Source: a virus | Strand: one strand, 5' to 3' | Length of the DNA: 41,287 bases | IMG/VR virus record: IMGVR_UViG_3300044998_000448 | Coordinates: 1 to 41,287 of that record | Shown here: one piece after another, positions 1 through 41,287 of the stretch | How positions within the stretch are numbered: position 1 is the first letter of the stretch | How the letters are laid out: every line of letters begins with the position of its first letter | Notes under the pieces: model-generated | What the model saw: only the letters and a program-made list of their open reading frames with translations | Told to the model about the DNA's origin: nothing | Database searches by the model: none | Made by a program: the position numbers and the translations under genes

Positions 1-1
1 T

Positions 2-667
2 AATATAATTGATAAATTTAAAGCAAATTATACAATAAATAATTATGAAGATTATTCAGATATAGAAATTTACTCCTCAATTTTAGTAGAATTTTTAAGT
101 CAATTTAAGCAAGGGGAAAATATAATTATTCCAGAATTTATATTAAGAGGAAGCATTTCCATTCGTTCAAATTTTGTTGCGGGGATTTTTGATGCTGTTG
201 GTCATTTTTTCATACCTATCCTTTTAGCAAGGGCTAATGAAATAAACTTTATTCTTCAAGTCCAAAATATTCTTTCTTCATTGGGTATATCTACTGTATT
301 AAAAAGTAGAAAAACAAACAGGGGTTTAGAAGATGTATATGAAATCAAAATAAATAATCAAAAGCAATTATTAAAAGCAGAAAAACTCATATTTAAAAAT
401 TCTTTAAAATATAGACGCCCTCGTTTAAAAATGAAATCTTTCTATACTTTTCCATTTAGTCTTATAGAAAAATCAAACATACCAAAAATTTATTTTAAAA
501 ATAAAAATTTTGAATATAGTACAGAATATATAGAAAAGATACAAAAAAGAGAATTAGAAATTTTACCTGTCTCCGTTTTATCTATTGAAGAAGGAAGAAA
601 TGCAGAAACATGGGATTTAGAAGTAGAGGGGGAAGAATTTATTACAAACGGTTTTGTTGTCCATAAT
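2..667 (+). other. Intein (C-terminal portion) with a degenerate LAGLIDADG endonuclease motif
   Basis: This is an in-frame protein-splicing element within nrdJ. The splice junction reads FVVHN|S: the conserved His and Asn end at 667 and the +1 nucleophile Ser begins at 668, so splicing residues look intact. The preceding DLEVEGEEFITNG block fits intein blocks F and G. A dodecapeptide at 173-202 reads FVAGIFDAVG and aligns with LAGLIDADG, but the acidic residue just before the final Gly is Val (codon gtt, 197-199). In LAGLIDADG enzymes that residue is catalytic. The N-terminal splicing block and first dodecapeptide lie outside the window. Insertion just before SAIWAGLAW matches the conserved (R)RSA region used by RNR inteins. 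Confidence 0.85.
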
Positions 668-1825
668 TCGGCAATATGGGCTGGTTTAGCATGGAATCAT
701 GGTGATATAGAAAACTTTATTACAATGAAAAACTGGATTCCAGAAGTAAGAAAACTAAAAGAAAAAGATTTTGATTTCCCTGCTACAATGGATATGACTA
801 ATATATCCGTCATTTTAGATAAAGAATTTTTTAATGCGTATGAAAACGAAAATCATCCCCTTCATCAGAAAGCCCAAAATGTATACTGGAAAGTTATAGA
901 GAGGATGACTAAAACTGGTGAACCAGCATTTAGTGTTGATTATGAAAATAAGAACGAATCATTAAGGAATGCCTGTACAGAAATTGTATCAGAGGATGAT
1001 TCTGATGTATGCTGTCTGGGTAGTATCAACATGGGAAGAATTGAAAGTTTGGAAGAAATGAAACTGGTAACAGAACTTGCACAATTATTTCTGATTGTTG
1101 GTACAGAATACAGTGATGTCCCTTATGAAAAAGTTAAAGAAGTCAAAGAAAAAAATAGAAGGACAGGACTTGGCTTAATGGGATTACACGAATGGCTTAT
1201 CAAACACGGTTACAGATATGAAGAAAACGATGAACTTGCACAATATCTTCAGGTTTGGAAAGATGTTTCTGATGAAAGTGCTAAAAAATGGGCAGATATT
1301 CTTAACTTTGCTACACCTATAAAAAAGCGTGCAATTGCCCCAAACGGTACAATTAGTATTGTTGGTGGACAAACTACGGGTGGAATAGAACCGATTTTTT
1401 CTCTTGCTTACCAGAGAAGATACCTTACTCCTGATGGATGGAAAAAACAATATGTAGCAGATTTCGTGGCAGAAAGACTTTATAGAGAGGGTTATAACAT
1501 TGATAAAATAGAAGATTCTTATGATTTATCAGTTGATGTTGAAAGAAGAATAAGATTTCAAGCATTTGTGCAGAGATATGTAGATAATGCAATTTCTTCA
1601 ACAATTAACTTACCTGCTTATGGACTTTTTGGAAACGATGATTTTCGTAAATTTGGGGAAATATTATATAAATATCTTCCCAATTTAAGAGGAATTACTA
1701 CATATCCAGACGGGGCTAGGGGTGGACAACCCTTAACCCAAGTAGATTTCAAATTTGCCCTTTCTAGACAGGGTGTAGTATTTGAAGGCAATGAAGAATG
1801 TGTAGAAGGTGTTTGTGGACTTTAA
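2..1825 (+). CDS. nrdJ: Class II (adenosylcobalamin-dependent) ribonucleotide reductase, 3' part, interrupted by an intein
   Basis: The enzyme reduces ribonucleotides to deoxyribonucleotides for phage DNA synthesis. The frame is open from base 2, so the gene is cut by the window edge and the TTG at 281 is internal, not a start. Bases 2-667 encode intein and 668-1825 the C-terminal extein. The extein carries the active-site NACTE motif (968-982; Asn, Cys and Glu of the radical chemistry), CCLGSINMGR, RAIAPNGTIS and the end motif CVEGVC, the redox cysteine pair that re-reduces the active site. The tyrosine pair that class I NrdA has near its C-terminus is absent, and the stretch RGITTYPDGARGGQPLT fits NrdJ-type enzymes, hence class II. 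The dUTPase gene follows 22 bp downstream in the same direction. The family is secure; the class is well supported but the N-terminal half is not visible. Confidence 0.9.
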   Translation, partial: NIIDKFKANYTINNYEDYSDIEIYSSILVEFLSQFKQGENIIIPEFILRGSISIRSNFVAGIFDAVGHFFIPILLARANEINFILQVQNILSSLGISTVLKSRKTNRGLEDVYEIKINNQKQLLKAEKLIFKNSLKYRRPRLKMKSFYTFPFSLIEKSNIPKIYFKNKNFEYSTEYIEKIQKRELEILPVSVLSIEEGRNAETWDLEVEGEEFITNGFVVHNSAIWAGLAWNHGDIENFITMKNWIPEVRKLKEKDFDFPATMDMTNISVILDKEFFNAYENENHPLHQKAQNVYWKVIERMTKTGEPAFSVDYENKNESLRNACTEIVSEDDSDVCCLGSINMGRIESLEEMKLVTELAQLFLIVGTEYSDVPYEKVKEVKEKNRRTGLGLMGLHEWLIKHGYRYEENDELAQYLQVWKDVSDESAKKWADILNFATPIKKRAIAPNGTISIVGGQTTGGIEPIFSLAYQRRYLTPDGWKKQYVADFVAERLYREGYNIDKIEDSYDLSVDVERRIRFQAFVQRYVDNAISSTINLPAYGLFGNDDFRKFGEILYKYLPNLRGITTYPDGARGGQPLTQVDFKFALSRQGVVFEGNEECVEGVCGL

Positions 1826-1847
1826 GATATAATAAGGAAGGAATATT

Positions 1848-2276
1848 ATGATAAAAATAAAAATAAAGTATTTTAAAAAAGATACAAATAAATTGGAGAA
1901 AATAGATAAAGGTGATTGGATTGATTTATTTGTTTCGGAAGATATTGAGATGAATGCTGGTGAATTTCTATTGATACCACTTGGTGTAGCAATGGAATTA
2001 CCAGAAGGATATGAAGCCCATGTAGCACCTAGAAGTAGTACATTTAAAAAATATGGATTAATTCAAGTTAATAGTATTGGCATTATTGATGAATCCTACA
2101 AGGGAGATGATGACCAATGGTACTTTCCCGTCCTCGCTACACGAGATGTCAGCATTCCAAAAAATAGCCGTATTTGTCAATTTAGAATTATTGAAAAACA
2201 ACCAGAAGTAGAATTTCAAGAAGTAGAATTTTTACAAAATAAAAATAGGGGTGGTTTCGGAAGTACTGGAATTTAG
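1848..2276 (+). CDS. dut: dUTPase (trimeric type)
   Basis: It hydrolyses dUTP to dUMP and pyrophosphate, keeping uracil out of phage DNA and supplying the dTMP precursor. All five trimeric-dUTPase motifs are visible: [11 protein letters not shown] (residues 20-30), PRSST (61-65), [10 protein letters not shown] with catalytic Asp81 (78-87), RICQF (108-112) and the C-terminal P-loop-like RGGFGSTG (134-141) that closes over the nucleotide. The 142-residue length is normal for the family. The start follows an AAGGAAGG ribosome site. It lies 22 bp after the ribonucleotide reductase, probably in one transcript ended by the hairpin at 2281. The gene looks intact. Confidence 0.95.
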
Positions 2277-2280
2277 TATA

Positions 2281-2313
2281 AAAAAAGTCAAGAGTAAACC
2301 TCTTGACTTTTTT
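2281..2313 (+). terminator. Rho-independent terminator after dut
   Basis: An 8-bp stem (GTCAAGAG 2287-2294 with CTCTTGAC 2300-2307) and 5-nt loop are flanked by A and T runs that extend the pairing. T6 follows on the plus strand. It lies four bases after the dUTPase stop and ends the nucleotide-metabolism transcript. Confidence 0.85.
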
Positions 2314-2330
2314 TATAATATGGTTATAAT
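2303..2330 (+). promoter_or_regulatory. Sigma-70-type promoter overlapping the terminator tail
   Basis: TTGACT (2303-2308) and a perfect TATAAT (2325-2330) are separated by 16 bp. The -35 box is made from the right arm of the dut terminator. It points at the small gene starting at 2371, about 40 bp downstream. The element match is direct; promoter activity is inferred. Confidence 0.65.
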
Positions 2331-2370
2331 ATATATATAAGTCATCTTATACTCGAAAGGAGTAAATAAC

Positions 2371-2547
2371 ATGAGTAATAAGAAGTGTATGTGGAAAACA
2401 AAAGAAGATACAGATTATTTTTATATTTACTATGATACTTCTTGTGGTAAAAAAGTAGAAGAAGATGATATTTTATGTGACTTAGATGAATTTAAATATT
2501 GTCCGTTTTGTGGAAAACCTCTTGAAATATTACCAAAAGGAAATTGA
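2371..2547 (+). CDS. Small zinc-ribbon-like protein, 58 aa
   Basis: I do not recognise this protein. The 58-residue product has cysteines at 25, 36, 44 and 47, ending in YCPFCGKPL, a zinc-knuckle half typical of small metal-stabilised domains that bind nucleic acid or protein. Start choice is clear: ATG at 2371 lies 6 bp after a good AAAGGAG site. It is the first gene after the promoter at 2303-2330 and is followed after a single base by the next gene, so the two are probably translationally coupled. The acidic, aromatic middle (residues 12-22) has no recognisable motif. It could be a small host-interaction or regulatory protein. Confidence 0.6.
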   Translation: MSNKKCMWKTKEDTDYFYIYYDTSCGKKVEEDDILCDLDEFKYCPFCGKPLEILPKGN

Positions 2548-2548
2548 G

Positions 2549-2983
2549 ATGTTTGAAATAGATTATGATTATTTTGAAGATTCTTTTGATAATGAATATT
2601 CTGATAAATCAAAAAAATTTTTAGATTCACTCGATATTGAAAATAAAAATGGTTATTTTGATTTGAAGGTAAATTTACCAGATGGGGAAACAAATATTTA
2701 TAAATTGAGATTAATTGTAAATGTTAATTATCTTCTAATGTATAAATGTCCCCACTGCGGATATGTAATAAGTGATTATATGAATGATGTTATTTCTAAA
2801 TATTCGGAAGATAACAGGAGAAAATTAGAAACTTCATGCAAATATATATTTGAGAAAATTGTTCAGCATCAAGAAAAATGTTTTCCTCTTTTAGATAATA
2901 AAAAAGCAATACAGGTTTTATTAAAAAATGACGTAGCAAAAGCAATTGCTGTATTGGCAAAAGTAATAATGGAAAAAAAATAA
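2549..2983 (+). CDS. Hypothetical protein with possible C2HC zinc site, 144 aa
   Basis: The function is unknown. An upstream in-frame ATG at 2486 lies inside the preceding gene. I place the start at 2549 because it directly follows that gene's TGA and has an AAAGGA-like site about 8 bp upstream. The N-terminus is very acidic (FEIDYDYFED). A CPHC at residues 67-70 and His107/Cys111 could together form one zinc site. The C-terminal 30 residues look helical. It ends 13 bp before the bidirectional terminator and is the last rightward gene before the convergent late operon. The gene pair could be a morphon, a small independently transcribed insertion. Confidence 0.6.
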   Translation: MFEIDYDYFEDSFDNEYSDKSKKFLDSLDIENKNGYFDLKVNLPDGETNIYKLRLIVNVNYLLMYKCPHCGYVISDYMNDVISKYSEDNRRKLETSCKYIFEKIVQHQEKCFPLLDNKKAIQVLLKNDVAKAIAVLAKVIMEKK

Positions 2984-2995
2984 AAAAATAGTAAA

Positions 2996-3034
2996 AAAAA
3001 TAGGGTAGACTTTTTATAAATCTACCCTATTTTT
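2996..3034. terminator. Bidirectional terminator between convergent transcripts
   Basis: A 14-bp perfect stem (2996-3009 with 3021-3034) including TAGGGTAGA/TCTACCCTA and an 11-nt loop is flanked by A5 and T5, so it has a U-tract in either direction. It lies between the rightward gene ending at 2983 and the leftward endolysin ending at 3038. Confidence 0.92.
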
Positions 3035-3037
3035 AAA

Positions 3038-3964
3038 TTAATTTAATTTATCAAAGAATAAAGAATTATCATATATAAGTGCTGACCAGAGATTATCATC
3101 CCCCTTTATCCAAACCCTTTTTTCGTTTTCAATATATATATCTACAAGTTTTATGATTTCATTTATTTGTCGTGTTTTTACAATTTTTCCATAAGGAATT
3201 TCTCTTGCATAAACAGGTTTTAAAACCTTGAGAGATATATTTGTTTGAATACTTTGCTCTGGTGTTTCAATTGAACTACCAGAAGTTTGTTCTTGATTTT
3301 CTTCTGGTTTTTGAATAGTTATTCCAGCGTATTTATATAAATCTTCTAATGAGCCATTAAAGTAATTTCCATCTAATTGCTTACTTTCAGCACCAAATTT
3401 TATACCGTCAAGCCTGTCAGTAAATTGCCAAAAAGTCCATGTTTTCCATTTTGTAAGATTTTTGATATTTCTTTCCATAATTTCTTGACTTGTATAAGAA
3501 GCAATCCACAAATCTGTTTCGTATAATGGACTATTTGATGGAGCATATTTACTCCAAAAATAAGCACCAGTATAAATGATTAATTTTTTATCAGTTAAAG
3601 ATTTAAATTCTCTATAAAATTCAACTGCAAAATTGTGTGCATTACTGGGTACAGTACCCCAATATTCAAAATCAAGAACTGCTGGTAATTCCCCCGAATC
3701 TTCTTTTAGTAATGACCAGAAAAATTTTGCCTGTGTTTTAGGGCTTCTATCCCATGTCAGAAAATGATATGCACCCCTCAAAAGCCCTGCTCTTTTTGCA
3801 CTATCCCAATTATAAATAAAATCCCTATCCATAAAATCTCTTTGGGAAGCCTTGATAAAAGCAAATCTCACACCTTCTTCATAACTTTTATTAAAATTCA
3901 TTTTTTGTGGTGTACTTATATTGTCTTGCCAAAGAGATACATCTATACCTAATACATAACTCAT
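3038..3964 (-). CDS. Endolysin, GH25 lysozyme (muramidase) with C-terminal SH3-like domain
   Basis: The enzyme cleaves the MurNAc-GlcNAc backbone of peptidoglycan to release progeny. The GH25 domain covers residues 1 to about 215: GIDVS with Asp8, FIKAS, and the catalytic AVLDFE (Asp98, Glu100). WTFWQFTD near its end is also typical. After an Ile/Gln/Glu/Thr-rich linker (about 216-240) a roughly 65-residue domain resembles an SH3 wall-binding module. The start is the ATG at 3964: AAGGAG lies 8 bp upstream, while the alternative GTG at 3973 overlaps that ribosome site. There is no signal peptide, so it needs a holin, and the likely one lies about 12 kb upstream in the operon at 15516-15881. 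It is the last gene of the leftward operon. Confidence 0.93.
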   Translation of the reverse strand: MSYVLGIDVSLWQDNISTPQKMNFNKSYEEGVRFAFIKASQRDFMDRDFIYNWDSAKRAGLLRGAYHFLTWDRSPKTQAKFFWSLLKEDSGELPAVLDFEYWGTVPSNAHNFAVEFYREFKSLTDKKLIIYTGAYFWSKYAPSNSPLYETDLWIASYTSQEIMERNIKNLTKWKTWTFWQFTDRLDGIKFGAESKQLDGNYFNGSLEDLYKYAGITIQKPEENQEQTSGSSIETPEQSIQTNISLKVLKPVYAREIPYGKIVKTRQINEIIKLVDIYIENEKRVWIKGDDNLWSALIYDNSLFFDKLN

Positions 3965-3979
3965 TATATTCACTCCTTA

Positions 3980-4747
3980 TCATCCTAAACCATATACCGA
4001 TATTGATGTGCCATTTGCAAAAGTACCAGAACTGTTAGTACCCATTCTTATTCTAGTAACAGCACTTGTGTTATTCCATGTACCAGAACTAATGTGCATC
4101 ATTAAAGAATTTCTTGCATAGAAAGTTGTCATACCGATTGCAGTCTTATAAGAATTAGTATCCCTATAATTGGGAATATAAATCATAAAAGGAACGGGAT
4201 ATTCATCGGCATAAAGACTTGAACTCATCATTGCAGTATCTATAGCACCAAAATTATTATAAACTAGAAACCAATTAGTGGAAGGATACCATCTTAACCA
4301 GTCAACGCTAATATAATTTGCACTGTTATTATCTAAATTAAATTCAGTGGTTATACTTACTGCTGACGCCTGCCTATTTATTGACTTTGCACTACCTATA
4401 ATTAATAAATTATTGTATGTTTGGGGTACATTAAAATCAAAAATTCCAGAACCACTAAAAGTAGTAATTGTGCTGAATCTATTTCTTATAGTATTCATGC
4501 TACCAGAAATAGAACTAGCATTGTTGTAATATCCATTAAGTGTATTATTAATGGAAGATATAGAACCAGAAATGGCACTTTGTAAATTTGAAATTGAACC
4601 ACTAACCCAATTAGACCATGTATCTATTTTAGTCATATTACTATTACTAGAACCAGCAATATCACTTACAAATGTAGAAAATAACTGATTGGAATCAGCA
4701 ATTAAATCATATAACTTTAATCCGAGTCTTGGTGTATTTGTGGGCAT
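3980..4747 (-). CDS. Tail tip / receptor-binding-like protein, paralogue 1
   Basis: A probable virion protein at the distal tail, 255 aa. The N-terminus (TNTPRLGLKLYDLIADS) is nearly shared with the next gene upstream and resembles the attachment region of many Firmicutes phage tip proteins. Residues about 45-90 contain short Ser/Gly/Ile repeats (SGSIS) suggesting a coiled or trimeric stalk. The C-terminal half, from FDFNVPQTYNNLLIIG through IPNYRD, GTWNN and TRIRM to SVYGLG, is shared with both neighbours and looks like an all-beta head domain. It starts at an ATG after GAGGTGAG. Host binding is inferred from position between the baseplate genes and lysin, and from duplication. Confidence 0.6.
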   Translation of the reverse strand: MPTNTPRLGLKLYDLIADSNQLFSTFVSDIAGSSNSNMTKIDTWSNWVSGSISNLQSAISGSISSINNTLNGYYNNASSISGSMNTIRNRFSTITTFSGSGIFDFNVPQTYNNLLIIGSAKSINRQASAVSITTEFNLDNNSANYISVDWLRWYPSTNWFLVYNNFGAIDTAMMSSSLYADEYPVPFMIYIPNYRDTNSYKTAIGMTTFYARNSLMMHISSGTWNNTSAVTRIRMGTNSSGTFANGTSISVYGLG

Positions 4748-4755
4748 ATCTCACC

Positions 4756-5541
4756 TCATTTCAATCCATAAAAACTTATTCTGCTATTATTAATAAATCC
4801 GATTCTTTGAGAACCATAACCCAATCCAAACATTCTAATCCTAGTAATAGGACTATTGTTTCGCCATGTACCACCCTGAATACTAACTCTATAGGTAGAT
4901 GGTGTAAAGAAGAAATTAAACCCAAAACCACTTTTAGGTGTATTAGACCTGTAATTAGGTACTATTGCAAAGATGGGGGTATAATTATCGGTATTGTATT
5001 GATTACCTGCTACACTTCCAACCAAAACCTCACCCCTTGTATAGGGTGTAAAAAATGTTACTAATTGTCTTTGAAATTGGACTGAAACATAGTTTTGAAC
5101 ACTTGCATCACCATTAAAATCAAGACCAACATCTACATTTGTATTTTCAAGACTCGATACACCTGCACCGCATTTAGCCATTCCCAAAATCAACAAATGA
5201 TTATATGTTTGGGGTACTTGAAAATCAATTGTCTGACAACCGCTTGCTACAAAATCATACAGTAATGAAATATCTAAATTTAATGAAGCCAAAGCACTTG
5301 CTTGATTTAAGATAGAAGCGGATAAAACATTTATAGAATTATTAATTGTATTTAAAGAACCCGTTATATTGTTTGCTAAATTCTGTATAGAACCCGTAAT
5401 GCTTTGACTCCATTGACTAATTTTCACAGTATTTCCACTTAAAGAACCAGTTATATCATTTATTAATGTAGAAAAATTTAGAGATGAATCGGAAGTTAAA
5501 TTATATACTTTTAATCCTAAATTAGGTGTATTTGTAGGCAT
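4756..5541 (-). CDS. Tail tip / receptor-binding-like protein, paralogue 2
   Basis: A 261-aa homologue of both flanking proteins. The first ~45 residues match paralogue 1 closely (MPTNTPNLGLKVYNL; DITGS against DIAGS), followed by an SGSI/TGSL-rich helical stretch (about 45-110). The beta-rich C-terminal domain carries VPQTYNHLLILG, VPNYRS, GTWRNN, ITRIRM and the end FYGLK. It is separated by 8 bp from paralogue 1 and has its own GAGGTGA ribosome site. Divergence is greatest between VPQTY and PNYR, where a ligand-contact surface would be expected. Function is inferred from context. Confidence 0.6.
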   Translation of the reverse strand: MPTNTPNLGLKVYNLTSDSSLNFSTLINDITGSLSGNTVKISQWSQSITGSIQNLANNITGSLNTINNSINVLSASILNQASALASLNLDISLLYDFVASGCQTIDFQVPQTYNHLLILGMAKCGAGVSSLENTNVDVGLDFNGDASVQNYVSVQFQRQLVTFFTPYTRGEVLVGSVAGNQYNTDNYTPIFAIVPNYRSNTPKSGFGFNFFFTPSTYRVSIQGGTWRNNSPITRIRMFGLGYGSQRIGFINNSRISFYGLK

Positions 5542-5549
5542 GATTCACC

Positions 5550-6419
5550 TCACTTGATTCCATATAAAGTTAATTTTGAATTTTCACTAAATGTAACTGT
5601 TGTATTCGTATTCCTAATATAATTAGTAAAAGTCAAACGGTTTATAGCCGTTGTACTCATCCAAGTACCACCACACAAAACAATCCTAAATTCTGGTGGA
5701 TTAAGCGGAGAAGCACTTGTTTGGTATGTTATACCACCAGTAAAACTCATAACGGGTCTACCACTTAAAGTAATTGTGTCCCTGTAATTGGGAATAAAAA
5801 TAAAGACGGGAAAACCATTTCTTCTTACATTTGCTTGAATATCCATAGCATAAGGTATATCTCCAACGGTCATCCTGTCAGTATAACTACCAGAAAGATT
5901 TTCAATATAAAATGGAGATACAGTACTGTATGCCATATCATATCTTGCACTATAATAATTACTACCACTTGTAACACCATTCATGGCTACTTTCATATCT
6001 ACAGGTGAAGCAGATGTATTTTGCTTTCCCACCAGCCCAACAACAAATAAATGTTTATAAGTATTAGGAATACTCTGAAAATCATAGTTAGTTACTGAAC
6101 CAGATTGAGTAGCAATCGGGACAAACCTATCCATCATAAGGTTAACCATGCTACCATTAACAGAAATAGAACCACCAATGCTATTTAATAAACTATTAAA
6201 TGTATTTTTATAAGTATTAAAATAAGAAAGAATATCCGCTAATCCTAGAAAGACATTGAAATCAAAATTATCAATATCTAGCATGGCACTTGTTAAAGTA
6301 CCTGCCAATAAATCACGATAACTTGAGAAACTTATATCTCCATCACGATTTATATCATAATTAAATAAATTTAAATTATATAATTGTTGAGTAAATTGAA
6401 GAGGGTTAATCGTTGTCAT
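5550..6419 (-). CDS. Tail tip / receptor-binding-like protein, paralogue 3, with EF-hand/dockerin-like loop
   Basis: The most divergent of three tandem homologues, 289 aa. The C-terminal domain has the same signatures: IPNTYKHLFVVG, FIFIPNYRD, GGTWMSTTAINRL and the ending LTLYGIK. The N-terminus differs: residues 22-33 read DINRDGDISFSS, matching the spacing of calcium-binding loops of dockerins and EF-hands (acidic or Asn ligands at 1, 3, 5 and 7, Gly at 6, Ile at 8). This suggests metal-dependent folding or docking. The start ATG overlaps the preceding gene's stop (ATGA), so translation is probably coupled. Tail-tip location is inferred. Confidence 0.6.
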   Translation of the reverse strand: MTTINPLQFTQQLYNLNLFNYDINRDGDISFSSYRDLLAGTLTSAMLDIDNFDFNVFLGLADILSYFNTYKNTFNSLLNSIGGSISVNGSMVNLMMDRFVPIATQSGSVTNYDFQSIPNTYKHLFVVGLVGKQNTSASPVDMKVAMNGVTSGSNYYSARYDMAYSTVSPFYIENLSGSYTDRMTVGDIPYAMDIQANVRRNGFPVFIFIPNYRDTITLSGRPVMSFTGGITYQTSASPLNPPEFRIVLCGGTWMSTTAINRLTFTNYIRNTNTTVTFSENSKLTLYGIK

Positions 6420-6649
6420 GGTTGCGTATCCTTAAATACTACAAGAAAAGAAGAAGCATTGATATATGGATTTAAATCACTACCGCTAATTGCTGGTGGT
6501 AAACTTCCAGAATAAACATATAAAGAAGATAAGGTTTGATTATATAAGGTTGACATTAGTAAAGGGTCATAAAAAATAATACTTCCTGTTCTAATAATTG
6601 GTACATTATTATAAATATATATATTTTTTTCTACTACTAAACTATTCAT
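6416..6649 (-). CDS. Hypothetical protein, 77 aa, in baseplate region
   Basis: I do not recognise this protein. It is beta-rich with many aromatic residues (YIYNN, YVYSGS) and lacks cysteines, membrane segments and charged clusters, as expected for a small structural subunit. It starts one base after the BppU-like gene's stop and overlaps the next gene by 4 bp, so it is embedded in a tightly coupled baseplate cassette. A part in linking upper baseplate to receptor-binding proteins is possible from position only. Confidence 0.5.
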   Translation of the reverse strand: MNSLVVEKNIYIYNNVPIIRTGSIIFYDPLLMSTLYNQTLSSLYVYSGSLPPAISGSDLNPYINASSFLVVFKDTQP

Positions 6650-6650
6650 A

Positions 6651-6992
6651 TTATATTCCTTTTACAATTGTAATAATTCCCTGTGCTGGAATAACGACAA
6701 CATTATTCGGAAAAACAATTTTAGGTTGATGAGTATATTTTCCAGATAAATTCTTTGTATCTGTATTTGATAAATAAACTTCAAAAGTATTTGTATTTAC
6801 AATGCTTCCAGTTTTTGTTATCAAAGGAAAATCTGTACCATAAGGAGATAATCCCCAATAACAAGTAGCACTAGATAAGTTGATAGGATTATTATTAGAA
6901 TCCAAACATATAAATTTAAGTGTATAGGTTGTACCACCTATAAAAAATATTTCTTTTAAACTATTAACTGTTTCAAAAGTTATATATCCCAT
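6651..6992 (-). CDS. Baseplate upper protein (BppU)-like, N-terminal Ig-like domain
   Basis: A 113-aa protein resembling the N-terminal domain of BppU, which docks receptor-binding proteins onto the Dit/Tal core. Characteristic features are a strand-rich start (TLKFICLDSNNNPINLSSATCYWG, here broken by turn residues), a middle TNTFEVYLSNTDTKNLSGKY and an ending in VVIPAQGIITI. I choose the ATG at 6992 because GGAG sits 6 bp upstream. An in-frame ATG at 7004 overlaps the stop of the preceding gene but has no ribosome site. It lies between the Tal-like gene and the receptor-binding-like paralogues, as expected for BppU. Confidence 0.55.
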   Translation of the reverse strand: MGYITFETVNSLKEIFFIGGTTYTLKFICLDSNNNPINLSSATCYWGLSPYGTDFPLITKTGSIVNTNTFEVYLSNTDTKNLSGKYTHQPKIVFPNNVVVIPAQGIITIVKGI

Positions 6993-7003
6993 TTTAAACT
7001 CCA

Positions 7004-9124
7004 TTACGAAAGATTTACAAATTCAAGCAAAATTTTATCCTCTGCATCTAATGTATCATAAAAATTAATTACATTCGGTGAAACTTGCTCATAGGTAAAA
7101 TTAGGTACTTGTGTAATTCCATTGATATAAACCCTCAATGAACCCATTAACATAGAAGAACCAGATAGAACATATTGATTTCCAGTAAAACCACTTATAT
7201 CTAACAGGGTTGTAATGCTTTGACCTTGCTGAATACCAGCACCCCCGATAAAAATACCGTTTCTAAAAAATAGATAACCACCACCTACCAAAACTAAATC
7301 TAAATCTCTACCAACCTGACTACCAGCGTATATAATTGGATTTCTTAAGGTTAAACCCGTATTATCTAGGTAAAAATTCTCTTCACCTGTATTTGTATTT
7401 ATATTTCTAATAATCAATTTGTCAGAAGCGGTTATTCTCCCTGCTAAATTATTAGCAATCAAACCATAGTCTATTTTACTTCCAGTTGTTACTACCCTAC
7501 CAATAACCATCGGTTTTGTGTCAAACCAATCTCCCCACTTTTCAGAATTAAAAGAAATATTTGAATCGTTTTTTATACTCTGACCTAAAAAGTCAGTTAA
7601 AACAAAACTAGAATTATCTATTCTTTGTTTGTTACTAATAATTAATTCAAAATCATCAGGGTTTTCATAACTAAAAGAATACTCTAATAATGTAGCATCA
7701 ATAAAATATCCCTCACCACTATCTATTGTTAGTTGTCCACCCAATTCTAATTGGTCAATAAAAGATTGATATTCTTTTAATGCTAAAAAGTTGACCGCAT
7801 TTATTGTAATTTCATATCTAGGTACAGATAATTTAGCAAGCATCTTTACTGAATCATTATACAATTCTTTCCCTTGCTGTTCTATCTCTTGTGGTGTCAT
7901 TATATCTGTTACAATAATGTTTTCGTTTTTATAAGTATTTTCAAAGATAAAATTACTTAATTCTAAACGATATGCACTTGGGAAATTAATAGGATTATCA
8001 ATAGATAAATCATTATTTATTGTAACAATAATACTTAATAAATTATTAATTTCACCCTCTTTTACTGCTATAAGATTATTTTGATTATTAATTGTATTTG
8101 TTATAGATAGAATCTGTGCATCAACATCAGTGGTGTCTAATCCCTGCTGTAATCTAACTGCCCTTACTTGCTCTAACGCTGTTTTGTTTGCAAGATATTC
8201 TTCTAATTCTGCCTTCAATACGAGTAATTCATTTTGCTTTATATTTAAATTAGTTACATGAACACTATATACAGGAATATAAGAATTTACTTTTGCTTCC
8301 CAAGCATCTATTAAAGAAATTAAATTGGGACTCATCCAATTTGTATTCTTATAATATGTAAAATTATAAATTGCATTTGTACCCAAAGGATTAACACCAC
8401 GAATATCTAAATCACCCCCACCGTAACAATACATACAAGTTGTAATTTCCTCGCTAACTTGAACAGATGATTTACTCTTAATGAGATTTTCAAAAGATAA
8501 AAATATATCTGTTTCTGTAATCTGTTTTTGAGAAGAAATTGCCGATATTTTCTTATTCATTATATCAAAATAAAATATACAATCATAAGCACGGGAAGCA
8601 TCGGTAGTTATAAAATTATAATAATTATTATCAGAAATATCAAAACTTCTGTATATATTATACAAATCTTCATCTACCACTCCGACCCCCCAAGCGGGAT
8701 TATCACGCAGTATCTTTCCCACTATGGTATCAGAATCACTAGGATTCTCTGGATTAAACAGTCTAAATGTTCCACTCAATAAAATTATCTTTTTATTAAT
8801 CAATTCTGTTTCATAACTGTAACAAGTAACACTTTTAATTGGGACACTTCCATCAAATTCATCTTCTACTTCTACGATAATAAAATATCCCAAGTTTTCT
8901 ATTTTTACCAATCTTTTACTCTCAACATAATCGAATGCTTCTATATATTGATTATCTATAAATTTTGGTATTTTAAAACTAAATTCACTTTGGGCATTCC
9001 ATCTCAAAGATAATTTAGTATCATAAATCATATTAATAGAATATAATTCATCTTGATTAGGATTACATAAAGTGAAAGAAGGTCTTTCTTGATAATTGAA
9101 ATAATCAAATTGAAAAACTCCCAT
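7004..9124 (-). CDS. Tail-associated (Tal / prophage endopeptidase-like) tip protein
   Basis: This 706-aa protein probably forms the hub that closes the tail tube below Dit. Residues about 1-270 fit the gp27-like Tal platform: FTLCNPNQDELYSI, LRWNAQSEFSFKIP, an ENLGYFIIVEVEDE turn and CYSYETELINKK. Residues about 285-375 are helical and coiled-coil-like (NKTALEQVRAVRLQQ, NNLIAVKEGEINN). A further platform part follows (QLELGGQLTIDS to about 510), and the last 190 residues are beta-rich with Gly repeats and a final VYINGITQVPNF module. I see no catalytic peptidase or lysozyme motif. The AGGTGG ribosome site is 6 bp from the ATG. It follows dit by 2 bp. Confidence 0.75.
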   Translation of the reverse strand: MGVFQFDYFNYQERPSFTLCNPNQDELYSINMIYDTKLSLRWNAQSEFSFKIPKFIDNQYIEAFDYVESKRLVKIENLGYFIIVEVEDEFDGSVPIKSVTCYSYETELINKKIILLSGTFRLFNPENPSDSDTIVGKILRDNPAWGVGVVDEDLYNIYRSFDISDNNYYNFITTDASRAYDCIFYFDIMNKKISAISSQKQITETDIFLSFENLIKSKSSVQVSEEITTCMYCYGGGDLDIRGVNPLGTNAIYNFTYYKNTNWMSPNLISLIDAWEAKVNSYIPVYSVHVTNLNIKQNELLVLKAELEEYLANKTALEQVRAVRLQQGLDTTDVDAQILSITNTINNQNNLIAVKEGEINNLLSIIVTINNDLSIDNPINFPSAYRLELSNFIFENTYKNENIIVTDIMTPQEIEQQGKELYNDSVKMLAKLSVPRYEITINAVNFLALKEYQSFIDQLELGGQLTIDSGEGYFIDATLLEYSFSYENPDDFELIISNKQRIDNSSFVLTDFLGQSIKNDSNISFNSEKWGDWFDTKPMVIGRVVTTGSKIDYGLIANNLAGRITASDKLIIRNINTNTGEENFYLDNTGLTLRNPIIYAGSQVGRDLDLVLVGGGYLFFRNGIFIGGAGIQQGQSITTLLDISGFTGNQYVLSGSSMLMGSLRVYINGITQVPNFTYEQVSPNVINFYDTLDAEDKILLEFVNLS

Positions 9125-9126
9125 AA

Positions 9127-9921
9127 TTAACCACCTAATCTTCTAGCAAACTGATAACTCATGGATATAGAAGTAATGTTTCCCTGAAAAATCAAACGAT
9201 TTCCCATCGGAATAAGTCTTAAAAAGTTTTTATTGAAATTTTTTAATCTTTTAAAACCACTGTTTGAAGTAATAATTCCTAACTCATTATCAACAATAAT
9301 GTTTTCATAAGGATTTAAATCTGTAAACTGAAAGATACGATTATTGTCTGAAACATTTATAATTCTCGCTAAACCATTTGTAACACCATTCATATTGATT
9401 GTTATTTGAGGATATAAGTATCCCTGATAATGAGAATCATTATAAAAATCAGTAGTAGAATCTACATAAGAACCAGAAAAAGTATATAAAATAGTTTGAG
9501 GATAAGTCCAAGCAAATTGACTATCGCAAATAGCAGTGGCACTAAAACCGTACAATAAATTACCCGCTTTTAGTATTGTGGGGTTAGTAAAAATACAATT
9601 AAAATAAATGCTGGACATATCTCCCTGTGTTATAACTAACTTTCGATATACATTACTTCCAAATAACCAGTTTTGAATACCACTTGCATCCTCTGCTGAT
9701 ATTTCATTTTTAGAAAAAAAAGAAACATCAAAACTTAATTTTGAATCAAAAGTTACACCATAAAAATAAGGTTTTGGCTTTCTGTAAATATAACTCTCTA
9801 ATATGCTCACATTCCCACTGCCATTTCCTGAAATCATACCAGTATTTGTAGAAGCAATTTCTAATCCATATAATTCGGAAGGTTGTCCACCATAAGTAAA
9901 ACTTCTTGAATAAAATCCCAT
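9127..9921 (-). CDS. Distal tail protein (Dit)
   Basis: Dit forms the hexameric ring that joins the tail tube to the tip. The N-terminus GFYSRSFTYGGQPSELYGL is typical of the family. Residues 1 to about 130 form the ring domain (KLVITQGD, FSATAICDSQFAW) and the rest a beta-sandwich ending in a short basic tail. I place the start at 9921, where GGAGG lies 5 bp upstream; the in-frame ATG at 9933 overlaps that site. The gene lies directly between the tape measure and the Tal-like gene. A strong hairpin (9941-9974) sits just before its ribosome site. Confidence 0.82.
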   Translation of the reverse strand: MGFYSRSFTYGGQPSELYGLEIASTNTGMISGNGSGNVSILESYIYRKPKPYFYGVTFDSKLSFDVSFFSKNEISAEDASGIQNWLFGSNVYRKLVITQGDMSSIYFNCIFTNPTILKAGNLLYGFSATAICDSQFAWTYPQTILYTFSGSYVDSTTDFYNDSHYQGYLYPQITINMNGVTNGLARIINVSDNNRIFQFTDLNPYENIIVDNELGIITSNSGFKRLKNFNKNFLRLIPMGNRLIFQGNITSISMSYQFARRLGG

Positions 9922-9940
9922 ATTAACCTCCATATATTAA

Positions 9941-9974
9941 GGAAGAATGTATCCTATAAAGGATACATTCTTCC
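9941..9974 (-). promoter_or_regulatory. 14-bp perfect hairpin across the tape-measure stop codon
   Basis: The arm GGAAGAATGTATCC (9941-9954), loop TATAAA and arm GGATACATTCTTCC (9961-9974) form a perfect stem. The right arm encodes the last tape-measure residues and the loop holds the rest of the stop. The minus-strand downstream sequence is TTAATATATGGAGG, so there is no U-tract. The Dit ribosome site follows 10 nt later. A stabiliser, processing site or translational regulator is likelier than a classical terminator. Confidence 0.75.
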
Positions 9975-12900
9975 ATTTCTAATATATCCCCTTTGAGATA
10001 ATGTTTTTGTAATTTGACTGACAATTTCATTAGAAAATCGCTTCAAATCTCCAATTACATTTTTATCAACATTACCCTCAACATTGATTAGTTTATCTAC
10101 CTGAATAGTAGGCATATTACTGACATTATTTGTATATTGAGATGTATAAACTTTTCCAATAATACGCTTCATGTCTAATTCGTTGAGTACCATTTCACCC
10201 TTAATAAGTTTTGCTAAAACTTCTCCACTGGGGGTAGTTACTCCACCTACCTGACCTGATAAAACCCCCGAATGATGAAATTCGGGTACTCCACCAATGG
10301 CATAATCTTTACCATAAATGGCTTTCAGGAGATTTCCATATTTTTGCAATGCTTTATACGCTTCATTCCAAGCATTTGTTACATCTTGGTCAATTCCAGT
10401 ACCGTATAATTTATTCCAATTTAATAATTCCTGATATAGAGAAGGTGCTTTTTCGGCAACCCTTCTCAATGCTTCTTGTGCTACTAAACCAGATTTATTC
10501 AAAAATTCATCAATTGCATCCATCTTTTCTTTCCAGAGATTTTTTTCACTTTCAGCACTTTCTATCTGTGAATTTATTCGTTCTTCATATAATTGATATT
10601 CTCTATCAAGTGCTTCTTTTTGAAGTTTATAACTTCTATCTCTCTGGGCTTTCTCTAAATCTTTCTGTGCCTTATCTAAATCTTCTAGTAGTTTTAATTT
10701 CTTTGCTTTGGCTTCTTCACTATTATCTAAATCAAGTAAGGTAATTTCATTTTGTATCTTGGAAATATCTTTATTTTTCTCTTGGATTCTTTCCTGATAC
10801 TCTAATTCTTCCTTTTGAGTATCGAGCATTTCTTTTCTTTGACTAACTATTTCTTTATAAGTAGATAACTGGTCTTTTAAGCCTTTTATTCTATCATCAA
10901 TAGTTTTTATTTCCTGCTGATATAATTCTTTTTCTTCTTTTTTTTGTTGTCTGATTAATTGAATAACATCATTATAAAGGTCTTTTGCTGAATAAGTTTC
11001 CTCTTTTTTAGCACCACCACCACCACCAGAACTAAAACCTTTAGGATAGTAACCACCTATTGGTTTTGGTGGTGAGGGCTTTGGAAGGGGTTTGCTCTGC
11101 ATCGCATAGGGGGAAGCACCTAAATCTCCCATCATACCGCCTTCTCTCCCCGACCTTCCAGAAACTTCATTGTATTCAATATTAAAGCGAATATAATAAT
11201 CACCAGCCACAGAAGCAACCCAAGCACTCAAATTCTCTAACTCTCGTTTTGCCAATTGGATATTTCCATTTGCAAATTCACCCAAAGCATAGTTTATTTT
11301 AGTTAATGCCTGCAAGGTGGCTACATCTACTAACCCCCATGCACTTGCAAGTTGATATGCCATCTGATAAGCGGCGGTTTGCATTTCGCCAGTTAATTCC
11401 ATCTGACCTATCCTCTGTAGCATCATATTAAATAAAATTTGCTTTGTAGCAATATCATATTGCCTTGCGTTTTCCTGTATAGCCCAATTTGTTTCTTCTA
11501 ATTGATAAGTTAAATTTTGAACTTCCCTTTGTTGTTCTAGTGTACTTGGGAAAGTCATAGCCTCTGCTATTCTAGCCCTTAATTCCTCTGCTTTGGCTTG
11601 TAACTCTGCTTGCTGGTCTGAATAACTTTGAATTACTTCCCCTAATCTCCCTGCAATAATTTCTTGCAAATCAGAAAACTCATTCTTTAATCCATAAACA
11701 GATTCAGCAGTTTCATCTACTAAATCTATCATACCATTAGCCCCTGCTACATCCATTTCATTGATTGCTTTTTGAATATTTAACATTTGTTCATATTCAA
11801 TCACAAGATTTTCAGAAGCCACTATCTTTTCAGCCAAAGCATCTCTTTGCGCTCTAATAATACCAAATTCATCTTTACCTTTAATAATTAACTCATCATA
11901 ATAAGCAAGTTGCTCTTTTGCACCCTCAAAAACAGTAGATATATCTCCATAGGTTGTAGTACCCAATGTTCTTTTCTGCTCCAAAAATGCTTTTGCTTCT
12001 TCATAAGCAAATTTATTTTTCATAATAAACTGCTCTGCTTGAACTTCTTGCTGTTTTTTAATCCATTCAACATTTTTAGCAATGGCATCTGTATTATTGT
12101 TAATTGCATCGGAATATATATCTATACCGTTTTTTAAAGCACCATACTTTGTATTTAAAATAGTCTGAATATCTAAAAGTCTGGTAATTGTATAAATATT
12201 TTTATCTTTTTTATTTGCTAAATATTCATACTCATCAGCAAGATTCTTTAATTCGTTTTGATTTTCATCAAATACTGCTTTTGATTTCTCAAATGCCTGA
12301 TAAGTATCCACAACACTCTTGTTTAATTCTTTAAATGCCATTACTGCACCAATAATGGCAATCCCAACCAGTCCACCAGTAATAGCAGTACTTAAAGCCG
12401 TAGCAGTGGCAGTAGCAACTCCCATAGAAACAACTAGGGCATCTATGGCAGAAGTTAATATTGGAATAGTAACAATCATTTTACTACCAATTACTGCCGA
12501 CAAAGCCACAAAAGCAATATTTAAAACTCCAACATTTTCGACAATTCCCAGAATAACAGAACCTATATCGAGTAAATTTTTTGTAAAATCACTACTGATA
12601 AAACTTGACATCAAACTTTCCCAAGATGCTCTAAATTTATTGGCTTTTGCTTCTATACTATCCATATAGATACCATATCTTTCCATAGCCAATCCTGCAC
12701 TGTCAAGCATGGTTTCTTGAAAGCCTAATGCCATATTATAATTTTGCAAAAGGGACAATAATGTATTCTGCTGTCTAACACCAGCCATAGCCTTTAATAT
12801 GCTTGCTCTTTGAACTTCACCTATTTTATCCCATTTTTTACCTAATTCATCAAGTACTTCACCAAAAGGTCTAAATGATGTTCTATCGGCATTCATAATC

Positions 12901-13967
12901 TCTATTCCAACGGATTTCAGGGCTTTTTCAACATTATTAATACCCATTCCAAATTCATCTAAACCACCTTTTTGAATGTCCTGATACCTAGCGAAAATGG
13001 TTTTGAATGCTTCACCAACTGTTTCGGCACTTCTTCTGGTAACCGATGATACCGTAGCAATATAAGAAACCAATTCATCAAATTCTACTTTTGCCTGCCT
13101 AGCACTGCTGGATGAACGCTGTAATGCAAGGGCTAATTCAGATACACTCGTAGCACTTTCATTATCTACTGCTACCATTTTATCTATTGAAACAGTAACT
13201 TCTTTTACGGACATTCCAAAACCATTCATAATAGAAGTAAGATATTCGGTAGCCTCTGCTGAACTCATGTTAGCCAACTTGGACATTACCATTGAATTTT
13301 GAATAAGTGCAGTGGTATCTTCTACGGATTTACCTTGTCTTTGCCATTCCAAAGCCCCCTGTGCAACCTCTAATGTGGTTGCACCCAATTGCTTTGCCAA
13401 TCTATTATAACCCTCACCTAAAGCATTAACTTTTTGCTCGGAAAAACCAGTAACAATTTGTGTATCTGTAAGAACCTTATTCAATTCTCTTACATATTCT
13501 GAACCTTCTCTTAATTGTCTTAACGTACCATAAATAGCAGTTGTACCTAAAGCCCAAATTGCTACTTTTTTAATAGCATTATCTAAAAGGCTAATAAAAC
13601 TCTCACCTTCTCTATCCATTAGTTTCATTTCAGAAGTAACTTCTGTTATTTTCGTTCTTAAATTATCTAATTCTAACCTGACTTGTTTGGCAGAAATTTC
13701 ACCCTTTCCAAAACTTTGAATTGCTTCTTCATAAATCTTTGCCTGCTTTATAACATCAAAGTTTTCAAATGCGGGGGCTTTGGTTGCCTTTAATTTTCGG
13801 AGAGAATTTTCAAATAACTGAACCTGTCTATCAATCTCTTCTTGGTCAAATTTTATTGGTAATTTAACAGGTTTAACAACCTTTCTTATTTTGTCTAATT
13901 GCTTATTTACATCCGATATATCTAATTGCACTTTTGCAAGGATAGTATACTTATTTGTAGTAGCCAT
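9954..13967 (-). CDS. Tape measure protein (TP901 type)
   Basis: At 1337 aa this is the longest gene in the window. It sets tail length and may help DNA entry. Residues about 145-400 carry the TP901-type core (ATTLEVAQGALEWQRQG, GEAFKTIFARYQDIQKGG, FGEVLDELGKKW, KAMAGVRQQNTLLSLLQNY). Residues about 465-545 are strongly hydrophobic, with several possible membrane-spanning segments. Residues about 985-1170 are a long charged coiled coil. At roughly 0.15 nm per residue, the rule known for siphophages, the tail would be near 200 nm. The start follows GAGAGGA by 6 bp. I see no lysozyme or peptidase motif. The stop codon is inside a strong hairpin. Confidence 0.93.
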   Translation of the reverse strand: MATTNKYTILAKVQLDISDVNKQLDKIRKVVKPVKLPIKFDQEEIDRQVQLFENSLRKLKATKAPAFENFDVIKQAKIYEEAIQSFGKGEISAKQVRLELDNLRTKITEVTSEMKLMDREGESFISLLDNAIKKVAIWALGTTAIYGTLRQLREGSEYVRELNKVLTDTQIVTGFSEQKVNALGEGYNRLAKQLGATTLEVAQGALEWQRQGKSVEDTTALIQNSMVMSKLANMSSAEATEYLTSIMNGFGMSVKEVTVSIDKMVAVDNESATSVSELALALQRSSSSARQAKVEFDELVSYIATVSSVTRRSAETVGEAFKTIFARYQDIQKGGLDEFGMGINNVEKALKSVGIEIMNADRTSFRPFGEVLDELGKKWDKIGEVQRASILKAMAGVRQQNTLLSLLQNYNMALGFQETMLDSAGLAMERYGIYMDSIEAKANKFRASWESLMSSFISSDFTKNLLDIGSVILGIVENVGVLNIAFVALSAVIGSKMIVTIPILTSAIDALVVSMGVATATATALSTAITGGLVGIAIIGAVMAFKELNKSVVDTYQAFEKSKAVFDENQNELKNLADEYEYLANKKDKNIYTITRLLDIQTILNTKYGALKNGIDIYSDAINNNTDAIAKNVEWIKKQQEVQAEQFIMKNKFAYEEAKAFLEQKRTLGTTTYGDISTVFEGAKEQLAYYDELIIKGKDEFGIIRAQRDALAEKIVASENLVIEYEQMLNIQKAINEMDVAGANGMIDLVDETAESVYGLKNEFSDLQEIIAGRLGEVIQSYSDQQAELQAKAEELRARIAEAMTFPSTLEQQREVQNLTYQLEETNWAIQENARQYDIATKQILFNMMLQRIGQMELTGEMQTAAYQMAYQLASAWGLVDVATLQALTKINYALGEFANGNIQLAKRELENLSAWVASVAGDYYIRFNIEYNEVSGRSGREGGMMGDLGASPYAMQSKPLPKPSPPKPIGGYYPKGFSSGGGGGAKKEETYSAKDLYNDVIQLIRQQKKEEKELYQQEIKTIDDRIKGLKDQLSTYKEIVSQRKEMLDTQKEELEYQERIQEKNKDISKIQNEITLLDLDNSEEAKAKKLKLLEDLDKAQKDLEKAQRDRSYKLQKEALDREYQLYEERINSQIESAESEKNLWKEKMDAIDEFLNKSGLVAQEALRRVAEKAPSLYQELLNWNKLYGTGIDQDVTNAWNEAYKALQKYGNLLKAIYGKDYAIGGVPEFHHSGVLSGQVGGVTTPSGEVLAKLIKGEMVLNELDMKRIIGKVYTSQYTNNVSNMPTIQVDKLINVEGNVDKNVIGDLKRFSNEIVSQITKTLSQRGYIRNGRMYPL

Positions 13968-13995
13968 ATATTTATCCTCTCTTTTTTATATAAAT

Positions 13996-15003
13996 TTATT
14001 CAATTTTTATTCCAAACATCCCCTCTATTTCATTAATGGAATTATCTTTCAGATAATTGCTGGTAGTTGTTAAATCAGAATGATTTGCAAGTAATTTTAA
14101 TTTCTCAATAGGAAATCCAGAAATACCTAATTTTTTACAAACATAATGGCTACCATCTGAATAATTTTGCAAAGCGGAATGTCGAATAGAATGAACATTA
14201 AAATTTGTAAATTCTCCATCTCTTTCTTTTAATATTTCTTTCATTTTTAAAAACCATCTATAAACATCATGTTCTCTCGCTGGTCTTTTAAATCTTGTTT
14301 GGGGTATAGGAACTGCCCACAAAGAATCTACATCATCCTTTCCTCTGGCAATTAACCATTTTTTAACTGCATCTTTTGTTCTGTCAAAATAAAGTAATGA
14401 AAAAACTTTTTTTCTTTTACCAACCACTTTATTTGTATTATTTCTTTCAAATGAAAATGAATCTTTTCTCACTTGTAATACTTCATTTCTTCTACCAGCA
14501 CTATCATAAAGCATTGCTAAAAATGCACTTTCTTGATATTCCCCTCTTTCTTCCAATTTTTTCATAATATATGAAATATCTTCATCTTTCAGGAAATGTA
14601 TTTCACGCCTTTTTTCTTTTGAATCCAAACTCTTCAATCTTCTAGCCACATTTGCTTCAAAATTTCCATAATCTTCTTGATTTTCTTCTGCAAAATATAA
14701 TAATGACCTTACAACCGAAATAAAGCGATTATGCCTAGAATTTGAAACATTATTATTATAAGTAAGAAACAAAGAAAAATCTCTTAATTGTTTTTTATTT
14801 ACATCTAAAACATAAATATTGTTTTCATATTTATATAAATAACATAAAAAAGCCCTTATATCTGCTTTATATTGGGTTATAGTACCATTAGATTTTTTTC
14901 TTTGCTTTAATTCAAGTAAGTAATCATTCATAATAGATTTATTTTTTTCATTTACTTTTTCCCAAATTTCCTTATCAAACATTTCATTATAAACATTTCT
15001 CAT
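13996..15003 (-). CDS. Tyrosine recombinase / integrase family
   Basis: A site-specific DNA recombinase of 335 aa. Residues about 22-115 form a SAM-like core-binding domain. The catalytic domain retains every expected residue: Arg171 (DSAGRR), Lys196 (GKRKK), His271 and Arg274 (HSIRH), His308 (LANHSD) and the nucleophile Tyr317 (SNYL). It should therefore be active. Its ATG overlaps the upstream RuvC-like gene's stop (ATGA), giving coupled translation. The setting, between holin and tape measure, is not the usual one for a lysogeny integrase, and no non-coding attachment site is adjacent. Integration, dimer resolution or mobility of this gene pair are all possible. Confidence 0.85.
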   Translation of the reverse strand: MRNVYNEMFDKEIWEKVNEKNKSIMNDYLLELKQRKKSNGTITQYKADIRAFLCYLYKYENNIYVLDVNKKQLRDFSLFLTYNNNVSNSRHNRFISVVRSLLYFAEENQEDYGNFEANVARRLKSLDSKEKRREIHFLKDEDISYIMKKLEERGEYQESAFLAMLYDSAGRRNEVLQVRKDSFSFERNNTNKVVGKRKKVFSLLYFDRTKDAVKKWLIARGKDDVDSLWAVPIPQTRFKRPAREHDVYRWFLKMKEILKERDGEFTNFNVHSIRHSALQNYSDGSHYVCKKLGISGFPIEKLKLLANHSDLTTTSNYLKDNSINEIEGMFGIKIE

Positions 15004-15455
15004 TTTATATCCCTGTCCTTAATAAATGTTAATCCAATTGCTATCGCATCACTTTCATCTAAATTGTTTATTTCTATTTCTGGAAATTTATTTTTTATAA
15101 TCCGATAAACTTCTTCTTTTTTGGAATTACCTTTTCCCGTAATAATTTTTTTTATGGTAGAAGGACTATAAAAAATAAAATTATATTCTTTTATATTATA
15201 AAAAAGCATTCCCTGTAAACGATATAGCACTTCTGTTGAAGTATTATATCTATAAAATCCCGATTCAAAAACAATTATATCTGGATTTTTCTCAAAAATA
15301 TAATTCTTTATTTTATCGGTCAGGTAAAACATTCTGCAAAATTGGTCTTTTTTTATTTTCTTTGTATCAATTGAAAATACATCACATAATTTTTTATTTT
15401 CAAAATATGATATTCCTGTATTACTTAAAGATAGGTCTATTCCTATTATCTTCAT
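15000..15455 (-). CDS. RuvC-like Holliday-junction resolvase
   Basis: An RNase H-fold nuclease of 151 aa, expected to cut four-way DNA junctions and resolve branched replication products before packaging. The acidic residues expected for RuvC are visible: Asp7 (GIDLSLSNTG), Glu64 (VFESGF) and Asp133/Asp136 (LDESDAIAIG). The basic segment TIKKIITGKGNSKKEEV matches the conserved DNA-contacting region. AAGGAAA lies 5 bp before the ATG. It overlaps the tyrosine recombinase by 4 bp and follows a terminator, so the two form a small recombination cassette inside the tail operon. Exact substrate is inferred. Confidence 0.82.
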   Translation of the reverse strand: MKIIGIDLSLSNTGISYFENKKLCDVFSIDTKKIKKDQFCRMFYLTDKIKNYIFEKNPDIIVFESGFYRYNTSTEVLYRLQGMLFYNIKEYNFIFYSPSTIKKIITGKGNSKKEEVYRIIKNKFPEIEINNLDESDAIAIGLTFIKDRDIK

Positions 15456-15477
15456 AGTATTTCCTTAAATGACAAAA

Positions 15478-15510
15478 AAAAAGGGATTGTTTTTTATAAC
15501 AATCCCTTTT
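15478..15510 (-). terminator. Leftward terminator after the holin gene
   Basis: A 9-bp stem (GGGATTGTT 15483-15491 with AACAATCCC 15498-15506) and 6-nt loop are followed on the minus strand by a run of nine T. It lies between the holin stop and the RuvC-like gene, so at least part of the late transcript may end here. Confidence 0.85.
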
Positions 15511-15515
15511 ATCTT

Positions 15516-15881
15516 TTATTCTTCTTCTTTAATTCTCATTTTTTCTTTAGTAAGATTATCAAATACTGCTCTTTCAATCTCTTTATAGATAATCTCTGGG
15601 TCAATTTTGATACCCTGTTTTTCAAGTTGAAGTTTTATATAATCAAACGCATACTGCCTTTTATCAGTAATATAACCCGCAAGGTTAGCCTGTTCAGCCG
15701 ATTTAACAGCCGAATCAGCAAGGAAGGAGATAATGTAGGCTAAATCAGGTCTTTCATTTTTTATCTTTGCTTCAAGTAAGCGAATCTGCTGAACAATATA
15801 GCCAGCAATCAAGGCTACCAACGGGGGTAATACAATTTCTAAAAATCTTTGTGCAAAGGCACTCCAAAATTCTAAATCCAT
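15516..15881 (-). CDS. Holin, LLH family-like
   Basis: Likely forms the membrane lesion that frees the endolysin. The 121-aa protein has one N-terminal membrane segment (about residues 12-33, FLEIVLPPLVALIAGYIV) followed by an amphipathic helix. The C-terminal part has the LLH-type pattern ADSAVKSAEQANLAGYITDKRQYA and ends IYKEIERAVFDN. AAGGAG lies 6 bp before the ATG. It is separated from the endolysin by the whole tail-gene cluster and followed by a terminator. The family match rests on my recognition of the AVxxAEQ pattern. Confidence 0.78.
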   Translation of the reverse strand: MDLEFWSAFAQRFLEIVLPPLVALIAGYIVQQIRLLEAKIKNERPDLAYIISFLADSAVKSAEQANLAGYITDKRQYAFDYIKLQLEKQGIKIDPEIIYKEIERAVFDNLTKEKMRIKEEE

Positions 15882-15891
15882 TTTCTACTCC

Positions 15892-16371
15892 TTATTCTTT
15901 TTTGAATTTAAGTTTTCTTTTTCTAAAATACTTTTCGATATATTTCTCAAATCTACCAGAATCCAATTGAGAAACTGTTTCCTCATAATAATTACCCCAT
16001 TCTCTTCTTGGAAACATATTACCTTGTTTTCCTTCCAAAATAATTTCTTCTAGTAATTCTCTAATATCTCTTAAAACCCAATAATAACTTCCATGAATAA
16101 AAGCATCTGGGTCGTGATTCATAAAATAAGGATATGAAAACAACATTAATTCATTGCTTAACAAATCGTTACTAACTTGTTCTATTTTAAAAGAACCCAA
16201 TAAACCACCATTCTCACCTTGTCGTTCATAAACAACAGGAGTATAGTTTGCATAAATATTAATTTCTACATTTTTTTCATGTAAATCTTTTACATCTTTC
16301 ATTGTATCCATTAAAGAACCTTTTAAATCTGCCATAAGCATAGAGATTAATGTGCTTTCATTATCTATCAT
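15892..16371 (-). CDS. Hypothetical phage protein, 159 aa
   Basis: No confident function. The N-terminal third looks helical and is followed by YTPVVYERQGENGGLLGSFKIE, a pattern I associate with uncharacterised phage structural proteins (a Y-x-P-x-x-Y-x-R turn before a Gly-rich loop). The C-terminus is basic (FRKRKLKFKKE). AGAGGAA precedes the ATG by 6 bp. It sits between the small zinc-ribbon gene and the holin in the segment joining the major tail protein to the tape measure, so a tail-assembly role is possible. Confidence 0.5.
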   Translation of the reverse strand: MIDNESTLISMLMADLKGSLMDTMKDVKDLHEKNVEINIYANYTPVVYERQGENGGLLGSFKIEQVSNDLLSNELMLFSYPYFMNHDPDAFIHGSYYWVLRDIRELLEEIILEGKQGNMFPRREWGNYYEETVSQLDSGRFEKYIEKYFRKRKLKFKKE

Positions 16372-16373
16372 AA

Positions 16374-16568
16374 TTATTCCTCTCTATCTATCTTGTTTTT
16401 TCTTTTATCTTTTATGGTTTCTTTGTAATAACAATCCATACACTTATGATATTTGTTAGAAAAAACAATACCATCTTTTTCTTCTGAAATTTCAATTAAA
16501 TAATAATTTTTAGACTTGCAATCAGGACAAACACGATTCAGTCGCTTAATGATTTTTTCCTTTTTCAT
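16374..16568 (-). CDS. Small zinc-ribbon protein, 64 aa
   Basis: The paired CPDC (Cys14, Cys17) and CMDC (Cys43, Cys46) knuckles, 25 residues apart, are typical of a single zinc ribbon. Both ends are strongly basic (KKEKIIKRLNR; KDKRKNK), which suggests nucleic-acid contact. It starts two bases after the preceding gene's stop and has only a weak ribosome site, so coupling is likely. It lies in the -1 frame relative to that gene, but a TGA blocks a frameshift fusion. Function unknown. Confidence 0.6.
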   Translation of the reverse strand: MKKEKIIKRLNRVCPDCKSKNYYLIEISEEKDGIVFSNKYHKCMDCYYKETIKDKRKNKIDREE

Positions 16569-16570
16569 AT

Positions 16571-17137
16571 TTACTCATCTTTTAGCATTTTTTTATTTCT
16601 GGTTTTTTTCATATCATTAAATGGATATTTTTCATTTAATTCGCGAATACTGCTATTAAATTCTATTAGTAATTTTTCAAGTTTATCTTCATCTAATTGT
16701 GATAATTTCTCTAAAATTTTATTTATGTTTGCAAAAACAGCATTTAGATTAGATGAAATAGATAATTGTAATTTTTTTTCAAAATTAATAATTTGAACAA
16801 TATTTTTTATATCATCTAATAATTTTTTATACTTTTCCCCAATTACTTCCAGTATCTTATTCCAGAATCCATTAGCAATAAACAGGTCTAAATCAAAATC
16901 TTCTGATTCAATATCTATATCAGTAATCTCATCTATAATTGCAAGTATCATAGCCTTTTCAGCAAGCAAGTATTTTCTATATATTTCATCTTCATTATCA
17001 AAAAATGTTGAAAGATAAACATTAATAATTTTGATTTCTTGCTCAAATGTAAAATAAGGCTGAATCTTAAAGGAAATTTCTCCAACATGCAAAGTTATAG
17101 GATTAACTAATTTTAATTCTATCTTTTTCTTTTCCAT
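16571..17137 (-). CDS. Possible tail assembly chaperone, 188 aa
   Basis: The protein is helical, acidic in the middle and without cysteines. The start KIELKLVNPITLHVGEISFKI resembles the beta-hairpin opening of tail assembly chaperones, and IANGFWNKILEVIGE fits their helical core. It lies between the major tail protein and the tape measure, the classical place of the G/GT chaperones. I found no productive -1 frameshift: the overlapping -1 frame meets TGA at once. The function is a positional inference. It could equally be another tail accessory protein. Confidence 0.4.
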   Translation of the reverse strand: MEKKKIELKLVNPITLHVGEISFKIQPYFTFEQEIKIINVYLSTFFDNEDEIYRKYLLAEKAMILAIIDEITDIDIESEDFDLDLFIANGFWNKILEVIGEKYKKLLDDIKNIVQIINFEKKLQLSISSNLNAVFANINKILEKLSQLDEDKLEKLLIEFNSSIRELNEKYPFNDMKKTRNKKMLKDE

Positions 17138-17138
17138 T

Positions 17139-17588
17139 TTATTGACCTATCATCTTAAGGATTAATTCATTTTTTATAAAACCAAGCAAATAATATAATA
17201 TCATCAAAACAATAGATAAAATCCAGAAAAATTTAGATTTTAATACCCCCATAAGAATTTCAACCACATTAATCTTAACTGATTCATTAATATTTTGTAT
17301 GTTTCCCTTTAAATCTTTTACATCTGTTTCTGTTTTTCTGGTACTTTCAGATATATTATTAACTTGTGTTTCTATTTTAAAAAAAGCCATTTGGAAATCA
17401 TTCATCGTTTTTACAAGATTATCCATAACCAGAGTATTTTTATTGAATGCTTCTTCAAGTCTTGCTAGGACAAAACCATTTATGGACTGTTTTTTATCTA
17501 ATTCATTTATTTTTATGTCCATCTTATCTAACCTTTCTTCAAGGTTATTTACCTTTTTTTGTAAAATATCCAATGTAGTTTGCTCCAT
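17139..17588 (-). CDS. Coiled-coil protein with C-terminal membrane anchor (XhlA-like architecture)
   Basis: Residues about 1-105 are a heptad-patterned coiled coil (VNNLEERLDKMDIKINELDKK; TRKTETDVKDLKG). A hydrophobic helix at about 117-138 (FFWILSIVLMILYYLLG) follows, with a short basic or polar end. This layout is like XhlA haemolysin-type proteins that assist holins, but without sequence-level proof. AAAGGAG lies 6 bp before the ATG. It is the first gene after the major tail protein and hairpin and about 1.7 kb upstream of the LLH-like holin, so it could belong to the lysis system or anchor a tail component. Confidence 0.55.
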   Translation of the reverse strand: MEQTTLDILQKKVNNLEERLDKMDIKINELDKKQSINGFVLARLEEAFNKNTLVMDNLVKTMNDFQMAFFKIETQVNNISESTRKTETDVKDLKGNIQNINESVKINVVEILMGVLKSKFFWILSIVLMILYYLLGFIKNELILKMIGQ

Positions 17589-17619
17589 TAAGACTCCTTT
17601 CTACACGGCTTTACTCTGG

Positions 17620-17645
17620 GGGGGTACTATTATTATAGTACCCCC
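17620..17645 (-). promoter_or_regulatory. Strong hairpin downstream of the major tail protein gene
   Basis: An 11-bp perfect stem (GGGGGTACTAT 17620-17630 with ATAGTACCCCC 17635-17645) and 4-nt loop is very GC-rich for this genome. The minus-strand sequence after it is AGAGTAAAGCC, so no U-tract follows, although a T8 run precedes it. It is better explained as an RNA 3'-end stabiliser or processing site than as a terminator. Confidence 0.7.
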
Positions 17646-17663
17646 TTCCCCTAACAAAAAAAA

Positions 17664-18692
17664 TTATGCACCAACAATAACATTAACAGTGTCTGTCAGA
17701 GAACCAGTAGCAGGAGTATAGTAAGTAATCGTAATCAATGCGGTATCACCCTGATTTACGTTAGAAGAACTAGTTACAACACCACTACCATTAACTGTTA
17801 TTGTAGTACAACCACTAGTTTTTACAAAAGTAGAAAGATTGGTAATATTTGCATTAGCATAAACACCACCACGAATACCGAGTACATTAATCTGCTGTGA
17901 TTGAGGTCTTAATGCACGACTGAAAGTCAAGACACTGGGAATACCAGCAATAGCACTAACAGGAATACTGGTAGTAGTTGCAGGAATCCAAGAAGCCTTG
18001 AAATAATAATCTTTACCCGTCTGTGCATCCTTGCTGACCAAAGCAACACCACTCAACGATTGAGTAGACACCCCATTAGCACTCAAATTCAGAGTATAGT
18101 TACCAGCAATCTGATATGAAGGTACATCAATCTGCAAATAAGAAACAACAATGTTGTTACTATCTCTCACCTCTGCTGTCAAGATAAGTCTGACATTAGC
18201 GGGCGGAGTAGTCGCCTCAACCATTACTTCATCAGCATTTCCATTATAGGTATAGACAGCAGTTACCGATTGATTTCCACCACCAGAAACAGTAATCACA
18301 CTCCCCGAAACAGGAGTAACCATTTGGGAAGTCCCATTATCTAAAAATACAGTAACATCCCCAATTGCGGTTTTAGACAAAGTACCCACATTCGAAGTCA
18401 AACTAACTCTCTCGGTTTCAACAATCTGAATAGTCTTATTGAGAATTGAAGTACCAGCATTCAAAGCCAATACAGTCCGACTAAAAGTGGCTTCTTCAAT
18501 ATTAAACTCTGCTAATCTGTCGTGAAAATAAGTATAAAGCAATGGATTATTAATCCCACCCCTAACCTCTGTTTTCTGCATCGAAAGAGTAATTGAAGAA
18601 GTGATATTTGTTTTACCTACTGCAATAGCCTCATTTGTATTCGGATTAAGCAAAACAGCATTTGCCACACTAACTAAAAATTCATTTGCCAT
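17664..18692 (-). CDS. Major tail (tube) protein with C-terminal Ig-like domain
   Basis: Probable subunit of the tail tube, 342 aa. The N-terminal part (ANEFLVSVANAVLLNP, then ITSSITLSMQKTEVRGG and EEATFSRTVLALNAG) fits major tail proteins. Gly/Ser/Thr-rich strands follow, and the last ~80 residues (from SRALRPQSQQINVLG to TDTVNVIVGA) resemble a bacterial Ig-like (BIG-type) domain that would decorate the tube surface. The start is the ATG at 18692 with GGAG 9 bp upstream; an in-frame upstream extension to 18749 would overlap the previous gene. G+C content and hairpin placement fit a highly expressed gene. Position upstream of the tape measure supports the call. Confidence 0.72.
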   Translation of the reverse strand: MANEFLVSVANAVLLNPNTNEAIAVGKTNITSSITLSMQKTEVRGGINNPLLYTYFHDRLAEFNIEEATFSRTVLALNAGTSILNKTIQIVETERVSLTSNVGTLSKTAIGDVTVFLDNGTSQMVTPVSGSVITVSGGGNQSVTAVYTYNGNADEVMVEATTPPANVRLILTAEVRDSNNIVVSYLQIDVPSYQIAGNYTLNLSANGVSTQSLSGVALVSKDAQTGKDYYFKASWIPATTTSIPVSAIAGIPSVLTFSRALRPQSQQINVLGIRGGVYANANITNLSTFVKTSGCTTITVNGSGVVTSSSNVNQGDTALITITYYTPATGSLTDTVNVIVGA

Positions 18693-18705
18693 TTTTATAA
18701 ACTCC

Positions 18706-19485
18706 TTATTCTTTATTAAAATTAAACAAATCTTTTTGTTCACTAACAAAACTATCTTTCGGTATCAAAATATTTTCATACCTACCCGATAATTTTATAT
18801 TTGATAAGTAATGCTTGATAATCTCTTTTCCACTTTCAGATTTTATTTGTCCACTAATTTCTAGTGGCTTTATTTGATTGTATTCAAATACAAGCATTGC
18901 TCTTTGAAGAAGTTTTTTAAATTGATATAAAGTCAATTTAGATATTTCTTCTATGGATAATTTTGTCAAACAAACTAATGTAAAAATTTCATCCTCTAAT
19001 GTTATATCTTCATATTTTTTATTTGCTTCTACTAATATCTTTTCTAATTCTGGATTAAAAGACTCAATATATTCAACACTTAATCCATTTTGTAACAATA
19101 TAATTTCCCTCATTATATCAAAATCATATTCACTTAATTCTATATCGTTGATTTTAATATTAATTGATAAATTTTTATTTTCATCTTGAATATAATCAAA
19201 GGAAACTTTTTTTGTTTTCAAAATATGACATAAAAGTTTTTTTAAATCACTTTCAATACTATCCCTTATTCCATAACGAATTACTAAAAGTAAATATTTC
19301 AGATAAGACATTTTAAGAACTTCTTTATCTGATATAATGTTTTTGGGATATTGAAAAACACCATAAAAAACATCTATCATTTCTATATCAGATATTTTTA
19401 AAGGATAAAATTTTATTTCTTTATAAATTTGTGGATAACCAAAAATGTCATTTTCTTTCTTATAAATTTTATCTAAAATGTTCAT
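18706..19485 (-). CDS. Hypothetical tail-module protein, 259 aa
   Basis: I cannot assign a function. The opening (IFGYPQIYKEIKFYPLKISDIEMI) is a pattern seen in uncharacterised proteins of Firmicutes phage tail modules, some thought to be assembly chaperones. The rest is helical and charged, with LEKILVEANKKYEDITLEDEIF (interrupted by turns) near the middle. The ribosome site is weak (CAGGA). It lies directly upstream of the major tail protein, 13 bp apart, and three bases after the previous gene. A chaperone or completion role is inferred from position only. Confidence 0.45.
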   Translation of the reverse strand: MNILDKIYKKENDIFGYPQIYKEIKFYPLKISDIEMIDVFYGVFQYPKNIISDKEVLKMSYLKYLLLVIRYGIRDSIESDLKKLLCHILKTKKVSFDYIQDENKNLSINIKINDIELSEYDFDIMREIILLQNGLSVEYIESFNPELEKILVEANKKYEDITLEDEIFTLVCLTKLSIEEISKLTLYQFKKLLQRAMLVFEYNQIKPLEISGQIKSESGKEIIKHYLSNIKLSGRYENILIPKDSFVSEQKDLFNFNKE

Positions 19486-19488
19486 TTA

Positions 19489-20034
19489 TTATCCTGAAAT
19501 CCAGTTGCAGAAAATAAGTCCTTTCCCAATAAAAGGATTACTCCCTATTACTGTCATTTTGCATCTTGGATTTTTAGAAAAATCAAAGTATATTCTACCC
19601 AACCCTTCTGTTATCTCTGCCCCATTAAGAACTCTTATAATTTCTTCGGCAATCATATTATCTCTTTGTCTATAATTTGATAATTGATTTACTTGAAAAT
19701 GAGGAAGTATTTCTACACCAATAGATATATTACCATAAACTGTATTAGAGGGAATCATCTCCACAATAGAAATTCGTAATTGGGTAGTCATTTCTACCCA
19801 ACCATCACTCATTCCTGTTGTCATAAATACCCTAGCATCTTCTTGCTTCATCACACCATCATAAATCATCTTACCTTTTTCTATTTTAGAAAGATTAGGA
19901 TATTTATTCTTATCCCAAGCATCGGGGGTATCATATTTCAATAATCTCCAAACATCCTCTGAATTATCTAAAAGATAAGAAACAACAGAATAGGGAATAT
20001 TAGAAAATTCCTTGAAAGTATTATATGTTGTCAT
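19489..20034 (-). CDS. Putative tail terminator / tail completion protein
   Basis: A 181-aa protein with mixed alpha/beta character. The N-terminal helices carry SEDVWRLLKYDTPDAWDK. The central MTTQLRISIVEMIPSNTVYGNISIGVEIL and later DNMIAEEIIRVLNGAEI resemble the strand-helix pattern of tail terminators, which cap the tube and join it to the head. AGGGAG lies 4 bp before the ATG. It overlaps the preceding gene by 14 bp, indicating coupled translation. It sits two genes before the major tail protein, the usual place for this role. Sequence recognition is moderate. Confidence 0.5.
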   Translation of the reverse strand: MTTYNTFKEFSNIPYSVVSYLLDNSEDVWRLLKYDTPDAWDKNKYPNLSKIEKGKMIYDGVMKQEDARVFMTTGMSDGWVEMTTQLRISIVEMIPSNTVYGNISIGVEILPHFQVNQLSNYRQRDNMIAEEIIRVLNGAEITEGLGRIYFDFSKNPRCKMTVIGSNPFIGKGLIFCNWISG

Positions 20035-20974
20035 TATACTCCCTAAAATGATATTTTAATATCTTTTCAATTTCTTTTGTTCTCAAATCTAAATCTTCAA
20101 GTTTTTGAAGAATTACATCTAATCTATTATCGGGTTTTGGTAATTCTGGTTTTTGGGGTTGTGGTGGGGGTGGATTTTCAGGTGGGTTAGGAATAACAAC
20201 ATCTTTTTTACCTTTGTATATTGCACCCGTATCAGCAACCATTTGTTCAATTGTGCCATTATACATCATAACTACATATTTTTCCATATTAGATTCGGGT
20301 TGATATAAAGCAAAGTGCTTCATTGTAAGCCTTGTTCTCTTATCACTCCACAAAGGATTATCTTTAAAATTTGTATTTTTAGCAATTTCAAAAACATCTT
20401 TTAAGGAAGTCAATGTACCTTGTGTATTAGAATAAGACACCATCATATCTCCACGATTATTTAAGAAATTAATCATAGAAGGAAAATTTTTTACAAAACT
20501 TTCATAAGTGCTTATACCCAACACAAAAGGATTAAAATACTTTTCTCTAATCAATTGAATTGTTCTTTTATAAATATCTTCAATAACAAAACTAGTCCAT
20601 GTATCCGTAGCCAATTGACTTACACTTGAATCACTAAATATAAAATTTACAAAACCAAGTGCTTTATATCGAAAATTATTCAACATAACTTTAAATATTG
20701 GATGATTTACACCAGCAAGTTTGGTGACATCATACATGGTATATTGATTTTCTAAAAACTTTGATACGGGCAAGGGAAGGCTAACACCTACCAATAATCC
20801 CATATTATATGCTTTATCTACCATATCTGCAAAAATTTTTGGATTGATTAAATCTGAAAAGAAATCTCTCGTGGAAGAGAAATTAGCAAGTTTTATTTCT
20901 ATAAAATCAAAGTCTTTAAATTTTTCAATATTCTGAATATCTTTTTCACTAATTCTTATTCCTATTGCATTCAT
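20021..20974 (-). CDS. Putative TIM-barrel (GH25-like) protein with proline linker and coiled coil
   Basis: A 317-aa protein of three parts. Residues 1 to about 250 show alternating strands and helices like a GH25-type barrel: GIRISEKDI, FDFIEIKLANFSS, then KAYNMGLLVGVSLPLP, GFVNFIFSD and FVLGISTYESF. The acidic D-x-E catalytic motif of true GH25 lysozymes is not seen. Residues about 262-282 are proline-rich (NPPENPPPPQPQKPELPKP), and the last 35 form a short coiled coil (LDVILQKLEDLDLRTKEI), fit for trimerisation. It lies among connector genes, not beside the lysin. A carbohydrate-binding virion protein is my best guess; the fold assignment is inference. Confidence 0.45.
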   Translation of the reverse strand: MNAIGIRISEKDIQNIEKFKDFDFIEIKLANFSSTRDFFSDLINPKIFADMVDKAYNMGLLVGVSLPLPVSKFLENQYTMYDVTKLAGVNHPIFKVMLNNFRYKALGFVNFIFSDSSVSQLATDTWTSFVIEDIYKRTIQLIREKYFNPFVLGISTYESFVKNFPSMINFLNNRGDMMVSYSNTQGTLTSLKDVFEIAKNTNFKDNPLWSDKRTRLTMKHFALYQPESNMEKYVVMMYNGTIEQMVADTGAIYKGKKDVVIPNPPENPPPPQPQKPELPKPDNRLDVILQKLEDLDLRTKEIEKILKYHFREYNDNI

Positions 20975-21310
20975 CTATTCCTCTACTTTCCACATCCATT
21001 CTGTATCTATTAGAAATTCTAAATCAAAATCTTTATTGTCTTTACTAATTATAATTGGTTGATAATCTATTTCAATTTCAAGATTAAGAGAATCTTGTAA
21101 CTCTAAATTTGCTTTTTTTAATTCTTCTTCTTTTTGCAAATCATATTTATTGATAACTTCATTCTTAATTTCATTAAAAGATTTTATTTTTTCTTCAATA
21201 TCAATATATAAATTTTTCAATTTAATTAAATCAATCATTTTTAAATTTAATTTTCTTATTTTTTCAGTATGTTTCAACATTGAAAAAATTTGTACATATT
21301 TGATTTTCAT
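20975..21310 (-). CDS. Hypothetical protein, 111 aa, helical (possibly DUF1617-like)
   Basis: The product is almost entirely helical and lysine/glutamate-rich: residues about 10-80 look like a coiled coil (TEKIRKLNLKMIDLIKLKN; EELKKANLELQDSLN), followed by a short beta-rich end with FLIDTEWMWKVEE. The size and pattern recall DUF1617-like proteins of phage structural modules, but I am not sure. CGGAG precedes the ATG by 7 bp. It lies between the LamG-type fibre genes and the barrel-like protein. No enzymatic motif. Confidence 0.5.
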   Translation of the reverse strand: MKIKYVQIFSMLKHTEKIRKLNLKMIDLIKLKNLYIDIEEKIKSFNEIKNEVINKYDLQKEEELKKANLELQDSLNLEIEIDYQPIIISKDNKDFDLEFLIDTEWMWKVEE

Positions 21311-21331
21311 TTTTTCTCCGATTGTAATAAT

Positions 21332-21523
21332 TTATCTTCCAAAATAAACTTTTGTATTATAATAATAATCATATAATTCGTTGCTATCACCGCTTCCACA
21401 CATAAAAGCAGTTGCTACATTTTCCTGTAAGTAATATGTTCCTACCGCACCTGCATCCCGCAAGGTTTTGAAATTGACTGTGCTGTGCGATTCGTTGAAC
21501 AATAAACCTGTTAGATTAGCCAT
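21332..21523 (-). CDS. 63-aa mini-protein homologous to the C-terminus of the adjacent LamG fibre
   Basis: Residues about 17-62 align with the last ~46 residues of the fibre ending at 21526. Shared positions include NF, the stretch AGxxGTYYL, a GS turn, and YYNxTKxYF near the end. At the DNA level the two are clearly diverged, so this is not a recent copy. It has its own ATG with GGGAG 6 bp upstream, located inside the last codons of the fibre gene, so translation is likely. It could be a remnant of C-terminal exchange, a separate subunit completing the LamG fold, or an alternative tip left by recombination. Confidence 0.6.
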   Translation of the reverse strand: MANLTGLLFNESHSTVNFKTLRDAGAVGTYYLQENVATAFMCGSGDSNELYDYYYNTKVYFGR

Positions 21524-21525
21524 TA

Positions 21526-24396
21526 TTAACTCCCAGAAATAAAATATGCTTTTGTCATGTTATAGTAATTAAGCATCATTTCTTCTTTGTTTGAACCTGA
21601 AAACCAAGCCACAGGAATTATGCCGTCCAGATAATATGTACCGCCTGAACCCGCTCTACCTAGTTCAAAGTTACCCGCACCTGCTCGCATACCAGAAAAA
21701 GATGCTAATCCGTGATTATAGAAAGTACCATCTAAAAACAATTGAGCCAAGAAGTTGGTACTACTCGCCAGACCATAACGAATGCCTACACAATGCCATC
21801 CGCTTACTGAATTTACTTGTGTGAAAACACGGTAGGTGTTTCCAGTGTCAAATGCACCAAACTCGAAATAACCATTTGCTCCGCCAGAGTAATTGTACAA
21901 TAAATTCCACATCATTGTTGTTGTACCTGCACGGCATATCCCATGAGACCGTGTAGGAGAGTCAAGCCTCACCCAAGCACAAAACGCAATCCAGTTGTTT
22001 ACTTCCAGTCCTGCATTGAGTGTCCGATAAAAGTAATCAGTACTACCATTTAGAGAAATCTCATAAGACAAGTTACCAGAGGGCAGAAATGTTAAAAGTT
22101 CCTGTGTACCGCCAACTCCGGTCATTGGAATTGCATTAGGACTTATGTCTAGTACATCATAATAAGATTGGTTAACAAATCCACCATGAGTAAACCAACA
22201 CGCTCGAATACCACCAAAAGTCAATGGCATCATAAAAGCCATATTACCTGTAATGTCAGTTGCACCACCACCAGCCTGACGAATTTGTAAGGTATCCCAG
22301 CGGTTGAACAAACTAATATGATTTGGAAAATTTATAGCAAGGTTGGTGGATATGAGTTGTAAAGCATAATTGGTTGTAGAAAGTGCACCATTGTTGGATA
22401 AACTCAACCCGCCACTTGTTATCTGTACCGAATTTCTAAATTCGGATTTCCCTTCTACCCATAAATTTCCATGAGGAAGTCCAGTAACATCAGAATTTCC
22501 GACTCGTAATCCGCTATTTAATCCAATTCTTCTTATAGATGATGTAACATAAGCATAAAACAAAGGATATGTGTTAACTTGGATATTAAAAGATGAAAAA
22601 CCGCCACCGTCATACATGAAAATATGACCAAACTCATTACCTATATCATCAACCCAAGTTAGTTTGTTGGCTATGAGTAAGCCTTGTTTAATCTTTATTC
22701 CTTCAGAATCTATATAAACATTCCCCCCACCAGCATACAACTTTCCATCGCTTCCGAAGTATGCCTGCCTGACATTCGCATTGAGACCATACAAACCACT
22801 TCTATCAAGCCACAATCCAGTTCCGGCAGTTGAAGAAGTCGGCGGTGGGTTGCCGATTGCGATTGCACTATTTGTACCATTTAAAAGCAATTTATTTTGA
22901 ATAATTGCACTTCCAGTAGTTGTTAATTGAATAACATTTTGATTTGTTGAACTATATAATACCAATCCATCGGTACTATTATATTCAATTCTGGCACTAT
23001 TAAAAGAAGAACCAAACCAAAAATTACCGACACTGTTAAAGTTCCCACGCAAATTATTTCCGCTATAGAAAGAAATTCCACTAACTGGTGCAATTTGAAT
23101 TCTGTTATTGGTCATACTATTTCCAATAATAACAGAACCCGTTGTAGTCCATCTTCCAAGTACACTTCCACTATTAAAAATAGTCATTCCAATATTTGAA
23201 TCAATTTGAATATATGGTCTATTTGTGTTTGTAGAACCAATAATCACTGAGCCTGTTTTAGTCCACTGTCCCAAAATTTCCGCCGAACTAGCACCCCTTA
23301 CAATCCTAAAACCATTTGTAGTATCCATTGAAAGCCATGTTTCACCATCATCGTACTTTCCAAAGGCTACCCCATAAGTTTCCGAACCATATCCATAAAC
23401 ATTTTGAAGATTACCAATTGCCCATAAAGGCTTTAAATCATTATAAGTATTAGAATTTCTCACATAACCTGTAATGCCACCGCCAATAACTTCACTTCCA
23501 GTAAAACGATTCAAGGAATGAATATCTATTAATGCTTTTTGAGTATTTACTAGACTATCCCCAGCCAACCAGTTATTAGCACCAGAACCGTCTAAATTCC
23601 TTGTAACAGTATAAACATAACTCCCAGATGTACCGCTAGAACCGCTAGTAATCCTCATCCATTCAACCTGATTATTTCCTTCCATGTAGATTGTATCACC
23701 GTTAAATAAATTATTATATTTTACAGTAATACTGCTACCAGAAGCAGATAAATCTTGGGTAAGAATATTAGAAGGTGCTACAAGTATTCTGCCACCTATT
23801 GTAGCAATTGTATTTTGAGCAACCAAAGTTTCTGCCCAAATTTCAGCAACATGAAGGGATAAATATTTTTTTGTAATATCCCCGATATTTGTAAAATAGT
23901 TTAAGTTTGGTAAAATTTCATCCGTATCAGTAACAATGTTTGCACAAGGGCTAATGATTACATTATTTAGCGTTTTAATGTTTAAATCCGATAAAGCGTT
24001 TACCCCTAAACTAGCATAATTATTAGCGTCATACAATATTTTAAATTGCAAATTAGGACTACCCGATACTTCAAGAGAATGAGTATCTGGCATTATTGGG
24101 CTATTAACACCCAACTGTCTTATTCTTATTTTCCCAGAAGTATCGGTTTTTAATATTTTAGAATTAACCTGCGGGTCAGAAGAAGCATCTATCTGATGTG
24201 TATGACTTCCGCTACTCGAATTAGTTGTATCAACTGTTAATGTGGCTGGGGTTACTAAATTTACAACACTCCCTGTTACACTAATACTATTTCCTTGACC
24301 TATATTAATTTGAGAAGCAGAGGAATTTACATACAATCCGCTTCCAGTTATTTCAATTAGGGGTAACTGCCTTTTATGTAATCGAATTGTAGCCAT
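21526..24396 (-). CDS. Large fibre protein with C-terminal LamG (concanavalin-like) domain
   Basis: A 956-aa probable virion fibre. Residues 1-130 are beta-rich with SSSGSHTHQIDASSDPQ and KTDTSGKIRIRQLGV. Residues about 180-300 contain the fibre-type stretch YVYTVTRNLDGSGANNW. Residues about 370-560 hold repeats of WTKTGSVIIG / WTTTGSVIIG / TTTGSAIIQ type, fitting a beta-helical shaft. The last ~200 residues form a LamG-like domain (VNNWIAFCAWVRLD, GWHCVGIRYG, QLFLDGTFYNHG, GTYYLDGIIPVAWFSG), expected to bind carbohydrate. GGAGGT precedes the ATG by 4 bp. It lies between connector and tail-tube genes, which suggests a neck or head-tail fibre. Local G+C rises in its second half. Confidence 0.7.
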   Translation of the reverse strand: MATIRLHKRQLPLIEITGSGLYVNSSASQINIGQGNSISVTGSVVNLVTPATLTVDTTNSSSGSHTHQIDASSDPQVNSKILKTDTSGKIRIRQLGVNSPIMPDTHSLEVSGSPNLQFKILYDANNYASLGVNALSDLNIKTLNNVIISPCANIVTDTDEILPNLNYFTNIGDITKKYLSLHVAEIWAETLVAQNTIATIGGRILVAPSNILTQDLSASGSSITVKYNNLFNGDTIYMEGNNQVEWMRITSGSSGTSGSYVYTVTRNLDGSGANNWLAGDSLVNTQKALIDIHSLNRFTGSEVIGGGITGYVRNSNTYNDLKPLWAIGNLQNVYGYGSETYGVAFGKYDDGETWLSMDTTNGFRIVRGASSAEILGQWTKTGSVIIGSTNTNRPYIQIDSNIGMTIFNSGSVLGRWTTTGSVIIGNSMTNNRIQIAPVSGISFYSGNNLRGNFNSVGNFWFGSSFNSARIEYNSTDGLVLYSSTNQNVIQLTTTGSAIIQNKLLLNGTNSAIAIGNPPPTSSTAGTGLWLDRSGLYGLNANVRQAYFGSDGKLYAGGGNVYIDSEGIKIKQGLLIANKLTWVDDIGNEFGHIFMYDGGGFSSFNIQVNTYPLFYAYVTSSIRRIGLNSGLRVGNSDVTGLPHGNLWVEGKSEFRNSVQITSGGLSLSNNGALSTTNYALQLISTNLAINFPNHISLFNRWDTLQIRQAGGGATDITGNMAFMMPLTFGGIRACWFTHGGFVNQSYYDVLDISPNAIPMTGVGGTQELLTFLPSGNLSYEISLNGSTDYFYRTLNAGLEVNNWIAFCAWVRLDSPTRSHGICRAGTTTMMWNLLYNYSGGANGYFEFGAFDTGNTYRVFTQVNSVSGWHCVGIRYGLASSTNFLAQLFLDGTFYNHGLASFSGMRAGAGNFELGRAGSGGTYYLDGIIPVAWFSGSNKEEMMLNYYNMTKAYFISGS

Positions 24397-24407
24397 TTAA
24401 CCTCCAT

Positions 24408-25679
24408 TTACCATTTACCTGTAAGTAAAATTTCAATTTCTATAGATTGAAAAGGATTATCACATTTTATTTTTAATTTTTCATCTAAATATTTCTTTTT
24501 ATTTTTCAATCTAAAATAATTTCCATTTATAACTTCAAATTCATAATTTTCACTTGGTATATTATTTATAATGCTAAAAGAGAATGTTTCAGATGTCTGA
24601 ACACCATTTTCGTATAAATAAACACTATAAACTATTTCTTCGCCCTCATAAATCTTATCGGATGTAGGATTTACAACAATACTTTCATTTATTACCTGAC
24701 TAGAACCAGAAATGACAGTTACTCTTTTATAAATATCTGTATTGACATTCCATCTTCCCACCAAGCAACCCGTACCCGTATTTGTAAGTAACAAAACATT
24801 GCTTCCACTAATTGTACCTATACTCGGATTAGTAAGGCTGAATGAAATATCATAATTTACTGGTACATTATTTTTGTAAACAATTCCAGTTAAAGAGAAA
24901 CTATCCCCTACCCCACCAAGAATTATAGAAGGGCTGATAGAAATACTATACATTATTTTATAATAATCTGCCACTCCTAATTCTATATTATCAAATTCTT
25001 CATTGATAAAATTCTTTTCAAGATAAAATTTTAATAATGTTGAAGAATTATCATCACTTGTTTTTAAATTATTATAATTTATTAATCCACCACTTAAAAT
25101 TTTATAACAAACCCGATTGTCTTTGTTCCCAAAAATAAAACGCTGATTTTCTTTTATCGTATTTGTTTTTTTATTTTTTTGAACAAAAATTGTAATTTTT
25201 CCAGTAGGCGTTTTTATGAGTCCCGTATCATCATTTCCTACCGTACTCAAATAGTCAATCACACAAGGTTCACTAAATACTTTTCCAGTATCATAATCTA
25301 ACCATTTTAATACATTATTACATCTTCTTACCATCACAGAATTAATAGGAGTATTACTATAACTTCTATCTACAACAATCCAGATATTATCATCGAATTG
25401 AAATTTAGCACCAACTTTAGGTACATCCATTTCTGGTAAAAAATAGATTGTTCTAAAATCATTGTTTAATTTTTGACTAGTAGAAGGGTCAATAGATGTT
25501 GTAACACGGGTATCTATAAGATTATAAACAGAAGTACCCATAACCTCTTCATAACTAATTTTTCGATAGGTAGGTGAATTATAAAATTCAGATTTTATTA
25601 CTTCACTTGTATAATTAAATTCCTTATCTTTATAATTGGTAAATTCAGAAGGGCTACCAGAAATAAAATATCTATACAT
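24408..25679 (-). CDS. Putative head-closure/neck protein with Ig-like domains
   Basis: A 423-aa protein. Residues about 1-215 fit head-closure type connector proteins (FRTIYFLPEMDVPKVGAKFQF, then DNIWIVVDRS, VRRCNNVLKWLDYDTGK). From about 240 two Ig-like modules follow (YSISISPSIILGGVGDSF; ESIVVNPTSDKIYEGEEI), similar to BIG-type domains that decorate phage surfaces. The start is set at the ATG at 25679: GGGAG lies 9 bp upstream and immediately abuts the alternative ATG at 25688. It lies between the adaptor-like gene and the fibre gene, fitting a connector role. The N-terminal call is from pattern and position. Confidence 0.55.
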   Translation of the reverse strand: MYRYFISGSPSEFTNYKDKEFNYTSEVIKSEFYNSPTYRKISYEEVMGTSVYNLIDTRVTTSIDPSTSQKLNNDFRTIYFLPEMDVPKVGAKFQFDDNIWIVVDRSYSNTPINSVMVRRCNNVLKWLDYDTGKVFSEPCVIDYLSTVGNDDTGLIKTPTGKITIFVQKNKKTNTIKENQRFIFGNKDNRVCYKILSGGLINYNNLKTSDDNSSTLLKFYLEKNFINEEFDNIELGVADYYKIMYSISISPSIILGGVGDSFSLTGIVYKNNVPVNYDISFSLTNPSIGTISGSNVLLLTNTGTGCLVGRWNVNTDIYKRVTVISGSSQVINESIVVNPTSDKIYEGEEIVYSVYLYENGVQTSETFSFSIINNIPSENYEFEVINGNYFRLKNKKKYLDEKLKIKCDNPFQSIEIEILLTGKW

Positions 25680-25697
25680 ATTTCCCATCTCCCTTCT

Positions 25698-26144
25698 TTA
25701 TGGTTTATTAAAGTTTTCCCAATCCATATTTTTCAAAGTATAATCATTAATCAATTGAGATAATTCTTCTACTTTTATTTTATACAATTCCATTTTTTCT
25801 TTAAGATTAGCGGATTCGGCATATCTTTTGTAATCTCTATCTGTAATAGCAAGATTCATTTGTGTAATATCTTGAATAGTTTTATTTAACCAATACTTAA
25901 TCATAAGTCTGGATAAAATAATTTTTTCTTCAAGACTCAATTCTTCCAAAAATGTTTGAGTATTTTTATCATAATCTAATGTATTTTTACAAAATGGTTT
26001 GAAATCAACAATCGCCTGTAATAACCAAGCCTCTAAATAAGTATTCAAAGCACTTGAACCAGATGTATTATAGATATTTCTCAACCTATAATCATCCTGT
26101 AAAGTCATAAACAAATCAAATATCTCGACTGCACTTGTAACCAC
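25698..26144 (-). CDS. Putative head-tail adaptor protein
   Basis: A 148-aa, almost all-helical protein (VEIFDLFMTLQDDYRLRNIY; LEELSLEEKIILSRLMIKYWL) lying two genes after the major capsid protein, the usual location of the adaptor that binds the portal. It starts with GTG at 26144, preceded by AGGAG 7 bp upstream; the GTG and the preceding gene's stop overlap closely. The leucine-rich C-terminal helix (LKEKMELYKIKVEELSQLI) is amphipathic. No Zn or enzymatic motif. Function from context. Confidence 0.5.
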   Translation of the reverse strand: MVTSAVEIFDLFMTLQDDYRLRNIYNTSGSSALNTYLEAWLLQAIVDFKPFCKNTLDYDKNTQTFLEELSLEEKIILSRLMIKYWLNKTIQDITQMNLAITDRDYKRYAESANLKEKMELYKIKVEELSQLINDYTLKNMDWENFNKP

Positions 26145-26146
26145 AG

Positions 26147-26821
26147 TTATACTCCTAACATTTCATTTAATCTCTTTATATCTCTTGCCCTCTCTGCAAT
26201 ATCAATTCCAGTAATTTTTGTCATTTTTTCTACAAAATTCATATTAACATTGTCAGGATTATTAACAATTCTCTCAACAAGCAAAGTTATAATAACCTCT
26301 TTTTGAGAATCAGTAGCACTTTTATATAAACTTATACAAAGGTCTGGATTCATGCCCCTTACAATCTGTTCAATTTTTTCTTTATCTAAAATATGCTTGT
26401 AATATTCCTGCAAACCATGTTTTTTAATAACTGCATCATTGGCAATATAAAAATGTCCTTCTCTTAAAAATTCAGGATGACTTTCCATGATTTCAATTAA
26501 ATCTGCATAGGGGATTCTTTTCATTTCACCAAATTCTCTAAAAGTATAGATTTTTCCTTTACCATATCCCTTTGTTGAAAGAGAAAGATTCCAAGCAGTT
26601 AAACTGATAACTTTTATATAAGCATCAGGGCGAATGTCAATCAAGTCTGAATCATTTTCACTATAAATAACTTCTTTTTCTTCTTTTGTACCCTTAATTT
26701 CATCAATCTCTTTTTTCAAAGAATTGATAATTTCAAGTAATTCATTAATCGTTTGATTGCTTTTAGTTTCATCTGAAACATTATTGTTCAATCCCATCTC
26801 TCTTGATGATTTTCTAGGCAT
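26147..26821 (-). CDS. Conserved phage protein of unknown function, 224 aa
   Basis: I recognise the central pattern (GYGKGKIYTFREFGEMKRIP then YADLIEIMESHPEFLREGHFYI) as one recurrent in large Firmicutes phages, where it is uncharacterised. A basic N-terminus (MPRKSSREMG) precedes a coiled coil (about 22-46). The C-terminal half is helical and ends with RDIKRLNEML. AAAGGAAA lies about 10 bp upstream of the ATG. It directly follows the major capsid gene and its hairpin. The FREFGE/YADL block looks like a small DNA- or protein-binding helical module. Function is not known. Confidence 0.5.
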   Translation of the reverse strand: MPRKSSREMGLNNNVSDETKSNQTINELLEIINSLKKEIDEIKGTKEEKEVIYSENDSDLIDIRPDAYIKVISLTAWNLSLSTKGYGKGKIYTFREFGEMKRIPYADLIEIMESHPEFLREGHFYIANDAVIKKHGLQEYYKHILDKEKIEQIVRGMNPDLCISLYKSATDSQKEVIITLLVERIVNNPDNVNMNFVEKMTKITGIDIAERARDIKRLNEMLGV

Positions 26822-26852
26822 CTCACATATTTCCTTTCGTTTAAATAATTTA

Positions 26853-26879
26853 GGAGTAGGGGAAAATATCCCCTACTCC
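26853..26879 (-). promoter_or_regulatory. Strong hairpin downstream of the major capsid gene
   Basis: A 10-bp perfect stem (GGAGTAGGGG 26853-26862 with CCCCTACTCC 26870-26879) and 7-nt loop lies 23 bp after the capsid stop. The minus-strand sequence after it is TAAATTATTT, only weakly U-rich. It may be a leaky terminator or a 3'-end stabiliser. It is comparable in position with the hairpins after the major tail and tape-measure genes. Confidence 0.7.
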
Positions 26880-26902
26880 ATAAGATAAAATTTTTATTAT
26901 TT

Positions 26903-28018
26903 TTACAGGTCAACTGCACCAGCAACAGCACTGGTCGCCACAGCCACACCCCAAGCCTTCATAAGGGTAGTAGTTTGCGAAAGAGTCGACAATTCAAAGT
27001 TACCAGTCGTATTAGCAATCGTAGAACCTTCAAGGCAAAGTTTCACAATCTTTTGTGAAGCGGGTGAAACAAGGTAGAGGCGATTATTCTTTACCAAACC
27101 AAAGAAGGGGTTTTGCCAATTAGCAACCTGCGGGATTTCAATTGCATCGTAACCAAAAGCCGTTCTCATATAGCCCAAGCGGACATATTCAGAATCCAGC
27201 ATATAGCGGTAAGCAGTTCCAGCGGGCAGAACTTTATTCAAGGCAACATTCGTACCAATCACAACCGCCTTTGCACCGCCATTGAAAGCAGTAACACGCT
27301 GTGCAAGGTCAATAAATCCGTCTTGGGTGTAACCACTCAAGCGCAATCCACCAGAACCACTCACAGTCAAAGCACCCAGAGTCGCATCAAAGAGGGTGTA
27401 CGCATCCAGAGCCATCTGTGATTCGAGTGAACGAACTGCTTTGGTAATAAATTCAGCCAAAGATTCTTTGCCAGCCAAAACACGATACAGAGAAACACCA
27501 ACCGTAATCTGTCTAAATTCGGGAGTAACGGTAACAGTACCAGAAAACTGCTTGTACATTTCACCACGATTCTTTCCCATGCCCGCTTTTGAAACGGCAA
27601 ACAAATCACGGGGTTTTACTTCAAACGCAAAGGAATCACCAAATCCACCAACTCTAACATCCGTGAACATACCAATCGAATTAATTACAGAATCGGGCAA
27701 AACCATATCCACAAGGGCATTGACCACAGCAAAAGTTTCATGGACAATTAGAGGATGATTGAACCACTGCTCAACGGGATAATCACCAGCATAAGGTACA
27801 TTAGCCCGTCTTAAAATTTCTTTGCGAATTTCAGCATTCAAAATCTCTTCTTTTTCAGCAAACGAAATCCGATTACCTTCTTCATCAACCGTAGCAAAGT
27901 CGTACTGCTTGCTATTGTCAGTCAAAGACATATAATGATTCCAGTAATCAGGAAATAATTGTTTGTAAAGGCGGGTATTCCCCTTTGCAAAAGTTTCAAC
28001 ATTCAAAGGCATTTTCAT
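26903..28018 (-). CDS. Major capsid protein
   Basis: Building block of the icosahedral head, 371 aa, with probable HK97 fold. A helical N-terminal arm (about 1-70, FAKGNTRLYKQLFPDYWNHY; AEKEEILNAEIRKEILRR) is followed by EQWFNHPLIVHETFAVVNALVD, GDSFAFEVKPRDLF and a long spine-like helix (ESLAEFITKAVRSLESQMALDAY, interrupted here). The C-terminal half alternates strands and loops and ends GVAVATSAVAGAVDL. AAGGAG lies 11 bp before the ATG. Flanking protease, decoration-like gene and connector genes support the call. G+C is far above the window average (31 of 60 bases at 27241-27300), typical of highest-expressed genes. Confidence 0.85.
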   Translation of the reverse strand: MKMPLNVETFAKGNTRLYKQLFPDYWNHYMSLTDNSKQYDFATVDEEGNRISFAEKEEILNAEIRKEILRRANVPYAGDYPVEQWFNHPLIVHETFAVVNALVDMVLPDSVINSIGMFTDVRVGGFGDSFAFEVKPRDLFAVSKAGMGKNRGEMYKQFSGTVTVTPEFRQITVGVSLYRVLAGKESLAEFITKAVRSLESQMALDAYTLFDATLGALTVSGSGGLRLSGYTQDGFIDLAQRVTAFNGGAKAVVIGTNVALNKVLPAGTAYRYMLDSEYVRLGYMRTAFGYDAIEIPQVANWQNPFFGLVKNNRLYLVSPASQKIVKLCLEGSTIANTTGNFELSTLSQTTTLMKAWGVAVATSAVAGAVDL

Positions 28019-28061
28019 TTTTATATTATCTCCTTCTCTTTTATAAATAAATAAATTTTAA

Positions 28062-28577
28062 TTACTCACCGACTACCATCAGTTTGTAGGCAGTAACACG
28101 AGCGTTTTCAATTCCTCTACCAATCGAAATAAAAGTAGTTTCGACAAGTTTCAGAGAAAGACCAGCACCCTGTGAAGCACCCCAAGTCAAGAGCCAACTA
28201 CCAGCACTAGCATTAGCAAAGGTATTGCCACCAATCGCATTGCTAAAAGCATCGGCAGTTAGGGTAATAATATCACCAACTTTCGGTTTAAAAGCAGTGA
28301 ATGTTCTACCAGCGGGGACATAAAACTCACGGGGGTCAGTACCCACACGATAAATCTCGCCACTCGAATCCATCACAAAAGGAATTTCGGGAGTAGCACA
28401 CATCCACAAAGCAGTAGCCGAACCAGTAGCCACAGTAGCCGTCCAAACTCCACTAGCAGAAGTGTTCAGAGCAAACACATTCCCATTGTCAAGAGTAGAA
28501 CCAGAGACACACTCTCTCAAAAGAGCGTTCACATCGTGCGCTTGCACACTATTCAAAATCAAAACTGCATGAGCCAT
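28062..28577 (-). CDS. Putative head decoration / capsid cement protein
   Basis: A 171-aa, Ala/Gly/Ser/Thr-rich beta protein between protease/scaffold and major capsid genes, the usual place of decoration proteins. Stretches such as FVMDSSGEIYRVG, VPAGRTFTAFKPKVGDIITLTAD and RGIENARVTAYKLMVVGE fit a small beta barrel. GGAGGT precedes the ATG by 10 bp. G+C and codon use match the capsid gene and differ from most of the window, consistent with an abundant virion protein. No membrane or enzyme motif. Confidence 0.6.
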   Translation of the reverse strand: MAHAVLILNSVQAHDVNALLRECVSGSTLDNGNVFALNTSASGVWTATVATGSATALWMCATPEIPFVMDSSGEIYRVGTDPREFYVPAGRTFTAFKPKVGDIITLTADAFSNAIGGNTFANASAGSWLLTWGASQGAGLSLKLVETTFISIGRGIENARVTAYKLMVVGE

Positions 28578-28598
28578 TGTATATTAACCTCCATTAAA

Positions 28599-30467
28599 TT
28601 ATTGTAGTTTTTTCCAAACAGATTTTACTTTTTTGCCATTTGCAGGCAAGCCATATTTTATTACTTCATCGGTTTCAGTATTCTTTTTTATAGCAAAATT
28701 AAAGGCTTTGGCTTTGGCTAAATTAGCCCAAGCATCAAAGTTTTCTAAAGTGTATTCACGGGACATATCTCTCAACATATCTATTTCTTCAGAAGGAATT
28801 TCAGTTTTTTCCATAATTTCTCTTAAAACTTTATCAACAGAAAAAGAAAACATTTCTCTTTCCTTTTCAGCCTTAAATTCCCTCAATTCTTTATTTTCTT
28901 TTTGAAGTTTAGCAAACATAGAAGAAAGATACTCATAGGCTTTTAATGCTTCTTCTGTATAACTACCAGATAAATAATTATAAAAATATGTTCTATATGT
29001 TTCATCTTCTAATGAGTCAAGAAAATATTTAATATCCGCATGGGCATCAAGGGACATTTTTACTTCTTCATCATTGCACATTTCTTCTGTTTCAGAAGTT
29101 TCACCTTCTTCTTTAGATTCCCCTTCCGCCGACTCCTCTGCATCATCTTCTTTCTCTGGATTCAATTCAACTTCTATTTCAACCTCAAACTTTTCAGAAT
29201 CGTCAGAATGAATAGACATCTTTTCCTCTTCTTTATCTTCTTCTAAAAGACCAAGTTTTTTGTATATATTTTCAATTTTCTTGACAACTTCTGTTTCTTC
29301 CTCTTGTTTTGCCCTTGCCAAAGCATTTGATAAACCATAGCGATTATAGACAACTTTATCTCCACGAATCTCCATAACTGGATAATGTAAAGATTGAGAG
29401 GGAGAATCTTCCCATCCTTCATCTACCTTCAGATAAACCTCTTTAACCAATTCACGATAATTTTCTGCCTTTAAAATATCCCACATTAAATCTACTTTGT
29501 CAACTTCACCCCATGCCTTATCGCTGACAGATTCAGGAGATTTATCTATTTCTAGTTTTTTGCCAGTACCCCATTCTTCTTTTGGGATAGCAAAAGTTTC
29601 AACTTCTTCTATCTTCATCAATACTCCTTTCTTATCTATCTCTTTTATTTTTGCATAAATTTGATTAACCCATTTTTCACATGCTTCCCCGCCCCTTAAA
29701 TAATAATTTATATCTTTTTTATTATTCTTTTTAAAATAATTATAAAGACTTTTAATTTTATCGGGAGTAGCAAAGATTTGTTTACAAAGATAATCTGAAT
29801 ATACCAGAGACAGACTTCTTGGATTTTTTTCCATAAATTTATATTTAGAAATAGTATCTTTAACTTCTTGTGGAATTTCAAGATTGATTTCAGAATACTT
29901 ACTAAATTTTGTTAGAATTTGTTCATAATTCTGAAATGCAAGCACTTTTAATTTTGCATCATCCACTGCTGGTGATACAAAATCTCCCAAAATACAAACC
30001 CCCGTATAAGAAAAATCAACCATTTCATAAATATTTCTTTTTTTATCAAAAGGTCTTTTTTCATTCAAAAGTAATTCAACCGAAATACTTTTTTCCCCAT
30101 TATCTCTTTTCAAAATTTGCATTAATTTTTTATTGTATAATTTCCATATTTTACCAACTACCTGCAATCCTTTTCTGCCATCTTTTAAATCTATGATTTT
30201 TCCAGAATTGGGTACAATAAATCCAGCAATGCGGTTTTCTTCTGGTAAAGAATGAGTAAAAACATCATTAAGAGAATTATCAAAATTATACACAATTGGC
30301 TTATTATAAATTGTATGAGTAGTATTTTTTAGAACTTCTTCTGAACAATAAAAACCATTATGATTTTCACCCGTTGAAAAAACCACCATTTCAACAATAG
30401 AAAATTGACCATCTTCTGAATTAATTAAATCGAGGGATTCAACTTCAAATCGTATTATTTCACCCAT
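28599..30467 (-). CDS. Prohead protease fused to scaffold
   Basis: A 622-aa multidomain head-maturation protein. Residues 1 to about 175 fit an HK97-type prohead protease: ENHNGFYCSEEVL, a His in FTHSLPEENRIAGF (His72), and a Ser in EKSISVELLLNE (Ser127/Ser129), then FSYTGVCILGDFVSPAVDDAK (broken by turns). Residues about 205-275 (PDKIKSLYNYFKKNN; GGEACEKWVNQIYAK) and about 315-405 (WGEVDKVDLMWDILKA; SLHYPVMEIRG) resemble two accessory modules often attached to such proteases. An acidic linker (about 420-465) precedes a helical scaffold-like end. The start is the ATG at 30467 with AGGTGG upstream; a GTG at 30479 overlaps that site. Confidence 0.72.
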   Translation of the reverse strand: MGEIIRFEVESLDLINSEDGQFSIVEMVVFSTGENHNGFYCSEEVLKNTTHTIYNKPIVYNFDNSLNDVFTHSLPEENRIAGFIVPNSGKIIDLKDGRKGLQVVGKIWKLYNKKLMQILKRDNGEKSISVELLLNEKRPFDKKRNIYEMVDFSYTGVCILGDFVSPAVDDAKLKVLAFQNYEQILTKFSKYSEINLEIPQEVKDTISKYKFMEKNPRSLSLVYSDYLCKQIFATPDKIKSLYNYFKKNNKKDINYYLRGGEACEKWVNQIYAKIKEIDKKGVLMKIEEVETFAIPKEEWGTGKKLEIDKSPESVSDKAWGEVDKVDLMWDILKAENYRELVKEVYLKVDEGWEDSPSQSLHYPVMEIRGDKVVYNRYGLSNALARAKQEEETEVVKKIENIYKKLGLLEEDKEEEKMSIHSDDSEKFEVEIEVELNPEKEDDAEESAEGESKEEGETSETEEMCNDEEVKMSLDAHADIKYFLDSLEDETYRTYFYNYLSGSYTEEALKAYEYLSSMFAKLQKENKELREFKAEKEREMFSFSVDKVLREIMEKTEIPSEEIDMLRDMSREYTLENFDAWANLAKAKAFNFAIKKNTETDEVIKYGLPANGKKVKSVWKKLQ

Positions 30468-30482
30468 AAAAAATCCCACCTT

Positions 30483-30713
30483 TCACTTTTTATTTTTTCC
30501 AATCCAACGGGATAATTTTAAAAAAAACTTATCTAAAATTGAAAAATGATTATATTTTTTTCTAAATAATTCATAATTAAAATATACACAGGTATTTCCA
30601 TAGAAAAAAATAGGTAAATCATATTTCTTTACTAGTTTTTTAGCATACCAGATTGGATATACCTTAACTGCACTTTGATATTCTCTATATAACTTTCCTT
30701 GAGAGTATAACAT
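30483..30713 (-). CDS. Hypothetical basic protein, 76 aa
   Basis: Unrecognised. The protein is rich in Tyr and Lys (LYREYQSAVKVYPIWYAKKL) and ends with a basic helix (LKLSRWIGKNKK). No cysteine pair or membrane segment. AAAGGA lies 6 bp before the ATG. It sits between the ferritin-like and protease genes, 13 bp and about 15 bp apart, and is clearly part of the head operon. It could be a small head-assembly factor. Confidence 0.5.
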   Translation of the reverse strand: MLYSQGKLYREYQSAVKVYPIWYAKKLVKKYDLPIFFYGNTCVYFNYELFRKKYNHFSILDKFFLKLSRWIGKNKK

Positions 30714-30726
30714 TTTATATCCTTTA

Positions 30727-31206
30727 CTAGTCAGAATATATCAATTCTAAATTATACCATTTATTTTCTGATAACTCTACTAAATCTAAAAGGCGATAAG
30801 TTTCATCTGTTTCATGTATTTGTTGTTCTATCATCTTTTTCAAAAACATTTCGGATAACGAATCTTCTTCCCTTGCCAAGTTATATATTTCAGTTAATGA
30901 GTCGGTTGTTTCTTTTTCTAAATTGAAGTAAAACATGGCTAACTCAAGTGGTGAAGTAAAGTTTATTTTCATAGAAGATACTTGTGGAACTTCTATTTCT
31001 ACATTCATGCTATCTAAAAATTCAAATATTTGTTCAGCATGGGACAATTCCTCTTTATACTGTTCATAAAACTTTTTAGATAACTTATTCATTCCTTTTG
31101 TACTTAGAAAAGAAGATATTTTTAAATAAATAAAAGAATTTTTATATTCCTTTTCCATCTGTATCATTAAACTTTTCAATAAATCAGAAACTTCATTTAT
31201 TCTCAT
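30727..31206 (-). CDS. Ferritin-like protein
   Basis: A 159-aa four-helix-bundle protein matching bacterial ferritin from end to end. Predicted iron ligands align with E. coli FtnA: Glu20 (MEKEYKNSF), Glu53 and His56 (KEELSHAEQ), Glu97 (NLEKE), and Glu127-Gln128 (IEQQ). The B-site Glu130 position of FtnA appears replaced by His131 or shifted to Glu132. The helix-B pattern FYEQYKEELSHAEQIFEFLD and the loop before FTSPLE are typical. Expected role: ferroxidase or iron storage, or redox protection. It lies between portal and protease genes, 4 bp after the portal stop, so it is late-expressed with head proteins. AAAGGA precedes the ATG by 9 bp. Whether it forms a cage or joins the virion is unknown. 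Confidence 0.8.
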   Translation of the reverse strand: MRINEVSDLLKSLMIQMEKEYKNSFIYLKISSFLSTKGMNKLSKKFYEQYKEELSHAEQIFEFLDSMNVEIEVPQVSSMKINFTSPLELAMFYFNLEKETTDSLTEIYNLAREEDSLSEMFLKKMIEQQIHETDETYRLLDLVELSENKWYNLELIYSD

Positions 31207-31210
31207 ATTA

Positions 31211-32761
31211 TTATAATCCTTTTATTAAATTATTCCCTGCTTCTCTGGTTTGAGAACCATCTTCACTCAAATCTAATTCATTTTTTTGTGGTCTGCCAAC
31301 TTTTGAAGATACTCCACCAGTTATCACTATATCATTATAACCTTTTTCTTTCGATTCTGCAAGCCACTTTTCAAGAACATGAGGATTGACTCCTAATGCA
31401 CTGGCTATTTTTTGAGGAAGAACAATTCCCTTTTCTGCAAGATTTAATGCGGTTTCCATTCTATTTTTTCGACTGATAAAATAATCATTACCTTCCAGTA
31501 AAAAGTTAAATTTGAATTTCTTTGTTCTCTTTCCAATTACATAATCTAAAAATTTCTCAAATTGAGGATAAAGAGATTGTTCAAGTATTTTACTATCCGA
31601 TTCAAAGGATAATTGACTATCTATCACATTCATCTTTTGTTGAGAAGCAAATATCAAACTGGTATTCATTCCAGAACTCGCCATAGCCGTTCTCAACCAA
31701 GAATCATACATACCGTTATTGTCATCAAAAGAAAATGCTTTCATATCTTCCAACGGAGCAGAAGATAATTTAATTGCATTTGATAAAGATTTTTGGGCAA
31801 TATTAAGAAATTCTCCAAGTGTTTTCGGATTAATAGCAATCATATCTTTGACACTGGTTTTAGTATCTTTCAGCATCGGTACTTGCCCCATGATTACTTT
31901 GGTGGCATTTGCAAAATTAATATCTTTTTGAAGTGTCCTGATTACGGGTTGATTGACAAACTCTGACATGAGTCCAGAAAAATAAGGTACACTTGCTACA
32001 AGGGAAGAATCCAATTTAAATACCCATGCTACATCGGGGGGAATATCTACCCATAAATTATAAAAAGATTTACCTCTATTCTCTGGTGAAACAGGTAAAT
32101 AATATTGCTTTATGTCTTTTCCAGAAAATAATTCATTAAATTTTTTCTTAAAAAATGGATGATAAAGATTTATGTCTACCCCAGCCTGCAAAAAGTAATA
32201 AAAATTGAATGAGATTAAAAAACCATAATCCCATGTAGAAGTGATTTTTACATAATCAAGCGGTAATTCTTGAAAAACAATTTTATCATTTTCCCTTAAA
32301 CAAAAAGCATATATTTCATTTCTCAACATCTGCTTGGTAGCAATTCTGAAATAATATTTATGGTCAAACTTATCCAAAAAGTTTGAAACAATTTTCTCAT
32401 CTCTTTGATAACTTTTTGTATTATAATCTTCTTTTTCGGCATTAGAGTAATAATTTATATCAAAGGAAAGATGACTAGCCATATAAGATAAAATTCTTTT
32501 AAAGGGCATTGAAATAATTTCAAAATTTTCAATAAAAGAACGCAACTTATCTTCATGGTTTTTAGCATCTCTTAAAGATTGATATAAATCTTCTTCTGTA
32601 GCATCCAAAGGCATAAAAGAAATATCTTTTAATCTTTGATTAAGTAAATCAGGATTTATAATCCCCGATTGGAAAATTCCCGCTAAACTTCTTGCAAAGG
32701 TAAGGGTGTCCCAAACTTCTTTTTCTGTCAACAGAATTTCGTTATTTTCATTTTCGGTCAA
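31211..32761 (-). CDS. Portal protein
   Basis: Forms the dodecameric vertex through which DNA is packaged and ejected, 516 aa. It follows the large terminase and precedes head genes. Fitting features are FEIISMPFKRILSYMASHLS near residues 80-100, LPLDYVKITSTWDYGFLISF, LIFASQQKMNVIDSQLSFESDS in the core, and a long C-terminal region ending GVSSKVGRPQKN and GSQTREAGNN, common in Firmicutes phage portals. It starts with TTG at 32761, after AAAGGAAGGG. The next in-frame Met is about 50 residues later and would remove conserved sequence, so the rare TTG start is preferred. Confidence 0.82.
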   Translation of the reverse strand: MTENENNEILLTEKEVWDTLTFARSLAGIFQSGIINPDLLNQRLKDISFMPLDATEEDLYQSLRDAKNHEDKLRSFIENFEIISMPFKRILSYMASHLSFDINYYSNAEKEDYNTKSYQRDEKIVSNFLDKFDHKYYFRIATKQMLRNEIYAFCLRENDKIVFQELPLDYVKITSTWDYGFLISFNFYYFLQAGVDINLYHPFFKKKFNELFSGKDIKQYYLPVSPENRGKSFYNLWVDIPPDVAWVFKLDSSLVASVPYFSGLMSEFVNQPVIRTLQKDINFANATKVIMGQVPMLKDTKTSVKDMIAINPKTLGEFLNIAQKSLSNAIKLSSAPLEDMKAFSFDDNNGMYDSWLRTAMASSGMNTSLIFASQQKMNVIDSQLSFESDSKILEQSLYPQFEKFLDYVIGKRTKKFKFNFLLEGNDYFISRKNRMETALNLAEKGIVLPQKIASALGVNPHVLEKWLAESKEKGYNDIVITGGVSSKVGRPQKNELDLSEDGSQTREAGNNLIKGL

Positions 32762-32779
32762 CTTTTAGCCCTTCCTTTC

Positions 32780-34546
32780 TTATGAAAAATAAGTAACAGA
32801 AAGTAAGGACTCCAAATCAGATTCCTCACTATCTTCTCTAATTAAACTAGAATCCAAAAAACCAGCAAAATAATTCCCCATAGCAACTGAACTATATCGG
32901 TCTTTTCTTCTAGTTGAAATCTCTTTCAGTTTCATTACACCGCTGGATAAATAAGTTAAACTTAATCCAATGGATTCATTGATAAACAAACTGGTTTGAA
33001 CATGCGGAGCAAGATAACTACTAATATTTTCATCTTTTTTCAAATCTTTTAGATAATAATCCTCTGCCGTTACTTCATCTACCAGAAAACTAAACATTCT
33101 TTTTTGAAGTTTATCTCTCATCTGTACAGCCATTTGTGCATTTCTATCAGCAGTGGCAACATAGGGAAAAATAACTTCCAAAGCATTTGTACCTGTTGTT
33201 CTAGAATACAATTCCTTATATTCTTGTGGGGACACAGCAGGGTGTGAGATAACCGTCATTGGCAAATATTCCAAACCTCTATCCGCATCTTTTGTAAGAG
33301 TACCTAACTGGTCATAAATAGTAATACCCGCATTAGATATATCCAAAACAATATAATTTGCCTCAAAATCATAGAACAATTGTTTTATACGGAGTGAAAG
33401 CAATAAAGAATTAATTCCAGAATATGATTCCATGTAGAGCAATTCCCTTATAAATCCTTTATGAGTCGGCAAAAGTCGAATAAGGGAATTAATACTTAAG
33501 TCATTTTCTTTACCGCCTCTTTGGGCTACATCGGTAGAGATAAGTCTTATCTCTCCATCTACTTTTGGAATATAAAATGGGTTTTTTCTTGGGTTTGTAA
33601 TTGTATAATCCGTAATCGGATAAAAAGCCCGCTTAATATTTCTCAACCGTTCAAACATTTTTAATTTGAAATACGAATTGCTGTTTTCCCCATAGGGAAT
33701 ATTATAATATTCCTCTAAAACAGCAACCTCATCCATTTTATCAATCTCTGATTTTAATTTTCTAATAGTCTTTATTTTATGTCTTAAAGAAACTTCATAA
33801 TCACATGCAAGAAAACCAGAATTATCACCTTTAAGCATTGCTGAAATAGTCTTTTTTGTTTCATCGTACCACCAGAGAGCCTTGTGATATGCTGATGAAA
33901 TAAAAACCTCTTTTGGTTCTTCTATTAGATGAGAATATTCTGGCAACTTAAGATAAGGTGGTTGTCTTACATAAGAAAATGGGCGGATAACAGTATCAAT
34001 CACATTCTTATCAATCAAACGAAATTCTTCATAAATCGTAAAGGTAGACCTTTTTCCACGACTACTATCCCGACTTGCTACAACCTTAATTTTACTACCA
34101 TTATGAAAATCAACTTCCCATCGGTTTAAATTTGTTGTAATATTACTGATTTCACGATACAAATTTGGATAATTATTACTTAAATCCGTAATTTTATCTA
34201 CAAGATTACCAGCCTGTTCTTTGGTTGAACTAACCACAACAATTTCTGAATTTGGATATAATACTGCTTTTGCACTTGCAAACACAGCCAGTAACCATGT
34301 TTTACCGACTGCCCGTGAAGCAATTGCTACAAAGGTATCCATAATATTCATGTAGTAAATCCAAAAAACCTGATATGGATACAATTTAATTTGAAAATAA
34401 TGTTCTATAAAACGGTGTATATTTCTTCTGTAAAAAGTTACCCAATCTATTAAACGATTTCTTTTTTCTTCTGTAATTTCAGAATGCTTTTTTATCCTTT
34501 TTCTTTTTATTCTAACAGGAAAAGTACTGGTAATTTTACCCATCAT
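32780..34546 (-). CDS. terL: Terminase large subunit
   Basis: The packaging motor: ATP-driven DNA translocation plus headful or site-specific cleavage, 588 aa. Walker A is ASRAVGKT (76-83); Walker B with catalytic glutamate is TIYEE (170-174). The RNase H-like nuclease shows Asp339 (LISTDVAQ) and Asp402 (YIVLDISNAG), with a third acidic site likely near the C-terminal RYSSVAMGNYFAGFLD. A GGGAG ribosome site precedes tandem ATGs at 34546 and 34543. Both are plausible; spacing slightly favours the second. It lies directly after the small-subunit-like gene and before portal. The gene looks intact. Confidence 0.93.
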   Translation of the reverse strand: MMGKITSTFPVRIKRKRIKKHSEITEEKRNRLIDWVTFYRRNIHRFIEHYFQIKLYPYQVFWIYYMNIMDTFVAIASRAVGKTWLLAVFASAKAVLYPNSEIVVVSSTKEQAGNLVDKITDLSNNYPNLYREISNITTNLNRWEVDFHNGSKIKVVASRDSSRGKRSTFTIYEEFRLIDKNVIDTVIRPFSYVRQPPYLKLPEYSHLIEEPKEVFISSAYHKALWWYDETKKTISAMLKGDNSGFLACDYEVSLRHKIKTIRKLKSEIDKMDEVAVLEEYYNIPYGENSNSYFKLKMFERLRNIKRAFYPITDYTITNPRKNPFYIPKVDGEIRLISTDVAQRGGKENDLSINSLIRLLPTHKGFIRELLYMESYSGINSLLLSLRIKQLFYDFEANYIVLDISNAGITIYDQLGTLTKDADRGLEYLPMTVISHPAVSPQEYKELYSRTTGTNALEVIFPYVATADRNAQMAVQMRDKLQKRMFSFLVDEVTAEDYYLKDLKKDENISSYLAPHVQTSLFINESIGLSLTYLSSGVMKLKEISTRRKDRYSSVAMGNYFAGFLDSSLIREDSEESDLESLLSVTYFS

Positions 34547-34557
34547 GCAACTCCCAA

Positions 34558-35496
34558 TTATTCTTCATCTGTATCATCTAACTCATATTCATTTTCGATA
34601 ATAGATATATCTGTATTGAAATCCCTCGAACCTGTAATAAAATTCTTGATACTCCGTTTTATATCTTCAATATCTTCCCCAATTCCATCCATATCTTTAT
34701 ACTTTTGGACATCATTGTACCATTCGGCGGGGCTTTTTGTTTCAATATCTCTTATCCAAACCCCAAAAGACTCTGCACCACGATTATTCATGGCTGAATT
34801 TTTAATGGCGGGGGTAAGAGCAGTATTTTTCATAATTTCCTGTAAAGATTTTACAAGTCCATCAACGGGGTTGTTAGCCAGTCTTGCTTTACGAATTTCA
34901 TTTTCTTTATGGCACAATTCCCTGATAAGCAATTCTTCTGCATAAGTTTCGCATTTGGTTGTTTCTTTCCATTTTGCAAATTTTTCTTCCAGAAAAACAT
35001 ACTCTTCTTCTGAAAGATTTTCACCCCAATCATCTCTCAACCGTTGAATATCTAATTCCTCATAATCTTCAAGTGTATCATTCTCTCTATAAATTATAGT
35101 TGGTTGATTAAAAGTCAAATCATTAGCATTTATATTGTAATTATTATTTGTAGAAACAATTCTTATATATGTTCCAAAAGGAGAATCAATAGGCTTACCG
35201 AGTGCTGTCATCTTATCCATAAGTTGAACGGTTTTTTCAACATAAACATCATCATAAATCACATTAAATATTTTACATGCCAGAAGAAAAGTTTTTTTCC
35301 AATCTTTTTCAGAAGAATAAAAATTATTTGTAATTTCGTTTACACAATATCTACAGACACTCATATATCCATTTGTATCAAGCAACTTATCAAAAGAGAT
35401 ATAATAATTCTTTCCAGCAACTAAACTTCTTCTACATCTCCGACAAGTTATCGTATCTAATTCATTTCTAGGTGCTGTTCTTTTCAATCGTTTCAT
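34558..35496 (-). CDS. Terminase small subunit-like protein with zinc finger
   Basis: A 312-aa protein located directly before terL. The N-terminal zinc finger has Cys18, Cys21, Cys48 and Cys51 (TCRRC ... VCRYC). The middle contains DDWGENLSEEEYVFLEEKF and the C-terminal half is helical and acidic. This arrangement is common upstream of terL in Clostridium-type phages and probably recognises DNA for packaging. It is much longer than classical small terminases, so it may combine recognition and regulatory parts. AGAGGT lies 5 bp before the ATG. Assignment is from position and pattern. Confidence 0.6.
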   Translation of the reverse strand: MKRLKRTAPRNELDTITCRRCRRSLVAGKNYYISFDKLLDTNGYMSVCRYCVNEITNNFYSSEKDWKKTFLLACKIFNVIYDDVYVEKTVQLMDKMTALGKPIDSPFGTYIRIVSTNNNYNINANDLTFNQPTIIYRENDTLEDYEELDIQRLRDDWGENLSEEEYVFLEEKFAKWKETTKCETYAEELLIRELCHKENEIRKARLANNPVDGLVKSLQEIMKNTALTPAIKNSAMNNRGAESFGVWIRDIETKSPAEWYNDVQKYKDMDGIGEDIEDIKRSIKNFITGSRDFNTDISIIENEYELDDTDEE

Positions 35497-35505
35497 TCAA
35501 AACCT

Positions 35506-36453
35506 CTATTTTATAAGTAACATTTTCTTTTTAGATTTATCAAGTAAATTTTGCTTTCCTCTCGAAAAAGCACCGCACGAATTACAATAATAAGTCAACC
35601 ATTCACCAGCGGGAGTATAGTATTTTCCCTTTTGATAAATATCACTGCTACCACAGTTCGGGCAAACTCGAATACTATCTTGATTAAAAACACCCATATT
35701 TGGATGAGAAATAAATGGAAGTATTTTAATATAAATATCTTCTGTGGCTAAAATATCACCCTTACAATAATCCAGCATCTCAATCAGAGCATCTTCATCT
35801 CCGTTCATACACCTTTTCCAAAGTCCAATGCCTTCATTCTCTATTTTTTGATGAACCTTAAGAACTTTGGCTACATATTTCATAGAATTAGAATGAAAAT
35901 AAAATGTCTTTTTTATTTCCTGATAAACATCTACAATTTGCTTTGGTGGTAAAGGTTTAAGACCATTTTCTATCAGGCGAGTATTAAGTATTTTCATATC
36001 AAAATTTTTAAGATTATAACCGACTAAAATATCTGCCTCTGATATAATCTCAATCAAATTCTTTATAATACTCAAATCATTACCTTCCAATGCCTCATCT
36101 GAATTTAATCGAAATCCATAAATTTCATTATCATAAAGATATTTTCCAGCCCAAGTAAGAATATAGGGGGTTTGCATAACCGAATCTGGGCTTAAATATG
36201 CACCAAAATAACTGAAAGTATAGGCTATCAAGGGGCTTGTTTCTAAATCAAAAATAAATATTTTTTTATTAACTGGTTTATGATAATTGAAATTATCTGT
36301 TTTGTATCTCTTTCTAGCCCTTCTAAAAGCAGAGCGTAAGGCTTCTGGACTCGGATAACCATACAAAAGAGCAAGGTCATCTGTCCAAAATTTATCTTTT
36401 ATGTCTTTTTTTTGCCACACTTCATAGAGAGCATCAAAGATTTCCCTGTTCAT
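35506..36453 (-). CDS. DnaQ-like 3'-5' exonuclease with zinc ribbon
   Basis: A 315-aa DEDDy-type nuclease. Motif I is FDLETS (Asp69, Glu71), motif II is VGYNLKNFDMKIL (Asp152) and motif III is DYCKGDILATEDIY (Tyr229, Asp233). Residues 1-60 look like a helix-turn-helix (DDLALLYGYPSPEALRSAFR). The C-terminal zinc ribbon has Cys264, Cys267, Cys290 and Cys293 (CPNCG ... CNSCG). Such a fusion fits targeted DNA or RNA processing rather than polymerase proofreading, as no polymerase is adjacent. It sits just upstream of the terminase genes. AAAGGA precedes the ATG by 6 bp. Confidence 0.85.
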   Translation of the reverse strand: MNREIFDALYEVWQKKDIKDKFWTDDLALLYGYPSPEALRSAFRRARKRYKTDNFNYHKPVNKKIFIFDLETSPLIAYTFSYFGAYLSPDSVMQTPYILTWAGKYLYDNEIYGFRLNSDEALEGNDLSIIKNLIEIISEADILVGYNLKNFDMKILNTRLIENGLKPLPPKQIVDVYQEIKKTFYFHSNSMKYVAKVLKVHQKIENEGIGLWKRCMNGDEDALIEMLDYCKGDILATEDIYIKILPFISHPNMGVFNQDSIRVCPNCGSSDIYQKGKYYTPAGEWLTYYCNSCGAFSRGKQNLLDKSKKKMLLIK

Positions 36454-36466
36454 AAAGTATCCTTTT

Positions 36467-36784
36467 TTATTTGCTTACAATTTCCAATATAATTTTTCTT
36501 TTTATTTCTCTTTGTTCTGGGCTTGAATTTGTTTTTGCAAACAAATTAATTTCATATAGTTTATATAACTCGCCTCCAGAAACCCATACGACAACTGCCT
36601 TACCATCATCCGTAATATAATCATTAACAATTGTAATTCCAGAAGAACTTGTAACCGTATAGGTTGTAATAATTTCATCGCTTTCAAGATAATCCCGATA
36701 TTCAGTTACTCCGTGAGTATTCGGGGCAAAATCAAACATATAATCAAGCACTTCCAAAGGGTCTTTTTTAAAAGTATTATTCAT
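36467..36784 (-). CDS. Small virion protein, fibre-tail-adaptor-like
   Basis: A 105-aa beta-sandwich-type protein. The pattern DPLEVLDYMFDFAPN, then GITIVNDYITDDGKAVVVWVSGGELYKLYEINLFAKT (turns intervening), matches a widespread small phage family that I know as fibre-tail adaptor-like or Ig-like. GAGGAA lies 3-4 bp before the ATG. It is the third of three consecutive fibre-type genes (with 36800-37174 and 37196-38929), between the HU-like gene and the DnaQ-like gene, away from the main tail cluster. Confidence 0.5.
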   Translation of the reverse strand: MNNTFKKDPLEVLDYMFDFAPNTHGVTEYRDYLESDEIITTYTVTSSSGITIVNDYITDDGKAVVVWVSGGELYKLYEINLFAKTNSSPEQREIKRKIILEIVSK

Positions 36785-36799
36785 TTTTCCTCATCAGAA

Positions 36800-37174
36800 T
36801 TAATTGAATACAATTACAAAATCTCCTGATTGAAACCTGAAAGTATCACCAGAATTGACAACCTTACTGCCCGTCAATGAACCAGACATTAAGAAAGAAC
36901 CACCCGTAGAAGCATTCCAGATACCAGCCCAAAGCACATTGGTAGCAGGCATATTTGTAAAGTCAATGTTACTCGAATTAGCCGTACTTTTATTGCTAGC
37001 CACATTCAAAGTCATGGCTTGCCGTGCATAAGAACCACCCGAAACTTCATTACTACCCGTATCATTCGGCTGTGCCGTATGAAGAGATACATAAATCGTT
37101 GAAGGTGGAGTATAGGATTGATTTCTTAACATGTGGTCAATAATCACATTTCCAAAAAATGTAGTTAATGGCAT
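36800..37174 (-). CDS. Small tail fibre-type protein
   Basis: A 124-aa beta-rich protein with the pattern TPPSTIYVSLHTAQPNDTG, GSYARQAMTLN, FTNMPATNVLWAGIWNAS and GDTFRFQSGDFVIVF. This is a recurrent phage protein family linked with fibre or tip assembly and commonly found next to the adaptor-like gene, as here. AAAGGAG lies about 9 bp before the ATG. There are no cysteines or membrane segments. G+C is higher than in neighbouring genes. Confidence 0.55.
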   Translation of the reverse strand: MPLTTFFGNVIIDHMLRNQSYTPPSTIYVSLHTAQPNDTGSNEVSGGSYARQAMTLNVASNKSTANSSNIDFTNMPATNVLWAGIWNASTGGSFLMSGSLTGSKVVNSGDTFRFQSGDFVIVFN

Positions 37175-37195
37175 TTTATTTTACTCCTTTATTTT

Positions 37196-38929
37196 TTAGT
37201 TTTTATCGAAAAATCTTCTATTTTCAAAATCAATTAGGAAAACTCTACCTTCTTTATCCACAATATACAATCTATTTTCATAAGGAATAATATATGTTCT
37301 CCCGCTTGGGGGAAGATTAATAATCGGACTTGGAATATAACCGACAGGTAAAATTTGTCCACTTTGATATAAACTTGAAACTGCATCAATCAATAATCTT
37401 GCCGAAACTGTAACATCTCCCTTATTTTCGAGGATATTTTGACCCAATAAATAAATAAGACTATTAATTAATTCAAAATTTTGAATTTCTATTAAAGACT
37501 GACCTGTAATAATTTTGTATGCAAGGGCTTGTAATTCTGAATTTCCAGACAGAAAAGCACTTCCTTCTACCAATCCGCCCACAAATCCTGTGGCAATTAA
37601 ATATGCCAGCATGGAAAGATTTGTTTGAGAAACAATATTCAATATCCCTGTAATTTGATTTAAATTAATTCCAAAAAGATTAGCAACGGCTAATTGTATC
37701 AGAAGAGATTCGACCTGAATTACAGTATTTTCTTCAAGAGTAGCACTCGATATTTGATTAACTATTCCTTCTATGTCAATTTCGGAAAGATTATGAGTCT
37801 GTGCCTGAACCAAAATTTCTTTCAAAGCCAGAAGATTTAAATAAATTTGATTTAATATGAAAACTTCTGCTGTAACAAGCCCTGCTTCCTCATAAGTAAT
37901 TGAAGTCAGCAAGGTATTTACTAAATTGAGTAAACCTCTAATTTCTATCTTTCCAGAAACATTTGTTTGAAGTAAATTACTCAATTGTGTCAAACCATAA
38001 GTCATATTACGGGGATACAACTGATTCAGGTTTTGAATATTGATATTCAATTGTGATAAAATTAGTTTAATACCAGCAGAATCAATTCTGGATTGATTAT
38101 TTATCTGTATAAGTGCATTGATAATATTCTTTGGACTTAAACTGTACAGAGAATTAGCAACCTGTTGAGATTGTCCTCTAATTTCTAAAATAGAAAAAGT
38201 GGAATTATCTAATCTTCCAGAAAACTGCCCATTTGCTAAAATTTGTTTTTGGGATAAAAGATTTTCATTTATTATCCCCTGCACCTGACTACTAGCAAGG
38301 GCAATATTAACTGGAATACTGGAATAAGTATGTTGCCCCGAAAGAACCGCACTACCAGAAACAATATTTCCACTCCCAGAAGAAGTATAATCTATAATCA
38401 AATTAGCCGTCAGACTAGAATCGCCTTCAAAAGACCTAGTCAAACAACCCTGCACCGAATTATTATTAGCAAGCCATATAATACTTAAATTAAAATTTTC
38501 ACTTCTTCCAGAACGATTACAAATTTCCTGAATAATGTTTGATATATCTGGACTATCTACCCAACCGTTTGGAGAAGAACTAATAACATTAGTGGCAACC
38601 CATGACACACTCCCGCTGGTTCTCGCCCTGCTACTAATATTATAGGCAGTCGTAGTTAATAGATTAGAATTATCTACTGCTTCCCCGTAAAATACCCCAT
38701 TTGGATTGTCATTATTGGTATCATAAAACCACAGTTTTAATTTAGCCGAATTAATCGTAGCACCAATTGGAATACTTGTATTAAATAACCACAATGCCCA
38801 CCACTGGGCAGAAGAATTTGTAGAAGATGACATATTAACCCCAACAGTGGCTATCTGCATCTGTCCATTTGAAACTCTTTCATTCCCGTCTGCACTTCCG
38901 CTAGTTACCGTAAAAGTCACTTCCGTCAT
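37196..38929 (-). CDS. Large fibre-type virion protein with N-terminal jelly-roll and repeats
   Basis: A 577-aa protein. Residues 1 to about 180 look like a DNRLRE-type jelly roll (FNTSIPIGATINSAKLKLWF; DYTSSGSG). Two copies of GSAxLSGxxxL occur at about residues 190 and 460. Between them lie degenerate units alternating an EIRG- or DIEG-type strand with hydrophobic helices (KIEIRGLLNLVNTLL; EIDIEGIVNQIS), without cysteines. The C-terminus (YIIPYENRLYIVDKEGRVFL) is a short beta motif found at the end of many fibre proteins. A weak TAGGA site precedes the ATG. It is translated with the two small fibre-type genes that follow. Confidence 0.55.
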   Translation of the reverse strand: MTEVTFTVTSGSADGNERVSNGQMQIATVGVNMSSSTNSSAQWWALWLFNTSIPIGATINSAKLKLWFYDTNNDNPNGVFYGEAVDNSNLLTTTAYNISSRARTSGSVSWVATNVISSSPNGWVDSPDISNIIQEICNRSGRSENFNLSIIWLANNNSVQGCLTRSFEGDSSLTANLIIDYTSSGSGNIVSGSAVLSGQHTYSSIPVNIALASSQVQGIINENLLSQKQILANGQFSGRLDNSTFSILEIRGQSQQVANSLYSLSPKNIINALIQINNQSRIDSAGIKLILSQLNINIQNLNQLYPRNMTYGLTQLSNLLQTNVSGKIEIRGLLNLVNTLLTSITYEEAGLVTAEVFILNQIYLNLLALKEILVQAQTHNLSEIDIEGIVNQISSATLEENTVIQVESLLIQLAVANLFGINLNQITGILNIVSQTNLSMLAYLIATGFVGGLVEGSAFLSGNSELQALAYKIITGQSLIEIQNFELINSLIYLLGQNILENKGDVTVSARLLIDAVSSLYQSGQILPVGYIPSPIINLPPSGRTYIIPYENRLYIVDKEGRVFLIDFENRRFFDKN

Positions 38930-38945
38930 TTTAAAATCCTATTTT

Positions 38946-39353
38946 TTATTCTTCAAATTCATTATCTAATTCATCCGAAATATCATCATTACTTAATTCC
39001 CAATTTTCAATTTCTTTTTCTAAAATTTCATCTATATCTTCTTTGTTAGGATGTCTAAATGTTCTTGGAAATTTCGCAACAATTTGTTTTGGGGTTAAAT
39101 ATTTATTTACATCCGTAGCATAAGTTAAATTTTTCATCGTATTTTCAGACAACTTACGCCTAATTACTTTTACTCGTATAAATCCACCAATCGAAATCGG
39201 TATCTCCAATGTAATCAATCTTTTAAAAACCGTAATAAGACCTTTTAAAAATATACGAGTATCCGCCTTCGTAAACCCAGTTTCACTCGCAATCAAACTA
39301 ACCATCTCGGCAAATTTGACAGGGTCATTTTTATCAATTTCTTCCCATTTCAT
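38946..39353 (-). CDS. HU/IHF-like DNA-binding protein
   Basis: The 135-aa protein matches the HU fold in FTKADTRIFLKGLITVFKRL (helices 1-2, interrupted here) and the following beta arm IPISIGGFIRVKVIRRK. After it, residues 75-110 contain LTPKQIVAKFPRTFRHP, and the C-terminus is acidic (ELDNEFEE). It may bend DNA at the nearby repeat region or in packaging and replication. GTGGAG lies about 11 bp before the ATG. It is the first gene after the 450-bp origin-like stretch, so it could both bind there and start the late block. Classical HU is about 90 aa; the extension is phage-specific. Confidence 0.7.
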   Translation of the reverse strand: MKWEEIDKNDPVKFAEMVSLIASETGFTKADTRIFLKGLITVFKRLITLEIPISIGGFIRVKVIRRKLSENTMKNLTYATDVNKYLTPKQIVAKFPRTFRHPNKEDIDEILEKEIENWELSNDDISDELDNEFEE

Positions 39354-39484
39354 TTTTTTATTTTCTCCACAAAAATTTTAATTTTCCAAATTATTTTTTA
39401 AAGTTTTCCACAAACTTTTTTCTTTTTCCAAATGAAAATTGGTGTTTCCTCTCCACCGTGCATATATTTTTATTATTACTTGAT

Positions 39485-39520
39485 ATTAATTAATTAATTA
39501 ATATTAATTAATTAATTAAT
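39485..39520. repeat. Two perfect 18-bp A/T direct repeats, each self-complementary
   Basis: ATTAATTAATTAATTAAT occurs at 39485-39502 and again at 39503-39520. A further ATTAATTAAT lies at 39531-39540. The tract has no G or C from 39483 to 39521 and should melt easily. Confidence 0.95.
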
Positions 39521-39572
39521 ACTTATATATATTAATTAATACTCCCTTTCATATTAAAGAAATTTACCTATG

Positions 39573-39609
39573 CGTTTTATAGGTAAGAAAGTTTCTAACC
39601 TATAAAACG
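39573..39609. repeat. 37-bp near-perfect palindrome
   Basis: CGTTTTATAGGT (39573-39584) pairs with ACCTATAAAACG (39598-39609). Between them AAGAAAGTTTCTA is itself nearly symmetric, so only one A/A mismatch pair and the central base break the dyad. A third ACCTAT at 39566-39571 adds a nested inverted repeat. No U-tract follows directly on the minus strand. A protein dyad site or cruciform is likelier than a terminator. Confidence 0.85.
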
Positions 39610-39699
39610 AAATAAGTTTGCACCGTTGTAAAATTTTTTGAGAAAAAATGGGCTTTTTTGGTGCTTTTAAAGAGTATTTTAGTAATTTTGTAAAAGTGC

Positions 39700-39804
39700 G
39701 ATTCTTTAACATTTGAATTGGATTCTTTAACATTTCGATTCGATTCTTTAAGATTCGAATTGGATTCTTTAACATTTGATTTGGATTCTTTAACATTTAA
39801 AAAT
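39700..39804. repeat. Five tandem 21-bp direct repeats (iteron-like)
   Basis: Units start at 39700, 39721, 39742, 39763 and 39784. All begin with GATTCTTTAA, and four of five continue with CATTT (unit 3 has GATTC). The 21-bp period equals two helical turns. The array abuts the stop codon of the Mom-like gene. Spacers are absent, so it is not a CRISPR. Confidence 0.92.
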
Positions 39805-40458
39805 TTATTCATTTTCAAGTGTTTTAGGGTATGGTTTAGCAATGTTTTTGATTTGTTTTGCAATAGATTTATTGAGGGGAAAGAGGTATTTATATTTTAG
39901 TTTTGATTTTACAAATTCTGCGTTAGGGTCAACATTTTCTTTCAGGTAATAGATAGAAGAAGTTTTGTATTTATTATAGATGGTTTTTGTGTGATAAATT
40001 TGATTATTCAATTTAATTCTTGGTTTCTCATCGGTTGTACCGACATAAATCCAGTTATTAGCCTGATAGATTTTACCGATATGACCCTGTTCCGAATCGG
40101 CATAACTGACCAGCAATTGTATTTCTGGATAGTTTTCTTTCAGCATTTTTATACAAATAGAAAGTATTTTGGTTACGGGATTAGCATGGGTAGTAAGGGC
40201 TACTCTGGACAATTCTCTTATCTGATAATGTTTCAGGTGATACTGCTGTGCTATTTTATAATTTGAACCGTAGGCAAACACAACTGCACCGATAAATTGA
40301 CCTTTTTCCCAAACGGCAAAGTTTATACTAGCCCCTGCGGGCATTTTATGGGAATAATGCCAGTGTTCTACAGCAAATTTAGCCAATTTCCTGCTACAAA
40401 ATTCTATATGCAAGTCTTTATTTACAATCTCCAAACTATCCCATAGATTTATTAGCAT
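39805..40458 (-). CDS. mom: Mom-like DNA adenine modification protein
   Basis: Mom-family enzymes convert adenine in phage DNA to N6-(methylcarbamoyl)adenine, blocking many restriction enzymes. The 217-aa protein has the GNAT-like family signatures: AKFAVEHWHYSHKMPAG (26-42), FIGAVVFAYGSN (55-66), the RELSRVAL helix (81-88) and SYADSEQGHIGKIYQANNWI (118-137), followed by a C-terminal KYKYLFPL. The start is the ATG at 40458, since AAGGAG lies 12 bp upstream; an in-frame extension to 40539 would overlap the preceding gene by over 100 bp. It overlaps that gene by 23 bp. Substrate chemistry is inferred from phage Mu Mom. Confidence 0.82.
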   Translation of the reverse strand: MLINLWDSLEIVNKDLHIEFCSRKLAKFAVEHWHYSHKMPAGASINFAVWEKGQFIGAVVFAYGSNYKIAQQYHLKHYQIRELSRVALTTHANPVTKILSICIKMLKENYPEIQLLVSYADSEQGHIGKIYQANNWIYVGTTDEKPRIKLNNQIYHTKTIYNKYKTSSIYYLKENVDPNAEFVKSKLKYKYLFPLNKSIAKQIKNIAKPYPKTLENE

Positions 40459-41278
40459 AGGATTCAGATTCTCCTTCCATATTTTGAAATTCGTATTTAA
40501 TATTTTGAATAAGATGAACTTTAATTTCTTTCTTTGCATTCAATTTCATCTGATAAGCACAATCACTACAATATTTTCTGGAAGTTATTTTAGCGAGTCT
40601 TTTCTTGCAATTTTCGCATTCAATAATTTTTGCACCCTTATACTCCTGATAATAAGTAATTGGATTATTGTTCAATACTTTTAAAATTGCTTGAGAATCT
40701 GGATAAAAATAATTAATAATCCAAGTCTTTTTACTATAAATTGTAGGAGTAATTAAACCGTGTTTGGTCATTTCGTGCTTGTATTTTTTCCACTTCTTAA
40801 AAGATATTCTAACTTCTGCAAGCCACAAAATATCTTCTATGCTTGCATATAAATACAAATAATCTTTTATAGGGAAAGGATTTTCTTCTTTCAACCTTGT
40901 CGTATAATGCTTAAAGGCTTTGGCAAGATACAACATCATAAACAATATCCGCCTGCATTCCTCATTTTCTTTTTCTGAAAGATAATTAAACGATTCAATT
41001 ACTTCCATTTCCCACTCATTAATAAAAATTTCTCCAACTACCCTGAACCCGTGCTTTTTAGCATAAGTAATTGCACGGGTTACCTTATAAAAATGCTTTG
41101 CCTGTACATACTCATCTGTCTTTTCTAAATACTCCTCTATATTCCTTACTATTGTATTTCCTTTCAATAATTTTTCAAATAATAAAACTGCATAAAGATT
41201 AATTTCTTTTTGGGTGCGTAAAGGTTTTTCTTTTTCAATAATCTTTTTTATATAGGATTTCTCATCTAAAATTATCAT
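40436..41278 (-). CDS. Conserved phage protein with C-terminal zinc ribbon, 280 aa
   Basis: I know this architecture from other Firmicutes phages but not its function. Residues 1 to about 210 are helical, with NEWEMEVIESFNYLSEKENEEC and RRILFMMLYLAKAFKHY. A region at about 145-185 (IEDILWLAEV; KKWKKYKHEMTKHGLI) resembles a winged-helix-like DNA-binding part. The C-terminal zinc ribbon has Cys221, Cys224, Cys237 and Cys240 (CENC ... CSDC), then a basic tail. It overlaps the mom-like gene and may regulate or direct it, or act in early DNA metabolism. The gene starts 9 bases from the window edge, so its ribosome site is not visible. Confidence 0.6.
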   Translation of the reverse strand: MIILDEKSYIKKIIEKEKPLRTQKEINLYAVLLFEKLLKGNTIVRNIEEYLEKTDEYVQAKHFYKVTRAITYAKKHGFRVVGEIFINEWEMEVIESFNYLSEKENEECRRILFMMLYLAKAFKHYTTRLKEENPFPIKDYLYLYASIEDILWLAEVRISFKKWKKYKHEMTKHGLITPTIYSKKTWIINYFYPDSQAILKVLNNNPITYYQEYKGAKIIECENCKKRLAKITSRKYCSDCAYQMKLNAKKEIKVHLIQNIKYEFQNMEGESESYANKSMG

Positions 41279-41287
41279 GATTCAATT

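Follow-up and report, generated by a model that had tools for sequence, protein, structure and literature searches.

A predicted diiron ferritin encoded in the head-gene operon of tailed phages

Results

A ferritin gene behind the portal gene

In the window, a stretch of viral DNA of 41,287 nucleotides (IMG/VR record IMGVR_UViG_3300044998_000448), we have identified a gene located directly behind the gene of the phage portal whose product is predicted to be a ferritin of the FtnA type with a complete diiron centre. This slot is occupied by a ferritin also in related phages, where its sequence diverges in step with the portal. The gene, which had been noticed in an earlier note made from the letters alone, was confirmed as an open reading frame of 159 codons that starts with ATG and runs on the minus strand from position 31206 down to 30727. 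It is preceded on the same strand by the gene of a portal protein of 516 residues (31211..32761, PHROG 2739 portal, E 2.6e-41), and the junction sequence AAAAGGATTATAATAATATG, when read directly, places the ferritin ATG 4 bp behind the portal stop codon, as had been claimed. The last portal codons contain a Shine-Dalgarno-like AGGA (31217..31220, minus strand), 10 nt ahead of the ferritin ATG, which together with the 4-bp gap suggests that translation of both proteins is coupled.

The remaining genes of the cassette share the same orientation on the minus strand. Upstream of the portal, the large subunit of the terminase (32780..34546, 588 residues, Pfam TerL_ATPase, E 1e-7) is 36–39% identical to terminases of SPbeta-like and Thomasclavelia phages. 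Downstream, the ferritin is followed by a small open reading frame of 76 residues that is conserved in relatives (30483..30713), a prohead protease/scaffold-like protein of 626 residues with an acidic C-terminal half (28599..30479, PHROG 3313), a head protein of 171 residues (28062..28577, PHROG 4147), whose position in the cassette is that of SPbeta YonC, an annotated virion structural protein, and the major capsid protein of 371 residues (26903..28018), which is 39% identical to the annotated major capsid protein of phage PMBT24 and for which a sequence search returned no solved homologue. The earlier placement of the ferritin ahead of the protease was correct with respect to the gap, but the 76-residue frame lies between the two genes. 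In the protease-like protein, His76, Ser133 and Glu135 are invariant across 10 homologues including SPbeta YonD; since a sequence search found no solved protease homologue, we use its name as a putative one. At 281–1825 of the window, a gene for the large subunit of ribonucleotide reductase follows the C-terminal part of an intein, as assigned from the Pfam RNR barrel and intein splicing domains.

The ferritin fold

The proposed identity of the protein was borne out by sequence comparison and structure prediction. Its sequence scores 72 bits against the Pfam Ferritin profile PF00210 (E 6e-20, cut-off 24.5), and phmmer matched the ferritin of T. maritima across residues 9–147 with 50 bits; on such sequence scores, a chance match is excluded. 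An AlphaFold2 model, whose input included 18 phage sequences, was obtained with a pLDDT of 91.5 and a pTM of 0.85 and contains helices at residues 8–36, 40–66, 86–114, 116–145 and 150–158 (A–D and a short E), arranged as a four-helix bundle with a long B-C crossover and a short E helix. In a Foldseek search of the PDB, the model aligned with solved ferritins at query-normalised TM-scores of 0.83–0.92 over 143–156 alignment columns, the best matches being the ferritins of P. furiosus, M. tuberculosis (BfrB), A. fulgidus, T. maritima and Vibrio and SynFtn. The 50 best structural matches listed were Ftn/BfrB ferritins, hence metal-binding proteins and not the non-metal helical head protein that would, according to the earlier note, have refuted the assignment. 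A profile of the phage ferritins in turn detected PDB ferritins at E about 1e-29, with A. fulgidus as best hit. Judged from sequence and model, the protein is a true FtnA-type ferritin.

Two further assignments were considered and rejected. A Dps protein would have an inter-subunit ferroxidase site and a helix in the BC loop, whereas the ligands found here form an intra-chain set of Ftn, and the B-C crossover (67–85) of the model is devoid of a helix. A protein of the EncFtn/Flp type would have a short Flp-type chain, whereas the single chain of 159 residues adopts a classical ferritin fold in the model, and its best-ranked structural matches are classical ferritins. The relatives share a conserved C-terminal stretch (VLFDATF-like, LWDASL-like), which could be viewed as a dedicated head-docking peptide as in encapsulin cargo. 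This stretch overlaps with the predicted helix 150–158 that follows helix D and resembles the ordinary short E helix of ferritins, which makes an ordinary C-terminus the simpler account; due to this resemblance, the helix does not demonstrate a dedicated docking element. In a search of BFVD, Foldseek returned weak scores for four proteins of uncultured Caudovirales (A0A6J7WIS1, A0A6J7XDU5, A0A6J7WVS4 and A0A6J5RFH1; 290–622 residues, named 'Prohead protease' or 'Dps'), which possibly contain ferritin/Dps-like domains fused to head proteins.

The diiron centre

In an alignment with E. coli FtnA, whose reference sequence was checked against PDB 1eum, the window residues E20, Y27, E53, H56, E97, Q129 and E132 correspond to FtnA E17, Y24, E50, H53, E94, Q127 and E130. 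Among the ligands listed in the earlier note, E20, E53, H56 and E97 stand, but the conserved glutamine is Q129 instead of Q128. The presumed exchange of FtnA Glu130 for His131 was off by one, as Glu130 is retained in E132 whereas H131 occupies the position of FtnA E129. Latter is part of the third iron site C (FtnA E49, E126 and E129), of which the window protein keeps E52, with Q128 and H131 replacing the other two residues. Although typical of FtnA, this site is not a prerequisite for membership in the ferritin family. By alignment, none of the diiron ferroxidase residues is missing, and drift is confined to the accessory third site. Only nine columns are invariant in the 18 full-length intact copies (E20, N23, Y27, E53, H56, E97, T100, Q129 and E132), and the finding of all seven diiron residues among them has a hypergeometric chance of about 9e-11, a statistic that ignores relatedness. 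The ligands are thus preserved throughout these copies, unlike the residues of site C, which vary among intact phage ferritins. Bundle, E helix and the seven diiron residues are alike in the non-heme ferritins of bacteria and archaea (T. maritima, P. furiosus, A. fulgidus and M. tuberculosis BfrB), from which the window protein is distinguished by its context in a phage head operon, its separate clade, a shorter C-terminus and the drifted third site (E126 to Q128, E129 to H131).

The same slot in related phages

Relatives were gathered by searches with the terminase large subunit and the portal, followed by a portal scan and gene mapping, and distinct cassettes were defined by clustering of portals at 95%. 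In this sample, which is biased to relatives of the window portal and whose counts are no frequencies in nature, 19 distinct cassettes contain an intact ferritin, seven a degenerate protein and 13 neither of them, while 15 could not be scored, mostly for reason of a contig end or a protease that was not recognised. An intact ferritin is thus found in the portal-protease gap, where the earlier note had suggested to look for it, in 19 of the 39 scorable cassettes, at a distance of 3–1169 bp behind the portal and, on contigs that extend far enough, ahead of the protease. The general order comprises the portal, sometimes at least one extra open reading frame, the ferritin, usually a small open reading frame, the protease/scaffold protein, a head protein of 170–190 residues and the major capsid protein.

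The family surfaced only by way of the terminase and portal searches and the inspection of the gap, as tblastn with the window ferritin alone detected in phage records almost nothing beyond bacterial fragments and a distant copy in phage phiLo. It also missed a 157-residue frame in the gap of loci L006 and L007, which scores 60–64 bits against Pfam Ferritin. Scans of IMG/VR with the degenerate group and with ferritin alignments recovered few loci, and prevalence was therefore counted from the portal scan. When the proteins of the window, L006, L031 and L078 were used to search 50,697 phage records, none of the isolates was found to encode an intact ferritin in the head slot. When the slot frames of cassettes scored as lacking a ferritin were inspected for hidden ones, none was found except for a weak candidate in L099, and the slot is without ferritin in SPbeta and Lysinibacillus LC76P1 relatives. 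In several loci, homing-endonuclease-like frames are inserted around the portal (L051 6600–7292, L033 3612–4385, L006 6248–7408 and L007 5260–6468), which were judged by eye to be of the GIY-YIG or zinc-ribbon type.

A small frame of 60–85 residues is located between portal or ferritin and protease in most cassettes, irrespective of the presence of a ferritin (examples being L006 10012–10209 and L093 7659–7871). It is annotated as DUF5659 in phage TR-TP1, and SPbeta contains neither this frame nor a ferritin in the slot. In phage T4, the prohead core proteins gp67 and gp68 are encoded between the portal (gp20) and the prohead protease (gp21). By analogy, the small frame is a possible positional counterpart of gp67, whereas the likeness of the window ferritin to gp67/gp68 concerns gene position only and no homology in sequence is claimed.

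Descent and selection

In a phylogenetic tree whose cellular side consists of eight sequences only, the 18 phage ferritins form one clade apart from the eight cellular ferritins (support 100/99). The family is diverse, with a mean pairwise identity of 35% among 16 of the 18 full-length intact copies and of about 21% in the least similar pair. Distances between ferritins correlate with those between portals (r 0.63, a value reached in none of 10,000 permutations) and similarly with those of protease (0.65) and capsid (0.71), while the correlation with the terminase is weak (0.19). In the close pairs that were examined, dN/dS is about 0.08 among L006, L007 and L064 and 0.24 for L041/L052. The recurrence of the slot and the divergence in step with the portal support the earlier grouping of the gene with those of the virion. 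As best reading of these sequence relationships, the ferritin would have been recruited long ago into the head-assembly operon of one lineage of tailed phages, distant relatives of SPbeta, and would since have been inherited with the portal.

A lineage without iron ligands

In a second group, the slot holds a degenerate protein of roughly 166–174 residues, which is found in the phages Thomasclavelia TR-TP1, Enterocloster PMBT24, CB473P1 and CB457P1, in the fecal contig MT838494 and in the IMG/VR loci L063, L067 and L084/L085. Nearly all seven diiron positions are lost, with a histidine at the position of H53 remaining in one alignment. The protein of L067 scores 33.5 bits against Pfam Ferritin, which is above the cut-off, and its model, from an alignment that included intact phage ferritins, has a pLDDT of 90 and TM-scores of 0.84–0.91 to ferritins. 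Homology of the degenerate proteins to ferritin is thus supported by sequence and model. They constitute a clade of their own (support 100/100), which may be either a sister that has lost the iron site or the result of a separate recruitment. Ligand-free members are under purifying selection (L015/L017 and L018/L084). That a lineage infecting anaerobic gut Clostridia has a ferritin-fold protein devoid of the iron site in this slot points to a second function in head assembly, which would be non-catalytic. The proteins annotated as 'Ferritin' (ORF39) in PMBT24 and as 'Ferritin domain-containing protein' in TR-TP1 belong to this group and share slot and fold family with the window protein but not its iron ligands. 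In the report on PMBT24, 'ferritin (ORF39)' is listed merely under other functions, and the part of its text that was found contains no comment on the missing iron site or the conserved position (PMC11035940).

Role of the ferritin

Given the complete diiron centre, binding and oxidation of Fe(II) is the most likely activity of the window ferritin. Translated next to the portal and among head proteins, it is probably incorporated in or near the procapsid or acts on it, where it would hold or oxidise iron and so spare the packaged DNA or the assembling head from damage by Fe(II) and peroxide. Alternatively, within the same scheme, the particle would carry iron together with the ferritin enzyme. 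In one lineage, the head ferritin would have turned structural. Gene position, long co-inheritance and the existence of one ligand-free lineage argue for a protein that is used by the process of head assembly instead of being merely parked in its operon, whereas the invariant diiron centre argues for iron oxidation or binding as part of the function in most members including that of the window. The 13 related cassettes without ferritin imply that head assembly does not in general depend on the protein. Ferroxidase activity, oligomeric assembly, location in the virion and protective role are predicted features, and it is gene position and co-inheritance that would point to the association with the virion. 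Head operons can also encode soluble accessory proteins, which counts against a role in the head. On balance, we assign an even chance to a ferritin that has ferroxidase activity and is a head protein, either internal or close to the portal. More tentatively, and with clearly lower confidence, we propose that the lineage builds a working ferritin into its capsid as prohead core or internal protein, turning the particle into an iron-handling compartment, and that in one gut lineage this ferritin has become a structural core protein devoid of iron.

The strongest competing explanation, which we consider possible but doubtful, assumes a soluble ferritin that is produced late in infection and acts in the host cytoplasm to mop up Fe(II) and peroxide while the cell is dismantled, with the head operon providing only timing and dose of expression. 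Such a role would fit the complete ferroxidase centre, the ordinary fold including its short E helix and the absence of the gene from many relatives, and it has precedents in phage Dps and ferritin-like proteins with presumed roles in stress (PMC8008677, PMC6669764). Yet accessory genes are usually mobile, while the phage ferritins keep to one slot, form one clade and diverge with the portal, and the retention of fold and slot without the iron site in another clade is hard to explain by iron chemistry alone. This ligand-free clade, which keeps the fold under purifying selection, would be accounted for by a purely structural head-assembly protein, in which a bound metal would do no more than stabilise the bundle, without any processing of iron. 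In the case of the intact proteins, we regard such a function as improbable, because a structural metal would not require the exact diiron set, whereas all its residues, including the equivalents of Tyr24 and Gln127, are invariant while most positions drift.

Very unlikely, in our view, is a ferritin that provides a different phage enzyme with iron, above all the Mom-like DNA-modification protein encoded at 39805–40539 of the window (Pfam Mom, E 8e-47), as the earlier note had considered. Iron may play a part in Mom chemistry. Among long records (90 kb or more), Mom is found in two of two with an intact head ferritin, namely the 93-kb contig holding the window cassette and the 90-kb record G105 behind locus L027 (Mom at 81042–81566), and in none of 12 with a degenerate ferritin (six) or without ferritin (six), an association counted by hand with a Fisher probability of about 0.01. 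However, the two positive genomes were noticed after the fact and are non-independent, most contigs with an intact ferritin are fragments that could not be scored, and ferritins store iron and do not deliver it to a chosen enzyme, a supply that would also not need the portal-protease slot. Coming from two genomes, the association amounts to a weak lead and does not show that iron is supplied.

An assembly chimera or host contamination, which the ubiquity of ferritins in cells and the bacterial origin of three 'Bacteriophage sp.' records matching the query might have suggested, is refuted by three records (window, L002 and L091) that share both the gene and its operon and by the recurrence of the slot in dozens of contigs from phages, isolated ones among them. 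The three matching records from human faeces (L010, L019 and L020; MT836766.1, MT839617.1 and MT838998.1, 'UNVERIFIED: Bacteriophage sp.') contain ordinary bacterial ferritins next to genes of two-component systems, thioredoxin reductase and similar proteins and are most likely bacterial fragments and not phages. The window cassette is also found at 99.94% DNA identity in the 92,997-bp contig BPGB01000006.1 (L091, L101–L103), which is binned in the Woesearchaeota MAG KatS3mg002. We consider an archaeal host as unlikely since the phage encodes a GH25 lysozyme, which speaks for a bacterial host and for an error in the binning of the contig.

Discussion

Phage genes of the ferritin superfamily are already known in the form of Dps, Mn-catalase and occasional 'ferritin' annotations, and a ferritin is also encoded by giant viruses (PMC7136201). 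The Dps and Mn-catalase proteins of Gratiaviridae (PMC8008677) and Lactobacillus phages (PMC6669764), for which a role in oxidative stress was proposed, belong to the same superfamily but to different families than the window protein, and the Lactobacillus phage gene is located near replication genes instead of the portal-protease slot. The putative ferritin of the Thermus phage phiLo is a homologue in a structural gene region with 26% identity but, unlike the window copy behind the portal, it is found near baseplate and tail genes. Its annotated start (L009 7983–8489) omits the glutamate of helix A, which is restored by an upstream start. In encapsulin systems, a cargo protein of the ferritin superfamily (EncFtn/Flp, IMEF) is likewise encoded beside a shell of HK97-type lineage (PMC8346489), whereas the window encodes a classical full ferritin chain and not the decameric Flp type, and neither an encapsulin shell nor a known cargo-loading peptide was identified for it. 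Among open-licence PMC papers, none was found that describes a conserved ferritin between portal and protease, the invariance of its ferroxidase centre or the lineage devoid of ligands, and the search yielded neither virion proteomics nor iron assays or oligomer data for such a protein.

Whereas phage proteins of the ferritin family have so far been seen as sporadic genes of stress response or metabolism, our results describe a complete diiron ferritin of predicted activity as a long-term resident of a head operon that is inherited with the portal. The presence of the degenerate form in the cultured gut phages PMBT24 and TR-TP1 now opens a role in the head to virion proteomics. If the ferritin were part of the particle, phages would carry and deliver ferritin iron, which would bear on viral iron cycling and on the origin of encapsulin-ferritin compartments from HK97-type phage capsids, and if a working ferritin were indeed built into the capsid, the particle would be the phage counterpart of ferritin-loaded encapsulins.
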